Origin: Pseudonocardia broussonetiae
GTDB lineage: Bacteria; Actinomycetota; Actinomycetes; Mycobacteriales; Pseudonocardiaceae
Direction of reading: 5' to 3'
DNA: 64,000 nt
Assembly: GCF_013155125.1 (NCBI RefSeq)
Contig: NZ_CP053564.1
Location: 1,681,501-1,745,500 of the forward strand
Position 1 is the stretch's first letter. Each line of letters opens with the position of its first letter. Position numbers and translations under genes: made by a program. This document shows, piece after piece, positions 1 to 64,000 of the stretch. The notes under the pieces are model-generated. The model searched no databases. It saw nothing but the letters and a program-made list of their open reading frames with translations, and was not told the DNA's origin.

Positions 1-17
1 AGTCACCGGTCAGAACA

Positions 18-43
18 GTCACGGCCCTCCGCCCGACCGTGAC
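18..43 (-). terminator. Possible terminator after ptsI
   Basis: A 7-bp perfect stem (positions 18-24 with 37-43) encloses a 12-nt loop, about 50 bases downstream of the ptsI stop codon on the minus strand. It is short and has no T-tract, so it is only a weak candidate for a rho-independent terminator. Confidence 0.3.
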
Positions 44-90
44 GGCGCACTCCCGACGATCATCAAGGGTGGAGTCGGAGCTGGGGCGGC

Positions 91-1746
91 TCACTGCGCC
101 TGCTTCACCGCCAGCTCCGCGACGGCCTGGCGGGCGGCCGCGGGGTCCACGGCGGCGCAGGCGGCCTCCGCACGCTCACGGCAGTCCTCCAGGCTCGCGC
201 CGGCGATCGAGGCCCCGACGGCGGCCAGGGCGCCGGCGCCCATCGACAGCGTCGCCATCCCGAGCCCGACCAGGACCGGGGCCAGGGCGGGGTCGGCGGC
301 GGCCTCGCCGCACACCCCGACCGGCGTGCCGGTGGTGGCCGAGGCCTCGCCGAGCAGGCGGAGCAGGCGCAGGAGGGCGGGCTGCCACGGGTCGTTGAGG
401 GCGGCGACCGGGCCGGACTGGCGGTCGGCCGCGAACAGGTACTGGGCCAGGTCGTTGGTGCCGACGCTGGCGAAGTCGACCTCGGCGAGCACCTCGTGGG
501 CGGTCAGCACGGCGGCCGGGACCTCGATCATCACGCCGGCCGAGCGGATGCCGTGCTCCCGGCACCGCGCGACGAACCAGCGGGCCTCCTCGGCCGTCGC
601 GACCATCGGCGCCATCACCTTGAGCTCGGCGCCGGTCTCGGTGGCCGCAGCGGCGAGGGTCGCGAGCTGGCGGTCGAGCACGTCGGAGCCCGGGCCGGGC
701 ACGCGCGCCACGCGCAGCCCGCGCACGCCCAGCGCCGGGTTCGGCTCGCCGTCGAGCGTCAGGAACGGCAGGGGCTTGTCGGCGCCCGCGTCGAGGGTGC
801 GCGCGGTGACCGGGAGCCCGGCGAACGCGGCCAGCACCCCCGCGTAGACCTCGTGCTGTCGGGCGACCGAGGGCTCCTCGGCGGCGGAGAGGAACGCGAG
901 CTCGGTGCGGAACAGCCCGACGCCCTGCGCGCGCAGCCCGGCCGCCGTCACCGCACCCTTCGCCTCGCCGACGTTGGCCAGCAGCGGCACCACGTGGCCG
1001 TCGGAGGTCCGGCCGACGCCGTCCCACTCGGCCGCGACCACGGTCCCGTTCTCCTGCTCGACGACGTCGGCCACCTCCTGCACCACGCCCGTCGCCCCGT
1101 CGACGACGACCGCGGTGCCCTCGGCGATCGAGGTGGCGCCGGCGCAGCCGACGACCGCGGGGATGCCGAGCGAGCGGGCCAGGATCGCGGTGTGGCTGGT
1201 GGGGCCGCCCTGCTCGGTGACCAGCGCCAGCGCGATGCCGGGGCGCAGGCCCGCGGTGTCGGCGGGGGCGAGGTCGGCGGCGACGAGGACGCACGGGGCG
1301 TCGAGGTCGGCGACGCCCGGGGCGGGCAGGCCGAGCAGCTCGGCGACGATCCGGTCGCGCACGTCGTGGATGTCGCGGGCGCGCTCGGCCATGTACCCGC
1401 CCATGCCGGTGAGCAGGTCGGCGAACGCGCCGGCCGCCTCGTACACGGCGCGGGCGGCGGGGCGCCCGCCGCCGGTGACCAGGTCGCGGGCGTTGTCGAG
1501 CAGCGCCGGGTCGGTGACCATCGCGACGGTCGCCTCCAGCACGTCCTTCGCGTCGCCCGACACCGTGGCCGCGCGGGCCTCCAGGCGGGCGGCGACGACG
1601 GCGACGGCCGGGGCGATGCGCGCGGCCTCCCCCGCCGGGTCGAGGGGTGCGGGGCCCACCGGGGGCTCGCCGGGTGCGTCGGCGACCCGGACCACCCGTC
1701 CGCTCGCACGCCCGCTGCTAGCCGGGATCCCGCTCAGTGTCCGCAT
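91..1746 (-). CDS. ptsI: PTS enzyme I (phosphoenolpyruvate-protein phosphotransferase)
   Basis: Cytoplasmic enzyme I takes phosphate from phosphoenolpyruvate and passes it to HPr, the first step of every PTS sugar uptake chain. The 551-residue product has the family's usual length. The phosphohistidine motif GGPTSHTAIL places the active histidine at about residue 185. The C-terminal PEP-binding barrel contains the LFRTELAFL and GTNDLAQYLFAADR motifs. I chose the ATG at 1746 because GGGAG lies just upstream and the protein then begins MRTLSGIPAS, as expected; a longer reading to 1818 adds 24 residues foreign to the family. The gene is divergent from the fructose operon and its partner HPr lies at that operon's far end. 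Confidence 0.96.
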   Translation of the reverse strand: MRTLSGIPASSGRASGRVVRVADAPGEPPVGPAPLDPAGEAARIAPAVAVVAARLEARAATVSGDAKDVLEATVAMVTDPALLDNARDLVTGGGRPAARAVYEAAGAFADLLTGMGGYMAERARDIHDVRDRIVAELLGLPAPGVADLDAPCVLVAADLAPADTAGLRPGIALALVTEQGGPTSHTAILARSLGIPAVVGCAGATSIAEGTAVVVDGATGVVQEVADVVEQENGTVVAAEWDGVGRTSDGHVVPLLANVGEAKGAVTAAGLRAQGVGLFRTELAFLSAAEEPSVARQHEVYAGVLAAFAGLPVTARTLDAGADKPLPFLTLDGEPNPALGVRGLRVARVPGPGSDVLDRQLATLAAAATETGAELKVMAPMVATAEEARWFVARCREHGIRSAGVMIEVPAAVLTAHEVLAEVDFASVGTNDLAQYLFAADRQSGPVAALNDPWQPALLRLLRLLGEASATTGTPVGVCGEAAADPALAPVLVGLGMATLSMGAGALAAVGASIAGASLEDCRERAEAACAAVDPAAARQAVAELAVKQAQ

Positions 1747-1842
1747 GTCCACTCCCAGATGACTTCCTCGTGACCCGTTGACAAACACAGTAAAACCCAC
1801 ATACTCGGACACAAGCAAGCACTAACTCGGGAGCAAACAAAG
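1747..1842. promoter_or_regulatory. Divergent ptsI / fruR promoter region
   Basis: This 96-base gap is much richer in A/T than its surroundings. On the plus strand TTGACA at 1778-1783 is followed 16 bases later by CATACT at 1800-1805, a good fit to a vegetative sigma-70 type promoter reading toward fruR. ACAAACA (1781-1787) and GCAAACAAAG (1833-1842) are related motifs that could be half-sites for the adjacent DeoR-type regulator. The operator assignment is inference. Confidence 0.55.
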
Positions 1843-2604
1843 ATGTACGCAGCGGAGCGGCAGCAGTGGTTGCTGAACCGGGCCCGTGAGGCCGGGCGGG
1901 TGGACGTCGCCGCCACGGCCGACGAGCTCGACGTGACCCCGGAGACGATCCGGCGCGACCTCGGCGCCCTGGAGCGCCAGGGCCTGCTGCGCCGCGTGCA
2001 CGGCGGGGCCATCCCGGCCGACCTCCTCGGCTTCGAGCCCGGCATCTCCACCCGCGACGCCGTCGCCACGCAGGAGAAGGACCGCATCGCCAAGGCGGCG
2101 CTCGACGAGCTCGAGGGCGCCTCCACCGTCCTGCTCGACGCCGGCACGACGACGGCCCGCCTCGCCGCGCTGCTCCCCGCCGACCGCGAGCTCACCGTCG
2201 TCACCAACGCCCTGCCGATCGCCTCGGTGCTCGCCGCGCGGCCCAACGTCACGCTGCTGCTGCTCGGCGGCCGGGTGCGCGGCACGACGATGGCCACGGT
2301 CGACGAGTGGGCGCTCGACGTCCTCGGCGACCTGACGGCCGACGTCGCCTTCCTCGGCACCAACGGCTTCTCCGTGGAGCGCGGGCTGACCACCCCCGAC
2401 CGCGCCGAGGCCGCCGCGAAGAAGGCGATGCTCGCCGCCGCCCGCCGCACCGTGGTGCTGGCCGACTCGGCGAAGCACGGCGCCGACCAGTTCGTGCGCT
2501 TCGGCCGGATCGACCAGGTCGACGCGCTGATCACCGACACCGGTCTGGCGGCGGCCGACGCGGCCGCGCTGTCGGCCGCCGGACCGAGAGTGGTGCGCGC
2601 CTAA
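1843..2604 (+). CDS. fruR: DeoR-family transcriptional regulator of the fructose operon
   Basis: This 253-residue protein has the DeoR/GlpR layout. An N-terminal winged helix (residues 1-60, with the family-typical TPETIRRDLGALE segment and the following RRVHGGA) precedes a sugar-phosphate-sensing domain containing LLDAGTTT and NALPIA. DeoR proteins of this position usually repress fructose PTS genes and are relieved by fructose 1-phosphate or a related ester; that is family knowledge. fruK starts one base after its stop codon, so it is the first gene of the operon it probably controls. The ATG at 1843 has a GGGAG-type ribosome site about 10 bases upstream. Confidence 0.9.
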   Translation: MYAAERQQWLLNRAREAGRVDVAATADELDVTPETIRRDLGALERQGLLRRVHGGAIPADLLGFEPGISTRDAVATQEKDRIAKAALDELEGASTVLLDAGTTTARLAALLPADRELTVVTNALPIASVLAARPNVTLLLLGGRVRGTTMATVDEWALDVLGDLTADVAFLGTNGFSVERGLTTPDRAEAAAKKAMLAAARRTVVLADSAKHGADQFVRFGRIDQVDALITDTGLAAADAAALSAAGPRVVRA

Positions 2605-2605
2605 C

Positions 2606-3553
2606 ATGATCGTCACCGTCACGCCGAACCCCAGCCTGGACCGCACGGTCGAGGTCCCCCGCCTGCTCCGCGGCGAGGTCCACCGCGCCACGTCGGTGCG
2701 GCTGGACCCGGGCGGCAAGGGCGTCAACGTCGCCCGCGCGCTCACCAGCGCCGGCCTCGACACCATCGCCGTCCTCCCCTGCGGCCGCGCGCCGGGCGGG
2801 CGGCTGACCGACCTGCTCGACCTGCACGGCGTCCGCGCCGCCACGGTCGCCATCGACGGCGCCACCCGCACCAACATCACGGTCGTCGAGCCGGACGGCA
2901 CCACCACCAAGATCAACGAGCTGGGGCCCGTCCTCACCGACGCCGAGGTCGCACAGCTCGCCGACACCGTCGTCGCGCTGGCGGCCGACGCGAGCTGGGT
3001 CGTCACCTGCGGCTCGCTGCCCGCAGGGATGCCCGACGACTTCCACGCCGAGGTCGTGCGCCGCACCCGCAGCGCCGGCGTCCGCGTGGCCGTCGACGCG
3101 AGCGACGCCCCGCTGCGGGCCGCCTGCGCCGCCGGCCCCGACCTCATCAAGCCCAACCACGAGGAGCTGGCCGAGCTCGTCGGCCGGCCCCTCACCAGCA
3201 TCGGCGACGTCCTCGACGCCGCGCGCGGCCTGCGCGCCGCGGGCGTCGGCGCGGTGCTGGTGAGCCTCGGGGCGGGGGGCGCGCTCCTCGTCGACGACAG
3301 CGGCGAGCACCACGCCGTGTCGTCCCCGGTGGCCGTGCGCAGCACCGTCGGCGCGGGTGACGCCACCCTCGCCGGGTTCCTGGCGGCCGGCGGCGCCGGT
3401 CCCGACGCACTCCGGCAGGCGGTGGCCTACGGGGCCGCCGCGTGCCGCCTGCCGGGCAGCGCGATGCCCGGCCCGCACGAGATCGACCTCCACGACGTCC
3501 GCGTGGTCGGCACGCCGGACACCACCCTCCACCTCACCGGAGCAGCCGTATGA
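2606..3553 (+). CDS. fruK: 1-phosphofructokinase
   Basis: FruK phosphorylates fructose 1-phosphate, the product of the fructose PTS, to fructose 1,6-bisphosphate and so feeds glycolysis. The 315-residue PfkB-family sequence starts MIVTVTPNPSLDRT, contains the substrate-binding DPGGKGVNVARAL segment near residue 35, and ends with the TVGAGDATLAGFLA signature whose Asp252 is the expected catalytic base. It sits between the DeoR regulator and the EIIA gene and overlaps the latter by four bases (ATGA), which indicates translational coupling. Confidence 0.96.
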   Translation: MIVTVTPNPSLDRTVEVPRLLRGEVHRATSVRLDPGGKGVNVARALTSAGLDTIAVLPCGRAPGGRLTDLLDLHGVRAATVAIDGATRTNITVVEPDGTTTKINELGPVLTDAEVAQLADTVVALAADASWVVTCGSLPAGMPDDFHAEVVRRTRSAGVRVAVDASDAPLRAACAAGPDLIKPNHEELAELVGRPLTSIGDVLDAARGLRAAGVGAVLVSLGAGGALLVDDSGEHHAVSSPVAVRSTVGAGDATLAGFLAAGGAGPDALRQAVAYGAAACRLPGSAMPGPHEIDLHDVRVVGTPDTTLHLTGAAV

Positions 3554-3999
3554 CCGCCCTGATCACCGCCGATCTCGTCGACCTCGACCTGCCGTCGGCC
3601 GACCGGCGCACCGCCGTGCGCTCGCTCGCCGAGCGGCTCGAGAAGGCGGGGCGCGTCACCGACATCGAGCGGTTCCTCGCCGACATCGAGGCGCGGGAGG
3701 AGCAGATGGCCACCGGGCTCGAGGGCGGCATCGGCATCCCGCACTGCCGCTCGACCGCCGTCACCGAGCCGACGCTCGCGTTCGGCCGCAGCACCGAGGG
3801 CGTCGACTTCGGCGCCGAGGACGGCCCCGCGCGGCTCGTCTTCATGATCGCCGCCCCGGAGGGCGGGAGCACCGACCACATGACGGTGCTGGCCGCGCTG
3901 GCCCGCCGGTTGGTGCGCAGGGCGTTCAAGGACGAGCTCCTCGGCGCGACCGACGCCGGTCACGTCGCCGACTACATCCAGAAGGAGGTCGCCGGATGA
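3550..3999 (+). CDS. fruA: Fructose-specific PTS EIIA component
   Basis: This 149-residue cytoplasmic protein is a fructose/mannitol-type EIIA domain. The phospho-acceptor histidine is His65 in GGIGIPHCRS. It accepts phosphate from HPr and passes it to EIIB. In many actinobacteria EIIA is fused to EIIBC in one FruA polypeptide; here it is a separate gene whose start overlaps the end of fruK (ATGA at 3550) and whose end overlaps the EIIBC start (ATGA at 3996). Translation is therefore probably tightly coupled. Confidence 0.93.
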   Translation: MTALITADLVDLDLPSADRRTAVRSLAERLEKAGRVTDIERFLADIEAREEQMATGLEGGIGIPHCRSTAVTEPTLAFGRSTEGVDFGAEDGPARLVFMIAAPEGGSTDHMTVLAALARRLVRRAFKDELLGATDAGHVADYIQKEVAG

Positions 4000-5456
4000 G
4001 CACGCGCAGCATGAAGCTCCTCGCGATCACCGCGTGCCCCACGGGCATCGCGCACACGTACATGGCCGCCGAGGCGCTCGAGCAGGCCGCGGCCGACGCC
4101 GGGCACGAGATGGTCGTGGAGACCCAGGGCTCCGCGGGCACCACGCCCTTCACCGACGCCCAGATCGCCGAGGCCGACGCGATCATCCTGGCCGCCGACG
4201 TCGCCGTCCGCGACGAGGAGCGCTTCGCGCACCTGCCGACCATCCGCACCGGCGTGAAGAAGGCGATCAGCGGGGCCGACCTGCTCGTCGCGCAGGCCGT
4301 CGAGGCCGCGGAGGCCCCGAAGGCCGATGTCCCCGCGCAGCGCACCGCCACCCCGGCCACCAAGGACTTCGGCCCCGGCTTCGGGTCGCAGCTGCGCGGC
4401 TGGCTGATGACCGGCGTCTCCTACGTCATCCCGTTCGTGGCCGCGGGCGGCCTGCTCATCGCCCTGGGCTTCGCGCTCGGCGGGTACCAGGTCACCGACT
4501 CGCCCGCCGTCACCGAGGGCTTCGACCCCCTCGCGCTGGCGAGCTGGGCAGCGCTGCTCTTCCAGATCGGTGCGCTCGCCTTCGGGTTCCTGATCCCGGT
4601 GCTCGGCGGCTTCATCGCCTACGCGATGGCCGACCGCCCCGCGATCGTGCCCGGCTTCGTCGGCGGGGCGATCGCCGCCGAGATCGACGCGGGCTTCCTC
4701 GGCGGCCTCATCGCCGGCCTGCTCGCCGGTGCCGTCGTCCTCGGGCTCAAGCGGTTCTCGGTGCCCAAGGCGATGGCCGGGATCATGCCGGTGGTCGTCT
4801 ACCCGCTGCTCGGCACGCTCGTGGTCGGCATCGCGATGTTCGTGGTCATCGGGCCGCCGCTCGCCGCGGTGAACACCGGCCTGACCAACTGGCTGACCGG
4901 CCTGTCCGGTGCCAACGCCCTGCTCCTCGGCGCGCTCGTCGGCCTGATGATGGCCTTCGACATGGGCGGCCCGGTGAACAAGGCCGCCTACACCTTCGCG
5001 CTCGCCGGCCTGGAGAGCGGCTCGGAGGCCGGGCTGCTGATCATGGCCGCCGTGATGGCCGCCGGCATGACCCCGCCCCTGGCGATGGCGCTGGCCACCG
5101 TCGTGCGCAAGAAGCTGTTCAGCGAGGTCGAGCGGGAGAACGGCCGGGCCGCCTGGCTGCTGGGCGCCTCCTTCATCACCGAGGGCGCCATCCCGTTCGC
5201 CGCGGCCGACCCGCTGCGCGTCATCCCCTCGCTGATGGCCGGCTCGGCCGTGACCGGGGTGCTGTCCATGGCCTTCGGCTCGACCCTGCGGGCCCCGCAC
5301 GGCGGCATCTTCGTGCTCCCGCTGATCGGCAACCCGTTCGGCTACCTCATCGCGATCGTGGTCGGCACGCTCGTCTCCACCGCGCTGGTCGTCGCGCTCA
5401 AGAACTCCCGCCGCCGGCCCGCCACCGAGACGGCGCCCGTCGCCGTCGCCGTCTGA
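3996..5456 (+). CDS. fruA: Fructose-specific PTS EIIBC component
   Basis: This 486-residue membrane permease imports fructose while phosphorylating it to fructose 1-phosphate. The EIIB domain (residues 6-105) has the AITACPTGIAHTYMAAEAL loop with the phospho-acceptor Cys14. A linker of about 25 residues leads to the EIIC domain (from about residue 130), a series of hydrophobic segments that includes the family-typical FDMGGPVNKAAY and FITEGAIPFAAADP motifs. It is translationally coupled to EIIA through ATGA. An in-frame start five codons later (MKLLAIT) cannot be excluded. Confidence 0.95.
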   Translation: MSTRSMKLLAITACPTGIAHTYMAAEALEQAAADAGHEMVVETQGSAGTTPFTDAQIAEADAIILAADVAVRDEERFAHLPTIRTGVKKAISGADLLVAQAVEAAEAPKADVPAQRTATPATKDFGPGFGSQLRGWLMTGVSYVIPFVAAGGLLIALGFALGGYQVTDSPAVTEGFDPLALASWAALLFQIGALAFGFLIPVLGGFIAYAMADRPAIVPGFVGGAIAAEIDAGFLGGLIAGLLAGAVVLGLKRFSVPKAMAGIMPVVVYPLLGTLVVGIAMFVVIGPPLAAVNTGLTNWLTGLSGANALLLGALVGLMMAFDMGGPVNKAAYTFALAGLESGSEAGLLIMAAVMAAGMTPPLAMALATVVRKKLFSEVERENGRAAWLLGASFITEGAIPFAAADPLRVIPSLMAGSAVTGVLSMAFGSTLRAPHGGIFVLPLIGNPFGYLIAIVVGTLVSTALVVALKNSRRRPATETAPVAVAV

Positions 5457-5485
5457 TCCGCCCGTCTGACACAGGAGCACCCCCC

Positions 5486-5761
5486 ATGACCGTCGAACGC
5501 CGCGTCACCGTCGGATCCTCGGTGGGCCTGCACGCCCGCCCCGCCACCCTGTTCACCAAGGCCGCCGCCGCCCAGCCGGTGAAGGTCACCATCGCCGCGG
5601 GCGACCGCGGCCCGGTCGACGCCCGCAGCATCCTCTCGGTGCTCGGGCTCGGCGTGGGCAGCGGCGAGGAGGTCGTGCTCACCGCGCAGGAGGACGGGGC
5701 CGACTCCGAGGCCGCGGTCGCCGCGCTGGCCGAGCTGCTCGCGACCGACATGGACGCCTGA
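5486..5761 (+). CDS. ptsH: HPr phosphocarrier protein
   Basis: The 91-residue HPr carries phosphate from enzyme I to EIIA. The active-site sequence VGLHARPATLF puts the phosphohistidine at His16. ARSILSVLGLGV contains Ser48, which aligns with the regulatory serine of Firmicute HPr; whether an HPr kinase exists in this host cannot be judged here. An AGGAG ribosome site lies about 8 bases before the ATG. It is the last gene of the fruR operon, and a strong hairpin follows 14 bases after its stop. Confidence 0.95.
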   Translation: MTVERRVTVGSSVGLHARPATLFTKAAAAQPVKVTIAAGDRGPVDARSILSVLGLGVGSGEEVVLTAQEDGADSEAAVAALAELLATDMDA

Positions 5762-5775
5762 GCCGCACCACCCCC

Positions 5776-5827
5776 ACGCCGGACGGCGCGGTGACCACCC
5801 CTCGTGGGTCACCGCGCCGTCCGGCGT
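5776..5827. terminator. Bidirectional terminator between ptsH and the DoxX gene
   Basis: A perfect 21-bp inverted repeat (5776-5796 paired with 5807-5827) with a 10-base loop fills the gap between two convergent genes. It lacks a long T-tract, as is common in high-GC actinobacteria. Its position and symmetry suggest it ends transcripts arriving from both sides. Confidence 0.8.
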
Positions 5828-5843
5828 TCCTGCGTCCGCCGTG

Positions 5844-6260
5844 TCAGCGGCGGAGCGAGGCCAGCAGCGCCGCCGTCTCCCGCCGGCGGGCGTAGGCCAG
5901 GACCGACACCAGCACCAGGTACACCGCCGGCACCAGGACGAGCGCGCCGCCGACGACGACCGCGGTCGTGATCGTCGCCCCGATCATCAGCAGCACGAGA
6001 CCGGTGGCCGCGAGGCCCATCAGGCGCGGGACGAGCAGGCCGAGCGCGCCGAGCAGCTCGATCACGCCGATGGCGTAGAGGCCGGGCAGGCCCAGCCCGA
6101 TCAGCTCGAAACCGGCGACGGCCTGCGGGTCGGCGGAGAGTTTCGAGTAGGCGGAGAACAGGTACGCCAGCACGATCAGGCCCTGCAGGACGCCGAGCGC
6201 GATCCGCCCGGCGCGGCGCGAGGTGGTGGTACCGGTGGTGCTGTCTGCGGTGGCGGTCAT
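5844..6260 (-). CDS. DoxX-family membrane protein
   Basis: This 138-residue protein has four hydrophobic stretches (roughly residues 18-36, 58-78, 82-102 and 105-125) and begins the first with ALGVLQGLIVLAYLFSAYSK, which resembles DoxX/DoxD-like small membrane proteins. The biochemical role of this family is mostly unclear; some members are linked to redox or thiosulfate metabolism. The ATG at 6260 is preceded by GGGGAG seven bases upstream; the longer reading to 6320 adds 20 low-complexity residues. It appears monocistronic. Confidence 0.75.
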   Translation of the reverse strand: MTATADSTTGTTTSRRAGRIALGVLQGLIVLAYLFSAYSKLSADPQAVAGFELIGLGLPGLYAIGVIELLGALGLLVPRLMGLAATGLVLLMIGATITTAVVVGGALVLVPAVYLVLVSVLAYARRRETAALLASLRR

Positions 6261-6339
6261 GTCGTCTCCCCGATCCGAGTGTCCGTTGCCAGTAGGACGG
6301 TGGGCACCGGCGGAACTCATCGGAGCGGGCGGGAACCCG

Positions 6340-7029
6340 TCAGCGCGGGTCGTACGCGGCGAGCAGCTGCGCCTCGGCCGCCGCGAGGTACTCGGTGACC
6401 TCCCGGGCGGCCCGCTCCCGGTCGCCGTCCTCGAGCAGGCCGCAGATCACGTCGTTGCGGCCCAGGTAGGGCTCGAAGAACTCGCGGACGTCGGGCACGC
6501 GGTGGAACACCAGCCGCATCTCGGCCAGGAGCAGGGCCATCTGCTGGTCGAGCCGGGGGCTGCCGGCCAGCGCCACCAGGGCCCGGTGGAAGTGCTGGTT
6601 GGCGCTGCCGACGCCGGCCCAGTCGCCGGTGTCCGCCGCGCGGCGGCCCTCGTCGACGGCGGCGCGAACGGTCGCGACCCGCTCGGCGTCCCAGGCCTCG
6701 CCCGAGAGCACCGCGGCGGGCTCGACGAGGCGGCGGACGCGGTAGACGTCGCGGACGGCGTCGCGGTCGGGCTGGGCCACGAAGACCCCGCGGTTGGCCT
6801 CGCGCACCAGCACCCGCTCGGCGACGAGCTGGCTCAGCGCCTCGCGGACGGTGTTGCGGGAGACCCCCAGCGCGGTGCAGACGGCCTGCTCGGGGAGCCG
6901 CTCGCCCGGCCGCAGCCGGCCCTCGACGACCTCCTCGCGGACGGCGTCGGCGACCCGCTCCGCGGTGGTCGTGCGCAGGACGAGCGCGCGGGCGCGACCC
7001 AGCGAGGCGAGGGCGTCGACGGAGGTCAC
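6340..7029 (-). CDS. GntR-family regulator, FCD (FadR-C) subfamily
   Basis: This 229-residue regulator has an N-terminal winged helix-turn-helix (about residues 20-85, with LRPGERLPEQAVCTALGVSRNTVREAL) and an all-helical FCD ligand domain. FCD regulators typically bind small organic acids and repress adjacent catabolic operons. It is divergent from the 5-oxoproline operon, and a perfect palindrome of the expected FCD type lies in the shared gap, so control of that operon is a strong inference. The start codon is GTG with no obvious ribosome site. Confidence 0.88.
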   Translation of the reverse strand: MTSVDALASLGRARALVLRTTTAERVADAVREEVVEGRLRPGERLPEQAVCTALGVSRNTVREALSQLVAERVLVREANRGVFVAQPDRDAVRDVYRVRRLVEPAAVLSGEAWDAERVATVRAAVDEGRRAADTGDWAGVGSANQHFHRALVALAGSPRLDQQMALLLAEMRLVFHRVPDVREFFEPYLGRNDVICGLLEDGDRERAAREVTEYLAAAEAQLLAAYDPR

Positions 7030-7079
7030 CGGGCCAGCCTAGGTGAAGGACGTGTTTCCGATCCGGGCTTCCTCTTGTC

Positions 7080-7096
7080 GGATTGTTGAACAATCC
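7080..7096. promoter_or_regulatory. Palindromic operator for the GntR/FCD regulator
   Basis: GGATTGTT-G-AACAATCC is a perfect 8-bp inverted repeat around one central base. Its TTGT/ACAA core matches the operator type known for FCD-class GntR regulators. It lies 36 bases upstream of the NRAMP-like gene start and 51 bases upstream of the regulator's own start, so it could control both. Confidence 0.75.
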
Positions 7097-7131
7097 TTAC
7101 GCTCACCACATCCACGAGTGAGGGAGCCCAC

Positions 7132-8340
7132 ATGGCGGACGACATGAAGGCGGCGATCGGCTCGGCCACGAGCCGCGGCGCGGTGCTCGGCGCGATGTTC
7201 CTGATGGCGACGAGCGCGATCGGTCCGGGGTTCATCACCCAGACCACGACGTTCACGGCGCGGCTCGGCGCCGCGTTCGCGTTCGCGGTGCTGGTGTCGA
7301 TCCTGGTCGACGTCGCGGTGCAGCTGAACGTGTGGCGGGTGATCGGGGTCAGCGGGCAGCGGGCCCACGAGCTGGGCAACAAGGTGGCGCCCGGCGTCGG
7401 CTGGCTGCTGGCGGTGCTCGTCGTCGTCGGCGGGCTGGTGTTCAACATCGGCAACGTCGGCGGGACGGGGCTGGGCGTCAACGCGATGCTCGGCGTCGAC
7501 GCGAAGATCGGTGGCGCGATCTCGGCGCTGCTCGCGATCGCGATCTTCCTGAGCAAGCGGGCGGGCGTCGCGCTGGACCGGATCGTCGTCGTGCTCGGGG
7601 CGGTGATGATCCTGATGACGGCGTACGTGGCGATCGTGTCCGGCCCGCCGGTCGGCGACGCGCTGCGCCAGACCGTGCTGCCCGACCAGGTCGACTTCCT
7701 CGTCATCACCACGCTGATCGGCGGCACCGTCGGCGGCTACATCACCTACGCGGGCGCGCACCGGCTGCTCGACTCCGGGCTCACCGGGCCCGAGCACGTC
7801 GGCGCGATCTCGCGGAGCTCGGTCGTCGGCATCCTGGTGACCGGCCTGATGCGGGTGCTGCTGTTCCTCGCCGTGCTCGGCGTGGTCGCGGGCGGCGTGA
7901 CGCTGGCGCAGGACAACCCGGCGGCGAGCGCGTTCGAGGCGGCGGCCGGGCAGGTCGGGCTGCGGGTCTTCGGGATCATCCTGTGGGCCGCGAGCATCAC
8001 CTCGGTGATCGGGGCGGCGTACACCTCGGTGTCGTTCATGACCTCCTCGGAGACCTCGCCGCGGCGGCGCAACCTGCTCACCGTCGCCTTCATCGCCCTG
8101 TCGACGCTCATCTACGTCCTGGTCGGCACCGCGCCGGTGACGCTGCTGGTGTTCGCCGGCGCGTTCAACGGGCTGATCCTGCCGATCGGCTTCACCGTCG
8201 TGCTGTGGGTGGCGTGGCGGCGCCGCGACCTGCTGGGCGGCTACCGCTACCCGGCCTGGCTGCTCGGCATCGGCGTGCTGGCCTGGCTGCTGACGCTGTA
8301 CCTGGGCTACCAGTCGCTCGGCGGGCTGGCGAACCTGTGA
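7132..8340 (+). CDS. NRAMP-family membrane carrier of the 5-oxoproline operon
   Basis: This 402-residue polytopic membrane protein has about eleven hydrophobic segments and the fold family of NRAMP transporters. The first segment reads [14 protein letters not shown]; the metal-binding DPGN motif that should follow GPG in true Mn/Fe carriers is absent (TARL stands at that place), and no MPH motif is seen in the middle. It is the first gene of an operon with pxpA, pxpBC and a YcsI gene, as for YcsG of Bacillus. A role in importing 5-oxoproline or a related acid is therefore more likely than metal uptake, but this is inference. GGGAG precedes the ATG. Confidence 0.82.
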
Positions 8341-9182
8341 ACGTCGACCTGAACTCCGACCTCGGCGAGTCGTTCGGCCGCTGGACCCTCGGCGACGACG
8401 ACGCGATGCTCGAGCTGGTCACCTCGGCCAACGTGGCCTGCGGGTTCCACGCGGGCGACCCGTCGACGCTGCGACGGACGTGCGCGCGGGCCGCGGCGGG
8501 CGGCGTCGTCGTGGGGGCGCAGGTGGGGTACCGCGACCTGGCCGGGTTCGGCCGCCGGTTCGTCGACATGGACCCGGGCGAGCTCGCCGACGACGTGCTC
8601 TACCAGCTCGGCGCGCTGGAGGCGATGTGCCGGGTGGCGGGCACGACGGTGCGCTACGTCAAGCCGCACGGGGCGCTCTACAACGCGACGGTGCACCACG
8701 CCGTGCAGGCGCGGGCCGTGCTCGACGCCGTGCGCGACTACGACCCCGCGCTGCCGGTGATGGGACTGCCCGGGTCCGAGCTCCTGGCCGCCGCCGAGGC
8801 CGCGGGGCTGCGTGCGGTGCCGGAGTTCTTCGTCGACCGCGGCTACACCCCGGCCGGCGCGCTGGTGCCCCGCTCCGAGCCCGGTGCGTTGCTGCACGAC
8901 CCGGACGAGGTGGCCGCGCGCGTGCTGCGGCTGCTCACCGACGGCACGGTCGAGGCCGTCGACGGGACGGTGGTGGCGGTGCGGGCGGAGTCGGCGTGCG
9001 TGCACGGGGACTCGCCGGGGGCGGTGGAGATGGCCCGCGCGGTGCGGGCGGCGCTGGCCGGCGCCGGGGTGGAGGTGCGGGCGTTCGTGGGGGCTCCGGA
9101 CTTGCAGGAAGGCCACCTTGCTGACGCTTCCGCACAGCAAGGTGGCCTTCCTGCAACGGGGGCGGGAGGTGGCGGCGCGTGA
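8337..9182 (+). CDS. pxpA: 5-oxoprolinase subunit A (LamB/YcsF family)
   Basis: PxpA is one of three subunits of the prokaryotic ATP-dependent 5-oxoprolinase, which opens 5-oxoproline (pyroglutamate) to glutamate. The start [13 protein letters not shown] and the motifs [14 protein letters not shown] and [12 protein letters not shown] identify the family. The GTG start overlaps the stop of the carrier gene. At 281 residues it is about 30 longer than usual: the normal end is near residue 255 ([10 protein letters not shown]), after which the frame runs through a 55-bp palindromic element and a GGGG-rich tail. The last four bases overlap the next gene. Confidence 0.92.
9102..9156. repeat. Perfect 21-bp inverted repeat element inside the 3' end of pxpA
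   Basis: Positions 9102-9122 are the exact reverse complement of 9136-9156, with a 13-base loop. The element starts where pxpA homology should end and stops 22 bases before the pxpBC start, just ahead of the GGGAGG ribosome site at 9163-9168. It is read in frame as about 18 extra residues of PxpA. It looks like a small mobile or interspersed palindrome, or an intra-operon attenuator; only a genome search can decide. Confidence 0.8.
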
Positions 9183-10729
9183 AGGTGCTGCCCTGCGGGG
9201 ACGCCGCGCTGCTGCTCGAGGTCGCCGGGCTCGACGAGGTGCTCGCCCTGGCCGACGCCGCCCGCGCCGCCGACCTGCCCGGCGTCCTCGACGTCGTCCC
9301 CGCCGCCCGCACGGTGCTCCTGACGGCCGCGCCGGGCACCGATCTCGCGGCGCTGCGCCGGGCGGTGGAGGCGCTGACCGTCGACCCCTCGGCCGCGCCG
9401 CCCGAGGGGGACACGGTCGAGATCGAGGTGGTCTACGACGGCCCCGACCTCGAGGAGGTCGGCCGGCTCACCGGCCTGGGCGCCGACGGGGTGGTCGAGG
9501 CGCACACCGGCACGCCGTGGCGCGTGGCCTTCGGCGGCTTCGCGCCCGGTTTCGCCTACCTCGCCGGCGGCGACGAGCGGCTGCACGTCCCGCGCCGCGA
9601 CGAGCCCCGCACCAGCGTGCCGGCGGGCTCGGTCGGGCTGGCCGGGGAGTTCAGCGGCGTCTACCCGCGGTCGAGCCCCGGCGGCTGGCAGCTCATCGGC
9701 CGCACGACCGCCGACCTGTGGAACGAGGAGCGGGACCAACCGGCGCTCCTGAGACCGGGCGCGCAGGTCCGCTTCGTGCGCACCTCGGAGCCGGAACGCG
9801 CTGCGGAGGGGGCCCACGACCGCGTGCCGACTCCGAGGTGCGGACGGGTGGTGGAGGTGGTGGCCCCCGGCGCCTTCGCCTCCGTCCAGGATCTCGGGCG
9901 GGTCGGGGCCGCCGCCACTGGAGTGGGCCGGTCGGGGGCCGCGGACCGCGGCGCTCTCGCGCTGGGCAACCGGCTCGTCGCCAACCCGCCGGGCGCGGCG
10001 GGCGTCGAGGTCACGTTCGGCGGGTTCGTGCTGCGCGCGGGCGACGACGTCCCGGCCCCGTTGCTGCTCGCCGTGACCGGCGCCCCCGCACCCGCCGACG
10101 TCGACGGCACCCCGGTCGGGCACCACGCCCTGGTCGTGCTGCGGGCCGGGCAGACCCTGCGGCTGGGCCCGCCGCCCGCCGGCCTGCGCAGCTACGTCGC
10201 CGTGCGCGGCGGGATCACCGTCGACGCGGTGCTCGGCTCGCGCAGCACCGACGTGCTGTCCGGCGTCGGACCGGCCGCGCTGTCCCCCGGCGACGTGCTG
10301 CCGGTCGGGCCGGAGCCCGCGGAGCTGCCGCGGGTCGACGTCGCCCCGGTCGCGACGCCGTCCGCCGGCGTCCTGACGCTGCGCGCCGTCCCCGGCCCCC
10401 GCGACGACTGGGTCGACGACCCTGCCGCGCTCGCCGCCACGACGTGGACGGTGTCGGGGCGCAGCGACCGCGTCGGCATGCGGCTCGAGGGCGAGCCCCT
10501 GCGCCGCAGCCGGACCGACGAGCTGCCCAGCGAGGGCATGGTCCGCGGCGCGATCCAGGTGCCGCCCGGCGGGGAGCCGGTGCTGTTCCTCGCCGACCAC
10601 CCCGTGACCGGCGGCTACCCGGTCGTCGCCGTCGTCCTCGACGCCGACGTCGACCGCGCCGCCCAGGCCCGCCCCGGGCAGCAGATCCGCTTCCGCCTCG
10701 TGCGGTCCCCCGTGAAGGAGAGCCCGTGA
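9179..10729 (+). CDS. pxpBC: 5-oxoprolinase subunits B and C fused
   Basis: This 516-residue protein joins the two other 5-oxoprolinase subunits. Residues 1 to about 205 are PxpB (allophanate hydrolase subunit 1/KipI type, starting [12 protein letters not shown], with [17 protein letters not shown]). Residues from about 222 are PxpC (subunit 2/KipA type, with [14 protein letters not shown] and the [18 protein letters not shown] motif). In E. coli and Bacillus these are separate genes. Its GTG start overlaps the pxpA stop and its end overlaps the following gene, so all operon genes are translationally coupled. Confidence 0.93.
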
Positions 10730-11487
10730 ACCCCGCCGACGCCCGCGCCCGCTTCCGCGACGGCCTCGTCACCCCCACCGCCGGCTGGTGCGACGGGTAC
10801 ACGCAGGCCAACCTGATCAGCGTCCCGCGCGACCGGGCGTGGGACTTCCTGCTGTTCGCCCAGCGCAACCCGAAGCCGTGCCCGGTCCTCGACGTCCTCG
10901 ACGCGGGTGCCGTCGCCGGCCCGATCCTCGACGGCGACGTGCGCACCGACGTCCCGCTCTACCGCGTCTACGTCGACGGCGAGCAGGTGGCGGAGCCGAC
11001 GGACGTCCGGGAGTGGTGGCGCGAGGACCTCGTCAGCTTCCTCATCGGCTGCAGCTTCACCTTCGAGCGCGCGCTCGGGGCGGCCGGCGTGCCCGTGCGG
11101 CACGTCGAGCAGGGCGTCAACGTGCCGATGTACCGGACGTCGTGGCGCTGCCGCCCGGCCGGGGACGTGTCCGGGCCGCTGGTCGTGTCGATGCGGTACG
11201 TGCCGGAGTCCCTGGTGGCGACGGCGGTCGCGACGACGGCCCGCTACCCCGCCGTGCACGGGTCGCCGGTCCACGTCGGCGACCCCCGCGAGCTCGGCGT
11301 CGCCGACCTGGACGCCCCCGACTACGGCGACGCCGTGGCGTCCGAGCCCGGCGACGTGCCGGTGTTCTGGGCGTGCGGGGTGACGCCGCAGGCCGCGGTG
11401 GTGGAGTCGCGCCCGCCGCTGGCGATCGCGCACGCCCCGGGCCACATGCTGATCACCGACGCGCGGGACGAGGACTACCTGATCTGA
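10726..11487 (+). CDS. DUF1445 (YcsI-family) putative hydro-lyase / D-glutamate cyclase-like protein
   Basis: This 253-residue protein belongs to the DUF1445 family, recognisable by [30 protein letters not shown] and [12 protein letters not shown]. Relatives include Bacillus YcsI and the mitochondrial D-glutamate cyclase, which makes 5-oxo-D-proline from D-glutamate. That activity would supply or share substrate with the 5-oxoprolinase encoded just upstream, which makes the operon chemically coherent; the activity of this member is inference. The GTG start overlaps the pxpBC stop. Its last 13 bases overlap the convergent transporter gene. Confidence 0.85.
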
Positions 11488-12383
11488 CTCCGGACCGGGG
11501 AGCGCCGCCGCGACAGCGCCACCCCCACCAGGCACACCGCCCCGCCCACCAGCGCGAGCACGGGCGGGAGCTCGCCGAGCAGCACCGCGGACAGCACGAT
11601 CGTGATCGGCGGCGCGAGGTAGGTGGTGACGCCCAGGCGCCCCGCGTCCATCCGGGCCAGCGCGTAGGCCCACGTCGAGAACGCCAGCGCGGTGGGCACC
11701 AGCCCGAGGTAGACGAGCCCGGCGGTGGCGCTCGCCGGGGCGGCGGCGAGGTCGGCGAGCAGGCCGGGGGTGAAGGGCAGGCAGGCGACGGCGCCGATCG
11801 CGCAGGCCAGGAACGTCACCTGCAGCCCGGGGAGCCGGCGCAGCACCGGCTTCTGCGCGAGCACCCCGATCGCGTACGTGACGGCGGCGGCCAGGCAGAG
11901 CAGCACGCCCAGGACGTCGGCGCTGCCGGTGTCGGCGGTCGACGCACCGACCAGCACCGCCCCGCAGAACGCGATACCGCCGCCGATGAGCAGCCAGCGC
12001 GGGAAACCCTCGCCCAGCAGCAGGCCCGCGAACAGCGCGATGAGGATCGGCCCGACGTTGACGAGCATGGCCGTGGTGCCCGCGTCGATGCGCTGCTCCG
12101 CGGCGTTGAGCACGACGTTGTAGACGGCGAACCAGGCCAGCCCGCACAGCAGGACCAGCCCCCACTCGCGCGGCGTGGGCGTGACCCAGCGGCTCCGGCT
12201 CAGGAGCAGCCCGGCGCCGAGCGCGAGCGCCCCGACGAGCAGCCGGCCCAGCGCCAGCGGCCCGGGCTCGTAGGACGCGCCGACCGCGCGGATCGCGACG
12301 AACGCCGACGCCCACGCCACCACGGTGACGGCGACGGCGAGCAGGGCACCGGTGTGCAGACGGGGAGCGGCGGTGGTCGTCAC
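11475..12383 (-). CDS. EamA/DMT-family transporter
   Basis: This 302-residue protein has ten predicted hydrophobic segments in two repeated halves, the layout of the drug/metabolite (EamA, RhaT-like) exporter family. The repeat shows in [26 protein letters not shown] in the first half and in [20 protein letters not shown] in the second. Substrates in this family range from amino acids to nucleobases and cannot be predicted here. It converges on the DUF1445 gene with a 13-base overlap. The start codon is GTG. Confidence 0.85.
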
Positions 12384-12393
12384 GCCGCCGACG

Positions 12394-13941
12394 CTACGGT
12401 CGATCCGCGCCGATCTCGCGCGGTTTCCGGCCGTCCTGCGACGACATGCTGCCAGCCGGAACGGCGAGCTTCGTGGGCCCGCCGCGCCCGCGCAGCTCGG
12501 TCTCCCCGGCCGGCTCCCAGCGCCGGCGCTCGCCCTCGTCGGCGAGCTCCACGGCCCGCCCCGCCGCGACGACGCCGCCGGGTAGCGACTTCGCCAGCTC
12601 GGTGAGCCGCGCGGCCTCGTTCACCGGGTCGCCGATGACGGTGTACTCGAAGCGCCGCACGTCACCGACGTTGCCGGCCACCGCGTCGCCCGCCGACACC
12701 CCGATCCCGGCCTCGATGTCGGGCAGCTCCGCGGCGAGCCGGGCGCCGAGGTCGCGGCCCGCGGCCAGCGCGCACCCGGCCGCGTCGGGCAGACCCACGG
12801 GCGCGCCGAACACGGCCAGCGCCGCGTCGCCCTGGAACTTGTTGATCCAGCCGCCGTGCTCCTCGACGACCTCGACGACGACGCCGAAGAACCGGTTGAG
12901 CACCCCGACGACCTCCTCGGCCGGGCGGTGCACCGCGAGCTGCGTGGACCCGACGAGGTCGACGAACAGCACCGCGACCGGCCGCACCTCGCCGCCCAGG
13001 CGGACCTCCGCCGACGCCGCCGCAGCCTCGGCGACCTCGCGCCCGACGTGGCGGCCGAACAGGTCGCGGATCCGCTCGCGCTCCGCGAGCCCCGCGACCA
13101 TGGTGTTGAACCCGCTCTGCAGCTGCCCGAGCTCCGTGCCGTCGTAGACGGTGACCTCGGCGTCGAGCCGGCCGCGCTCGACGCGGCGCATCGCCCGGCG
13201 CACCGCGTTGACGGGGTCGGCGACCGCGCGCGCCGCCCCGACCGTCGCCAGCAGCCCGGTGAGCAGGGCCGTGCCGCCGATGCTCAGGACGATCACGGCG
13301 AGCTGCGCGGCGGGCACGTCGCCGTAGACCAGCGCGGAGACCGCCGCGAGCAGCACCCCGACGACCGGGACGGCCGTGCCGAGCGCCCAGAACAGCAGCG
13401 ACCGGACGACCACCCCGGGCAGCACGCGCCGCCGCGGGGGCTGCGTCGACAGCACGCGGCCGGTGGTGCGCCTCAGGATCCGCTCGCTGAGCAGGTAGGA
13501 CAGCGCGCAGGTGGTGATGCCGCCGAGCAGCGTCGTCTCGGCGACCTGCACCGCGAGCCGCCAGGAGTACTGCGCGTTGAGCCCGCCGAACAGCAGGACC
13601 GCGGTGATCCAGAGCGCGCCCTGCACGGTGGTCAGGCGCAGCGGCCCGTACAGCACGCGCCGGTGCTCGCGGCGCTGCTCGACCGCGGTGCCGCCGCCGA
13701 CCCGCATCCGGAACCGCTTGCTCCCCCACAGCGCCCCGACCAGCACGGCGAGCAGCAGGTAGGACCCGAACGCCACGAGGTTGACGACCAGCGCCGGGCT
13801 CTCCTCGTCCACCGGCCCGCTGGGCAGCACCCACGCCGAGAGCAGCAGCACGACCCCGGCGCCGATGACGTTGGCGAGGATGACGGCCGACAGCAGCGCC
13901 GCGCGGACCCGCCGCCCGATCACCCACCGCCGCCTCGCCAC
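12394..13941 (-). CDS. Membrane-bound class III adenylate/guanylate cyclase with HAMP domain
   Basis: This 515-residue protein has about six hydrophobic segments (residues 12-225), a HAMP linker (about 225-285, ending NTMVAGLAERERIRDLFGRHVG) and a C-terminal class III cyclase domain. Catalytic features are VAVLFVDLVGSTQLA (first metal Asp), NKFQGDAALAVFGAP (second metal Asp and the base-selecting Lys) and VIGDPVNEAARL. The layout matches the mycobacterial Rv1318c-Rv1320c group, which makes cAMP. It is separated from the upstream htdX gene by 18 bases on the same strand and could be co-transcribed with the fatty-acid genes. Confidence 0.9.
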   Translation of the reverse strand: MARRRWVIGRRVRAALLSAVILANVIGAGVVLLLSAWVLPSGPVDEESPALVVNLVAFGSYLLLAVLVGALWGSKRFRMRVGGGTAVEQRREHRRVLYGPLRLTTVQGALWITAVLLFGGLNAQYSWRLAVQVAETTLLGGITTCALSYLLSERILRRTTGRVLSTQPPRRRVLPGVVVRSLLFWALGTAVPVVGVLLAAVSALVYGDVPAAQLAVIVLSIGGTALLTGLLATVGAARAVADPVNAVRRAMRRVERGRLDAEVTVYDGTELGQLQSGFNTMVAGLAERERIRDLFGRHVGREVAEAAAASAEVRLGGEVRPVAVLFVDLVGSTQLAVHRPAEEVVGVLNRFFGVVVEVVEEHGGWINKFQGDAALAVFGAPVGLPDAAGCALAAGRDLGARLAAELPDIEAGIGVSAGDAVAGNVGDVRRFEYTVIGDPVNEAARLTELAKSLPGGVVAAGRAVELADEGERRRWEPAGETELRGRGGPTKLAVPAGSMSSQDGRKPREIGADRP

Positions 13942-13959
13942 GCCGGCGATCCTCGCAGG

Positions 13960-14784
13960 TCAGCCCGCGTGAGCGACGGCCGCGGTCAGGTGCACGCCTC
14001 CGCGCGAGCGCACGTCGAGCGCCCAGGCGTCGCCGGTGGCGCGGGTGCGCAGCTCGACGGTCGAGGGCAGCAGCAGCGGGCGGCCGAACGCGACCACCTG
14101 CGTCAGCGCCTCGGGCAGGCGGCCCTCGAGCACCGCGAGCGACCGCGCGGCCGTCCACATGCCGTGCGCGATGGCCCGGGGGAACCCGAACGCCTTCGCG
14201 CTCAGCGGGTGCAGGTGGATCGGGTTGACGTCGCCGCTGACCGCCGCGTAGCGCCGTCCGGTGTCGGCCTCGACCCGCCACACCGCCGACGCCGGGCCGT
14301 CACCGACCTCCGGCGGGGCCGCGGGCGGCTCCGCGGCCGCACCCGGCGCGCGGGCGCCGCGGGCCAGGTAGGTGCTGCGGCCGTCCCAGACGCGCTCGCC
14401 GCCGACGTCCACGGCCGCGACGAGGTCGACCTGCGCACCCTTGGGGTGCCCGGCGAACCGCTCGGCGTGCACGGCGATCTCGAGGCGCTCGGCGGCGTCG
14501 ACCCGCCGGTGCACCGTGATCGTGTTGGTGACGTGCACGAGCCCGGGCAGCGGCAGCGGGAACGACCGGCCCGCCATCAGCTCCACCTGCAGCGCGAAGG
14601 CGAGCACGTGCGGGTAGGTCGGCGGCAGTGCGTCGGAGAGGCGGAAGCCGCAGACCCGCGCGTAGTCGGCGAGGTGGGCGCGGTCGACGTCGACGGTCCG
14701 GTGCAGGACCGTGCCGGGCAGCGTCGACGCCCGCGGTCCGACCGACCCGACCGCGGCCTTCGCGTACAGCGGAGCGAGACTCAC
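13960..14784 (-). CDS. htdX: MaoC-like 3-hydroxyacyl dehydratase (HtdX type)
   Basis: This 274-residue protein has a double hot-dog layout. The C-terminal half carries the hydratase signature YAAVSGDVNPIHLHPLSAKAFG followed by IAHGMW, with the Asp/His catalytic pair. It should interconvert 3-hydroxyacyl and enoyl thioesters. Gene order htdX-fabG4-fadA2 on one strand, with one-base gaps, mirrors mycobacterial Rv0241c-Rv0243, which supports the HtdX assignment. The start is GTG, one base after the fabG4 stop. Confidence 0.87.
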   Translation of the reverse strand: MSLAPLYAKAAVGSVGPRASTLPGTVLHRTVDVDRAHLADYARVCGFRLSDALPPTYPHVLAFALQVELMAGRSFPLPLPGLVHVTNTITVHRRVDAAERLEIAVHAERFAGHPKGAQVDLVAAVDVGGERVWDGRSTYLARGARAPGAAAEPPAAPPEVGDGPASAVWRVEADTGRRYAAVSGDVNPIHLHPLSAKAFGFPRAIAHGMWTAARSLAVLEGRLPEALTQVVAFGRPLLLPSTVELRTRATGDAWALDVRSRGGVHLTAAVAHAG

Positions 14785-14785
14785 G

Positions 14786-16123
14786 TCAGGCCCCGATCAT
14801 GCTCTGCCCGCACACCCGCACGACCTGCCCGGTCACGCCACCGCTCTCGGCCTGGCCCAGCCAGCCCACGGTCTCGGCGACGTCGACGGGCAGCCCGCCC
14901 TGGCGCAGGCTGTTGATCCGGCGCCCGCCCTCGCGCGTGCCCAGCGGCATCCGCGCGGTCATCTCGGTCTCGATGAACCCGGGGGCGACCGCGTTGACGG
15001 TGACGCCGCGCGCCGCCGCCCGCGGCGCGAGCGCGCGGATCATCCCGATCACGCCCGCCTTGCTCGCGGCGTAGTTGGTCTGGCCGCGGTTGCCGGCGAT
15101 GCCGCTGGTGGAGGCCACGCAGACGATCCGGCCGGTGTCCGAGAGCAGGTCGCCCTCCAGCAGGGCCCCGTTGATCACCAGCTGGGCGCGCAGGTTGACC
15201 GCGAGGACCGCGTTCCAGCGGTCGGCGTCCATGTTGGCGAGCAGCTTGTCGCGGGTGATCCCGGCGTTGTGGACGACGACGTCGACGCGCCCGTGCCGCT
15301 CGCGCAGGTGGGCGAGCAGGCGGTCGGCGGCGTCGGGAGCGGTGATGTCGAGCTGCAGCGCGGTGCCACCGGTGCGGTTGGCGACGGCGGCGAGCGCCTC
15401 GCCCGCGGCGGGGACGTCGACGGCGACGACCACGGCGCCGTCGCGGGCGAGCGTGTCGGCGATGGCCGCACCGATCCCGCGCGCCGCCCCGGTGACGACG
15501 GCGACGCGCCCGGCCAGCGGGGCCACCGGCTCCGCGGGGGCGTCCATGCCGATCGGGTCCTGCTCCGGCCCGACCGGCACGCCGACGTGCACGACCTGCC
15601 CGTCGACGTAGGCCGAGCGGCCCGACAGCAGGAACCGCACCGACGAGTCGAGCGCGGCGGGCGGGGCGTCGGGGTGCACGACCAGCAGGTTCGCCGTGGC
15701 GCCCGCGCGCACCTCCTTGGCCACGGAGCGCACGATGCCGTCGAAGGCCTGCGCGACGGCGGCGGCCTCGGGGTCCTCGGTGGGCTCCGGCGCGAGCACC
15801 AGCAGCCGCCCGTTCGGGGCGAGCCGGCGCACGGCGGGCGTGAGGAACTCCTGGACGGCGGCGAGGTCGTCGAGCGTGCGGGCGGCGGTGGCGTCGAGCA
15901 CGACGCCGGCCACCTTCCCCTCGGCCGCCTCGGCCACGCCCTCGTTCTTGAGCAGCGCGCGCACCGCGTCGGCGAACGTCCCACCGCCGACGGTGCCGAC
16001 GAGCGCGGGCCCGTCGAGCAGCGGCGCGCCGGGGACGTGGCGGCGCAGCACGGGGATGCGGGGCACGCCCAGGCGCTGGACGAGCGGGTTCTGCGAGAGG
16101 TCGCGCAGGGTGTCGTTGCTCAT
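14786..16123 (-). CDS. fabG4: 3-oxoacyl-ACP/CoA reductase of the FabG4 type
   Basis: This 445-residue protein is about 200 residues longer than ordinary FabG. An N-terminal flavodoxin-like region (about 1-200) precedes a classical short-chain dehydrogenase with VVTGAARGIGAAIA for cofactor binding, VHNAGIT, and the catalytic Tyr351/Lys355 in NYAASKAGVIGM. This architecture is characteristic of the high-molecular-weight FabG4 (mycobacterial Rv0242c), which reduces 3-oxoacyl thioesters. It lies between a thiolase and a dehydratase, so the three enzymes could make or degrade acyl chains together. Confidence 0.93.
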   Translation of the reverse strand: MSNDTLRDLSQNPLVQRLGVPRIPVLRRHVPGAPLLDGPALVGTVGGGTFADAVRALLKNEGVAEAAEGKVAGVVLDATAARTLDDLAAVQEFLTPAVRRLAPNGRLLVLAPEPTEDPEAAAVAQAFDGIVRSVAKEVRAGATANLLVVHPDAPPAALDSSVRFLLSGRSAYVDGQVVHVGVPVGPEQDPIGMDAPAEPVAPLAGRVAVVTGAARGIGAAIADTLARDGAVVVAVDVPAAGEALAAVANRTGGTALQLDITAPDAADRLLAHLRERHGRVDVVVHNAGITRDKLLANMDADRWNAVLAVNLRAQLVINGALLEGDLLSDTGRIVCVASTSGIAGNRGQTNYAASKAGVIGMIRALAPRAAARGVTVNAVAPGFIETEMTARMPLGTREGGRRINSLRQGGLPVDVAETVGWLGQAESGGVTGQVVRVCGQSMIGA

Positions 16124-16124
16124 C

Positions 16125-17420
16125 TCAGGCCGCCTCGAGGATCGCGACGACGCCCTGGCCGCCGGCTGCGCAGATGGAGATCAGGCCGCGGCCCTTCGTG
16201 CCGGTGTCGCGGGCCTTCTCGTGCAGGAGCTTCGCCAGCGTCGCGACGATCCGGCCGCCGGTCGCGGCGAACGGGTGCCCGGTGGCGAGACTCGACCCCG
16301 CGACGTTGAGGCGCGACCGGTCGATCGAGCCCAGCGGAGCGTCGAGGCCCAGGCGCTCCTTCGCGAACGCCGGGTCCTCCCAGGCCGCCAGCGTGGCGAG
16401 CACGGTCGACGCGAACGCCTCGTGGATCTCGTAGAAGTCGAAGTCCTGCAGGGTGAGGCCGTTGCGCTCGAGCAGTCGGGGCACGGCGTGCACCGGTGCG
16501 GTCAGGAGCCCGTCGGCCCCGTGCACGAAGTCGACGGCCGCGGTCTCGGCGTCGACGACGTGCGCCAGCACCGGCAGGCGGTGCTCGGCGGCCCACTCGT
16601 CCGACCCCAGCAGCACGGCCGAGGCGCCGTCGGTGAGCGGCGTCGAGTTGCCGGCGGTCATCGTGCCCTCGGGCCCGCCGAACACCGGCTTGAGCGTCGC
16701 GAGCTTCTCCGCGGAGGTGTCGGGGCGCAGGTTCGCGTCGCGGGTGAGGCCCAGGAACGGCGTCACGAGGTCGTCGAAGAAGCCGCGCCCGTAGGCGGCG
16801 GCGAGGTTGCGGTGGCTGGCGGCGGCGAGCTCGTCCTGCGCCTCGCGGGACACGTGCCACTCCAGCGCGGTCAGCGCGGCGTGCTCGCCCATCGACAGGC
16901 CGGTGCGCGGCTCGGCGTTGCGCGGCACCTCCGGCACGACCTGGCCGGGGCGCAGGCCCGCGACGGCGCGCAGGCGGTCGGCGAGCGACCGGGCGCCGTT
17001 GAGCCTCATGAGGACGCGGCGCAGGTCGTCGTTGAGGGCAACGGGGGCGTCGCTGGCGGTGTCGACACCGGCCGCGATGCCGCTCTCGATCTGCCCGAGC
17101 GCGATCTTGTTCGCGACGAGGACGGCCGTCTCCAGCCCGGTGCCGCAGGCCTGCTGCACGTCGTAGGCCGGGGTGTAGGGCGAGAGGCGGCTGCCGAGCA
17201 CGGACTCGCGGGTGAGGTCGCGGTCGCGGGAGTGCTTGAGGACGGCGCCGCCGGCCACCTCCCCGATGCGCTCGCCGGCGAGGCCGAAGCGCGCCGCGAG
17301 GCCGTCGAGGGTGGCGGTGAGCATGTCGAGGTTGGTGGCCTGGGCGTAGGCCCCGTTCGCACGGGCGAACGGGATGCGGTTGCCCCCGATGACGGCGGCC
17401 TGCCGGGCTGAACGGGTCAT
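16125..17420 (-). CDS. fadA2: Acetyl-CoA C-acetyltransferase (FadA2-like thiolase)
   Basis: This 431-residue thiolase has the nucleophilic cysteine Cys92 in DVQQACGTGLETAV, the NEAFASTVLA-like segment written here as HEAFASTVLA, and the C-terminal CAAGGQG motif with the second catalytic Cys. The histidine of NxHP-type motifs is seen in ATGHPFAATGGR. It should cleave or form 3-ketoacyl-CoA. The ATG at 17420 matches the family start MTRSARQAAVIGG; the open frame runs 80 residues further but those residues are not thiolase-like. It is divergent from tetR-fadE5, as in mycobacteria. Confidence 0.93.
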   Translation of the reverse strand: MTRSARQAAVIGGNRIPFARANGAYAQATNLDMLTATLDGLAARFGLAGERIGEVAGGAVLKHSRDRDLTRESVLGSRLSPYTPAYDVQQACGTGLETAVLVANKIALGQIESGIAAGVDTASDAPVALNDDLRRVLMRLNGARSLADRLRAVAGLRPGQVVPEVPRNAEPRTGLSMGEHAALTALEWHVSREAQDELAAASHRNLAAAYGRGFFDDLVTPFLGLTRDANLRPDTSAEKLATLKPVFGGPEGTMTAGNSTPLTDGASAVLLGSDEWAAEHRLPVLAHVVDAETAAVDFVHGADGLLTAPVHAVPRLLERNGLTLQDFDFYEIHEAFASTVLATLAAWEDPAFAKERLGLDAPLGSIDRSRLNVAGSSLATGHPFAATGGRIVATLAKLLHEKARDTGTKGRGLISICAAGGQGVVAILEAA

Positions 17421-17508
17421 GGTACGAACGGTACCCGGTACTGGCGGTCCCGCATACGTGACCCGCGTCGCGTAGCCGGTACCGCAAGTACGCGGTACTT
17501 TCGGTTCC
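17421..17508. promoter_or_regulatory. Divergent fadA2 / tetR control region with GGTAC repeats
   Basis: This 88-base gap holds several copies of GGTAC/GTACC: GTAC-GAACG-GTAC at 17422-17434, GTACCCGGTAC just after it, and a 7-bp inverted repeat GTACCGC-(6)-GCGGTAC at 17479-17498. The repeat spacing is typical of TetR-family operators. The last repeat lies 10 bases before the tetR start. Binding by the adjacent TetR protein is inference. Confidence 0.6.
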
Positions 17509-18138
17509 GTGAAGAGCGCCCGGGACCGCCGCGCCAGCCGATGGGACGCCCACCGGCAGGCCCGCCGCGTCGAGCTCACCGACGCCGCGATCCTGGCCAT
17601 CCGCGCGCACGGCGCCGGCGTGGGCATGGACGAGGTGGCCGCGCAGGCCGCCACCAGCAAGACGGTGGTCTACCGGCACTTCGCCGACCGCACCGAGCTG
17701 TACGTGGCGGTGTGCGAGCGGGTGGCCGGGGTGCTCCTGGGCCAGGTCCGCGCCGCGATGGACGGTGCCGACGGCCCGCACGGGCAGACCGCCGCGGGCA
17801 TCGAGGCCTACCTGCGGCTCATCGAGCACGACCCCGAGGTGTACCGGTTCGTGGTCCACCGCCCGCTCGTTGACCGCGCGCTCGACGCAGATCCGGTCGC
17901 CGACCTCGTCTCCCTCATCGGCGACCAGGCCGCCGCCGTCATCGCGGCCCGCACCGGCGACCCCGTCCGCGCCGTCCCCTGGGGGCACGGCGTCGTCGGG
18001 ATGGTCCGCGCCGCCGCCGACAACTGGCTGGCCCGACCGGCCGGGATGACCCGCGCCGAGCTCGCCACCCACCTCACCGAACTCGCCTGGGCCGGGCTCT
18101 CCGGCGTCGTGGCAACCCCCTCCGAGGAGGACTCATGA
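17509..18138 (+). CDS. TetR-family regulator of the fad/fab locus
   Basis: This 209-residue protein has a TetR helix-turn-helix at residues 20-65 (ILAIRAHGAGVGMDEVAAQA, then TSKTVVYRHFADRTELY) and a divergent ligand domain. It is co-transcribed with the acyl-CoA dehydrogenase gene, whose ATG overlaps its stop (ATGA). Its position suggests it senses an acyl-CoA and controls both the fadE5 and the fadA2-fabG4-htdX arms. Ligand and targets are inference. The start is GTG, close to the last palindromic repeat. Confidence 0.87.
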   Translation: MKSARDRRASRWDAHRQARRVELTDAAILAIRAHGAGVGMDEVAAQAATSKTVVYRHFADRTELYVAVCERVAGVLLGQVRAAMDGADGPHGQTAAGIEAYLRLIEHDPEVYRFVVHRPLVDRALDADPVADLVSLIGDQAAAVIAARTGDPVRAVPWGHGVVGMVRAAADNWLARPAGMTRAELATHLTELAWAGLSGVVATPSEEDS

Positions 18139-20039
18139 GTGACCTGCAGACCGTGCTCGACGGCCGCTGGGCCGACGTGCGCAACGACGTCCGCGCGCAG
18201 ATGGGCGAGCTCGCGCTGACGCCCGACCCCGACGCCTCCACCGAGGAGTACCGCGCCGAGATCGCCGAGGCCGTGCGCGCGCTGGCGCGCAGCCGGCGCC
18301 CGCACCAGGGCTTCGACCCGGCCTACGGCGGCCAGGGCGACGTCGGCGGTGTCGTCGCGGCGTTCCAGATGCTCGGCCACGGCGACCTGTCGCTGCTGGT
18401 CAAGGCCGGGGTCCAGTGGGGCCTGTTCGGTGGTGCGCTGCAGGCGCTGGGCACCGCCCGCCACCACGACCGCTACCTGCGCGACATGATGGACGGCACG
18501 CTGCTGGGCTGCTTCGCGATGACCGAGACCGGCCACGGCTCCGACGTCCAGCACCTGCGCACCACGGCCACCTACGACGCGGACAGCCACGAGTTCGTGA
18601 TCCACACCCCGGAGCCGGGCGCCCGCAAGGACTACATCGGCGGCGCCGCCCGCGACGCGCGGATGGCGGCGGTGTTCGCGCAGCTGGTGACGAACGGCGA
18701 GACGCACGGCGTCCACTGCTTCCTCGTGCCGATCCGCACCGAGGCGGGCGACGCGGTGCCGGGCGTCACGATCACCGACTGCGGCGTCAAGGCCGGGCTC
18801 AACGGCGTCGACAACGGGCGGCTGGTGTTCGACTCCGTCCGCGTGCCGCGCGAGGCCCTGCTCAACCGCTACGCCGACGTCTCCCCCGAGGGCGTCTACT
18901 CCAGCCACATCACCAACGAGACGCGCCGCTTCTTCACGATGCTCGGCACGCTCGTCCGCGGCCGCATCAGCGTGGCCGGTGGCGCGGCCAGCGCCACGCA
19001 GAAGGCGCTGACGCTGGCGGTCCGCTACGGCGAGACGCGCCGCCAGTTCAGCGACCCGGCCACCGGCGAGGAGGTCGTCGTCCTCGACTACCTCGTGCAC
19101 CAGCGCAAGCTCCTCCCCGCCCTGGCGACGACGTACGCGCTGCAGTTCGCGCAGAACGACCTCGTGTCGCAGATGCACGACCTGCAGAAGCCCGGTGCCG
19201 AGCTCGACGAGGAGCGCCAGCGCGACCTGGAGACCCGTGCCGCGGGGATCAAGGCCGTCGGCACCTGGCACGCCACGCGCACCATCCAGACCTGCCGCGA
19301 GGCGTGCGGCGGCGCGGGCTACCTGGCGGAGAACCTGCTGCCCGCGCTCAAGGCCGACACCGACGTCTTCACGACGTTCGAGGGCGACAACACCGTCTTG
19401 CTCCAGCTCGTCGCGAAGACGCTGCTGTCGGACTACGGCCGCCGCGTCGGGAAGCTCGACCTCGCCGGCAAGGTCCGCTTCGGCGCCGACCTCGTCGCGG
19501 GCACCGTGCTGGAGCGCACCGGCGCCCGCTCGGTCCTGCGCCGCGGCGACCTGCGCGACCCCGGCTACCAGCGCTGGCTGCTGGCCCGGCGCGAGGAGCA
19601 CCTCATCGCGAGCGGCGCGCTGCGGATGCGCAAGGCCCTGGCGCCGGGCGCCGACCAGTTCGCGGTCTTCAACGGCGCGCAGGACCACCTGCTCACCGCC
19701 GCCCGCGCGCACGTCGACCGGATCGTGTTCGACGCCTTCGCCGCCGTCGCCGACCAGCACCCGCTGCTCGGGCGGGTCCTGGCGCTGCACGGGCTGTCGG
19801 TGATCGAGGGCGACCGCGCGTGGTTCGTCGAGCACGGCTACCTGACGGCGGCCCGCACCAAGGCCGTCACGACGGCGGTCAACGCCCTGTGCGGCGAGCT
19901 CCGCCCGCACGCCCGTGAGCTCGTCGACGCCTTCGGCATCCCGGAGAACTGGCTCGACTGCCCGCTGCTCGACGGCGAGCGCACCCGCCCGACGCAGGCC
20001 GACGAGCAGCACGCCGACACCCTCACCGCCGTCGGCTGA
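18135..20039 (+). CDS. fadE5: Acyl-CoA dehydrogenase (FadE5-like, large form)
   Basis: This 634-residue flavoprotein introduces the trans-2 double bond in acyl-CoA. It has the enlarged layout of mycobacterial FadE5: an N-terminal extension, the middle beta domain with CFAMTETGHGSDVQHLRTTA, and the C-terminal domain with REACGGAGYLAENLL and FTTFEGDNTVLLQ, where Glu416 is the expected catalytic base. A GAGGAGGA ribosome site precedes the ATG, which overlaps the tetR stop. With FadA2, FabG4 and HtdX across the divergent promoter it supplies a nearly complete beta-oxidation set. Confidence 0.94.
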   Translation: MSDLQTVLDGRWADVRNDVRAQMGELALTPDPDASTEEYRAEIAEAVRALARSRRPHQGFDPAYGGQGDVGGVVAAFQMLGHGDLSLLVKAGVQWGLFGGALQALGTARHHDRYLRDMMDGTLLGCFAMTETGHGSDVQHLRTTATYDADSHEFVIHTPEPGARKDYIGGAARDARMAAVFAQLVTNGETHGVHCFLVPIRTEAGDAVPGVTITDCGVKAGLNGVDNGRLVFDSVRVPREALLNRYADVSPEGVYSSHITNETRRFFTMLGTLVRGRISVAGGAASATQKALTLAVRYGETRRQFSDPATGEEVVVLDYLVHQRKLLPALATTYALQFAQNDLVSQMHDLQKPGAELDEERQRDLETRAAGIKAVGTWHATRTIQTCREACGGAGYLAENLLPALKADTDVFTTFEGDNTVLLQLVAKTLLSDYGRRVGKLDLAGKVRFGADLVAGTVLERTGARSVLRRGDLRDPGYQRWLLARREEHLIASGALRMRKALAPGADQFAVFNGAQDHLLTAARAHVDRIVFDAFAAVADQHPLLGRVLALHGLSVIEGDRAWFVEHGYLTAARTKAVTTAVNALCGELRPHARELVDAFGIPENWLDCPLLDGERTRPTQADEQHADTLTAVG

Positions 20040-20070
20040 CCCGCACCCCAGACCCCGGCGAGTGTGCCGC

Positions 20071-20312
20071 CGCCGCCTGGCGAGTTCGCCCCGGACCCCG
20101 GCGAGTTCGCCCCGGACCCCGGCGAGTTCGCCCCGGACCCCGGCGAGTTCGCCCCGGACCCCGGCGAGTTCGCCCCGGACCCCGGCGAGTTCGCCGCTGC
20201 CGCCCGCCGAGTTCGCCGCTGCCGCTCGCTCCCAGTCGGCAAACTCGCCGGGCGTGAGCGGCAAACTCGCCGGGTGGTCGGCGGACTCGCCGGGCGTGAG
20301 CGGCACACTCGC
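20071..20312. repeat. Tandem 21-bp repeats followed by inverted copies of the same motif
   Basis: The gap between fadE5 and the HxlR gene (279 bases) is filled by repeats. Five identical 21-bp units (starting at 20082, 20103, 20124, 20145 and 20166), each containing GGCGAGTTCGCC, are followed by two partial units near 20187 and 20208. From about 20238 the same motif appears in the opposite orientation (GGCAAACTCGCCGGG, twice, then two variants). The arms could fold into a large cruciform or a terminator. No coding function is apparent, although some frames stay open because the unit is a multiple of three. Confidence 0.88.
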
Positions 20313-20318
20313 GGGTCG

Positions 20319-20693
20319 TCAGGGCCGGCGCGCCGCCTGGATCTCGGGCAGGCGGGTGGTGATGAAGTCCAGCAGGCCCGTGAGCTGCGCGGTGAGGCCG
20401 CTCCCGAGATCGGTGAGGCTGTAGGTCACCTGCGGCGGGGTGGTGGGGGCGACCTCGCGGGCCACGAAGCCGTCGGACTCCAGCGTGCGCAGCGTCTGGG
20501 CCAGCATCTTCTCGCTCACCCCGTCGATGCGCCGGCGCAGCGCGCTGAACCGCAGCTCGCCGGTGTCGAGCGCCGCGAGCACGAGGACGGCCCACTTGCT
20601 CGTGACGTGGTCGAGGACCGACCGGCTGGGGCAGCGGCTGTCGAACACGTCACCCCGCGGGGGCCACGTCGCGTCCAGGACCTGCGTGCTCAC
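20319..20693 (-). CDS. HxlR-family transcriptional regulator
   Basis: This 124-residue winged-helix regulator has the HxlR pattern: a Cys near the N-terminus (SRCPSRSVLDHV), then SKWAVLVLAALDTGELRFSAL, RIDGVSEKMLAQTLRTLESDGFV and VTYSLTDLG. The GTG at 20693 is preceded by GGAGG five bases upstream; a GTG five codons earlier lacks such a site. It is divergent from an NmrA/QorB-type gene, the same arrangement as the redox-sensing E. coli ytfH-ytfG pair, so thiol-dependent control of its neighbour is a reasonable inference. Confidence 0.9.
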   Translation of the reverse strand: MSTQVLDATWPPRGDVFDSRCPSRSVLDHVTSKWAVLVLAALDTGELRFSALRRRIDGVSEKMLAQTLRTLESDGFVAREVAPTTPPQVTYSLTDLGSGLTAQLTGLLDFITTRLPEIQAARRP

Positions 20694-20762
20694 ATCCGCC
20701 TCCGGCACTTACGAGAAGGTACGTACTTACCGAACGATAGTGCACGCGCTACCGTCGGAGCC
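20694..20762. promoter_or_regulatory. HxlR / QorB-type divergent control region
   Basis: GTACGTAC (20719-20726) is a self-complementary octamer inside GGTA-(6)-TACC (20718-20731). The sequence ACTTAC occurs twice, 18 bases apart. GATAGT at 20736-20741 is a possible -10 element toward the NmrA-type gene. These are plausible binding sites for the HxlR regulator. Confidence 0.45.
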
Positions 20763-21578
20763 ATGATCGCTGTCACCGGAGTCACCGGGAACCTCGGCCG
20801 CGTCGTCGTCGACGACCTCCTCACCCGCATCCCCGCCACCGAGCTCGTCGCCGTCGCCCGCGACCCGCGCAAGGCCGCCGACCTGGCCGACCGCGGCGTC
20901 GACGTCCGCGCGGGCGACTACGACGACCCGGCCTCATTGCGTGCCGCGTTCGCCGGCGTCGACGTCCTGCTGCTCGTCTCCTCCCCCGACGTCACGCCCG
21001 GCGTCCGCCCCCGCCAGCACGGGAACGCCATCGACGCCGCGCGCGACGCGGGCGTCGGCCGGATCGTCTACACCAGCGCGATCGGCGCCGAGGACGGCCA
21101 GGGCTTCCTCGCCGACCACACCACCACCGAGGGCCTGCTGCGCGAGTCGGGCGTGGCGCACACCCTGCTGCGCAACACCTTCTACAGCGAGGCGTTGGTC
21201 AACCCCGGCCTGCGCGACGCCGTGGCCGCGGGCGAGATCTTCGGCGCCGACGGCGGGAAGCCGGTCAACTTCGCGACGATCCGCGACCTCGGCCTCGCCG
21301 CCTCCGCCGCCCTCACCGGTGACGGTCACGCCGGCGTCGCCTACGAGCTGCGCGGCCCGCTCTGGACGCTGGCCGACCTCGCGCGCGTCGTCGGGGAGGT
21401 GTCGGGTACGCCGGTGGCCTACCGCGCCGTCCCGTCGGCCGAGCTCGGCGGCATCGGCTTCGTGCACGACCTCATCGCGTCGGGCCTGTTCGCCGAGCCC
21501 TCCGACGACCTGGAGAAGCTGCTCGGCCGTCCGGCCACGGGCTTGGCGGAGTCGGTCCGCGCGGTGCTCGCGGGCTGA
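20763..21578 (+). CDS. NmrA-family NAD(P)H-dependent reductase (QorB-like)
   Basis: This 271-residue protein begins MIAVTGVTGNLGRVVVDDLL, the Rossmann glycine motif of atypical short-chain dehydrogenases, and continues with VYTSAIGAEDG and LLRNTFYSEALVN. It resembles NAD(P)H:quinone oxidoreductase 2 (QorB/YtfG). The divergent HxlR gene matches the E. coli qorB-ytfH arrangement and supports this call, though substrates remain unproven. Its 3' end overlaps the convergent DUF998 gene by 107 bases. Confidence 0.85.
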   Translation: MIAVTGVTGNLGRVVVDDLLTRIPATELVAVARDPRKAADLADRGVDVRAGDYDDPASLRAAFAGVDVLLLVSSPDVTPGVRPRQHGNAIDAARDAGVGRIVYTSAIGAEDGQGFLADHTTTEGLLRESGVAHTLLRNTFYSEALVNPGLRDAVAAGEIFGADGGKPVNFATIRDLGLAASAALTGDGHAGVAYELRGPLWTLADLARVVGEVSGTPVAYRAVPSAELGGIGFVHDLIASGLFAEPSDDLEKLLGRPATGLAESVRAVLAG

Positions 21579-22128
21579 GCAGCAGGACCGCCGCCACCAG
21601 CCACCCGGTGTTCACGACGAGCCACGCCCGCTGCCACGCCCCGAGGTCGGACCCGTCGATGTTCAGTCCGAGCACCACGGACAGGACGGCGGCGACCACG
21701 GTGAGCGCGGCGGCGAGCGGGCGGGTGCGGGCCAGGCGCGCCGCCACCACGGCCATCGCCGCCAGCAGCGCGACCTCGTAGGCGAGGACGGCGAGGCCGT
21801 GCACGGAGCCGGCCAGGTCGGCCGGGGCGTAGTTCGGCGGCGTCCCGCAGCCGGCCGCGCCGAGCGGGCAGGCCGTGCGGAACGCGGCGATCGTCAGACC
21901 GGCCAGCCCGGCCAGGGCGAGCGGCACGGCGACGGCACCGCGCCACACGGTCGCCGCGCCGAGGTGGGCGAGGCCGAGCGCCGCGATCGCGGCGATCCCG
22001 AACACGGCCACCGACGACCCGCGCCCGGCCAGGCTCGACACGTAGTCGGCACGGGGCGAGTAGCCGGGGACGAGCGTGCCGGCCACGAGCGAGACGAGCC
22101 AGAACACCGCGACCCCGCCGACGACCAC
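21472..22128 (-). CDS. DUF998-family membrane protein
   Basis: This protein of about 218 residues has six hydrophobic segments and the DUF998 pattern SPRADYVSSLAGRGS after the first one; function is unknown. The true start is uncertain. The frame is open to 22188 (TTG), but that stretch is the hairpin that follows the upstream ligase gene, so I prefer the GTG at 22128 although its ribosome site is poor. The C-terminal 35 residues are Arg/Pro-rich and lie antisense to the end of the NmrA-type gene, which is unusual. Confidence 0.65.
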   Translation of the reverse strand: MVVGGVAVFWLVSLVAGTLVPGYSPRADYVSSLAGRGSSVAVFGIAAIAALGLAHLGAATVWRGAVAVPLALAGLAGLTIAAFRTACPLGAAGCGTPPNYAPADLAGSVHGLAVLAYEVALLAAMAVVAARLARTRPLAAALTVVAAVLSVVLGLNIDGSDLGAWQRAWLVVNTGWLVAAVLLLSPRAPRGPTPPSPWPDGRAASPGRRRARRTGPTR

Positions 22129-22132
22129 CCCT

Positions 22133-22174
22133 CGTGCGCGGGAACCGTGGTCGGAGCCACGGTTCCCGCGCACG
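22133..22174 (-). terminator. Hairpin after the acyl-CoA synthetase gene
   Basis: A perfect 18-bp inverted repeat (22133-22150 with 22157-22174) with a 6-base loop begins four bases after the stop codon of the acyl-CoA synthetase gene. It probably terminates or attenuates that transcript before the DUF998 gene. Its motif GCGCGGGAACCGTGG recurs in the repeat region near 56.8 kb. Confidence 0.75.
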
Positions 22175-22177
22175 GCA

Positions 22178-23779
22178 CTACTGGGCAAGGTCGGCGTGCG
22201 CGGTGCGCAGCTCCCGCTTGAGGATCTTGCCGCTCGGGTTCTTCGGCAGCGCGTCGGCGAGCACCACGTACTTGGGCCGCTTGTAGCCGGCCAGCACCCC
22301 GCGGGCGTGCTCGTTGACCTGCTCCACGGTGACCTCGACGCCCTCCTTCGGCACGACGACGGCCGTGACGGCCTCGATCCAGGTCGGGTGCGAGATGCCG
22401 AAGACGGCGACCTCGGCGACGCCCTCGAGCTGGTAGATCGCCTCCTCGACCTCGCGCGACGCCACGTTCTCGCCGCCGGTCTTGATCATGTCCTTCTTGC
22501 GGTCGACGACCGACAGGTAGCCGTCCTCGGTCATGACCCCGAGGTCGCCGGAGTGGAACCAGCCGTCGCGGAAGGCGTCGGCGGTCTTCTCCTCGTCCTC
22601 GTAGTAGCCCAGCGCGGCGTGCGGGGAGCGGTGCACGATCTCGCCGATCTCCCCCGGCGCCACCGGCTGCCCGTCGTCGTCGACGAGGCGGGTCTCGACG
22701 TTGATCGACGCGCGCCCGGCCGAGCCGGCCCGCGGCAGCTGCTCGTGCGGGCGCAGGATCGTGGCCAGCGGCGACATCTCGGTCTGGCCGTAGAAGTTCC
22801 AGAACTGCACGTCGGGCAGCCGCCGTGACAGCTCCTTGAGCACCTCCACCGGCATCGCCGACGCGCCGTAGTAGCCCTTGCGCAGCGACGACAGGTCGCG
22901 GGTGTCGAAGTCGGGGTGGCGCAGCAGCGAGATCCACACCGTCGGCGGGCAGAACAGCTTCGTGGCCCGCTCCCGCTCGAGGGTCGCGAGCAGCGTCGCC
23001 GGGTCGGGGGCGGGCAGGATGATCGAGGTCGCGCCGAGGTAGACGTCGACGGAGAGGAAGCAGTCGAGCTGCGCGCAGTGGTAGAGCGGCAGCGAGTGCA
23101 CCTCGACGTCGTCGGTGCTCATGCCGCCGTCGATCGTGCAGCTCACGTACTGCGCGATGAGCGAGCGGCTCGACAGCATCACGCCCTTGGGCCGCGACTC
23201 GGTGCCCGAGGTGTACATCAGCCGCAGCGGGTCGTCGTCGCCGACGGCGACCTCGGGGTCGTGGTCGGGCCCCTCGCCGCTGATCCAGGGCTCGACGTCC
23301 TCCCAGCCCTCCGCCGGGTCGGCGCCGATCCAGCCGCGCACCCCGCCCTGGACGCCGGCCTCGGCCAGCGCCTTCGCCGCCGTGTCGGCCAGCGCGTCCT
23401 GCGCGACCATCCCGGACGCGCCGGAGTGGGTGAGGATGAAGGCGATCTCGGACGCGCCGAGCATGAAGTTCACCGGCACCAGCACGACGCCGACCTTCGC
23501 GGTGGCGAAGGCCAGCACGGCGTAGGCGTAGGAGTTGCGGGCGAGCAGCGCGAGGCGGTCGCCCTTCTGCAGCCCGCGCGCGGTGAGCGCGTGCGCGGTG
23601 CGGTTGGCGGCCGCGTCGAACTCCGCGAACGTGACCCGCCGCTCGCCGTCGACCACGGCGAGCTTGTCGGGGTAGCGCAGCGCGGAGCGGCGGAGCAGGT
23701 CGCCGAGGGAGTGCTGGCGGGTGCGGGCGATGGCGGCCTGCGTGCTGTCGGTGAAGGGGCTGCCGGCGGTGGAGGTCAC
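22178..23779 (-). CDS. AMP-forming acyl-CoA synthetase/ligase
   Basis: This 533-residue ANL-superfamily enzyme activates a carboxylic acid with ATP and transfers it to CoA. Visible motifs are the P-loop LMYTSGTESRPKGVMLS, the NFYGQTEMS segment, WFHSGDLG with the ribose-binding Asp, and the C-terminal catalytic Lys in PKNPSGKILKREL. Chain length and substrate cannot be read from sequence. The GTG at 23779 has AGGA upstream; a GTG six codons earlier (23797) is possible. It lies just after the MOSC gene on the same strand, so the two are probably co-transcribed. Confidence 0.9.
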   Translation of the reverse strand: MTSTAGSPFTDSTQAAIARTRQHSLGDLLRRSALRYPDKLAVVDGERRVTFAEFDAAANRTAHALTARGLQKGDRLALLARNSYAYAVLAFATAKVGVVLVPVNFMLGASEIAFILTHSGASGMVAQDALADTAAKALAEAGVQGGVRGWIGADPAEGWEDVEPWISGEGPDHDPEVAVGDDDPLRLMYTSGTESRPKGVMLSSRSLIAQYVSCTIDGGMSTDDVEVHSLPLYHCAQLDCFLSVDVYLGATSIILPAPDPATLLATLERERATKLFCPPTVWISLLRHPDFDTRDLSSLRKGYYGASAMPVEVLKELSRRLPDVQFWNFYGQTEMSPLATILRPHEQLPRAGSAGRASINVETRLVDDDGQPVAPGEIGEIVHRSPHAALGYYEDEEKTADAFRDGWFHSGDLGVMTEDGYLSVVDRKKDMIKTGGENVASREVEEAIYQLEGVAEVAVFGISHPTWIEAVTAVVVPKEGVEVTVEQVNEHARGVLAGYKRPKYVVLADALPKNPSGKILKRELRTAHADLAQ

Positions 23780-23800
23780 CGCCCGATCCTGCCCCACGGA

Positions 23801-24682
23801 TCAGTCGGAGGACACCTCCGCGTACGCGTCGCCCACCGACACCTCACCGGGCCCGGCGACGTCGGCGTAGACCCCCGCGCACGCCCACACGCCGCCGATC
23901 TGCGGGATCTCGATGCGGTTGTGCTTCGCGATCGCGCGCAGGGTGTCGACGTCGCGGGGCAGGTCGCCCTGCTCCAGGGTCGTCATGACGCAGCGCATGG
24001 TGGCGAACGAGTACTTCACGGTGGCCCCGCCGAGCGTGGCGGTGCGGCCCGGCCAGTCGTTCTCGGCGAATCCGGTGTCGCCGCTGACGACGAAGTTCGG
24101 CCGGTAGCGGCGGGCGTCGAAGGTGGCGTCGGGGGCGAGCTCGCGGAGCCGGTCGAGCGTGGCCTCGGAGAGCACGTGCAGCGGGGAGAGGTCGAAGAAC
24201 GTGCCCTTGGCGCCGAACGCCGAGATGTCGAACTTGCTGATCACCTCGCCGGTCTCCTCGCGGCGGACGGTGGTGTCGTCGATGAGCTGCTGCGGCGCCA
24301 GTCCCTCGACGTCGGGCCACAGCTCCTCGAAGTACGCGCCCTCGGGGGCCTCGGCGGCCAGGTGGACGGGCCGGCCGATCGCGGCCGAGAGCGCGTCGTC
24401 GATGTCGGCGTCGTCGCTGCGGTGCACGGACCCGTCGGGGAACGTGATCTCCACGGGCGGCGGCGCGGCGCCCGTCTCGGGCTCGGAGACGAACCGGGCG
24501 GAGAACGCGAGCAGGTCGGCCCAGCGGCGCGGGACCTTGGCGCTCGCGACGACACCGGTCTCGCCGTCGATCACGGCGTAGGCGCGGTCGCCCAGCACGC
24601 CGGTCGGGCCCACCGTGCAGGTGGTCAGGGACTCGCCGAGCATCGACTTGACCGGGTAGCGGTGGATCGCGGTGACCGTCAT
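23801..24682 (-). CDS. MOSC-domain protein
   Basis: This 293-residue protein combines the MOSC N-terminal beta-barrel (HRYPVKSMLGESL at residues 6-18) with a C-terminal MOSC domain, which ends near FATMRCVMTTLEQG. That segment contains the conserved cysteine seen in MOSC proteins and in molybdenum-cofactor sulfurases. Related stand-alone proteins (YcbX, mARC) handle molybdopterin-dependent reduction of N-hydroxylated compounds. A molybdopterin oxidoreductase lies at 29-31 kb, but no direct link is visible. The ATG at 24682 gives a full-length family start (MTVTAIHRYPVKSM). Confidence 0.88.
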   Translation of the reverse strand: MTVTAIHRYPVKSMLGESLTTCTVGPTGVLGDRAYAVIDGETGVVASAKVPRRWADLLAFSARFVSEPETGAAPPPVEITFPDGSVHRSDDADIDDALSAAIGRPVHLAAEAPEGAYFEELWPDVEGLAPQQLIDDTTVRREETGEVISKFDISAFGAKGTFFDLSPLHVLSEATLDRLRELAPDATFDARRYRPNFVVSGDTGFAENDWPGRTATLGGATVKYSFATMRCVMTTLEQGDLPRDVDTLRAIAKHNRIEIPQIGGVWACAGVYADVAGPGEVSVGDAYAEVSSD

Positions 24683-24735
24683 GCGCCCGGTCTATCCCGT
24701 CCCGCCGGTGCGGCGGAACCCCCCGGTCGGAGGGG

Positions 24736-25251
24736 TCAGGACGTCCGTTCCGCACATGCGGCGAGAGTGCGCAGCTGCTTCCGCATCATCACCAGGTCGC
24801 CCCAGGCGATCGGGGCGGCGAGCCGGCCCGCGGTGAGGTCGAGGCGCCCGATCAGGCGGCAGGTCCGCTCGCCCGTCGGCGTGACGCGGTAGGTGCACGC
24901 CATCGGGCCGAACCGGCGCGTCGGTCCCGGCCGCCCGACGGCGGTGACCTCGCGCCCCGGCACGACGTCGACGACCTGGAAGATCAGGACGAACGGCGTG
25001 CCGGACTCGAGGGCGTCGGCGCCGGGGGTGAGCGTGCGCGGGCTGCGCCGGCCGAGGTTGTCGACGAGGTCGTAGCTGTAGGGCGCCTGTGTGAGCTGCG
25101 CGACCCAGCGGAAGGCGTGCGCGGCCGGCGCGCCGACGTCGACGGCCCGCACCATCCGCGCGGCGGGCTCGGGCACCAGGTCGGAGCAGGGGTAGGCGTC
25201 GTCGATCTCGGGGTCGGTGGCGCCCCAGGCCCAGGGCAGTCCGCGGAGCAC
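24736..25251 (-). CDS. SRPBCC-like protein of unknown function
   Basis: This 171-residue protein looks like a START/SRPBCC ligand-binding fold: PAAHAFRWVAQLTQAPYSYD at residues 42-61 resembles the first helix region, followed by alternating strands and a final long helix. I cannot name a substrate. Such proteins bind hydrophobic ligands or act as cyclases/aromatases. It starts with GTG and precedes the MOSC and acyl-CoA ligase genes on the same strand, so it may head that operon. Confidence 0.6.
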   Translation of the reverse strand: MLRGLPWAWGATDPEIDDAYPCSDLVPEPAARMVRAVDVGAPAAHAFRWVAQLTQAPYSYDLVDNLGRRSPRTLTPGADALESGTPFVLIFQVVDVVPGREVTAVGRPGPTRRFGPMACTYRVTPTGERTCRLIGRLDLTAGRLAAPIAWGDLVMMRKQLRTLAACAERTS

Positions 25252-25414
25252 GGACCCAGCCTAAGAGCGCGCTGAGAACGGCGCGCGCACGCGCGTCGCG
25301 GACCCCGCTAGGTTGCGCCGCGATGACCTCCTCCCCCAGGTCACGACCCGGTGAACACCGCCCGCCGCTCGTGACCGCCGTCCACCCCCGTCGTTGGGCC
25401 GAACGGGGGTGTGC

Positions 25415-26133
25415 ATGATCGAGCTGGATGCGGTGACGAAGGTCTACCAAGCCGGCAAGGTGGCCGTCCGCGCCCTCGACTCCGTCGACCTCTCCATCGA
25501 CGAGGGCGACCTCGTGGCGATCATGGGACCGTCCGGCTCCGGCAAGTCGACGATGATGAACATCCTCGGCTGCCTCGACGTCCCGACCACCGGCCACTAC
25601 CGCCTCGGCGGCACCGATGTCGTCGGGATGCGGGAGAACGCGCTCGCCGACCTGCGCAACCGCCGCATCGGCTTCGTCTTCCAGTCCTTCAACCTCATCG
25701 CCCGCACGAGCGCCGCGCGCAACGTCGAGCTGCCCCTGGTCTACGCCGGGGTGGGCCGCCGCGAGCGCCGCGACCGCGCGCAGCAGGCGCTGGCCCGCGT
25801 CGGGCTCGACGGGCGCGGGGGCAGCATGCCCAACGAGCTCTCCGGCGGGCAGCAGCAGCGCGTCGCGATCGCCCGCGCGCTCGTCACGCGGCCGGCGATG
25901 ATCCTGGCCGACGAACCCACGGGCAACCTCGACACCGTCTCGACCAACGAGGTCATGCAGCTGCTCGTGGAGCTGAACGACGCCGGGCGCACCGTCGTGC
26001 TGATCACCCACGAGGACGAGGTGGCCGCGTTCGCGCGCCGCGTCGTGCGGCTGCGGGACGGCCGGATCGTCAGCGACCTGCGGCAGAAGCCGCTGCCGCA
26101 CGGGGCACCGGCCCCGACGGCCGGCGGCACCCC

Positions 26134-26137
<4 letters not shown>
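25415..26137 (+). CDS. ABC transporter ATP-binding protein (MacB/LolD type)
   Basis: This 240-residue ATPase has Walker A GPSGSGKST (about residues 38-46), the signature LSGGQQQRVAIARAL and Walker B MILADEPTGNLD, followed by the switch His in VLITHEDEVA. The insertion and order match the LolD/MacB/YknY group that powers mechanotransmission export systems. It is the first gene of a three-gene operon with a MacB-type permease and a membrane-fusion adaptor. The ATG at 25415 fits the family start MIELDAVTKVY; the preceding GGGGGTGT can serve as ribosome site. Confidence 0.93.
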
Positions 26138-27335
<1,198 letters not shown>

Positions 27336-27339
<4 letters not shown>

Positions 27340-28919
27340 AGACCGTCGCCCAGTCGCCCCTCCGGATCGTCGCCGCCGTGGCGGCGGTGCTGGCCCTCGC
27401 GGCCTGCAGCGGCGAGGCCGCACCACCGCCGGTGGTGCGCGTCGACCGCGGGCTGGTCGCCACGAGCGTCTCCGCGTCCGGCTCGCTCGTCGCGATCACC
27501 GAGCAGAACCTCGGGTTCGCCGAGGGCGGGCAGCTCGCCGAGGTGCTCGTGTCGGTCGGCGACCGCGTGCAGGCGGGCGACGTGCTGGCGCGGTTGGAGA
27601 ACTTCGACCTGGAGCAGGCGCTGGAGCAGAGCCGCGCCCAGCTCGACCAGGCCCGCGCGAACCTCGCGAAGATCACCGGCGCCAACTCCGTCGAGCAGGC
27701 CCAGGCCTCGCTGGACCAGGCGTACTCGATCCTGTCGGCCACCGAGGACCAGGTCGAGGCCACCAACAGCGCCAACGACGTGGCCACCGAGCGCGCGCGG
27801 GTGCAGCTCGACTTCGACCGCTCCCAGCTCGACCGGGCCGAGGACCAGCTGGCGCGGGACCAGGCGGGGTGCAGCGCGTCGCCGACGACGACGAAGCCGG
27901 CGCCGACGACGTCACCCAGCCTGCTCGAGGGGGCGTCCGCGTCGACCCCGGCGCCCGTGGTCACCGACCCCGAGTGCGAGGCCATCCCCGCCGACGAGAC
28001 GGCCGTGCAGCAGGCGCGGGGCACCGTCATCGCCTCGGAGACCGCGCTCGAAACGGCCGAGCAGCGCGAGAACGTCGACGAGGCCTCGGGCCGGCTGTCG
28101 ATCGAGAACGCCCGCAGCAGCATCGTGACCGCGCAGAACACCCTCGACCAGGCCGGCAGCGACCGCCCGGCCGACACCGACGCGCAGGAGGCCCAGGTCC
28201 GCGACGCGGAGGCGTCCGTGGCGCTGGCGCAGCGCGACCTCGACGACACCGCGCTGCGCGCCCCCGTCGCCGGCGTCGTCTCGCAGATCAACGGGGCCGT
28301 CGGCGAGTTCGTCGGCGCCGCCTCCGGCACCACCTCGCTGGCCCCCGGCAGCAGCGCGCGCCTGCCCGGCGTCACCGACGCCTCGAGCACCGGCGCCGGC
28401 GGCGCGACGGCCGGGGGCGGCGCGTTCCTCGTCCTCAACGACGTCGACTCGTTCCAGCTCGTCGTGCCGTTCGAGGAGTCCGACGCGGCGCGCGTGCAGC
28501 CGGGCCAGGCCGTCGACGTCACGGTGGACGCGGTGCCGGGGATCAGCGTCCCGGCCTCGGTGCTGGCCGTCGCGCCCACCGGCGCCGACGTCTCGGGCAT
28601 CGTCAACTACTACGCGACGATCGTCCTCAACCGGAGCGACCCGCAGCTGCGCGACGGCCAGACGGCCGACGCCGCGGTGCGCGTGGAGTCGGTGGAGAAC
28701 GTGCTGCGGGTGCCGTCGTCGACGGTGCGCACGGAGGACGGCCGCAAGGTCGTCACCACCCCCGGCGTCGACGGCGGCGACCCGGTGACGACGCCGTTCT
28801 CCGCCGGCGCGATCGGCGACGAGTACACCGAGGTGAAGTCCGGCCTGCGCGAGGGCCAGGAGGTGCTGCTGCCGCAGGCGCAGGTGGCGGCGGCGCCGGG
28901 CGGCCCGCCGCAGAACTGA
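27336..28919 (+). CDS. HlyD-family membrane-fusion lipoprotein (MacA-like)
   Basis: This 527-residue adaptor has a lipoprotein signal: a hydrophobic stretch followed by LALAACSG with Cys24 as lipidation site. A biotinyl-lipoyl-like half (LAEVLVSVGDRVQAGDVLARLE, residues 67-88), a long coiled coil with alternating Gln/Glu/Ala (about 90-290, broken by a low-complexity Ser/Thr/Pro insertion near 185-210), the second half-motif TALRAPVAGVVSQINGAVGE and a beta barrel follow. It should work with the permease and ATPase just upstream. With no outer membrane like that of Gram-negative bacteria, it acts at the cell surface; substrate unknown. Confidence 0.88.
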
Positions 28920-28955
28920 CCTCCCGGGGCCGTACCCGGTATTAGTATCGCCCCC

Positions 28956-29231
28956 ATGGTGCGCGTCCCCCTGACCCCGGCCGAGCGCGAGCGCGGCGAG
29001 CAGCTCGGCGCCCTCCTGCGGGAGGCGCGCGGGGAGCGCAGCCTCGGCGAGGTCGCCGGGGCGTCCGGGATCTCCGCCGAGACGCTGCGCAAGATCGAGA
29101 CCGGTCGCATCCCGACGCCCGCGTTCTTCACCGTGGCCGCGCTCGCCCGCGCGCTGGGACTCTCGCTCGACGAGCTGGCCATGCCCGGCGTCACACCCGA
29201 CGGAGAGGTCACCTTCGTCCGCACTGCCTAG
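28956..29231 (+). CDS. XRE-family helix-turn-helix regulator
   Basis: This 91-residue protein is one Cro/C1-type helix-turn-helix: LGALLREARGERSLGEVAGA, then GISAETLRKIETGRIPTP and FFTVAALARALGLSLDEL. It ends nine bases before a molybdopterin oxidoreductase gene and is probably co-transcribed with it, so it may control that enzyme. The upstream 36-base gap contains GGTATTAGTAT, a possible -10 element or operator. No ligand domain is present. Confidence 0.87.
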   Translation: MVRVPLTPAERERGEQLGALLREARGERSLGEVAGASGISAETLRKIETGRIPTPAFFTVAALARALGLSLDELAMPGVTPDGEVTFVRTA

Positions 29232-29240
29232 GGTCGGGGC

Positions 29241-31499
29241 ATGACCGCCGTGCAGCCCGAACCCGACCTCGCGGTCGGCAAGCCCAAGACCGCCGCCGCC
29301 GGGCTGCCCGCCGTGGCCGTCAGCCTCGGGATGGCGGTCTCGCAGATGGGCCCGGTGCGCACGGCGCGCAACCTCCTGCGGCTCAACCAGGTCGACGGCT
29401 TCGACTGCATGAGCTGCGCCTGGCCCGACCCGGATCCGGAGCACCGGCACACCGCGGAGTTCTGCGAGAACGGCGCCAAGGCCGTCGCCTGGGAGGGAGA
29501 CACCCGCCGCATCGGGCCCGACTTCTTCGCCGCGCACTCCCTGGCCGACCTGGAGACGCGGTCGGAGTACTGGATGGGCCAGCAGGGCCGTCTCACCGAG
29601 CCGGTCGTGCGCCGCGCGGGCGGCACGCACTACGAGCCGATCACGTGGGAGGCCGCGTTCGCGCTCGTCGCCGAGCACCTGAACGGCCTCGACAGCCCCG
29701 ACGAGGCGCTGTTCTACACCTCGGGCCGCGCGTCGAACGAGGCCGCGTTCGTCTACCAGCTCTTCGCCCGCGCCTACGGCACCAACAACCTGCCCGACTG
29801 CTCGAACATGTGCCACGAGGCGACGTCGGTGGGCCTGGCCGACACCATCGGCATCGGCAAGGGCTCGGTTTCCCTCGACGACATCCACGAGGCCGACCTC
29901 ATCGTCATCTCCGGGCAGAACCCGGGCACGAACCACCCGCGGATGCTGTCGGCGCTGGAGATCGCCAAGCACAACGGCGCGACGATCGTCGCGATCAACC
30001 CGCTGCGCGAGGCCGGGCTGCTGCAGTTCAACAACCCGCAGAAGCCGTCGGGCATCGCCGGGCGCGGCACCGAGCTGGCCGACCTCTACCTGCAGATCCG
30101 CTCCGACGGCGACCTCGCGCTCTGGCAGGCCCTCGGGCACCTGCTGCTGGCCCGGGGAGTGGCCGACGAGGCGTTCGTCGCCGGGCACACGGTCGGGTTC
30201 GAGGCCTACGCCGCGCACGTCGCCGAGATCGACCGCGCCGAGGTGCTGGCCGCCACCGGCCTGGAGTGGGAGCGGATCGAGGAGCTCGCCGACCTGTTCG
30301 CGCGCTCGTCGAAGATCGTCCACTGCTGGGCCATGGGCATCACCCAGCACCGCAACGCCGTGGCGACGATCAAGGAGTTCGTCAACGTCGCGCTCCTGCA
30401 GGGGATGATCGGCAAGCCCGGCGCGGGCCTGTGCCCGGTCCGCGGGCACTCCAACGTGCAGGGCGACCGCACGATGGGCATCTGGGAGCGCTCGCCCGAC
30501 TCCTTCCTCGACGCCCTGCGCGACGAGTTCGGGTTCGAGCCCCCGCGCGAGCACGGCCTCGACGCGGTGGGGTCCGTCCGCGCGCTGCGCGACGGGCGCG
30601 CGTCGGTGTTCGTCGGGCTCGGCGGCAACTTCGCCTCCGCCATGTCGGACACCGGCGTCACGGAGGCGGCGCTGCGCGGCGCGGCGCTCACCGTGCAGAT
30701 CTCGACGAAGCTCAACCGCAGCCACGTCGCCTGCGGGGAGACGGCGCTGATCCTGCCGGCGCTGGGCCGCACCGAGAAGGACCTGTCCGGCGGCACCGAG
30801 CAGCGGATCACCGTCGAGGACTCGATGTCCTCGGTGCACGCGTCCCGCGGTCGGATGACGCCGGCGGGCGCGGACCTGCGCTCGGAGGTCGGCATCCTCT
30901 GCGGCATCGCCGCGGCCACCCTCGGCGACCGCCACGGCATCCCCTGGGCCGCGTTCGCCGCCGACTACGACGAGATCCGCCACCGCATCGGCCGGGTCGT
31001 GCCCGGGTGCGAGGGGTACGCGGACAAGATCAGGGAGCGGGGCGGGTTCGTCCTGCCGCACCCGCCGCGCGACAGCCGCACCTTCCCCACCGAGCCCGGG
31101 AAGGCCGTGTTCTCGGTGAGCCCGATGGCCGCGGTGCAGGTGCCCGCGGGCCGGTTGGTGCTGCAGACGATGCGCAGCCACGACCAGTTCAACACCACGA
31201 TCTACGGCCTCGACGACCGCTACCGCGGCATCCACCACGGCCGCCGCGTCGTGTTCGTCTCGGCCGCCGACCTGGCCGAGCTCGGGTTCGCCGACGGCGA
31301 GGTCGTCGACCTGGTGGGCGAGTGGTCCGACGGGGTCGAGCGCCGCGCCGCGGGGTTCCGCCTGGTCGAGTACTCCACGCCCAAGGGCTGCGCCGCCGCG
31401 TACTACCCGGAGACCAACGCGCTGATCCCGCTCGACTCGGTGGCGCTGGAGGCCGGCACTCCGACGTCGAAGTGGGTCGTGGTGCGCCTCGAGCGCTGA
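29241..31499 (+). CDS. FdhF/YdeP-family molybdopterin oxidoreductase
   Basis: This 752-residue protein belongs to the DMSO-reductase superfamily and matches the YdeP-type branch by DGFDCMSCAWPDPDPEHRH and the FCENGAKAVAWE segment near residues 53-85. The molybdenum-binding loop reads NMCHEATSVGL, where the Cys could be the metal ligand in place of the selenocysteine of FdhF. VISGQNPGTNHPRM and PVRGHSNVQGDRTMG are bis-MGD binding regions. There is no twin-arginine signal, so it is cytoplasmic. The substrate is not established; E. coli YdeP is linked to acid resistance. No FdhD-type accessory gene is nearby. Confidence 0.9.
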   Translation: MTAVQPEPDLAVGKPKTAAAGLPAVAVSLGMAVSQMGPVRTARNLLRLNQVDGFDCMSCAWPDPDPEHRHTAEFCENGAKAVAWEGDTRRIGPDFFAAHSLADLETRSEYWMGQQGRLTEPVVRRAGGTHYEPITWEAAFALVAEHLNGLDSPDEALFYTSGRASNEAAFVYQLFARAYGTNNLPDCSNMCHEATSVGLADTIGIGKGSVSLDDIHEADLIVISGQNPGTNHPRMLSALEIAKHNGATIVAINPLREAGLLQFNNPQKPSGIAGRGTELADLYLQIRSDGDLALWQALGHLLLARGVADEAFVAGHTVGFEAYAAHVAEIDRAEVLAATGLEWERIEELADLFARSSKIVHCWAMGITQHRNAVATIKEFVNVALLQGMIGKPGAGLCPVRGHSNVQGDRTMGIWERSPDSFLDALRDEFGFEPPREHGLDAVGSVRALRDGRASVFVGLGGNFASAMSDTGVTEAALRGAALTVQISTKLNRSHVACGETALILPALGRTEKDLSGGTEQRITVEDSMSSVHASRGRMTPAGADLRSEVGILCGIAAATLGDRHGIPWAAFAADYDEIRHRIGRVVPGCEGYADKIRERGGFVLPHPPRDSRTFPTEPGKAVFSVSPMAAVQVPAGRLVLQTMRSHDQFNTTIYGLDDRYRGIHHGRRVVFVSAADLAELGFADGEVVDLVGEWSDGVERRAAGFRLVEYSTPKGCAAAYYPETNALIPLDSVALEAGTPTSKWVVVRLER

Positions 31500-31505
31500 C
31501 GCGCC

Positions 31506-31547
31506 CGTGAGTGGCGACCGTGCCCCTGGGCACGATCGCCACTCACG
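31506..31547. terminator. Hairpin between convergent genes after the YdeP-type gene
   Basis: Two 20-base arms (31506-31525 and 31528-31547) pair with a single mismatch around a 2-base centre. The outer sequence GTGAGTGGCGA faces TCGCCACTCAC. The hairpin lies 6 bases after one stop codon and 3 bases before the next convergent stop, so a bidirectional terminator is likely. Confidence 0.75.
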
Positions 31548-31550
31548 AGG

Positions 31551-32057
31551 TCAGGCGGCGACCGGGGTGGGGCGGGTGGCGCCGAGGAGGGCGCCGCCGA
31601 GCAGTAGCGCCCCGGGCAGCACCCCGGCGAGCAGCGCCACCACCGCGGGCGACGCACCGGTGACGGCGGCGACCAGCCCGGCGGCCCCGCACAGCGCCAG
31701 CGCCACCCCGACCCGGGCGAGCGAGGGCGCGGACCACATCCGCGCCAGCGGCAGGAAGTGGACGCCGACCACGACCGTCACCCAGGGCAGCGGCGGCAGG
31801 CCGAGCGCGGTGAGCACCTGCGCCCCGACGACGATCGCCACCGCCTCGGCCAGCACGACGAGCCAGTAGCCGCGGGTGAACCGCGGCGGCCCCGCCGGCC
31901 CGGTGCCGCGCCGGCGCAGCACCGCCACCAGGAGGGCGACGAACGCCAGCACCCCGGCGGCCTGCACCGCCGGCCCCGCGGGCGTCCCCAGCGCTCCCGC
32001 GTTGACCAGCACGTAGACCAGACCGAACGACCCGCCGACCAGCGCCCCGATGTTCAT
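31551..32057 (-). CDS. Hypothetical membrane protein
   Basis: This 168-residue protein has six hydrophobic segments and almost no soluble part (starts MNIGALVGGSFGLVYVLVNA, later GYWLVVLAEAVAIVVGAQVL). I do not recognise a characterised family. It stands alone between the YdeP-type gene and a reductase operon. The ATG at 32057 gives a protein starting directly in the first membrane segment; an extension to 32162 adds 35 polar residues and is less likely. Confidence 0.65.
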   Translation of the reverse strand: MNIGALVGGSFGLVYVLVNAGALGTPAGPAVQAAGVLAFVALLVAVLRRRGTGPAGPPRFTRGYWLVVLAEAVAIVVGAQVLTALGLPPLPWVTVVVGVHFLPLARMWSAPSLARVGVALALCGAAGLVAAVTGASPAVVALLAGVLPGALLLGGALLGATRPTPVAA

Positions 32058-32103
32058 GGGACGAGCCTGTCCGACGTCGGGGGCCCTCCGGTAGGCACGG
32101 ATG

Positions 32104-33008
32104 TCACACGTCGAGATCCAGCACGACCTTGCCCACCTCGTGCCCGCGCTCGACCGCCGCAAGCGCGGCGCCGGCCTCGTCGAACGGGCGGACGCTCGTG
32201 ACGTGCGGGTCCAGCGCGCCCGCCGCGACCAGCCGCGCCAGCTCGGTGAGGACCGCCGTGCTGCGGTCGCGGGCGACGTCGGCGCCGCCCAGCTTCGCCA
32301 CCAGCGGCTTGTCGGCCACCGAGCGCAGCCGGGAGCGGTCGGTGAGCAGCTCCGCGACGGTGCGCAGGGAATCGCCGCCCACGAGGTCGAACACGGCGTC
32401 GACCCCGCCCGGGGCGGCCGCGCGGACGCGGTCGAGCACCCCGTCGCCGTAGACGACCGGGACCGCGCCGAACCGGCGCAGCAGCTCCTCCTTGGCCCGG
32501 CTCGCGATGCCGACGACCGTGATCCCCCGGGCCGCCGCGAGCTGCACGACGGGCAGGCCCACCCCGCCGCCCGCGCCGTTGACCAGCAGCGTCGCGCCGG
32601 GCGGGAGGTCGAGGCCGGTGAGCGCGTCGTAGGCGGTGCCCGCGGCGACCGGGAGCACGGCGGCGTCGGCGGGCGACACCCCGGCCGGGCGGTGCGCCGC
32701 GAACGACGCCGTGACCCGGGCCAGCGGCGCGAAGCCGCCGACCATGCCGGGGCAGCCGCCGAACACCTCGTCGCCGACGGCGAAGCCGGTGACGTCCGGG
32801 CCCAGCCGCTCGACGGTGCCTGCCACCTCGCGGCCGAGCACCGCGGGCGGCTCGACCCCGTAGGACCCCTCGCGCAGCCGCCAGTCGCCGGGGTTCACCC
32901 CGGCCGCCCGGACGCGGACCAGCAGCTCGCCCGGCCCCGGCTCGGGCTCGGGGACCTCGAGGAACGCCTCGTGCTCCGGACCGCCGACGGCGGTGAACCC
33001 GTAGGCCC

Positions 33009-33012
<4 letters not shown>
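32104..33012 (-). CDS. Zinc-type alcohol dehydrogenase-like / quinone oxidoreductase (MDR family)
   Basis: This 302-residue medium-chain reductase has LLVRVRAAGVNPGDWRLREG (residues 30-49), the nucleotide-binding LLVNGAGGGVGLPVVQLA, and VDAVFDLVGGDSL. It lacks the catalytic and structural zinc cysteines, so it is of the NADPH:quinone oxidoreductase type. Its GTG start overlaps the stop of the aminotransferase gene upstream (GTGA at 33009-33012), which indicates co-translation; a functional link between them is not obvious. Confidence 0.88.
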
Positions 33013-34187
<1,175 letters not shown>

Positions 34188-34280
34188 GCGTCGCACGGTA
34201 GCCCGGCGCAGGCAGTGGCCCACGTCACACCCGATCCGGGATCGGGAACAACGCGCCGGACGCCGCTCCTTGTCCGTGCG

Positions 34281-35546
34281 GTGACGACAACCTCCGATCG
34301 CGTCGAGACGGCCGCGACCCCCGACCGGGGTCAGCGCCTCCGGCTGATCGTGATCCTCGGATCACTGATCGCCCTCGGCCCCCTGACGATCGACATGTAC
34401 CTCCCCGCGCTGCCCACCATCACCACCGAGCTGGCGACGACGTCCGCCGTCGTCCAGCTGACGCTCACCGGCACGCTGCTGGGCCTCGCGATCGGCCAGC
34501 TGGTGATCGGCCCGCTCTCCGACCGGTTCGGCCGCAAGCGCCCGCTGATCGCCGGCACCGCCCTGCACGTGGTGGCGTCGCTGCTGTGCGCCGTCGCGCC
34601 GAACATCGCCGTGCTCGGCTCCCTGCGGGTGCTGCAGGGCGTGGGCGCCGCGGCCGGCGCCGTCATCGCGCTGGCGATCGTCCGCGACCTCTACACCGGC
34701 CGCCCGGCCGCCACGATGCTCTCCCGGCTGATCCTGGTCATGGGCGCCGCGCCGGTCATCGCGCCGACGCTGGGCGGGGAGCTGCTGCGCTTCACCTCGT
34801 GGCGCGGGGTGTTCGTCGCCCTCGCCGCGTTCGGCCTGGTCCTGCTGCCCGTCGCGCTGGTCGGGCTGCGCGAGACGCTGCCGCCCTCGCGGCGCCGCAC
34901 CGCCGGCCTCGGCGGCACGCTGCGCGACTACGGCGCCCTGTTCCACGACCGCACGTTCGTCGGGCTCGTCGTCGTCGCCGGGCTCGCGATGTCGGCGCTG
35001 CTGGGCTACGTGTCGGGCTCGTCGTTCGTGTTCCAGGGCCAGTTCGGGCTCGACCAGCAGCAGTTCGGGCTGGTCTTCGGCTCGGGCGCGATCTTCCTGA
35101 TCCTCGCGACCCAGCTCAACCCGGTGTTCCTGCGCTGGTTCGAGCCGCGGCAGATCCTGCTCGCCGCCGTCTCCGCCGGCGCGTTCTTCGGGCTGCTGCT
35201 CGTGCTGATCGCGACCACCGGCTTCGCCGGCATCGTCGGGGTCGTCGGCGGGATGTGGCTGGTGCTGTTCTGCACCGGCCTCGCGCTGCCCAACGCGCCC
35301 GCCGTCGCCCTGTCGCGCCACGGCGAGACCGCGGGCACCGCGGCCGCGCTGCTCGGCGCCGTGCAATTCGGCATCGGCGCGGTCATCTCGCCGGTCGTCG
35401 GGCTGCTGGGCAACGACGCCGTCGCGATGGCCTCGGTCGTCGCGGGCGGTCTGGTGCTGTCGCTGGTCGTGCTCGTCACCGTCGTCCGGCCGTGGACGCT
35501 GCCCGACATCGAGCCGGCCGCCGCGCCGGCCGTCGCGGCCGCCTGA
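34281..35546 (+). CDS. Bcr/CflA-family multidrug efflux transporter (MFS)
   Basis: This 421-residue major facilitator has twelve hydrophobic segments. The Bcr/CflA hallmark ALGPLTIDMYLPALPTI lies in the first one and the MFS loop motif GPLSDRFGRKRPLIAG between segments 2 and 3. Family members export bicyclomycin, chloramphenicol or similar drugs by proton antiport. It is divergent from the aminotransferase. The GTG at 34281 is chosen because the protein then starts just before the first segment; no strong ribosome site is visible. Confidence 0.9.
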   Translation: MTTTSDRVETAATPDRGQRLRLIVILGSLIALGPLTIDMYLPALPTITTELATTSAVVQLTLTGTLLGLAIGQLVIGPLSDRFGRKRPLIAGTALHVVASLLCAVAPNIAVLGSLRVLQGVGAAAGAVIALAIVRDLYTGRPAATMLSRLILVMGAAPVIAPTLGGELLRFTSWRGVFVALAAFGLVLLPVALVGLRETLPPSRRRTAGLGGTLRDYGALFHDRTFVGLVVVAGLAMSALLGYVSGSSFVFQGQFGLDQQQFGLVFGSGAIFLILATQLNPVFLRWFEPRQILLAAVSAGAFFGLLLVLIATTGFAGIVGVVGGMWLVLFCTGLALPNAPAVALSRHGETAGTAAALLGAVQFGIGAVISPVVGLLGNDAVAMASVVAGGLVLSLVVLVTVVRPWTLPDIEPAAAPAVAAA

Positions 35547-35556
35547 CGCACGCCGG

Positions 35557-36192
35557 TCAGACCACCGGCCGCACCGGTTCCCGCACGACGACGAACGGCA
35601 GGAACAGCTGCGTCAGCGGGCCGATGGCCAGCGCGTAGAGCACCGTCCCGACGCCGACGGTGCCGCCGAGCAGCCAGCCCGCGGCCAGCACGGTGACCTC
35701 GATGCCCGTCCGCACCAGCCGCAGCGAGCGGCCGGTGCGGGCGGCGAGGCCGGTCATCAGGCCGTCGCGGGGGCCCGGGCCGAGCCGCGCACCGACGTAC
35801 GCCGCCGACGCGACGCCGTTGAGCACGATCCCGCCCGTCATCAGGGCGATCCGGGCGGCGAGGCCACCGGGGGCCGGGATCAGGGCCAGCGCGAGGTCGA
35901 CGGTGACGGCGATGACGAGCACGTTCGCCACCGTCCCGATCCCCGGGCGCTGCCGCAGCGGGATCCACAGCAGCAGCACGACCACGCCCGTCACCGCGGT
36001 GATCAGCCCGAAGCCGAGCGGCGTCTGCGCCGTCAGCCCCTCGTGCAGCACGTCCCACGGGTTGAGCCCGAGCGTCGCCCGGATCTGCATGGCCATCGAC
36101 GTGCCGTAGAGGGCGAGCCCGGCCACGAGCTGGACGAGGCGGCGGGCGGGGTCGTGCGAGAGGGGGAGCGTGCGGAGCTCGATCGCGGCCAT
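35557..36192 (-). CDS. YczE/YyaS-family membrane protein
   Basis: This 211-residue protein has five or six hydrophobic segments and the YczE pattern LNPWDVLHEGL after the first one, plus GPGPRDGLMTGLAARTG. Such proteins are widespread in actinobacteria and Firmicutes with poorly defined function; Bacillus YczE is reported to affect bacillaene production after synthesis. It converges on the Bcr/CflA gene with a 10-base gap. Confidence 0.85.
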   Translation of the reverse strand: MAAIELRTLPLSHDPARRLVQLVAGLALYGTSMAMQIRATLGLNPWDVLHEGLTAQTPLGFGLITAVTGVVVLLLWIPLRQRPGIGTVANVLVIAVTVDLALALIPAPGGLAARIALMTGGIVLNGVASAAYVGARLGPGPRDGLMTGLAARTGRSLRLVRTGIEVTVLAAGWLLGGTVGVGTVLYALAIGPLTQLFLPFVVVREPVRPVV

Positions 36193-36325
36193 GGGTCCAT
36201 CGTCGCCGCGGTGGCCTGCTGCGCCAGTGCCAATCCCGCCCCGGTGGCCCGGTCGGCCGCGCCTGAGGGTCGTCGTCCGGGGAGCGTCATGATGAGCGGA
36301 TCATTTCCCGTTCGCGGAGGTCGTC

Positions 36326-38260
36326 GTGCGCAGGTTGCCCTTGCTGGCCGTGGTTCTGGGGCTGTTCGCCCTGATCGGGGCCGGGGTCGCCGCGGCCGAG
36401 CCGCCGTCCCGGGTCGGGCCGGCGGTCACCGACTCCGCGGGCGTCCTCGCGCCCGGTGACCAGGCCCGGATCACCGAGGCGTTCGGCCGGCTGCGCGAGG
36501 CGAACGGCACGCAGCTGTTCGTCGTCTACGTCGACTCCTTCGACGGCGCCGACGGGCAGTCGTGGGCCGACGAGTCCGCGCGCCTCTCGCAGTTCGGGGC
36601 GCAGGACGTGCTGCTCGCGGTCGCGGTGGGCGACCGCGCGTACGGGGTGTCGGTGGCCGACGGCCTCACCGTCGGCGAGAGTACCGTCGACAGCGCCATC
36701 GGCGATGCCGAGGACCGCCTCGCGCAGGACGACTGGGCCGGGGCGGCGATCGCGCTGTCCGACGGTCTCGGCGGTGGCGGAAGCGGCGGCTTCCCGGTCG
36801 GCGCGCTGCTGCTCGGCGGCGTGGTCGTCGTCGGGGGTGGGGCGTACGTCGTGTCGCGCCGCCGCCGCAACCGCACGGCCGCCGTCCCCGCGGACCCGGC
36901 GCAGCCGCCCGCCCCGCGCGACGAGTTCAGCGACGTCGCCACCGACGACCTGGCCTACCGCGCCAGCGCCGGGCTGATCGAGGTCGACGAGGCCGTCCGC
37001 ACCTCCGAGATCGAGCTGTCCGCCGCCCGCGGCCACTTCGGCGAGGAGGCGGTGCGCGGGTTCGCCGCGGCCGTCGAGGCGTCGAAGGCCGACATGCTCC
37101 GCGCGTTCGGCGTCCGCCAGCAGCTCGACGACGACGTGCCCGAGGACGAGCCGACGCAGCGCCGCATGCACGCCGACATCATCCGCGCGTGCCGGGCCGC
37201 CGACGAGCGCCTCGACGCCCAGGTCGCCGCGTTCGACGCGATGCGCAACCTCGAGGCCACCGCGCCCGAGTACGTCGCGGGCCTCGCCGCGCGCCGCGAC
37301 GCCGTGCTCGCGCGCGTGCCGCAGACCGGGTCGACGTGGCAGGCGCTCTCGGCGCGCTACGCCCCGAGCGCGCTGGAGCCGGTGGCCGGCTCGCTCGCGC
37401 AGGCCCGCCGGCTGCTCGACGTCGCGGGCACCGAGATCACCGCCGCCCGCTCCGAGGTCGACGCGGGCGCGCGCCCGGCCGCCGTGGTGTCCGGCCGCGC
37501 CGCGGAGGACGCGCTCACCCAGGCCGAGACGCTGCTCGACGCCGTCCCGCGCCGCGGCACCGAGCTCGTCGAGGCGGCCGCGGCCATCCCCGCGGCCCGC
37601 GCCGAGACCGAGCAGGACCTCGCGGAGGCCCGCGCGCTGGACGCGTCGCTCGCGCCCGTGGTGGCGCGCGCCGAGGCCGCCGTCACGGCGTCGGAGCAGG
37701 TGGAGGCGGGCGACCCGATCGCCGCGCTGCGCCTGCTCGACGAGGCGGGGGCCGCGCTCGACGAGGCCATCGCCGCCGCCCGCGTCGAGCAGGACCGCCG
37801 CCGCCGCACCGCCGCGGTCCTGGAGCAGACGCTGCTGACGGCCCGCTCGGCCGTCGACGCCGCCGAGGACTTCGTGACCACGCACCGGGGGGCCGTCGAC
37901 GCCACGGCGCGCACCCGGCTCGCCGAGGCCAAGCGCCATCTGGAGAACGCCCGCAACGGGCAGGACCCGGCCGAGGCCCTGCGCGAGGCGCAGCAGGCCG
38001 ACTCGCTGGCCCAGGAGGCCCTGCGGCTCGCGCAGTCCGACGCGTCGAGCTGGTCGAGCACGTCGTCGGGCAGCACCGGCGTCGACCTGGGCAGCCTGAT
38101 CCTCGGCGGCATCATCTCCGGCGCCACGCGCGGCGGTGGTGGGGGCTGGAGCAGCGGCGGCGGTGGGGGCTGGAGCAGCGGGGGCGGCGGCGGGTTCTCG
38201 CCCGGCAGCTTCGGCGGGTCGGCCTCGCGCGGGCGCCGCGGGGGCGGCGGCCGCTTCTGA
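36326..38260 (+). CDS. Secreted or membrane-anchored TPM-domain protein with long helical region
   Basis: This 644-residue protein has a signal peptide (residues 1-24, ending VAAAEP), a TPM domain (about 30-150, with VTDSAGVLAPGDQARI and DVLLAVAVGDRAYGVSV), one membrane segment (PVGALLLGGVVVVGGGAYVV, near 160) and a long Ala/Glu-rich helical region (about 200-580). It ends in a Gly/Ser/Trp tail rich in GGGGGWSSG. The pattern matches YgcG/TPM proteins of actinobacteria. TPM domains are linked to photosystem repair and phosphatase activity in other phyla, but here the role is unknown. GCGGAGG precedes the GTG start. Confidence 0.85.
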   Translation: MRRLPLLAVVLGLFALIGAGVAAAEPPSRVGPAVTDSAGVLAPGDQARITEAFGRLREANGTQLFVVYVDSFDGADGQSWADESARLSQFGAQDVLLAVAVGDRAYGVSVADGLTVGESTVDSAIGDAEDRLAQDDWAGAAIALSDGLGGGGSGGFPVGALLLGGVVVVGGGAYVVSRRRRNRTAAVPADPAQPPAPRDEFSDVATDDLAYRASAGLIEVDEAVRTSEIELSAARGHFGEEAVRGFAAAVEASKADMLRAFGVRQQLDDDVPEDEPTQRRMHADIIRACRAADERLDAQVAAFDAMRNLEATAPEYVAGLAARRDAVLARVPQTGSTWQALSARYAPSALEPVAGSLAQARRLLDVAGTEITAARSEVDAGARPAAVVSGRAAEDALTQAETLLDAVPRRGTELVEAAAAIPAARAETEQDLAEARALDASLAPVVARAEAAVTASEQVEAGDPIAALRLLDEAGAALDEAIAAARVEQDRRRRTAAVLEQTLLTARSAVDAAEDFVTTHRGAVDATARTRLAEAKRHLENARNGQDPAEALREAQQADSLAQEALRLAQSDASSWSSTSSGSTGVDLGSLILGGIISGATRGGGGGWSSGGGGGWSSGGGGGFSPGSFGGSASRGRRGGGGRF

Positions 38261-38296
38261 GCGGCGCCGCCGTCCCGCCGGCGTCCCTGCGGGCGG

Positions 38297-38785
38297 TCAG
38301 GCGAAGTCGTCGGGCGAGACCTCGTCGATGAACTTGCGGAAGTCCTCGAGCTGCTTCTCCGGCGGCGCGTCCGTGCCGTCGGGGAACAGGTCGGCGATGG
38401 GCTGGCCGACCTCGTCCAGGATCGAGGTGGCCACGCCGATCGACAGGCCCTCGCGCACCGCGACGGCCAGCGCGTCGCTGGGGCGCAGCTCGACCCGGGC
38501 GCCGTCGGCGAAGACCAGCTCGGCCCGGAACACGCTGTCGACGAGCGAGACCACCTCGGCACCGACGAGCTCGTGACCCAGGCCCTGCAGCACCGGCAGC
38601 AGGACGTCCTGGGGCAGCTGGGGGTCGCCCTCGCCGCGCTCGCCCAGCGCTATCGCGTCGGCCTGGGGGCGGCGCAGGAACACCGGCAGGCAGCGCTCAC
38701 CCTCGACCTCACCGAGCAGGAGCACCGGCTCGCGGGTGCGCACGTGCACCACGAGCCGCAGGACGCGCATGGTCGTCATCGACAT
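38297..38785 (-). CDS. Bifunctional nuclease family protein (DUF151/BFN)
   Basis: This protein of about 162 residues has the BFN pattern: VLLLGEVEGERCLPVFLRRPQADAIAL, then DSVFRAELVFADG and RPSDALAVAVREGLSIGVA. Plant and bacterial relatives have been reported to have both RNase and DNase activity; in actinobacteria they are common and often lie near the fhaA or gcvH loci. Three nearby ATGs (38785, 38779 and 38770) are possible starts. It converges on the TPM gene. Confidence 0.85.
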   Translation of the reverse strand: MSMTTMRVLRLVVHVRTREPVLLLGEVEGERCLPVFLRRPQADAIALGERGEGDPQLPQDVLLPVLQGLGHELVGAEVVSLVDSVFRAELVFADGARVELRPSDALAVAVREGLSIGVATSILDEVGQPIADLFPDGTDAPPEKQLEDFRKFIDEVSPDDFA

Positions 38786-38801
38786 GGTCGACAGTGTTGC
38801 G

Positions 38802-39770
38802 TCAACCGCGCAGCGTGTCACTGGGTGATCGTTCGAACCGGGTCCGGTAGTCGGCGGCGAAGCGCCCGGGGTGGCCGAAGCCCCAGCGGGCGGCGACCGC
38901 GCCGACGGTCGTCCCGGCCGGGTCGGCGGCGCGCAGCTCGTCGTGGGCGCGGTCGAGCCGCACCGAGCGCAGGAAGCCCAGCGGCGTCTGGTCCATCGAG
39001 CGCCGGAACGCCCGCTGCAGGGCCCGCGGGCCGACGTGCGCGGCGTCCGCGATGGTCGTCAGGTCGAGGTCCTCGCCCGCGTGCTCCTCCATGAACGCGA
39101 TCGCGCGGCGCACGGCGTCGGGCGCCGCGTACTGGGTCTTCGTGCGGTAGCCGGCCTGGCTCGAGTTGGGGAAGGTCTCCAGCAGCGTCGCGACGATCAG
39201 CCGCTGCACGTGCCGCACCACCAGCGGGTTGCCGTTGACACCCGGGTTGCGGGCGACGTCGCCCGACACGTACTGCATCAGGCGCTTCCAGTGCACCCCC
39301 TTCGCCTCCGACAGCGGCCGCCCGAGGTCGAAGGCCAGGCGCGGGGTCGCGCGGTCCTCGCCCAGCATCTCGGCCGCGGCCCGCTCCACGGCCGATCGCT
39401 GGATGCGCAGCTGGGCCATGCGGAAGTCGTGCCACTCGACGTCGGTCCGCGCGTCGGGGTCGTAGGACAGCACGTCGCCCGGCCCGCCCACCACCTCGCT
39501 GCTCGGCGAGCGCAGGACGAACCGCCCGCTGAGCAGGTGGCTGAACAGCAGCACGTCGTCGAGGGGCTCCCAGCTGCCCTGCAGCACCATCGAGTGCCGC
39601 GCGACGCCGACGGTGAAGCTGCCGAAGTCGGCCATGCTGTGCGCGAACCGGAAATCGGTCGGTCGTCCGGAGATCGTCACCTCGTGGTCGCCGTAGGCGT
39701 CACGCAGCCAGCCGTGCGCCACGTCGGCGTCGGCCGTCGTGATCTGCGCGCGCATCAGCGATTCCGGCAC
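38802..39770 (-). CDS. AraC-family transcriptional regulator
   Basis: This 322-residue regulator has an N-terminal sensing region of about 200 residues that includes a cupin-like stretch (FSHLLSGRFVLRSPSSEVVGGPGDVLSYDPD). The C-terminal double helix-turn-helix includes AIAFMEEHAGEDLDLTTIADAAHVGPRALQRAFRRSMDQTPLG-type order with the second helix pair in WGFGHPGRFAADYRTRF. The GTG at 39770 is preceded by AGGGGG seven bases upstream; the longer frame to 39869 has no such site. Targets are unknown; no structural gene is clearly attached. Confidence 0.87.
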   Translation of the reverse strand: MPESLMRAQITTADADVAHGWLRDAYGDHEVTISGRPTDFRFAHSMADFGSFTVGVARHSMVLQGSWEPLDDVLLFSHLLSGRFVLRSPSSEVVGGPGDVLSYDPDARTDVEWHDFRMAQLRIQRSAVERAAAEMLGEDRATPRLAFDLGRPLSEAKGVHWKRLMQYVSGDVARNPGVNGNPLVVRHVQRLIVATLLETFPNSSQAGYRTKTQYAAPDAVRRAIAFMEEHAGEDLDLTTIADAAHVGPRALQRAFRRSMDQTPLGFLRSVRLDRAHDELRAADPAGTTVGAVAARWGFGHPGRFAADYRTRFERSPSDTLRG

Positions 39771-39950
39771 GATCAAGTCCCCCCTTGGTCGAGGGGGAAA
39801 CGCTAATCGGCCCGGTGTCCGTGCGCGATCGACCATCCGGACGCTGCGAGGTTGCGCTGTCCGTTCCACGACGGCCGCTTGTCCGCCAGGCGATCACGGC
39901 GCGCGACCCGGTTGTGGGCGACCGACGTAGCGGGTACGTCTACGGCGGTA

Positions 39951-39989
39951 CGGGAGGACCTCCGCTGGAGGGGGCCGGGGGTCCTCCCG
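39951..39989 (-). terminator. Possible terminator after the Gfo/Idh/MocA gene
   Basis: CGGGAGGACC (39951-39960) is exactly complementary to 39980-39989, with a 19-base loop. It lies about 45 bases after the stop of the minus-strand oxidoreductase gene. The surrounding 261-base gap (39771-40031) also holds the AraC gene's leader with a short CCCCCT/AGGGGG repeat (39780-39785 with 39792-39797). I see no gene in it. Confidence 0.5.
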
Positions 39990-40031
39990 GCCCACCACCG
40001 CCACCGGCCCTGCGACCGGCCGCGGAGCGGG

Positions 40032-41021
40032 CTACAGCTCCGCCGGCCCCTCCTGCGGCTCCATCCCGAGCTGCCGCGCCACCGCGTCCATCACGTCCTG
40101 CACCACCACGGTGTCGGCCAGCGGCATGACCGCGCTCTGCGTCCGCCCGTCGGCGACGCAGTCGGTCACCTCGCGCAGCTCGTGGGAGTACCCCGCCCCG
40201 AGGGCGGGCGCGTCGATCCGCTCGGGCTCGGCGCCGTTGCGGCACAGCACGATCGCCGACGGGTGGTGGAAGCGCGGGGGCACGTCGATCCAGCCGCCGG
40301 TGCCGACCACGCGGGCCGCGCCGGGCGTGGCGCAGCGCAGCGACGCGAGCAGCGACGCGGTGCGGCCGTCGGGGTAGGACAGCAGCACGGCCTCCTCGAC
40401 GTCGACGCCGCTCGGGGCCAGCACGCCGTGCGCCGCGACGGCGTCGGGTGCGCCCAGGACCATCTGCGCGAACGAGATCGGGTAGACCCCGACGTCGAAC
40501 AGCGCACCTCCCCCGACGGAGGGGTCGTAGAAGCGGTCCGACGGGTCGGTGGGGTGCTGGGCGCCGAGATCGGCCTGCACCGACTGCACCTCGCCGATCG
40601 CCCCGTCGGCGATCAGCTCCCGCATCCGCACGATCGCGGGCTGGAAGCGCGTCCACATCGCCTCCATGGCGAACACCCCCGCCGCCTCCGCCACGTCGAC
40701 GATCTCGCGGGTCGCCGCCGGCGTGACCGTGAACGCCTTCTCGACGAGCACCGCCTTCCCCGCTCGCAGCGCCGCCAGCGCGACGGCGCGGTGCTGCGGG
40801 TGCGGGGTCGCGATGTAGAGCACGTCGACGCCGTCGTCCTCGACGATCGCCCGGTAGGAGGCGTGGACGCGGTCGACCCCGTGCGCGTCGGCGAAGACCC
40901 GCGCCCGCTCGGCCGACCGGGACGCGACCGCGACGACCTCGGCGCCGGGGACGTGCGGGAAGTCCGCCACCACCTTCGACGCGATCCGACCCGGGCCGAC
41001 GATCCCCCACCGCACGCTCAT
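40032..41021 (-). CDS. Gfo/Idh/MocA-family NAD(P)-dependent oxidoreductase
   Basis: This 329-residue enzyme has an N-terminal Rossmann fold (GIVGPGRIASKVVADF at residues 6-21), the VEKAFTVT segment with the conserved lysine of EKP-type motifs near residue 93, and the C-terminal substrate domain with GGGALFDVGVYPISFA. Family members oxidise sugars, inositols or trans-dihydrodiols. The substrate cannot be inferred from its isolated position. Confidence 0.9.
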   Translation of the reverse strand: MSVRWGIVGPGRIASKVVADFPHVPGAEVVAVASRSAERARVFADAHGVDRVHASYRAIVEDDGVDVLYIATPHPQHRAVALAALRAGKAVLVEKAFTVTPAATREIVDVAEAAGVFAMEAMWTRFQPAIVRMRELIADGAIGEVQSVQADLGAQHPTDPSDRFYDPSVGGGALFDVGVYPISFAQMVLGAPDAVAAHGVLAPSGVDVEEAVLLSYPDGRTASLLASLRCATPGAARVVGTGGWIDVPPRFHHPSAIVLCRNGAEPERIDAPALGAGYSHELREVTDCVADGRTQSAVMPLADTVVVQDVMDAVARQLGMEPQEGPAEL

Positions 41022-41071
41022 GGCCCTAGCATCGCAGCCGCACCACCGCGTCGACCGAGATGGAGTGCTCT

Positions 41072-41650
41072 GTGAGCGTCAGCCTGGCCAAGGGCGGCAA
41101 CGTCAGCCTCAGCAAGGAGGCCCCCGGCCTCACGAACGTGATCGTCGGGGTCGGTTGGGACGTGCGCGCCACGACCGGTGCCGACTTCGACCTCGACGTC
41201 TCGGCGATCATGCTCGGCGCCGACGGCCGCGTGCTCTCCGACAGCCACTTCATCTTCTTCAACAACCTGATCAGCCCCGACGGCACCGTCGAGCACACCG
41301 GCGACAACCTCACCGGCGAGGGCGAGGGCGACGACGAGCAGCTCAAGGTCGACCTGGCCGGGATGTCCCCGCAGGTCGACAAGATCGTGTTCCCGGTGAG
41401 CATCTACGACGCCGACAACCGCCGGCAGAGCTTCGGCCAGGTCGCCAACGCGTTCATCCGGATCGTCAACGCCGCGGGCGAGTCGGAGATCACCCGCTTC
41501 GACCTCACCGAGGACGCCTCCACCGAGACCGCGATGCTGTTCGGCGAGCTCTACCGCCGCGGCCCGGAGTGGAAGTTCCGGGCGATCGGGCAGGGCTACG
41601 CGTCGGGGCTCGCGGGCATCGCGCGCGACTTCGGCGTCAACGTCGGCTGA
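41072..41650 (+). CDS. terD: TerD-family stress protein
   Basis: This 192-residue protein starts [20 protein letters not shown] and contains [40 protein letters not shown] and [20 protein letters not shown], all typical of TerD. TerD proteins bind calcium through conserved aspartates and are linked to tellurite, oxidative and phage stress; streptomycetes carry several. The GTG at 41072 has GGAG six bases upstream and gives the usual length; an ATG four codons earlier overlaps that site. It is a single gene here with no ter operon partners. Confidence 0.93.
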
Positions 41651-41660
41651 GCGGCGCCGG

Positions 41661-42047
41661 TCAGGCCCAGACGCCCGTCACGCCGGCGACGACCAGCAGC
41701 TTGAGCAGCCAGTCACCGGAGTGGATCGCGGCGAGGGCGACGGGCACCCGCTCGTGGAACACCGACCCGGTGAGCAGCAGGACCGGGAACCCCACCCACA
41801 GCACGAGGGCGAGCAGCAGCGCCGGACCGAGCGCGTCGGCGCCCAGCCCGCGCGCCAGCCCGGCCACGACGAGCGCCAGCACGACGTTGCGGACGACCTC
41901 GGTGACCGCCGTGAGCGCGGCGGGGCGCCCCGCGCCCGGGGCGTAGGCGGGCGAGAGCTGCGCCAGGCGGGCGCCGAGCGCGCCGTAGTACGCCCCGCTG
42001 ACGACGAACGCGGCCACCGCGGCCACGACGACGGCGAGGACGTTCAC
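41661..42047 (-). CDS. DUF1761-family membrane protein
   Basis: This 128-residue membrane protein has four hydrophobic segments and the DUF1761 features [22 protein letters not shown] and [19 protein letters not shown] at its end. Function is unknown. Its GTG start overlaps the stop of the DUF1905 gene (GTGA), so both are translated together from the divergent palindromic promoter at 42353-42396. Confidence 0.8.
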
Positions 42048-42325
42048 CGGCTCTCCTCGATCCGCTCCGACAGGTGCACGTCGACGGAGTCGCCGGCCTT
42101 CTTGCCCAGCGTCCGGCACAGGGCGGCGCGCACCGGCAGCTTGTGGGTGCCGTCGCCCAGCGCCATGAACGAGCTGCGGAACGGGTGGCCGTCGACGGTG
42201 CCGCGGACCTTCACCAGCCCGCGGGTGCCGAAGAACTCGGCGGAGCCGGGCATCTTCACGTAGGTCCAGCCGCCCGGTGCCGGGCTCGTCACCAGGACGG
42301 CGGTGAAGTCGTGGTCGAGTTCCAT
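42044..42325 (-). CDS. DUF1905-domain protein
   Basis: This 93-residue protein is a stand-alone DUF1905 domain, recognisable by [37 protein letters not shown] and [12 protein letters not shown]. The fold is a small beta barrel and no activity is established. It is the first gene after the palindromic intergenic element and lies opposite the DGPF/ECF42 pair, which suggests shared control by that sigma factor. GGAGGATC-type sequence lies close upstream of its ATG. Confidence 0.83.
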
Positions 42326-42352
42326 CGGAGGATCCTTCCCTCGGGGTCCGTA

Positions 42353-42396
42353 CGCCGGGATGTCGAGACCGGGCCGGCGGTCTCGACATCCCGGCG
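42353..42396. promoter_or_regulatory. Mirror-image ECF42-type promoter in a perfect palindrome
   Basis: A perfect 19-bp inverted repeat (42353-42371 with 42378-42396) surrounds GGCCGG. On the plus strand TGTCGA (42361-42366) is followed after 17 bases by CGAC (42384-42387). By symmetry the minus strand has TGTCGA (42388-42383), 17 bases, then CGAC (42365-42362). TGTCGA and CGA(C/T) are, as I recall, the -35 and -10 elements of ECF42-group sigma factors, one of which is encoded just downstream. The distances from -10 to the start codons are similar on both sides (about 37-40 bases). Confidence 0.78.
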
Positions 42397-42426
42397 GCAG
42401 GAGTTTCCCGGTGACGGAGGTGGCAC

Positions 42427-42798
42427 GTGAAGTACCTGGTCCTCATCCACAGCAACGAGCACTTCCTCGAGCGCTGGGCGGGCCTGACCGACGCCCAGCG
42501 CGCCGAGTTCGGCCGCGGGCACCGCGCGCTGACCGACGAGCTCGCCGCGTCGGGCGAGCTGGTGGCGTCGGAGGGGCTGGCCGACCCGTCGCTCGGGCGG
42601 TGGGTCACGGCGCGCGACGGCGCCGCGGTCGTCGCGGACGGGCCGTTCGCCGAGGTCAAGGAGCACCTGGCGGGGTTCTACCTCGTCGAGTGCGAGACAG
42701 CGGACCGCGCGGTCGAGATCGCCGCGCGCGTCCCGGACGCGGTGTGGGGCCTGGTCGAGGTGCGGCCGGTGCTCAGCCCCGCGGGCCCGGACCTGTGA
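42427..42798 (+). CDS. DGPF/YCII-domain protein, ECF42 partner
   Basis: This 123-residue protein has the YCII fold and the diagnostic [21 protein letters not shown] segment (DGPF motif, residues 70-90). Genes of this type nearly always accompany ECF42 sigma factors and are their main known targets; their biochemical role is not settled. It is coupled to the sigma gene by a GTGA overlap, and GGAGG lies 9 bases before its GTG start. The palindromic promoter lies 31 bases upstream. Confidence 0.9.
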
Positions 42799-43991
42799 CG
42801 GGGAGCGTCGAGGACCTGCTGCGCGAGCTCGCGCCGCAGGTCCTCGGCGTGCTCGTGCGCCGCCGGGGCGGTGACTTCGCCGCCTGCGAGGACGCCGTGC
42901 AGGAGGCCCTGATCGCGGCGGCGCTCGCCTGGCCGGCCGACGGCGTCCCGGACAACCCGGCGGGCTGGCTCATCACCGCGGCCCACCGCCGCACCGTCGA
43001 CGCCCACCGCGCCGACGCGGCGCGCCGCCGCCGGGAGGACGCGGTGGCCGCGGCCGTGCCGCCGGGCCCGGTGCCCGGCGAGGACGACACGCTCGCCCTG
43101 CTCGCGCTGTGCTGCCACCCGTCGCTGAACCCGCCGTCGCAGGTGGCCCTGACGCTGCGCGCGGTCGGCGGCCTGACCACCGCGGAGATCGCCCGCGGCC
43201 TGCTCGTGCCGGAGGCGACCGTCGCGCAGCGGATCAGCCGGGCCAAGGCGCGGATCCGGGCCGCGGGCGGGCGGTTCGGCGACCCGGACGACGAGGCGCG
43301 GCTCCCCGCGGTCCTCCGGACGCTGTACCTGGTGTTCACCGAGGGGCACACGGCCAGCTCGGGTGAGTCCCTGCAGCGCGTCGAGCTGACCCGGGAGGCG
43401 CTGCGGCTGACCCGCCTGCTGCACGGGCTGCGGCCCGGCGACGGCGAGGTCGCCGGCCTGCTCGCGCTGATGCTGCTCACCGACGCGCGCCGGGCCGCCC
43501 GGACCGCGCCCGACGGCGCGCTGGTGCCGCTGGACGAGCAGGACCGCGGGCTCTGGGACGCCGCCGCGATCGCCGAGGGCGTCGCGCTGGTCACCGCGGC
43601 GCTGGCCACGGCGGTGCCCGGGCCCTACCAGCTGCAGGCCGCGATCGCCGCCGTGCACGCCGAGGCCCCGCGAGCCGAGGACACCGACTGGCGCCAGATC
43701 CTGGGCCTCTACGAGATCCTGGCGGCGATCGCGCCGGGCCCGATGGTCACGCTCAACCGGATCGTCGCCGTCGCCATGGTGCGCGGGCCGCTCGTCGCCC
43801 TGGAGCAGCTCGACGCTGCCGCGGGCGACCCGGCGCTGGCCGGGCACCACCGCGTCGACGCCGTGCGCGCGCACCTGCTCGACCGCACCGGCGACGCCGA
43901 CGGGGCGCGCGAGCACTACCGCCGCGCGGCCGCCCGCACCCTGAGCGCGCCCGAGCGCCGCTACCTGCTCGACCGAGCCGCCGGACGATGA
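42795..43991 (+). CDS. ECF42-group RNA polymerase sigma factor
   Basis: This 398-residue sigma factor is twice the length of simple ECF sigmas. Sigma region 2 lies near residues 15-80 (CEDAVQEALIAAALAWPADG, PAGWLITAAHRRTVDAHR) and region 4 near 105-160 (ALTLRAVGGLTTAEIARGLLVPEATVAQRI). A C-terminal helical, TPR-like domain of about 230 residues follows (TLYLVFTEGHTASSGE, LLALMLLTDARRAAR, ILGLYEILAAIAPGPMVTLNRIVAVA). This architecture and the DGPF neighbour define ECF42. Control seems to rest in the C-terminal domain, as no anti-sigma gene is present. Confidence 0.93.
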   Translation: MTGSVEDLLRELAPQVLGVLVRRRGGDFAACEDAVQEALIAAALAWPADGVPDNPAGWLITAAHRRTVDAHRADAARRRREDAVAAAVPPGPVPGEDDTLALLALCCHPSLNPPSQVALTLRAVGGLTTAEIARGLLVPEATVAQRISRAKARIRAAGGRFGDPDDEARLPAVLRTLYLVFTEGHTASSGESLQRVELTREALRLTRLLHGLRPGDGEVAGLLALMLLTDARRAARTAPDGALVPLDEQDRGLWDAAAIAEGVALVTAALATAVPGPYQLQAAIAAVHAEAPRAEDTDWRQILGLYEILAAIAPGPMVTLNRIVAVAMVRGPLVALEQLDAAAGDPALAGHHRVDAVRAHLLDRTGDADGAREHYRRAAARTLSAPERRYLLDRAAGR

Positions 43992-44038
43992 GGGCCGCCG
44001 GTCGATGACTTCTCGCCCGTCCTCCGGTCACACAGCAC

Positions 44039-44596
44039 ATGGCACAGCTCCTCTACTCGATGATCGTCTCGCTCGACGGCTACGCCGTGGCGGCCGAGGG
44101 CGACCTCGGCCGCGGCGCCGAGGACCCCGAGGTCCACACGTTCATCGGCGACCTCTTCCGCCCCGTCGGCACGTACCTCTACGGCCGGCGCATGTACGAG
44201 ACGATGGTCTTCTGGGAGACCGCGCACACCGCGCCCGACGCGCCCCCGCACATCGTCGGGTACGCCCGCGACTGGCAGGCCGTCGACAAGGTCGTCTACT
44301 CCACGACGCTGGGGTCGGTGTCCAGCGCGCGGACCCGGATCGAGCGGACCTTCGACCCCGACGCGGTGCGCCGGCTCAAGGAGGGGGCCGACCGCGACCT
44401 CACTGTCGACGGCCCGCACCTCGCCGCCCAGGCGATCGCGGCGGGCCTGGTGGACGAGTACCACCTGTTCGTCACCACGAGCGCGGTCGGGGGCGGCACG
44501 CGGTTCTTCCCCGACGGCGTGCGCCTCGACCTCGACCTGGTCGACCAGCGCCGCTTCGACAGCGGGCTGCTCTACGCGCGCTACCGGCCGCGCTGA
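44039..44596 (+). CDS. Dihydrofolate reductase-like (RibD C-terminal domain) protein
   Basis: This 185-residue protein has the RibD C-terminal/DHFR fold: MAQLLYSMIVSLDGYAVAAEG at the start, TYLYGRRMYETMVFWE in the middle and GPHLAAQAIAAGLVDEYHLFVTT plus VGGGTRFFP toward the end. Such stand-alone proteins are common in actinobacteria and are presumed NADPH-dependent reductases of unknown substrate. It follows the ECF42 gene by 47 bases and could belong to the same transcript. Confidence 0.85.
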   Translation: MAQLLYSMIVSLDGYAVAAEGDLGRGAEDPEVHTFIGDLFRPVGTYLYGRRMYETMVFWETAHTAPDAPPHIVGYARDWQAVDKVVYSTTLGSVSSARTRIERTFDPDAVRRLKEGADRDLTVDGPHLAAQAIAAGLVDEYHLFVTTSAVGGGTRFFPDGVRLDLDLVDQRRFDSGLLYARYRPR

Positions 44597-44603
44597 GCGG
44601 CGG

Positions 44604-45158
44604 TCACGGCCGCAGGCCCTGCCGCAGCAGCGCCCAGGCGGCCGCGGCGGTGCGCAGCCGGTCCTCGGGCGGGACCTTCGCGACCAGCCCGGCGACCATC
44701 CCGATCGCCAGGACGACGTCGGCGGCGGTGACGTCGTCGCGGAACCGGCCCGCCGCCTGCGCCTGCGGCAGCGCCCCGGCGAGCACGGCGCCGACCCGCT
44801 CGGCCACCGCCTCGACGCGGCCGTCGCGCACCGACGCCGTCACGACGTCGACGAACCCGACGCAGGACACGAGCTGGTCGGTGACGGCGTCGAGCAGGGC
44901 GTCGAGCGTCGTGCCCGGGAGCGCGGCCAGCTCCTCCAGCTCGACGACGTTGTCCTCGAACACCGCGACGGCGAGCGCGACCCGGTCGGGGAAGTGCCGG
45001 TAGAGGCTGCCCTGGCCGACGCCGGCGCGCTTCGCGACGGCCGAGAGCGGCGCGTCGTACCCCTGCTCCCCGAACACCTCGACGGCCGCGGCGAGCAGCG
45101 CGCGCCGGTTGCCGGCCGCGGCGCCGCGGCCCCGGTTCTCTCGACGCAGGGAGGTCAC
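44604..45158 (-). CDS. TetR-family regulator with adjacent palindromic operator
   Basis: This 184-residue regulator has a TetR helix-turn-helix near residues 16-62 (LLAAAVEVFGEQGYDAPLSA, RAGVGQGSLYRHFPDRVALA). It is divergent from a mycofactocin-coupled dehydrogenase and an esterase. A perfect 13-bp inverted repeat lies 13 bases upstream of its start, so auto-control plus control of the divergent pair is likely. The GTG at 45158 gives MTSLRRENRGRG; the longer frame runs back through the operator and was rejected. Confidence 0.88.
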   Translation of the reverse strand: MTSLRRENRGRGAAAGNRRALLAAAVEVFGEQGYDAPLSAVAKRAGVGQGSLYRHFPDRVALAVAVFEDNVVELEELAALPGTTLDALLDAVTDQLVSCVGFVDVVTASVRDGRVEAVAERVGAVLAGALPQAQAAGRFRDDVTAADVVLAIGMVAGLVAKVPPEDRLRTAAAAWALLRQGLRP

Positions 45159-45171
45159 GCGGCTACGGTAG

Positions 45172-45201
45172 CAACAACCGGACAACAGTGTCCGGTTGTT
45201 G
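45172..45201. promoter_or_regulatory. TetR operator palindrome
   Basis: CAACAACCGGACA (45172-45184) is exactly repeated in inverse at 45189-45201, separated by ACAG. A 13-bp perfect palindrome with a 4-base spacer between divergent tetR and dehydrogenase genes is the classical TetR operator arrangement. It ends 15 bases before the dehydrogenase GTG. Confidence 0.85.
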
Positions 45202-45216
45202 TCGAGAGGTGGAGCC

Positions 45217-46032
45217 GTGGCCGGACGGGTCGAGGGCAAGGTCGCACTGATCACGGGCGCCGCGCGGGGCATGGGCCGCGCGCACGCCGTCCGGCTGGCC
45301 GGGGAGGGCGCCGACGTCGTCCTGGTGGACGTGTGCGCGCCGCTGCCGAGCGTCGCCTACGACTCGGCGACGCCCGCCGACCTCGAGGAGACCGTGGCGC
45401 TGGTCGAGAAGGCCGGGCGGCGCGCGGTCGCGGCGCGGCTCGACGTGCGCGACCTCGCGGCGCTGCGCGCGGCCGTCGACGGGGCGGTGGCCGACCTGGG
45501 CCGCCTCGACGTGATCGTCGCCAACGCCGGGATCTGTGTGCCGCGCGCCTGGGACCAGGTGACGCCGCAGATCTTCGAGGACACGATGAGCACCAACGTC
45601 ACCGGCGTCTGGAACACGGTGATGGCGGGCGCGCCGCACCTGGTGGAGGCGGGCGGCGGGTCGATCGTGCTGGTCAGCTCGGCGGCCGGGATCAAGGTGC
45701 AGCCGTTCATGGTGCCCTACACCGCCAGCAAGTTCGCCGTGCGCGGCATGGCCAAGGCGTTTGCGGCGGAGCTCGCGAAGCACCACATCCGCGTCAACAG
45801 CCTGCACCCGACGGGCGTCGCCACCCCGATGGGCAGTGGCGACATGCAGGCCGTGCTCGGCGCCGCGATGGCGGGCGACCAGCGGCTGGGGATGATGTTC
45901 GCGAACATGCTGCCGGTCGAGACCACCCAGCCCGAGGACGTGGCCGACTCGGTCCTGTTCCTCGCCTCCGACGAGTCCCGCTACGTCACCGCGCACGAGC
46001 TCGCGCCCGACGCCGGCGTCACGGAGTTCTGA
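45217..46032 (+). CDS. Mycofactocin-coupled short-chain dehydrogenase
   Basis: This 271-residue SDR starts MAGRVEGKVALITGAARGMG and has the extended VDVCAPLPSVAYDSATPADLEETV insertion after the NAD-binding Asp, the mark of the mycofactocin-associated SDR subfamily with tightly bound NAD. The catalytic Tyr/Lys are in VPYTASKFAVRGMAKA. It should oxidise or reduce an alcohol with mycofactocin as external electron carrier. Mycofactocin synthesis genes are not in the window. The GTG at 45217 has GAGGTGGAG upstream. The esterase gene follows with a one-base overlap. Confidence 0.92.
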   Translation: MAGRVEGKVALITGAARGMGRAHAVRLAGEGADVVLVDVCAPLPSVAYDSATPADLEETVALVEKAGRRAVAARLDVRDLAALRAAVDGAVADLGRLDVIVANAGICVPRAWDQVTPQIFEDTMSTNVTGVWNTVMAGAPHLVEAGGGSIVLVSSAAGIKVQPFMVPYTASKFAVRGMAKAFAAELAKHHIRVNSLHPTGVATPMGSGDMQAVLGAAMAGDQRLGMMFANMLPVETTQPEDVADSVLFLASDESRYVTAHELAPDAGVTEF

Positions 46033-46982
46033 TGGCACCGCTCGACCTGCGGGTGCGGCTGCTCGCGCGGGCGCTGCGCGCGAGCAGTTCGATCACCACG
46101 ATGGACGCCGCCGCCATCGCCCGCGCCCAGGCCACGTCGATCCCCCACAACCCGGTCACCGACCTGCTGTTCGGCGGGGTGGCGCCCGGCGTCGTGCTCA
46201 CCGACGCCACCGCGACGGGCCAGACCGGCCCGATCCCGGTGCGGATCTACCGGCCCACGGCCGCGGGCGCCGGGCCGCTGCCGCTCGTCGTCAACATCCA
46301 CGGCGGCGGGTGGGTGCTCGGCTCGCTCGACCAGTCCGACTGGCTGTGCAGCCAGGTCGCGGCCGGGGTCGGCGCGGTGGTCGTGTCGCTGGACTACCGG
46401 CTCGCGCCCGGCCACCCCTGGCCCGCCGCCGGCGAGGACTGCCACGCCGCGCTCGTCGACCTGGTGGAGCGCGCGGCCGAGCTCGGCGCCGACCCGCGGC
46501 GCCTGGCCGTGATGGGCGACAGCGCGGGCGGCAACCTCTCCGCCGTCGTCGCGCTGATGGCGCGCGACCGCTCCGGGCCCGCGATCGCGTTCCAGGCCCT
46601 GCTCTACCCGGCCACGGACCTCACGCTGGGCAGCCCGTCGATCGAGGAGAACGCGCACGCGCCGGTGATCGGCAAGGCCGACGTGCTGGCGTTCCGCGAC
46701 CACTACCTCGGCGCCCAGGACCCCCGCGACCCCTACGCCTCCCCGCTGTTCGCCCCCGACCACGCGGGCCTGCCGCCCGCGCTGGTGCAGGTGGCCGAGC
46801 ACGACCCGATCCGCGACGACGGGCTGCGCTACGCCGACGCCCTGCGCGCGGCCGGCGTCCCGGTGCGCGCGACGACCTACGTCGGCATGCCGCACGGCTA
46901 CCTGTCGTTCCCGCGGTTCTGCCGCTCCGCGCCGCAGGCGCTCGCCGAGCTCACCGGGGAGCTGCGGGCCGCGCTGACCTGA
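46032..46982 (+). CDS. Alpha/beta hydrolase, hormone-sensitive-lipase-type esterase
   Basis: This 316-residue hydrolase has the oxyanion-hole motif VNIHGGGWVLGS (near residue 83), the nucleophile elbow GDSAGGN with the catalytic Ser, an Asp in VAEHDPIRDDG and the catalytic His in GMPHGYLSF. This pattern is the HSL/EstA family of carboxylesterases. Its ATG overlaps the SDR stop by one base (TGATG). The pair may hydrolyse an ester and then oxidise the released alcohol under TetR control, which is inference. Confidence 0.9.
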   Translation: MAPLDLRVRLLARALRASSSITTMDAAAIARAQATSIPHNPVTDLLFGGVAPGVVLTDATATGQTGPIPVRIYRPTAAGAGPLPLVVNIHGGGWVLGSLDQSDWLCSQVAAGVGAVVVSLDYRLAPGHPWPAAGEDCHAALVDLVERAAELGADPRRLAVMGDSAGGNLSAVVALMARDRSGPAIAFQALLYPATDLTLGSPSIEENAHAPVIGKADVLAFRDHYLGAQDPRDPYASPLFAPDHAGLPPALVQVAEHDPIRDDGLRYADALRAAGVPVRATTYVGMPHGYLSFPRFCRSAPQALAELTGELRAALT

Positions 46983-46994
46983 GCGGACGGGCGT

Positions 46995-47510
46995 TCACCA
47001 GAGCCGGGGCCGCGTCTGCGGCGGTCCCGGCGGACGGTTGGGGATCGGTGCGGGGGCCGACCGCGCCGCCCGGCCGGTGCCGAGCAGGGCCTTCAGGTCC
47101 GCGCGCGCCACGGCCGGGTGCCCGGTGTCGACGGCGATGACCGGCGCCACCTTCCGCAGGTACGGGACCAGCCGCTCGTCGGCCAGGTCGTGCACGCGGT
47201 CGACCGCCCCGGCCACGATCACGTGCGGCTCCAGCGCGGCGACGGCCCGCGGGTCGGGCGCGCGGTCGGGCCCGACGGTCTCGACGCCGTCCAGGGTCCC
47301 GGCGCAGCCGACGAGCTCGGCCCCCAGCTCGCGCAGCAGCGCGCCGACGACCTCGTCGGTGGCGACGAGCCGGCGCACGAGCGGCGGCAGCGTCACCGGG
47401 GTGCCGGTGGCGTCGACGAAGGCCCGGCGGCCCCCGGCGGCACCGATGATCGCGGTGAGCGCGGCCGTGCGCACCGGTTGCTCGCGCGGGTTCTCCGGGG
47501 TGCTCGACAC
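46995..47510 (-). CDS. Half-length, signal-less periplasmic-binding-protein-like gene
   Basis: This 171-residue protein resembles the N-terminal lobe of iron-siderophore/cobalamin binding proteins (FepB/BtuF type): FVDATGTPVTLPPLVRRLVATDEVV, VAALEPHVIVAGAVD and LRKVAPVIAVD. Intact relatives have about 300-350 residues, a lipoprotein signal and a second lobe; both the signal and the second lobe are missing, and the end is a Pro/Arg-rich tail. No permease or ATPase gene adjoins it. It is probably a degraded or repurposed fragment. Start GTG, weak ribosome site. Confidence 0.6.
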   Translation of the reverse strand: MSSTPENPREQPVRTAALTAIIGAAGGRRAFVDATGTPVTLPPLVRRLVATDEVVGALLRELGAELVGCAGTLDGVETVGPDRAPDPRAVAALEPHVIVAGAVDRVHDLADERLVPYLRKVAPVIAVDTGHPAVARADLKALLGTGRAARSAPAPIPNRPPGPPQTRPRLW

Positions 47511-47525
47511 GCCTGCGAGCGTAGG

Positions 47526-48710
47526 TCAGTCGCTCTCCCCGCGGGCCGGTGCGACGGTCCCGGTGACCTCGCCGAAGCCGATCCGGCTGCCGTCCGGGCC
47601 CGGCGCGGTGGCCGAGATCGTCACCTCGTCGCCGTCGAGCAGGAACGTGCGCTGCTCCCCCTTGACGGTGACCGGCTCCTTCCCGCCCCAGGTCAGCTCG
47701 ATGAACGCGCCCCGCTGGCGCGGCTCGGGGCCCGAGATCGTGCCGGAGGCGAACAGGTCGCCGGTGCGCGCCGAGGCCCCGTTGACGGTCAGGTGCGCGA
47801 GCATCTGCGCGGGCGACCAGTACATCTCCCGGTAGGGCGGGCGCGAGACCTCCTCGCCGTTCCACTCCACCACCAGGTCGACGTCGAGGCCCCAGTCCGC
47901 GCGCCCGCGCAGGTAGGGCAGCGGCTGCGGGTCCTGGCCGGGCAGCGGCACGCGCGCGGCCTCCAGCGCGGCGAGCGGCACCACCCACGGGCTCACCGAC
48001 GTGGCGAAGCTCTTGCCCAGGTGCGGGCCGAGCGGCACGTACTCCCAGGCCTGCAGGTCGCGCGCCGACCAGTCGTTGACCAGCACCGCGCCGAACACGT
48101 GCTCGGCGACGTCGTCGACGCCGATCCGCTCCCCCAGCGCCGACCCGGTCCCGACGACGAACCCCAGCTCGGCCTCGATGTCCAGGCGCCGGCTCGGGCC
48201 GTAGGTCGGGCCGGGCTCGTCGGGGGCCTTGCGCTGCCCGCACGGGCGGACGACCTCCGTGCCCGACACGACGACGGTCCCGGCGCGGCCGTGGTAGCCG
48301 ACCGGCAGGTGCTTCCAGTTCGGCATGAGCGGCTCGGAGTCGGGCCGGAACAGGCGCCCGAGGTTCGTCGCGTGGTGCTCGGAGGCGTAGAAGTCGACGT
48401 AGTCGGCCACCGCGAACGGCAGGTGCATCGTCACCGCGGTGACGGGGTGCACGGCGTCGTCCGGGACGTCCCCGGCCAGCAGGTCAGCGATCCGCTCCCG
48501 CACCTGCGTCCAGCGCGTCCGGCCCTGCGCCAGGAACCCGTTGAGCACGGGCGCGGCGAACACCGGGTCGTCGAGCAGGCGGGCCAGGTCGACGACGGAG
48601 TCGCCCAGGCGCACCCCCGCCCGCGGCGGCGCACCCGGCGTCGAGAAGACGCCGTAGGGCAGGTTCGCGAGCCCGAACGGGGAGCCCTCCGGGACGTCGA
48701 CGACGGTCAC
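47526..48710 (-). CDS. fahA: Fumarylacetoacetase
   Basis: FahA hydrolyses fumarylacetoacetate to fumarate and acetoacetate, the last step of homogentisate breakdown. The 394-residue sequence has the N-terminal SH3-like part (FGLANLPYGVFSTPG) and the catalytic domain with DFYASEHHATNLGRLFRP, PVGYHGRAGTVV (catalytic His), GFVVGTGSALGERI and VLVNDWSARDLQAWEYVPLG. The GTG start overlaps the hmgA stop (GTGA at 48707-48710). It is the last gene of the operon. Confidence 0.95.
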   Translation of the reverse strand: MTVVDVPEGSPFGLANLPYGVFSTPGAPPRAGVRLGDSVVDLARLLDDPVFAAPVLNGFLAQGRTRWTQVRERIADLLAGDVPDDAVHPVTAVTMHLPFAVADYVDFYASEHHATNLGRLFRPDSEPLMPNWKHLPVGYHGRAGTVVVSGTEVVRPCGQRKAPDEPGPTYGPSRRLDIEAELGFVVGTGSALGERIGVDDVAEHVFGAVLVNDWSARDLQAWEYVPLGPHLGKSFATSVSPWVVPLAALEAARVPLPGQDPQPLPYLRGRADWGLDVDLVVEWNGEEVSRPPYREMYWSPAQMLAHLTVNGASARTGDLFASGTISGPEPRQRGAFIELTWGGKEPVTVKGEQRTFLLDGDEVTISATAPGPDGSRIGFGEVTGTVAPARGESD

Positions 48711-49903
48711 CGGCCCGGCCCCCGCCCCGACCAGGTCCACGCGTAGGCCGGGTCCTCGGCGGCCAGGCCGCCCTCGCCGAGCTCCATCGGGCGGAACGTG
48801 TCGACCATGACGGCGAGCTCGTCGAAGAACTCCGCGCCGATCGAGCGCTCGACGGCGGCGGGCTGCGGGCCGTGGCTGTGGCCGCCGGGGTGCAGGCTGA
48901 TCGACCCCTGCTCGATGCCCGAGCCCTTGCGGGCCTCGTAGCTGCCGCCGCAGTAGAACATGATCTCGTCGGAGTCGACGTTGGAGTGGTAGTAGGGCAC
49001 CGGGATCGACAGCGGGTGGTAGTCGACCTTGCGCGGCACGAAGTTGCAGATCACGAAGTTGCCGCCCTCGAACACCTGGTGCACGGGCGGCGGCTGGTGC
49101 ACGCGGCCGGTGATCGGCTCGTAGTCGGCGATGTTGAACGTGTACGGGTAGAGGCAGCCGTCCCAGCCCACGACGTCGAACGGGTGCTCCGGGTAGACGT
49201 AGCGGGTGCCGGTGACCCCGCGCGAGCCGCGGTGCTTGACCAGCACCTCGACGTCGGTCCCCTCGGTGAGCAGCGGGCCCTCGGGGCCGTGCAGGTCGCG
49301 CTCGCAGTAGGGCGCGTGCTCGAGGAGCTGGCCGTAGCGGGACAGGTAGCGCTTGGGCGGCGCGATGTGGGAGTTGGCCTCGATGGCGTAGGCGCGCAGC
49401 GGCTCCGAGCCCGTCGGCACCCACCGGTGCGTGGTGGAGCGCGGCAGGATCACGTAGTCGCCCTGGCGCGCGGACAGCGACCCGAACACCGTCTCCACCG
49501 TCGCCGAGCCGGACTCGACGTACACGCACTCGTCGCCGGTGGCGTTGCGGTAGAGCGGCGAGGCCTCCCCGGCCACGACGTAGGAGATGCGGACGTCGGC
49601 GTTGCCCAGGACCAGGCGCCGCCCGGTGACGACGTCGACGGCCTTCCAGTCCTCGTCGAACAGGCTGTGCAGCTTGAGGTGGCGCGGCAGCAGCGGGCGG
49701 TTCTCGGTGGTCGACTGGTCGGGCAGCTCCCACGGCGTGGCGTCGACGATCGCCGACGGCACCCCGGAGTGGTAGAGCAGCGACGAGTCCGACGAGAAGC
49801 CCTCCTCGCCCATCAGCTCCTCGTAGTAGAGCGCACCGGCCTCGTCGCGGTGCTGGGTGTGCCGCTTGGGCGGGATGTCACCGGCTCGTCTGTAGAACGC
49901 CAT
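48707..49903 (-). CDS. hmgA: Homogentisate 1,2-dioxygenase
   Basis: HmgA opens homogentisate to maleylacetoacetate with non-haem iron. The 398-residue protein contains YCERDLHGPEGPL, HPFDVVGWDGCLYPYTFNIAD, and the C-terminal metal-binding region PYYHSNVDSDEIMFYCGG with SLHPGGHSHGP. It starts MAFYRRAGDIPPKRHTQHR, giving ATG at 49903; this start lies 26 bases inside the 3' end of the upstream FAD hydroxylase gene, an unusually long overlap. The gene stands between the hydroxylase and fahA. Confidence 0.95.
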   Translation of the reverse strand: MAFYRRAGDIPPKRHTQHRDEAGALYYEELMGEEGFSSDSSLLYHSGVPSAIVDATPWELPDQSTTENRPLLPRHLKLHSLFDEDWKAVDVVTGRRLVLGNADVRISYVVAGEASPLYRNATGDECVYVESGSATVETVFGSLSARQGDYVILPRSTTHRWVPTGSEPLRAYAIEANSHIAPPKRYLSRYGQLLEHAPYCERDLHGPEGPLLTEGTDVEVLVKHRGSRGVTGTRYVYPEHPFDVVGWDGCLYPYTFNIADYEPITGRVHQPPPVHQVFEGGNFVICNFVPRKVDYHPLSIPVPYYHSNVDSDEIMFYCGGSYEARKGSGIEQGSISLHPGGHSHGPQPAAVERSIGAEFFDELAVMVDTFRPMELGEGGLAAEDPAYAWTWSGRGPGR

Positions 49904-51512
49904 GGGGGGTCTCCTCCCGGGTGGTGGTGCGGGCAGCGGCGCGGGCCAGCGCCGTGGTGATCGACTCTCGGGTGGGCGCGGCGACGACGGCGGCGACGTG
50001 GGCGTCCGGGCGGACGATCCACACCTCGTCGGGCCGCGCCCCCAGTGTGGCCGTGAGCGTGCCGTCGGGGTCGAGCGCGCGCAGGGCGAGGACCCGCACC
50101 GGGCCGGGGGCATCGGCGGCGGCGGCCCGGACGGCGTCGAGGTCGGTGGCGTCGCCGGTCAGGAGCAGGAAGCCGTCGCGGGCCAGCGCCCGCACCCGCC
50201 CCTGCGGCGCGTCGACCGGCGCGTCGGGCAGCAGCACCCCGGGCGCCGCGGGCGGGACCTGCCCGCGCGGCGGCCGGCCGTCGAACGGGCGGCGGGGGTC
50301 GCCGGTGGTCAGCGGGGAGTCGACGTACCAGAACGGCTCCGAGAGCCGACCCGAGTCGACGTCCGCGCGGGCCGCCGGGTCGAGCGCCGCCCGCGCCAGC
50401 ACCTCCTCCCGGCGCCGCGCCCGCTCCTCGTCGGGCGGCACGAGGAAGTCCATCGTGGCCGTGGTGACGGCGATGTTCTCCAGCGCCGCGGCGTGCCGCT
50501 CGTCGTGGTAGCTGTCGAGCAGGGCCTCGGGCGCCCAGCCGTGCCCGACGTAGGCGATCTTCCAGGCCGCGTTCTCGGCGTCGGCGACGCCGGAGTTGAG
50601 GCCGCGCGCCCCGAACGGCGAGACGAGGTGGGCGGCGTCCCCGGCGACGAGGACGCGCCCGCAGCGCATGCGGTCGACCACGCGGGAGTGGAAGCGGTAC
50701 ACCGAGTTCCACACGATCTCGTAGGGCCGCTCGCCGATGATCGCGCGGATCCGCGCGTCCAGGGCGCCCGAGGCGGTCTCGGCGTCGAGGTCGTAGTCGG
50801 CGGGCACCTGCCAGTCGATCCGGAACGTGCCGCCCGGGCAGGGGTGGATGAGCACCTGGCGGCCCGGGTTCCACGCCGGGTCGAAGTGGAAGCGCCGCTC
50901 GGTGGCCCAGCCGGGCAGGTCGGTGCGGATGTCGCAGATGAGGAACCGGTCGTCGAAGGAGTGGCCCTCGAAGCCGACGCCGAGCAGCCGGCGCAGCTCG
51001 TCGCTGCGCGCGCCGCCGCAGACGACCAGGTAGGAGCCGCGCACCGCGGTGCCGTCGGCGCAGCGCGCGGTGACGCCGGAGTCGTCCTGCTCGACGTCGA
51101 CGACGCGGTGGTCCCAGCGCAGGTCGACCAGCGGCTCGTCGGCGATCCGCTCGTCGAGGATCTGCTCGGTGCGCGTCTGGGAGATGTTGACGAACGGCGG
51201 GAACGCCGGGCGGCCGGGCTCGGCGAAGGCGTAGCTGAACAGCTCGGCGTCGCGGTGGAACGTGCGCGCCGTCGTCCAGGTGACGCCCTCGTCGGCGATG
51301 CGGCGGCCCGCGCCGACGGCCTCCCACACGTCGAGGACGTCGCGCTGCTGGCAGATGGCCTTCGAGCCGACGGCGTCGCGCCCGGTGCGCTGGTCGAGCA
51401 CGACCGTCGGCACGCCCCAGCGGGCGAGCAGCAGCGCGGTCGTCTGCCCGACGGGGCCGGCGCCGAGCACGACGACCGGGTCGAGCGGCCACGTCGGAGG
51501 GGTGGTGGGCAT
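49878..51512 (-). CDS. FAD-dependent aromatic hydroxylase (MhpA-like; possible 3-hydroxyphenylacetate 6-hydroxylase)
   Basis: This 544-residue class A flavoprotein monooxygenase has the FAD motif VVLGAGPVGQTTALLLARWG (residues 13-32), and LVAGDAAHLVSPFGARGLNSG in the second FAD region near residue 290. The C-terminal thioredoxin-like part is typical of MhpA. Its position directly upstream of hmgA suggests it makes homogentisate, for example from 3-hydroxyphenylacetate; no 4-hydroxyphenylpyruvate dioxygenase gene is present in the cluster. The exact substrate is inference; 3-hydroxyphenylpropionate-type activity is an alternative. Confidence 0.85.
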   Translation of the reverse strand: MPTTPPTWPLDPVVVLGAGPVGQTTALLLARWGVPTVVLDQRTGRDAVGSKAICQQRDVLDVWEAVGAGRRIADEGVTWTTARTFHRDAELFSYAFAEPGRPAFPPFVNISQTRTEQILDERIADEPLVDLRWDHRVVDVEQDDSGVTARCADGTAVRGSYLVVCGGARSDELRRLLGVGFEGHSFDDRFLICDIRTDLPGWATERRFHFDPAWNPGRQVLIHPCPGGTFRIDWQVPADYDLDAETASGALDARIRAIIGERPYEIVWNSVYRFHSRVVDRMRCGRVLVAGDAAHLVSPFGARGLNSGVADAENAAWKIAYVGHGWAPEALLDSYHDERHAAALENIAVTTATMDFLVPPDEERARRREEVLARAALDPAARADVDSGRLSEPFWYVDSPLTTGDPRRPFDGRPPRGQVPPAAPGVLLPDAPVDAPQGRVRALARDGFLLLTGDATDLDAVRAAAADAPGPVRVLALRALDPDGTLTATLGARPDEVWIVRPDAHVAAVVAAPTRESITTALARAAARTTTREETPHGVLQTSR

Positions 51513-51549
51513 GGCGGGGGCTCCCGTCGTCGTGCGTGGGGTGGTCGGA

Positions 51550-52509
51550 TCAGCCCTGCAGCTGCGCCCAGACCTCCTGGTCGCGCTCGGCGGTCCAGAT
51601 CACCGGCCGCTCGACGCCCGAGAGCTCGTCGAAGACGCGGGAGACGTCGAAGGGCAGGCAGTGCTCGAAGATCGGCCAGTGGCCGTAGTCGTCGACCAGT
51701 GCGGCGTGGCTGGCCTCGAAGGCCTCCTTGAGCGTGCCGCCGCGCTGCTGCACCGCACCCACCTCGCGCAGCATGACCTGCAGGAACCCGCGAGTCTGCT
51801 CGACGGCGGCGTCGACCTCGGCGCGCCCGCGGCTCACCGCGCCGCGCCCGCCGACGAGCTGCTCGGCCCCGACGGCCTTGATGCGGTCGAGCGTGGGGCC
51901 CGCCCAGTCGCGGTGGAAGGCGTCGCCGGTGTAGAGCGCGGCCTGGGCCTCGACGAGGTCGCCCGCGAACAGGATCCGGTGCTGCGGCAGCCACGCGGTG
52001 ATGTCGCCCTCGGTGTGCCCGCGGCCGTGGTACTGGAGCACGAGCTCGCCGCGGTCGCCGCCGAGGTCGATGGTCAGGCGGTCGGCGAAGGTGAGGGTGG
52101 GCCAGGTCAGGCCGGGCACCGACTCGGCGGCCTCGGCGAGGCGGGGCATGCGCGCGAACTCGCTGGCCCAGTCCTGCTCGCCGCGCTCGGCGATGAGGTC
52201 GCGGGTGATCTCGTGCGACACGATCGTCTCGGCGTCGAACGCGCTGGCCCCGAGCACGCGGACCGCGTGGTAGTGCGACAGCACGAGGTAGCGCACGGGC
52301 TTGTCGGTGTGCTCGCGCAGCATCGCGAGCCAGCGGCGCGCCGCGACCGGGGTGGCGAGGGCCTCGAAGCAGACGAGGAAGTCCTCGCCCTCGATCGCGC
52401 CGATGTTCGGGTCGCCCTCGGCGGTCAGCGCGTAGACGCCGTCGGCCAGCACCTCGAGGGTCTGCTCCTTGACGGCGGTGTCGGCGGACGAGGCGAACGG
52501 CTTGGCCAT
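51550..52509 (-). CDS. Metallo-beta-lactamase-fold hydrolase of the homogentisate operon
   Basis: This 319-residue protein has the MBL fold: LADGVYALTAEGDPNIGAIEG, the first metal motif written SHYHAVRVLGAS, GRGHTEGDITAWLP and ILFAGDLVEAQ. The canonical HxHxDH is altered after HYH (no Asp-His pair), so metal binding may be changed. It is the first structural gene after marR in the homogentisate operon, where neither a known step nor a missing step obviously needs it. GGAGG lies upstream of the ATG at 52509. Confidence 0.82.
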   Translation of the reverse strand: MAKPFASSADTAVKEQTLEVLADGVYALTAEGDPNIGAIEGEDFLVCFEALATPVAARRWLAMLREHTDKPVRYLVLSHYHAVRVLGASAFDAETIVSHEITRDLIAERGEQDWASEFARMPRLAEAAESVPGLTWPTLTFADRLTIDLGGDRGELVLQYHGRGHTEGDITAWLPQHRILFAGDLVEAQAALYTGDAFHRDWAGPTLDRIKAVGAEQLVGGRGAVSRGRAEVDAAVEQTRGFLQVMLREVGAVQQRGGTLKEAFEASHAALVDDYGHWPIFEHCLPFDVSRVFDELSGVERPVIWTAERDQEVWAQLQG

Positions 52510-52606
52510 GGGGACGGTCCTCCGGGTGATCGTCAAAGGTTTTACTACTTGGAGGACGGTAGGGCCTGGCGTCCATGAACGCCACCGCGGTGTGACCCGC
52601 GCCACA
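52510..52606 (-). promoter_or_regulatory. Probable promoter/operator of the homogentisate operon
   Basis: The 97-base gap between marR and the MBL gene has one A/T-rich patch (52534-52552) with the imperfect palindrome CAAAG-(9)-CTTGG, in otherwise GC-rich sequence. It is the natural place for an operator of the neighbouring MarR regulator. No clear -35/-10 pair could be assigned. Confidence 0.4.
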
Positions 52607-53161
52607 TCAGCGGCGGCGGCTGACCCACTCCTGGTCGTGCGCGGCGCGGGCCAGCTTGCGCAGCACCGTGTTGAGCGTGCCGAGCTCGTCGGCGGTGAGC
52701 AGGCCCGCCCACTCCGCCTCGCGCCGGTTGTGCACGAGGAAGACCTCCTCCAGCGCCGCGCTCCCCCGGTCGGTGAGGGACAGGACGACCGTGCGGCCGT
52801 CGCGGGCGTCCGGGCCCCGCTCCACGACGCCGGACGCGTGCAGCGTCTTCGACAGGCTCGACACCGCCGCGCGGCTCATGCCGGCCAGTGCGGCCGCCCG
52901 GCCGGCCTCCTGCGGCCCCGACACCCACAGCGTGAACACCAGCCGGAACGCCGACCAGCTCCACCCCGCGGGCCGGTGCACCGTCGACTCCAGGTCGTAG
53001 ACGACGGTGTTCGCGACGCGGTGCAGCAGCAGCACCATCGCCATCGCCGACCGGTCGGTGTCGGGCAGCCGCTCCCCGGTGGTGTCGAGGGCGATCTCGG
53101 CGAAGGACAGGAAGTCGTCGCTGCCGGACAGCTCGGGGCCGGGTTGCGGGGGCGTGGGCAC
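52607..53161 (-). CDS. MarR-family regulator of the homogentisate operon
   Basis: This 184-residue regulator has a winged helix near residues 80-145: AAALAGMSRAAVSSLSKTLH as recognition region, then SGVVERGPDARDGRTVVLSLTDRG as wing. MarR proteins typically respond to aromatic acids. It precedes the MBL-hydroxylase-hmgA-fahA genes on the same strand with a 97-base gap holding a possible operator. The GTG at 53161 yields a standard length; the frame continues far upstream but only antisense to the next gene. Confidence 0.85.
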   Translation of the reverse strand: MPTPPQPGPELSGSDDFLSFAEIALDTTGERLPDTDRSAMAMVLLLHRVANTVVYDLESTVHRPAGWSWSAFRLVFTLWVSGPQEAGRAAALAGMSRAAVSSLSKTLHASGVVERGPDARDGRTVVLSLTDRGSAALEEVFLVHNRREAEWAGLLTADELGTLNTVLRKLARAAHDQEWVSRRR

Positions 53162-53239
53162 CGTCCGATGGTAGGAGTCGAGACAGGTCGTCCGCGGAGC
53201 CGACGGGCTCCGGGCGCCTCCCGGAAGAACGGCGACGAC

Positions 53240-54469
53240 GTGACCCCGCGCAGCATCCTGATCTCCGGCGGCAGCATCGCCGGGCCCGCCCTCGCCGTCT
53301 GGCTCGAGGCCGCCGGGTGGAGGACCACCGTCGTCGAGCGGTTCGCCGAGCAGCGCGACACCGGCCAGAACATCGACATCCGCGGCGCCGCGCGCGAGGT
53401 CGTCCGCCGCATGGGTCTGGAGGACGCCGTCAAAGCGGCGACGACGGGCGAGCGGGGCACCGAGTTCGTCGACGCCCGCGGCCGCGCGCTCGCGTCCTTC
53501 CCCGCCGGCACCTCCGACGGGGACGGCGCCACCGCGGAGGTCGAGATCCTGCGCGGTGACCTGTCCCGGCTGCTCGTGGAGCGCAGCCGACCCGGCACCG
53601 AGTACGTCTTCGGCGACCAGATCACCGGCCTGGAGGAGCGCGCCGACGGCGTCGAGGTCACCTTCCGGGACGGGCCCACCCGCACCGTCGACGTCGTCGT
53701 GATCGCCGAGGGGGTCACGTCGCGGACCCGGGCGCTGGTCCTGCCCGACGCCGACGTCCGCGAGCTCGGCCTCTACACCGCCTACCTGACGATCCCGCGC
53801 ACCCCGGCCGACACCGACCTCTGGCGCTGGTACAACGCGCCGGGCGGGCGCAGCGTCACCCTGCGCCCGGACAACGTCGGCACGATCCGCGCGGCGGTGT
53901 CGTTCCGGTCCGACGTCCGCGGGCTGGCCGACATCGGGCCCGAGGCCCAGGTCCGCGTCCTGCGCCGGACGTTCGACGACGCCGGCTGGGAGACCCCCCG
54001 CATCCTCGACGCCCTCGACGGCGGCGCGCCCTTCTACCTCGACTCGCTGGCCCAGGTCCGCCTGCCCGCGTGGAGCCGCGGGCGCGTGGCGGTGGTCGGC
54101 GACGCCGCCTACTGCGCCTCGCCGGTGAGCGGGATGAGCACCAGCCTCGCCCTCGTCGGCGCCTACGTGCTGGCGGGCGAGCTCGCCGCGCACGACGACC
54201 ACCGCGCCGCGTTCGCCGCGTACGAGGAGCGGATGCGGCCCTACGTCGACGACGCCCAGGACCTGCCGCCCGGCGTGCCGTGGATCGCGCATCCGCGCAC
54301 CCGCCCCGGCGTGGCCGCCCTGCGCACCGCGATCCGCGTCGTCGGCAGCAGACCGGCGCGCCGGGTCGGGCAGGCGGTCGGCGCGGTGGCGGGGCTGTTC
54401 TCCGGCTCGTCGTCGGAGCTCGTCGACCTGTCCGGCTACCCCTCCATCGCTGCTTCTACGGCTCTCTAG
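53240..54469 (+). CDS. FAD-dependent monooxygenase (tetracycline-hydroxylase-like)
   Basis: This 409-residue flavoprotein has the nucleotide motif ILISGGSIAGPALAVWLEAAGW (residues 6-27), an RGDLSRLL segment near residue 110, and VAVVGDAAYCASPVSGMSTSLAL near residue 280. The DxxxxSPxxGxG-type motif has Met-Ser where most have Gly, as seen in the TetX/antibiotic-tailoring branch. It could hydroxylate a polyketide, a drug or another aromatic; the substrate is unknown. It is divergent from marR but there is no evidence that it belongs to the homogentisate pathway. Confidence 0.83.
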   Translation: MTPRSILISGGSIAGPALAVWLEAAGWRTTVVERFAEQRDTGQNIDIRGAAREVVRRMGLEDAVKAATTGERGTEFVDARGRALASFPAGTSDGDGATAEVEILRGDLSRLLVERSRPGTEYVFGDQITGLEERADGVEVTFRDGPTRTVDVVVIAEGVTSRTRALVLPDADVRELGLYTAYLTIPRTPADTDLWRWYNAPGGRSVTLRPDNVGTIRAAVSFRSDVRGLADIGPEAQVRVLRRTFDDAGWETPRILDALDGGAPFYLDSLAQVRLPAWSRGRVAVVGDAAYCASPVSGMSTSLALVGAYVLAGELAAHDDHRAAFAAYEERMRPYVDDAQDLPPGVPWIAHPRTRPGVAALRTAIRVVGSRPARRVGQAVGAVAGLFSGSSSELVDLSGYPSIAASTAL

Positions 54470-54534
54470 CGCTGCCGCTACACGGCGTTCGACACCCGGA
54501 GAGCGCGCGGGGGCCGCGCTGTCGATGATGGGGC

Positions 54535-55941
54535 GTGCTCATCCACGACTCCCTGATCGACCTCGTCGGCGGCACCCCGCTCGTCCGGCTGGGCCGGCTC
54601 GCGGCCGGGCTCTCCGCGACCGTGCTGGTCAAGCCCGAGTACCTCAACCCGGGCGGGTCGGTGAAGGACCGCGCCGCCACCGCGATGGTGCTCGCCGCCG
54701 AGCGCGACGGGTCGCTGCGGCCCGGCGGCACGATCGTCGAGGCGTCGTCGGGGAACACCGGGATCGGGCTGGCGCAGGCCGCCGCCGTCCGCGGGTTCCG
54801 GATCGTCGTCGTGCTGCCCGAGACCGTCGCCGTCGAGAAGATGGACGTGCTGCGCGCCTACGGGGCCGAGGTCGTCACGACGCCTGCGAGCCTGCCGCGC
54901 GAGCACCCCGAGCACGTCAACCGGCTGGCCCAGCGGATCGCGGAGGAGACGCCCGGCGGCTGGTTCGCCGACCAGTACGACAACCCCGCCAACCCGGCGG
55001 TGCACCACGCGACGACCGGCCCGGAGATCTGGATGGCGACCGGCGGGCGGGTGACCCACCTCGTCGCCGGGATCGGCACCGGCGGCACGATCTCGGGCAC
55101 CGGGCGCTACCTCAAGGAGCAGGGGCCGGTCGAGGTCGTGGGCGCCGACCCCGCCACGTCGGTCTACCACGGCGGCGACGGCAGCCCCTTCTTCGTCGAG
55201 GCGGCCGGGCACTACCGCCACACCGCCACGGTGACCGACACCTGGCCGCGGTCCTACCACCGCGACGTCGTCGACCGGATCGAGGTGATCGGCGACCGCG
55301 AGTCGGTGCTGACGACCCGCCGCCTCGCCCGCGAGGAGGGACTGCTGGTGGGGGCGTCGTCCGGGCTGGCCGTGGCCGCGGCGCTGCGGGTGGCGCGCGG
55401 GCTCGGGCCCGAGCACGTCGTGGTGGCCGTGCTGCCCGACTCCGGCCGCACCTACCTGTCGAAGTACCACTCCGCCGACTGGCTGCGCCGCCTGGGCTTC
55501 CTCGACGACGACCGCCCCGGCCTGCTCGCCGACGCCACCGGCCCGGTGCACACCGTCACCACCGAGACCTCGCTCGCCGAGGCCGCCGCGCTGGCCGCGG
55601 GCCCGGCGCGCGACCAGCCGCTGGTCCCGGTGGTCCTGCCCGGCCGCGACCCCCGCTTCGCCACCGCCGTCTCCGAGCTCCTCGGTGTGCTCGACCGGGC
55701 CGTGCTCGACCGGGCCGTGCTCGACCCGGCCGTGCTCGCCCGCCGGGACCCGGCGACGCCGGTGGGCGAGGTGATGTGCGGCCCGCCCGCCTCGGTGGGC
55801 ACCGGCGACACGGCGGCCGAGGCCCTCGCCCGGCTCGACGCGGCGGGCGCCGACCACGCCGTGCTGCTGCGCGACGGCCGCCTGGCCGGCCTGGTGACCC
55901 GGGCGGAGCTGGCGGCGCGAGCGTTCTCTGCCGGTTTCTAG
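54535..55941 (+). CDS. cbs: Cystathionine beta-synthase
   Basis: Cbs condenses serine and homocysteine to cystathionine, the first step of reverse transsulfuration. The 468-residue PLP enzyme has the Schiff-base Lys44 in NPGGSVKDRAA, the substrate loop EASSGNTGIG, and the phosphate-binding GIGTGGTISGTGR. After about residue 325 a regulatory region with two weak CBS motifs follows, separated by a tandemly repeated linker (LDRAVLDRAVLDPAVL). The C-terminal CBS region distinguishes it from cysteine synthase CysK. Start GTG; no strong ribosome site seen. Confidence 0.92.
   Translation: MLIHDSLIDLVGGTPLVRLGRLAAGLSATVLVKPEYLNPGGSVKDRAATAMVLAAERDGSLRPGGTIVEASSGNTGIGLAQAAAVRGFRIVVVLPETVAVEKMDVLRAYGAEVVTTPASLPREHPEHVNRLAQRIAEETPGGWFADQYDNPANPAVHHATTGPEIWMATGGRVTHLVAGIGTGGTISGTGRYLKEQGPVEVVGADPATSVYHGGDGSPFFVEAAGHYRHTATVTDTWPRSYHRDVVDRIEVIGDRESVLTTRRLAREEGLLVGASSGLAVAAALRVARGLGPEHVVVAVLPDSGRTYLSKYHSADWLRRLGFLDDDRPGLLADATGPVHTVTTETSLAEAAALAAGPARDQPLVPVVLPGRDPRFATAVSELLGVLDRAVLDRAVLDPAVLARRDPATPVGEVMCGPPASVGTGDTAAEALARLDAAGADHAVLLRDGRLAGLVTRAELAARAFSAGF
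55687..55731 (+). repeat. In-frame 15-bp tandem repeat in the Cbs linker
   Basis: Three 15-base units (55687, 55702, 55717; the third differs by one base) encode the five-residue repeat VLDRA. They lie between the two CBS motifs in the regulatory part of cystathionine beta-synthase. A fourth partial unit follows. Confidence 0.9.
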
Positions 55942-56109
55942 GACATCACGTAGACACCGCGATGGAGGGGTAGCTCGCGCTCGAGGATCGTTGGGATCTC
56001 TCGGGCAGCTCCGTCACGACGACCGGAGGCCCGAGACCACCGTCAGCACGCGGGTCGACGTCCACGAGTACCTCGCCCAGTTGTAGTGCGGCACGTCGAA
56101 GACCACGTC

Positions 56110-57065
56110 GGGCTCCCGCGCGCGTTCCCGGCAGCCGCGCACGTTCCGAACTCGCGCGCGCTTCCGGGGGGCGCGCGGGAGCCGGTTCGGTGCGCGGGAG
56201 CCTGCTCGGCGTGCGGGAACCTCACCGGCGTGCGGGAACCTCATCGGCACGCGGCGGCACGAGGCGGCACGAGGCGGCGCCGATGGCCGCGGCGGTGGGG
56301 GTGGCCCGGCCGGATGGACCTGGAGCCCCGCCGCGTTGCGCCCACACGGAGCGCGGCCCTGCAGCCACCGGTTCGCGCGCGCCGCGGACGTGTCCCGCGC
56401 GCGTACCCGGTTGCCGCGCGCCTTTCATGCTCCCGCGCGCTCCCGGGGCCGCGCGGGAGCCGGTTCGGTGCGCGGGAACCCCAACGGCGCGCGGGAACCG
56501 TCGGCGGTGGGCGGCGGCGCGAAGGGCCGCGGTGCGAAGGCCTCGGCGGCGAGGGCGGCTTGGCCGAGCGGGGGCCTGGAGCCCCGCCGCGTCGAGCACA
56601 CCTGTGGCCGCTCCTCAGCCACCGGTCCGCGCGCGCCGCGGGCGTGTCCCGCGCGCGTTCCCGGTTGCCGCGCGCGTTTCCCGCTCCCGCGTGCCTCCGG
56701 GGCCGCGCGGGACCCGGTTCGACGCGCGGGATCCGGTTCGGCGCGGGATCTGGTTCGGTGCGCGGGAACCGTGGCGGCGCGCGGCGGCTCCGAGGGGCCG
56801 CGAGCGCGGAGGGCCGCGGCGGCGAGGGTGGCCCGGTCGAGCGGGCACCTGGAGCCCGCCGCCTCGAGCACACCTGTGGCGGCTCTTCGGCCAGCGGTCC
56901 GCGCACGCCGCGGGCACTCCCGCGCGCGTTCCCGGCTGCCGCGCGCGTTTCCCGCTCCCGCGTGCCCCCGGGGCCGCGCGGGACCCGGTTCGACGCGCGG
57001 GATCCGGTTCGGCGCGGGAGCCGGTTCGGTGCGCGGGAACCCAACGGCGCGCGGGACCTGGTCCA
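56110..57065. repeat. About four imperfect 250-280 bp tandem repeats, noncoding
   Basis: The 1,242-base gap between cbs and the LLM gene (55942-57183) holds about four related blocks. The anchor GCGCGTTCCCGG-type sequence occurs near 56119, 56398, 56651 and 56931. A second anchor, CCTGGAGCCC, occurs at 56319, 56575 and 56848. Each block has GTTCCCG/TTTCCCGCTCCCG motifs in one orientation and GCGCGGGAACC or GCGGGATCCGG motifs in the other, so arms can pair. Long open frames on both strands read as Arg/Ala/Pro-rich sequence without recognisable domains; I do not call a gene. The first 170 bases show nothing. Confidence 0.8.
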
Positions 57066-57117
57066 GCACGCGGCAACCGCCGCGAACGACCGACCACCCG
57101 TCCAGCAACGAGGTGTG

Positions 57118-57167
57118 CCGCTCGCGGAGCGCGGTCCGCGGGGGGACGGGCCGCGCTCCGCGAGCGG
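57118..57167 (-). terminator. Terminator hairpin after the LLM oxidoreductase gene
   Basis: A perfect 17-bp inverted repeat (57118-57134 with 57151-57167) with a 16-base loop lies 17 bases after the stop codon of the minus-strand LLM gene. It separates that operon from the repeat region. Confidence 0.75.
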
Positions 57168-57183
57168 GTACTGCGAGAGTGGT

Positions 57184-58185
57184 CTAGCTGGCGTCGACCT
57201 TCGGCATGATGTCGTTCTTGATCCGCTTCAGGTCGTCGAGCGTCTTCGACACCGGCACGTCCGCGAACGGCGGCCAGATCAACGGCATCGTCAACCCCGC
57301 CTCCTTGTACGACTTGAGCCGGTCGGTGATCTGCCCCTCCGACCCCACCATCAAGTTCGTCACCTTCCCCGCCGGCGACTGGTCCACATCCACATCCGTG
57401 ATCACCGTCCACAACATCGAACAGATGTCCAGATCATCCACCGACCGCGGCGTGTCCAACTCATCGAGCTCCCGCTGGATCGACCCCCGCCAGTTCCGGA
57501 TGTCCTCCGGCGAGTCCTGGATCCCGATCCACCCCGACAACCCGTACTTCGCGATCCGCGCCGCCGACCGCTTCGGATCCTTCAACCCCGAGAAGTAAAT
57601 CGGCGGACCCGGCTGCTGCACCGGCTTCGCCCCGAAACCACACGACTCGAAATCCGCGAACTCCCCGTGGTACTCGAACAGCTCGTTGCCCCAGATCCCC
57701 TGCATGATCTCGATCGTCTCCCGCACGTGCTTGTGCCGCTTGGGGAAGATGTGCGCCGCACTCGCCGCCGCGAACTCCTCGGGCATCCACCCCGACCCCA
57801 CACCCACGTTCAGGCGACCGTTGGACAGGTGGTCGATCGTGGCCAGCTCCGCCGCCAACACCCCCGGCGACCGGTACGGGGTATCGATGATGCTCATCCC
57901 GATCCGCACCTTCGACGTCTTCGCCGCCAACCACGGGATCAACGGCATCCCCTGGAACCACTCCCCCCGCGCCGACACCGGCAGCGCCTTGGGCAGGCCC
58001 TCCATCATCCCGAACGAGTACTGCAGCTCCTGACGGTCCGAGGACTCCGGCACCACGATCCGGTCCAGCGTCCACACCGAGTCGAAGTCCAGCTCCTCGG
58101 CCAGCTCGGTGAGGTCCTCCAACTCCTTCACCGTCACCTTGTCGCGGAAGTTGGGCAGGTAGAGAGCGAGCTTCATGGCCGTCAT
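57184..58185 (-). CDS. LLM-class F420-dependent oxidoreductase
   Basis: This 333-residue luciferase-like TIM-barrel protein has ELAEELDFDSVWTLDRIVVP (residues 27-46), VRIGMSIIDTPYRSPGVLAAELATIDHLSNGRLNVGVGSGW-type order and IYFSGLKDPKRSAARIAKYGLSG. Actinobacterial members use F420 and oxidise or reduce alcohols, sugars or xenobiotics. Its ATG at 58185 overlaps the stop of the SDR gene (ATGA); a second ATG is three codons on. Codon use favours G-ending triplets (GTG, GGG, TTG), unlike the C-ending preference of its neighbours, which hints at separate ancestry. Confidence 0.9.
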   Translation of the reverse strand: MTAMKLALYLPNFRDKVTVKELEDLTELAEELDFDSVWTLDRIVVPESSDRQELQYSFGMMEGLPKALPVSARGEWFQGMPLIPWLAAKTSKVRIGMSIIDTPYRSPGVLAAELATIDHLSNGRLNVGVGSGWMPEEFAAASAAHIFPKRHKHVRETIEIMQGIWGNELFEYHGEFADFESCGFGAKPVQQPGPPIYFSGLKDPKRSAARIAKYGLSGWIGIQDSPEDIRNWRGSIQRELDELDTPRSVDDLDICSMLWTVITDVDVDQSPAGKVTNLMVGSEGQITDRLKSYKEAGLTMPLIWPPFADVPVSKTLDDLKRIKNDIMPKVDAS

Positions 58186-58958
58186 GCCGCCGTGATCCCG
58201 CCGTCGATCACGAGCTCGGAGCCCGTGACCCAGGGCGACTCGTCGGAGGCGAGGTAGAGCACGCCCCAGGCGATGTCCATCGGCTCGCCGGGGCGGCCGA
58301 GGGGGTGGACCTGCGAGAGCGCGTCGAAGAAGGCGTCGCGGTCACCGGTGTTGTCGCCGAGGTGCTGCACCATCGGCGTCCACGTGTAGCTGGGGTGCAC
58401 CGAGTTGATGCGGATGCCGTAGCCCTGCTTGGCGACGTGCAGCGCCGCGGACTTCGTGAACAGCCGCACCGCGCCCTTCGACGCGTTGTACGCGGCGAGG
58501 TTGTCGATGCCGACGAGGCCGGCGATCGAGGAGATGTTGACGATCGAGCCGCCCCGCGGGTCCTGCGCCTTCATGACGCGGATCGCCTCGCGGGTGCCGA
58601 GGAAGACGGCCTCGCTGTTGATGGCGTTGACGTGCCGCCAGCCCTCGAGGGTGGTGTCCTCGACGTTCGCGTCGAGGACGATGCCGGCGTTGTTGACGAC
58701 GATGTCGAGGCGGCCGTGCTCGGCGACGATCGCGCCGGTGATCTCGGCCCAGGCGCCCTCGTCGGTGACGTCCTGGTGGACGTAGCTCGCGGTGCCGCCG
58801 TTCGCGGTGATGTCCTTGGCGAGCGTCTCGCCCTCGGAGTCGAGGACGTCGGTGAGGACCACCGTCGCACCCTCCTGGGCCATCAGGCGACCCGTCGCCT
58901 CACCCAGTCCGCGTGCGCCGCCGGTGATCAGGGCGACCTTGCCCTCAACTCGTCCCAC
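58182..58958 (-). CDS. Short-chain dehydrogenase/reductase
   Basis: This 258-residue classical SDR has GGARGLGEATGRLMAQEGA for cofactor binding (with an acidic residue in LTDVLD, so NAD is likely), VVNNAGIV, and the catalytic Tyr/Lys in AAYNASKGAVRLF. It resembles cyclopentanol or 3-alpha/20-beta-hydroxysteroid dehydrogenases. The GTG at 58958 has GGAGG upstream; the frame to 59000 adds 14 unlikely residues. It is coupled to the LLM oxidoreductase gene, so the two may act on one alcohol or ketone substrate. Confidence 0.9.
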   Translation of the reverse strand: MGRVEGKVALITGGARGLGEATGRLMAQEGATVVLTDVLDSEGETLAKDITANGGTASYVHQDVTDEGAWAEITGAIVAEHGRLDIVVNNAGIVLDANVEDTTLEGWRHVNAINSEAVFLGTREAIRVMKAQDPRGGSIVNISSIAGLVGIDNLAAYNASKGAVRLFTKSAALHVAKQGYGIRINSVHPSYTWTPMVQHLGDNTGDRDAFFDALSQVHPLGRPGEPMDIAWGVLYLASDESPWVTGSELVIDGGITAA

Positions 58959-59116
58959 TGCAGTCCTCCGTCGATCTGGTGCGGGTGTGGTGTGCGCCAC
59001 GCTAGGAGCGGGTACCGGGGCCGAGAAGCGCTCGCGGCACCACCCGCGACTGGTGCATCCGCACCATCTCCCGGGCCCGTCCGAGCCCCTACCGTGCTGC
59101 GGGGAGGTGCCGGGGG

Positions 59117-59509
59117 ATGGATGTGATCGCGGTCGACGACGACGCCGCCGGCCTGGAGCTGCTGCGGATGGTCCTCGAGTCCGCCGGGCACCGGGTGCGC
59201 ACGAGCGCGGACGTCGCGGGCGGCCTGCGGCTGCTCGCCGAGGGCCCGGTGCCCGCGGCGGTGGTCACCGACCTCCTCATGGGCGTCGACCGCGACGGCG
59301 GCTACCGGTTGATCAGCCGGATCCGCGCCGACCCCGCGCACGACGCGGTCGCCCTCGTCGCGCTGACCGGCGTGACCAGCGCCGACGACCTGGTGCGCGC
59401 CCGGGCCGCCGGCGCCGACGCCTGCCTGTCCAAACCGATCGACGTCGCGGAGTTCCTGGCCGTCCTGCTGCGGGTCAGCGCGGAGCGGGTGCGGGCAGCT
59501 GCCGGCTGA
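59117..59509 (+). CDS. Single-domain response regulator (receiver only)
   Basis: This 130-residue protein is one receiver domain: acidic pair in AVDDDAAG (residues 5-12), phospho-acceptor Asp52 in VVTDLLMGVD, conserved Thr in ALTGVTSADD and Lys in CLSKPIDVAEFL. It has no output domain and may act as a phosphate shuttle or sink. Its 3' end overlaps the convergent hybrid kinase gene by 35 bases, which makes it the likely partner. GGGAGGTGCCGGGGG lies upstream of the ATG. Confidence 0.88.
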   Translation: MDVIAVDDDAAGLELLRMVLESAGHRVRTSADVAGGLRLLAEGPVPAAVVTDLLMGVDRDGGYRLISRIRADPAHDAVALVALTGVTSADDLVRARAAGADACLSKPIDVAEFLAVLLRVSAERVRAAAG

Positions 59510-62420
59510 TCGCCGCGAGCACCTCGTCGATGACCAGCGGCTTGCCGAGGACCGGCACGGACTCCATCCCGGGCGGTGCGGTGCGCCCCCCGGCCGTGAC
59601 GACGACCGCGGGCGGCACCCCGAGCCCCCGCTCGGCGAGTTCGCGCACGAGGTCCCAGCCGTTGCCGTCGGGCAGCTCGACGTCGATCACGAGCAGGTCG
59701 ACCGGGTGCTCGACGAGCAGGGACCGCGCCTCCGCACACGTCCGGGCCAGCCCGAGCGACACCGCGGGCCACCGCGACAGCGCCGACGCCAGCAGCTGCC
59801 GGCTCGCCCCGTCGTCCTCGAGGTAGAGGACCCGCCCGCGCGGCGCGTGCACCGGGGCGCCGCCCTCGGGACCGTCGACGTCGGCGCCTCCCGGCGGGCA
59901 CGGGGCCAGCTCCACGCGGAACGTGCTGCCGGCCCCGACGACGCTCTCCACGGCCAGCCGGCCGCCCATCGCGGCGGTCAGCCGCTGCGACAGCGCCAGG
60001 CCCAGGCCCGAGCCCTCGGCGCCGGTGTCGCTGGCGCGGTGGAAGGGGGTGAAGAGCCGGTCGAGGTGGTCGGGCCCGATGCCCGGTCCGGTGTCGGTCA
60101 CCCGCACCGCCCCCCGCTCGACGCCGACGGTCACCCGGCCGCCCGCCGGGGTGAACTTGATGGCGTTGCCCAGCAGGTTGAGCAGCACCTGCAGGAGCCG
60201 CTGCCGGTCGGCCCGGACCCACTGCGCCGGCCCGTCACCGGGGCCGCTGAGCACGACGCCCCGCTCCACGGCCAGCCCGGTGACGATCTCCAGCGCCTCC
60301 CCCACGACCCCAGACAGGGCGACGGGCTCCGCGGCGAGCCGCAGCTGGCCGGTCTCCGCGCCCGTCAGGTCGATCAGGTCGTCGATCAGCCGGAGCAGGT
60401 GGCGTCCGGCGCCGAGGATGTGGCCGACGCCGTCGCGCTGCTGCTGCTCGGTCAGCGCGGCCGCGCCGAGCAGCTGCGCGAACCCGATGACGGCGTTGAG
60501 CGGCGTGCGCAGCTCGTGGCTGACGAGCGCGAGCAGGTCGCTCTTCGCGTGGTTGGCCGCCTCGGCGACGGCCCGCTCGCGGCGGGCCTGCGCCACCCGC
60601 CTGCGCTCGGTCAGGTCGTACAGCTCGAGGCAGAACAGCCGCGGTCCGCCGTCGTGGCCGCGCACGAGCGAGCCGCCCAGCGCCGCCCACAGCGGCTCCT
60701 CGCGGCCGGCGACCCAGAGTCGCACCTCGGCCGGAGGGAGCCGGTCGGCGACGACGGCGGAGACCGCGCCCGACATCGGGTCGAGCACCTCCGCCATCGC
60801 CCGCTCGATCGCCCGCGCGTCCTCGGCGTCGACGACGTCGACCAGCCGCAGCCCGGTGACCCGGCGGCCGGCCATGGCCGTGAGCGCGGCGTTCGCCTGC
60901 TGGATGCGGCCCCCGGGATCGACGAGGGCGATCCCCAGGCCGGCGGTCTCGAACGTGCTGCGGAACCGCGCCTCGCTCTCGACGAGCTGCTCGTGCAGCT
61001 CCGCGGTGCCGATCGCGACGGCGGCCACGTGGGTCAGCCGCTGCACGAGCTCGGTCGCCGCGGCGTCGGGCGTCCAGCTGGTGGCGTGGTAGACCGCGAA
61101 CGTGCCCAGGACGATCCCCCGGTCGACGTCCAGGATCGGCGTCGACCAGCACGAGCGGAGCCCGTGGCGCAGCGCGACGGTGCGGTAGTCGGCCCACCGC
61201 GCGTCGGTGTCGATGTCGGCGGCGATCACCTCGCTGCGCGTGAAGGCCGCCGTGCCGCAGGAGCCCGCGAACGGTCCGATCCGCACGCCGTCGATCTCCG
61301 CGCGGTAGGGCTGCGGGAGGCGCTCGCCCGCGCCGTGCAGCAGCGTGCCGGCGGTCTGGTCGAGCAGCAGGATCGAGCAGACGCTGCCCGGCAGGCGCTG
61401 CTCCATCGCCGCGACGAGCGCGTCGAGGCTGTGGGCGAGCGGGTCGCGGCGCGCGATGCCCTCGAGGATCCGCACGACCGACCAGTCGGCCTCCGCGACC
61501 GGGGAGACCAGCGGCGCCCCCGCCGGCACCGGCCGGGGCGGGGCGGCGGGCAGCCGGAGCCGGACGCGCGTGCCCGGCCCGGGCTCGACCGTCAGGCTCC
61601 CGCCGTGGTCGACGGCGAACTCCGCGGCCTCGGTCAGGCCGAGCCCGTCGCCGGGGACCTCCCACCCGGTCGTGAACGGGCGCAGCGCGGCTCCGGCGTC
61701 CCAGCCCGCCGGCAGCCCGTGCCCGTCGTCGGTGACGGTGACCTCCACGGCGTCCGGCTCCTGCCGCACCCGGACCTCGATGGCCGCGCTGCCCGCCCGC
61801 CGGGCGTTGCCCAGCACGCTGGTCATCGCCCGCGCGAACCGCACGCGGTCGACCAGCACGTGCGCGGCCCGCGGCCCGACCACGCGGACGGTGGGCACCA
61901 CGTCGCCCGACCGCGCGACCCGGCACAGCGAGCGCAGCACCGGGACGACGTCGAGGGGCTCCAGCGGCCCGCTGCCGGACCGCGCCGCCCGCCCGGCGCG
62001 CCACGCGAGCTCGGCCCCCTGGGCGGCGAGGGACTGCAGCTGCCGCGACCGCGCGGGCGCCTCGGCGGCGAGCAGCTGCGCGGCCATCGCGACGGCGGAG
62101 GCGTTGCCCGCGATCTCGTGGGCCGCGCGCCTGGTCTCCTCCCGCTGCACCGCGGCCCGGCCGGCCAGCACCCGGGCGGCGGAGCAGGCTGCGGCGAGGA
62201 GCTCCGGCGACGGCTCCTCCCCGTCGACGCAGGGCAGCACGACGTCGGCCCCGGCCAGCTGCGCCGCGACCGTCTCCTCCGGGCAGCTCGACCGGGCCAG
62301 CGCGACGATGGCACGATCGGGCGACGATCGGCGCAGCGATGCGACCTCGGCGGCGCGGACGACCCGGACCTCGTGCGGATCGACGCCGACGACGCCGTCG
62401 GGCCGGAGGACCTCATGCAT
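59475..62420 (-). CDS. Hybrid sensor histidine kinase with two kinase-like cores
   Basis: This 981-residue soluble protein reads: receiver-like region without clear Asp site (1-90); a first kinase-like core with AHEIAGNASAVAMAAQLLA (His101) and an ATPase domain (about 160-300, VTDDGHGLPAGW, PGDGLGLTEA); GAF (310-475); PAS (480-600); a canonical HisKA with SHELRTPLNAVIGFAQLL (His635) and HATPase (720-830, NLLGNAIKFTP, DTGPGIG, GSGLGLALS); and a C-terminal receiver (860-975, phospho-acceptor Asp913 in VIDVELPDGNGW). No membrane segment is seen, so the signal is cytoplasmic. It is divergent from a NarL-type regulator gene. Confidence 0.9.
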   Translation of the reverse strand: MHEVLRPDGVVGVDPHEVRVVRAAEVASLRRSSPDRAIVALARSSCPEETVAAQLAGADVVLPCVDGEEPSPELLAAACSAARVLAGRAAVQREETRRAAHEIAGNASAVAMAAQLLAAEAPARSRQLQSLAAQGAELAWRAGRAARSGSGPLEPLDVVPVLRSLCRVARSGDVVPTVRVVGPRAAHVLVDRVRFARAMTSVLGNARRAGSAAIEVRVRQEPDAVEVTVTDDGHGLPAGWDAGAALRPFTTGWEVPGDGLGLTEAAEFAVDHGGSLTVEPGPGTRVRLRLPAAPPRPVPAGAPLVSPVAEADWSVVRILEGIARRDPLAHSLDALVAAMEQRLPGSVCSILLLDQTAGTLLHGAGERLPQPYRAEIDGVRIGPFAGSCGTAAFTRSEVIAADIDTDARWADYRTVALRHGLRSCWSTPILDVDRGIVLGTFAVYHATSWTPDAAATELVQRLTHVAAVAIGTAELHEQLVESEARFRSTFETAGLGIALVDPGGRIQQANAALTAMAGRRVTGLRLVDVVDAEDARAIERAMAEVLDPMSGAVSAVVADRLPPAEVRLWVAGREEPLWAALGGSLVRGHDGGPRLFCLELYDLTERRRVAQARRERAVAEAANHAKSDLLALVSHELRTPLNAVIGFAQLLGAAALTEQQQRDGVGHILGAGRHLLRLIDDLIDLTGAETGQLRLAAEPVALSGVVGEALEIVTGLAVERGVVLSGPGDGPAQWVRADRQRLLQVLLNLLGNAIKFTPAGGRVTVGVERGAVRVTDTGPGIGPDHLDRLFTPFHRASDTGAEGSGLGLALSQRLTAAMGGRLAVESVVGAGSTFRVELAPCPPGGADVDGPEGGAPVHAPRGRVLYLEDDGASRQLLASALSRWPAVSLGLARTCAEARSLLVEHPVDLLVIDVELPDGNGWDLVRELAERGLGVPPAVVVTAGGRTAPPGMESVPVLGKPLVIDEVLAAISRQLPAPAPR

Positions 62421-62465
62421 GGCGTTCCACCTCGTAGCGGGACCCGCAGCGCGCCGGAGCCGGTG

Positions 62466-63155
62466 GTGACCGCGCCGGCCGTCGCGGCGACCGTAACACC
62501 GGGACGCGCGCCCACCGTGCTGCTCGTGGACGATCACCAGATCTTCGGTGAGTTGCTCGGGGAGGCCCTCGCGGCGAACGGGATGGACGTCGTCGGCCTG
62601 TGCGGCACCGTCGCCGAGGCCCTCGACGCGATCGCCGCGGCGCCGCCCGACGTCGTCGTCCTCGACCACAACCTGCCGTCGGGGACCGGGGCCGGTGGGG
62701 TCGCGGCGGTGAAGCGGCTCGCGCCACGGACGCGCGTGCTCATGCTGACCGCCGCCGAGCAGCGCGGCGTCCTGCAGGAGGCGATGGACGCGGGCTGCGA
62801 CGGCTTCGTGACCAAGCGGCACAGCGTGGCCACGGTGATCGCCGCGGTCGAGGCCGTGCTGCGCGGCGAGACCCCGATCTCGCCGGACGTCGCCGGGGGT
62901 CTCGTCGGCCGCCGCGCGACGACGGTCGGCGGCGACCTGACCCGCCGCGAGGCCGACGTCCTGCACCTCATCGGCGCCGGCCTGGCCAACCAGGACATCG
63001 CCGACGAGCTGCGGATCAGCGTCAACACCGTCCGCAACCACGTGCAGCGGGTGCTGACCAAGCTCGACGCCCACTCGAAGCTCGAAGCGGTCGCGATCGC
63101 GGCCCGCAACGGCCTGCTCGGGTCCGACCGGGAGCGCACCGACCGCTCCCCGTGA
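62466..63155 (+). CDS. NarL/LuxR-type response regulator
   Basis: This 229-residue regulator has a receiver domain (acidic pair Asp22/Asp23 in LLVDDHQIFGE, phospho-acceptor Asp67 in VVVLDHNLPSG, Lys in DGFVTKRHSV) and a C-terminal LuxR helix-turn-helix (TRREADVLHLIGAGLANQDI, SVNTVRNHVQRVLTKL). GGAG lies six bases before the GTG at 62466; an ATG at 62415 is in frame but would overlap the start of the divergent kinase gene. It is the natural output partner of the kinase. Confidence 0.92.
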   Translation: MTAPAVAATVTPGRAPTVLLVDDHQIFGELLGEALAANGMDVVGLCGTVAEALDAIAAAPPDVVVLDHNLPSGTGAGGVAAVKRLAPRTRVLMLTAAEQRGVLQEAMDAGCDGFVTKRHSVATVIAAVEAVLRGETPISPDVAGGLVGRRATTVGGDLTRREADVLHLIGAGLANQDIADELRISVNTVRNHVQRVLTKLDAHSKLEAVAIAARNGLLGSDRERTDRSP

Positions 63156-63159
63156 GGGG

Positions 63160-64000
63160 TCAGGCGCCGACGACCAGCCGCAGGCGGGCTGCCCGGCTCG
63201 CGGCCTCGGCGCGGTTGCGGGCGCCGGTCTTCCGCAGGATGTGCTCGACGTGCGTGGCCACGGTGCGGGCGCTGATCCCGCAGCGCTGCCCGATCCGGAT
63301 GTTGCTGTGCCCCTCGGCGACCAGGGCCAGGACGTGCAGCTCCCGGGCGGTGAGCCCGTCGGGCGGCGGGACCTCCCGGTGCAGGACGACCGTCCCGTCG
63401 CCGCTGCGGGCGGTGTCGACGGCGATCACCGCGTCGCCGACGACGAGGTGGGTGGTGCCGTCGGACAGGCCGCCCAGCGGCGGGAGGGCGGCCACGAGGT
63501 CGGGCCGCGCCCCGGGCGAGAGCGGCCGCGTCGTGCCGTCGGCGGCGAGCAGGAAGCCCTCGGCCCCGCCACCGCCGACCCCGCCGTCGGCGAGGCGGGC
63601 GGTCAGCGGCGACGGCGCGGGCACGGGGTCGATCGCCGCGGCGAGGTCCGGTGAGACCAGGTCCAGCAGGTGCACGACGTCGTCGTCGAGGGTCCCGGCG
63701 TGCTGCGAGTTGGCGTTGACCATGCCCACGTAGCGGCCGTCGGAGGCGTACAGGCACTGGGTCACGCCGTCGCGGAAACCGGCCGGGTCGATCACGCGGT
63801 CGAACACGGCGCCGTGGCGCTCGCCGGCGGTCAGGTCGCCGATCCGCACCGGCTCGCGCCGCCGCAGGGGCAGCTGGAACAGGGGGTCGTGGTGCCACTC
63901 GTCGTCGAAGAACGAGGTGTCCGTGCCGGGGTAGGACGTCGCGAGCGTCCGGTGCCGCCGCGCGGCCGGGTCCCAGGCGGACACGGCGAGGCAGTCGGTG
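63160..64000 (-). CDS. LuxR-family regulator, N-terminus cut by window edge
   Basis: At least 280 residues are visible and the frame stays open to the end of the window, so the start lies outside. The C-terminus has a LuxR helix-turn-helix (LTARELHVLALVAEGHSNIR, GISARTVATHVEHILRKTGA). The N-terminal part (SAWDPAARRHRTLATSYP, CLYASDGRYVGMVNANSQ) resembles a GAF-type sensing domain rather than a receiver. It converges on the NarL-type gene with a 4-base gap and is probably regulated separately. Confidence 0.85.
   Translation of the reverse strand, partial: TDCLAVSAWDPAARRHRTLATSYPGTDTSFFDDEWHHDPLFQLPLRRREPVRIGDLTAGERHGAVFDRVIDPAGFRDGVTQCLYASDGRYVGMVNANSQHAGTLDDDVVHLLDLVSPDLAAAIDPVPAPSPLTARLADGGVGGGGAEGFLLAADGTTRPLSPGARPDLVAALPPLGGLSDGTTHLVVGDAVIAVDTARSGDGTVVLHREVPPPDGLTARELHVLALVAEGHSNIRIGQRCGISARTVATHVEHILRKTGARNRAEAASRAARLRLVVGA

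Follow-up and report, generated by a model that had tools for sequence, protein, structure and literature searches.

A mirror-symmetric element between two divergent gene pairs of Pseudonocardia broussonetiae is probably a shared ECF42 promoter used in both directions

The window, by which we mean the whole stretch of 64,000 nucleotides from Pseudonocardia broussonetiae that was analyzed (contig NZ_CP053564.1, positions 1,681,501 to 1,745,500), contains two pairs of genes that diverge from a short intergenic region in which there is a palindrome. The features assigned at this locus, with the basis of each assignment, are the following:

41661 to 42047, minus strand: DUF1761 protein of 128 aa (PF08570), whose start overlaps the DUF1905 stop (Pfam)
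42044 to 42325, minus strand: DUF1905 protein of 93 aa (PF08922) (Pfam)
42353 to 42396, no strand: mirror-symmetric element, a perfect 19-bp inverted repeat with a 6-nt centre (inverted-repeat search and sequence)
42361 to 42387, plus strand: ECF42-type promoter TGTCGA-N17-CGAC, predicted to serve DGPF-ECF42 (motif match; at least 8/10 in 83 of 104 DGPF upstream regions)
42362 to 42388, minus strand: ECF42-type promoter TGTCGA-N17-CGAC, predicted to serve DUF1905-DUF1761 (locus L286, 10/10, 36 nt before the start)
42427 to 42798, plus strand: DGPF/YCII protein of 123 aa (PF03795), whose stop overlaps the sigma start (Pfam)
42795 to 43991, plus strand: ECF42-type sigma factor of 398 aa with sigma r2, sigma r4 and a DUF6596 extension (Pfam)
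44039 to 44596, plus strand: RibD_C (reductase-like) gene 3' of the sigma gene, a possible further member (Pfam)

The start of the sigma gene at 42795 and that of the DUF1761 gene were chosen by us within longer open frames. With these starts, the stop and start overlap by 4 bp both in DGPF-sigma and in DUF1905-DUF1761, so each pair is probably a single operon. The sigma factor matched Sigma70_r2, Sigma70_r4_2 and DUF6596 above the Pfam cut-offs, and no NCBIfam model reached its cut-off; we take DUF6596 to be the marker of ECF42. As in ECF42 systems, a YCII/DGPF gene (PF03795) adjoins the sigma gene, and a TGTCGA-type -35 with a CGA/TC-type -10 is present 5' of the DGPF gene. The known systems that combine ECF42 with DGPF/YCII include Sven_0747, Sven_4377 and Sven_7131 of S. 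venezuelae, ECF-10 of P. putida and RpoE10 of S. meliloti. The locus has in common with ECF42 systems a sigma factor with a long C-terminal extension encoded 3' of a YCII/DGPF gene, and promoters with a -35 of TGTCGA or TGTCGG, a -10 of CGAC or CGTC and a 17-nt spacer. It is unlike the known ones in that its promoter is mirror-symmetric and shared with the divergent DUF1905-DUF1761 pair. The portion of PMC8999054 on which we draw describes the C-terminal extension of ECF42 as TPR-rich; the extension of the sigma factor studied here matched DUF6596, and no TPR model was matched at E <= 0.001. Another genome of the genus (G309) encodes a sigma factor that is 98% identical, and the palindrome at its locus is the same as that of P. 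oceani. The genome of P. broussonetiae contains seven DUF6596 genes, and the elements at three of the ECF42 paralogues (L255, L275 and L284) are TGTCCG with CGAC, TGTCGAGAAC with CCGTC and TGTCGATTCC with CGTC, respectively, differences which suggest insulated specificities.

An earlier note on this DNA, made from the letters alone, had described the palindrome as a perfect 19-bp inverted repeat that carries TGTCGA-N17-CGAC on each strand and lies at similar distances from two divergent starts, and both parts of the description were confirmed. The arms (42353 to 42371 and 42378 to 42396) are 19 nt each and 100% complementary. On the plus strand TGTCGA (42361 to 42366) is followed by 17 nt and CGAC (42384 to 42387), with 39 nt from there to the GTG start of the DGPF gene at 42427; on the minus strand TGTCGA (42388 to 42383) is followed by 17 nt and CGAC (42365 to 42362), with 36 nt to the ATG start of the DUF1905 gene at 42325. 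The minus-strand element is retained in P. oceani (L107) and in the genome G237 (L048 and L287).

The window contains two longer inverted repeats that are also perfect, one of 22 nt at 9102 to 9156 and one of 21 nt at 5776 to 5827 (among the 25 listed of 49 pairs), and the length of the palindrome alone therefore proves little. The motif inside the palindrome, unlike its length, exceeds chance. The pattern TGTCGAR-N15-YCGAC has three sites in the 7.29-Mb genome, two of which are the two strands of the palindrome, and the third (L387) is within open reading frames. A first count of the motif in the genome with spacers of 16 to 18 (154 forward and 130 reverse, control 32 and 32) was dropped as uninformative, the sites listed having mostly spacers of 16 and 18, and a fixed-spacer search was used instead. 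With up to two mismatches, the palindrome had one site in its own genome and was found in 51 of 297 genomes of the family, compared with 2 of 297 for a reversed-pattern control. Thirty loci were listed for this search: 16 with DGPF-ECF42, one (L034) with DUF1905 alone and 13 with neither. Six of these 13 represent one conserved and unexplained element of genus g38 (L023 to L028, position 1502), a near-palindrome, TGTCGAGAGCAGCCGCCGCGTCTCAACA, in six genomes for which there was no DGPF or ECF42 hit in the stretch examined. When exact palindromes with spacers of 3 to 22 were scanned in the same 297 genomes, 18 of 32 had a spacer of 12 (reversed-pattern control, 2/297 genomes), and all 18 adjoin a DGPF-ECF42 pair.

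Matches were also numerous in a scan of GTDB, which recovered at least 120 stretches with the palindrome, and among the 120 listed a tblastn hit to DGPF was near the palindrome in 14, with many of the others being REP-like repeats. Among the matches listed (L076 to L195), the REP-like repeats occur several per genome in some cases and most have no adjoining ECF42; those of, for example, L092, L094, L106, L114 and L136 extend the core to TCGAGC(T/C)TGTCGAGA...TCTCGACA(A/G)GCTCGA. The same 28-mer pattern is thus the core of repeats in Cryobacterium, Krasilnikoviella, Promicromonospora, Propionicimonas and Sphingomonas, which, together with the other perfect hairpins of the window, is what would be expected if the palindrome were a repetitive element, or a hairpin or terminator, with no promoter function. 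We regard that explanation as very improbable, given that the palindrome has a single match in its own genome and flanks that differ from those of the REP-like repeats, that it is located between gene starts rather than ends, and that no terminator-like site (a stem plus a T run) was found in a scan of 42250 to 42500.

To determine how often the plus-strand element accompanies DGPF genes, 114 DGPF hits were reduced to 104 distinct upstream regions by the removal of identical or short ones; hits with no start codon, or with a profile match starting beyond position 6, were dropped. Of the 104 regions, 79 had been found via the sigma factor alone and 25 via the palindrome. Each was scored over 10 positions (TGTCGA plus CGAC or CGTC) at a fixed 17-nt spacer. 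A score of 10/10 was obtained for 44 of the 104 regions and at least 8/10 for 83, and the sigma-found regions by themselves gave 25 of 79 and 58 of 79, respectively. In 40 of the 44 perfect cases the element ends 37 to 55 nt before the DGPF start. The ECF42 consensus, according to Liu et al. in 2018, reportedly comprises a TGTCGA-type -35 and a CGA/TC-type -10. On these counts the plus-strand element is the usual promoter of DGPF-ECF42 operons, in line with the statement in the earlier note that ECF42 sigma factors recognize elements of this type and control DGPF genes. In S. meliloti, TGTCGG-N17-CGTC is present at both SMb20475 and SMc01149, targets of the ECF42 sigma factor RpoE10, and two methods placed the transcription start of SMc01149 at the ninth base beyond CGTC (PMC6180224, Table 1 with its footnote). 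By analogy with SMc01149, transcription at our locus would start near 42396 on the plus strand and near 42353 on the minus strand, the outer ends of the palindrome.

The minus-strand match requires more caution because the GTCG within the -35 TGTCGA reads as CGAC, the -10 sequence, on the opposite strand, and any 10/10 element of the CGAC type therefore already scores 8/10 on the other strand. Only two flanking positions, and the bases beyond them, separate a mirrored promoter from a one-way promoter. It could thus be argued that only the DGPF-sigma direction is a promoter, that the reverse match is a by-product of this complementarity and that DUF1905-DUF1761 is driven otherwise. We consider this unlikely, in part because full symmetry is seen at loci with a divergent start at promoter distance. 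Among the 83 regions scoring at least 8/10, 27 are 10/10 on the reverse strand as well, and a divergent gene lies within 250 nt in all 27 of these fully symmetric loci versus 23 of the 56 others. In 24 of the 27 the divergent start is 29 to 53 nt from the element. The exceptions, all of which were counted, are L019 and L022, where it is 7 nt away and perhaps a wrongly chosen start, and L168, where a gene of the GCS2 family starts 104 nt away for reasons that are unexplained.

Since most of the symmetric loci had been collected via the palindrome search, the comparison was rerun on the 58 sigma-found loci with a forward score of at least 8 (L107 standing for the identical L047). A score of 10/10 also prescribes the hexamers by definition. 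A divergent gene was present within 60 nt in 5 of 5 symmetric loci versus 5 of 53 others (Fisher p 5.5e-5), and within 250 nt in 5 of 5 versus 20 of 53 (p 0.012), p-values that overstate independence, given that the sequences are related and the five symmetric loci represent about two lineages. The five close divergent genes that have no mirrored promoter in this subset, located 27 to 46 nt from the element, indicate that closeness alone does not create symmetry. Four of them are tryptophanyl-type tRNA synthetase genes (Pfam class I W/Y, one having been scanned) and one resembles, by eye, the GFO/IDH gene of the window; their lack of symmetry is as expected for non-targets, but their closeness is compatible with a one-way element. 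One-way and symmetric promoters also differ in sequence, with the usual one-way DGPF promoter being TGTCGAG-N-GGCTCCGACC and the symmetric promoters GGTCTCGACA, although in GGTCTCGACA only GGTC is independent of the choice of the symmetric set by its hexamers. In addition, a simple consensus scan of 42250 to 42500 revealed no sigma-70-like promoter that might drive the minus-strand genes.

Several loci were intermediate and were counted as partial symmetry. In L037 to L039 the opposite gene is SnoaL-like and the scores are 8 forward and 9 reverse. In L053, L062 and L075 the scores are 7/10 forward and 9/10 reverse, the -35 being perfect on the divergent strand and poor on that of DGPF, and these promoters possibly now mainly serve the divergent gene, which is either VOC-like or MFS; the designation VOC-like, for L053 and L062, was made by eye, and Pfam gave no match for L053. 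A different solution was apparent in four Pseudonocardia loci with a divergent RibD-like gene (L063, L228, L233 and L237), each of which has two separate back-to-back ECF42-type elements. Seven of these eight elements are 10/10 and one is 9/10, and the divergent element lies 34 to 37 nt before its gene. In the two-element loci, as at the palindrome, DGPF-ECF42 and the divergent gene each have an ECF42-type element, supplied by two one-way elements in the former and by one symmetric element in the latter. The gene starts are 159 to 177 bp apart in the RibD loci versus 72 to 131 bp in 26 of the 27 symmetric loci, and judged by its layout the shared element looks like a compact version of the open two-promoter arrangement.

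The proposal that the minus-strand genes belong to the ECF42 system was also assessed at sites away from the locus. For DUF1905, 71 of 92 places were examined (two hits with 45-46% identity, 18 weak matches and a further fragment in G155 were set aside). Twelve of the 71 genes have a 10/10 element 31 to 56 nt upstream, of which two are the window locus and its G237 orthologue. The other ten, from four genera, with six from one genus and two having identical elements, had no tblastn hit to the DGPF or sigma gene of the window in the stretch examined. No 10/10 element arose in 50 rounds of shuffling or in reversed regions, and scores of at least 9/10 were obtained for 21 of 71 genes versus 0.68 expected. 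For DUF1761, 24 of 29 loci were readable, the remaining five having no tblastn hit, and five of the 24 genes (one from Pseudonocardia and four from genus g15) have a 10/10 element 33 to 41 nt upstream and no hit to DUF1905, DGPF or sigma in the stretch examined. Four DUF1761 genes with DUF1905 alongside have no 10/10 element of their own, as expected in an operon, and in G259 the two genes are ~950 kb apart, each with its own element. Among control genes from L286 to L384, 0 of 127 scored 10/10 and 5 of 127 scored 9/10. A first control of 230 genes (ten at 10/10 and 22 at 9/10 or more) had included ECF42 and palindrome loci, with four SnoaL and three RibD genes among the ten.

That copies of DUF1905 and DUF1761 in trans carry the same type of promoter is a further argument against the minus-strand match being a by-product, although the ten 10/10 DUF1905 promoters with no ECF42 nearby are themselves 9/10 in reverse, one base from symmetry. 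The 10/10 promoter is absent from 59 of the 71 DUF1905 and 19 of the 24 DUF1761 genes, and membership of the regulon would therefore be lineage-specific. Thus, of the earlier suggestion that the minus-strand genes are new members of the ECF42 system, the part concerning this locus and some relatives is supported, with ECF42-type promoters here, in G237 and in P. oceani and on ten DUF1905 and five DUF1761 genes elsewhere, but it does not extend to most copies. With that limit, DUF1905-DUF1761 would be lineage-specific members of the ECF42 regulon. The search that the note had proposed, for TGTCGA-N17-CGAC in related genomes 5' of DGPF, DUF1905 and DUF1761 genes, located elements of this type at all three, and the shared use of one element in both directions, which it had put forward, is supported by the association of full symmetry with a divergent gene at promoter distance. 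The built-in near-symmetry, the SnoaL-like gene as the usual opposite gene and the loci with two separate promoters were not among its points. On the sequences compared, the case is stronger than the single locus suggested.

The note had also considered conservation of the motif in orthologous intergenic regions, and the motif proved to be kept in other genera, including Lentzea. Here genus g7 is taken to be Lentzea to the extent that its elements match those of named records, one of which is labelled Nocardia sp. NRRL S-836. Twenty-three of 24 sampled Lentzea genomes have the DGPF locus (G193 had no close DGPF match, the best being 42%), and all 23 loci keep TGTCGA and TCGACA at the ends of the element, a retention of the reverse hexamers that speaks against a one-way promoter. 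Across 21 Lentzea sites there were 26 mismatches to the 18 specified bases and none in the 12 hexamer positions, a sum that omits the second site of G213 and the non-DGPF site of G230. The DGPF-linked sites of G230 (L389) and G140 (L388) are 10/10 on both strands, and where the inner bases of G140 depart from the pattern they do so symmetrically on the two sides (AAGC/GCTT).

The gene opposite the symmetric element varies. At the 27 symmetric loci it is SnoaL-like in 23 (one blastp cluster, with Pfam SnoaL_3/DUF4440 in 4 of 4 members scanned), DUF1905 in three (P. broussonetiae, P. oceani and G237) and GCS2 in one. In a tree of 45 of the 104 sigma factors, restricted to those of which 300 residues or more lay in the stretch examined, the DUF1905-type loci nest in a clade in which the remaining symmetric loci have a SnoaL gene opposite; support for the deep branches of this tree is weak (73/65 at the first fork). 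Most simply, a SnoaL gene would have given way to DUF1905-DUF1761 while the mirrored promoter was retained.

A long and perfect two-fold symmetry, placed between divergent genes, is a usual mark of operators bound by dimers, and the palindrome might accordingly be an operator, possibly overlapping a promoter, for a dimeric repressor or activator of both transcription units. The arms would be in keeping with this, since the outer 8 bp of each reach past the hexamers and are unaccounted for by the needs of the -35 and -10. In G237 these outer positions are only partly kept (3 of 8 mirrored). We nevertheless consider an operator quite improbable, based on the exact match of the half-sites to the -35 and -10 of ECF42 at the ECF42 spacing and on the one-way relatives, which keep the spacing without the symmetry. 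Furthermore, those neighbours of symmetric elements that were identified are non-regulators except for the sigma factor.

Our preferred explanation, which we hold with considerable though not complete confidence, is that the palindrome is a single ECF42 promoter read on both strands. Within these 28 bp, the -35 of each direction (TGTCGA) includes GTCG, which on the opposite strand is the CGAC of the other direction's -10, so that the ECF42 holoenzyme would bind either way round, transcribing DGPF-sigma in one orientation and DUF1905-DUF1761 in the other. The acting sigma factor would most simply be the one encoded next to the element, an attribution among the seven DUF6596-type sigma factors that we infer. 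Since the two directions use the same bases for their -35 and -10, simultaneous initiation by two polymerases is not expected; initiation in the two directions would be mutually exclusive, with an importance that depends on promoter strength. In this regard, the consulted text of PMC12825309 reports that basal transcription from five tested bidirectional promoters of E. coli was too low for competition. Autoregulation by the ECF42 sigma factor is predicted by this arrangement and is likely here. It would not be general, because the first gene of the ECF42 operon of S. meliloti was not raised by overexpression of its own sigma factor, RpoE10 (PMC6180224, in the part used here).

What would be new here is a whole mirrored ECF42 promoter; ECF42 control and bidirectional promoters are already known. 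Sigma-70 bidirectional promoters were reportedly described by Warman et al. in 2021 (Nat Microbiol). As presented by Warman et al. in 2026 (NAR, PMC12825309), those promoters resemble our element in that DNA symmetry allows RNA polymerase to engage a single element in either of two orientations, but there it is the -10 element that is symmetric, and transcription begins inside it or on its flanks. In contrast, the whole promoter is mirrored here and the -35 of one strand is on the -10 of the other, so the predicted starts are ~43 bp apart, at opposite ends. No shared mirrored ECF42 element is described in the consulted portions of PMC8999054, PMC6180224, PMC8103513, PMC9205884 and PMC12825309. 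In our search of the open-access literature, neither a mirrored ECF promoter nor control of DUF1905 or DUF1761 by ECF42 came up, an absence that carries little weight.

If the shared promoter is real, it would extend bidirectional promoters from the -10 symmetry of sigma-70 to the whole promoter of an alternative sigma factor, with two promoters on the same base pairs, and it would link DUF1905 and DUF1761, both families of unknown function, to ECF42-type control in some lineages. The natural series of one-way, two separate and fully shared promoters would also allow tests of the evolution of promoter sharing and of whether such sharing ties the sigma factor's own synthesis to its targets. We further speculate, with the chances about even, that ECF42 promoters are pre-adapted to bidirectionality by having a -35 and a -10 that mirror each other as reverse complements about a fixed centre. 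The Pseudonocardiaceae would then maintain a stable slot, in which a perfectly mirrored promoter separates the DGPF-sigma operon from an accessory gene that can be exchanged (SnoaL-like, DUF1905-DUF1761, or perhaps VOC-like or MFS), with the mutually exclusive directions setting sigma synthesis versus accessory output.

Two further observations were made in individual genomes. At L049 (G325), a DUF1761 gene at 800 to 1140 that is without its first part abuts DGPF, the element is gone and there was no DUF1905 hit, which reflects either a deletion or an assembly join. In the Lentzea genome G230, outside the DGPF locus, a symmetric TGTCGA-N16-TCGACA at 848 of L405 lies 5' of a DUF899 gene (66 to 821, minus strand), making that gene a possible further ECF42 target.
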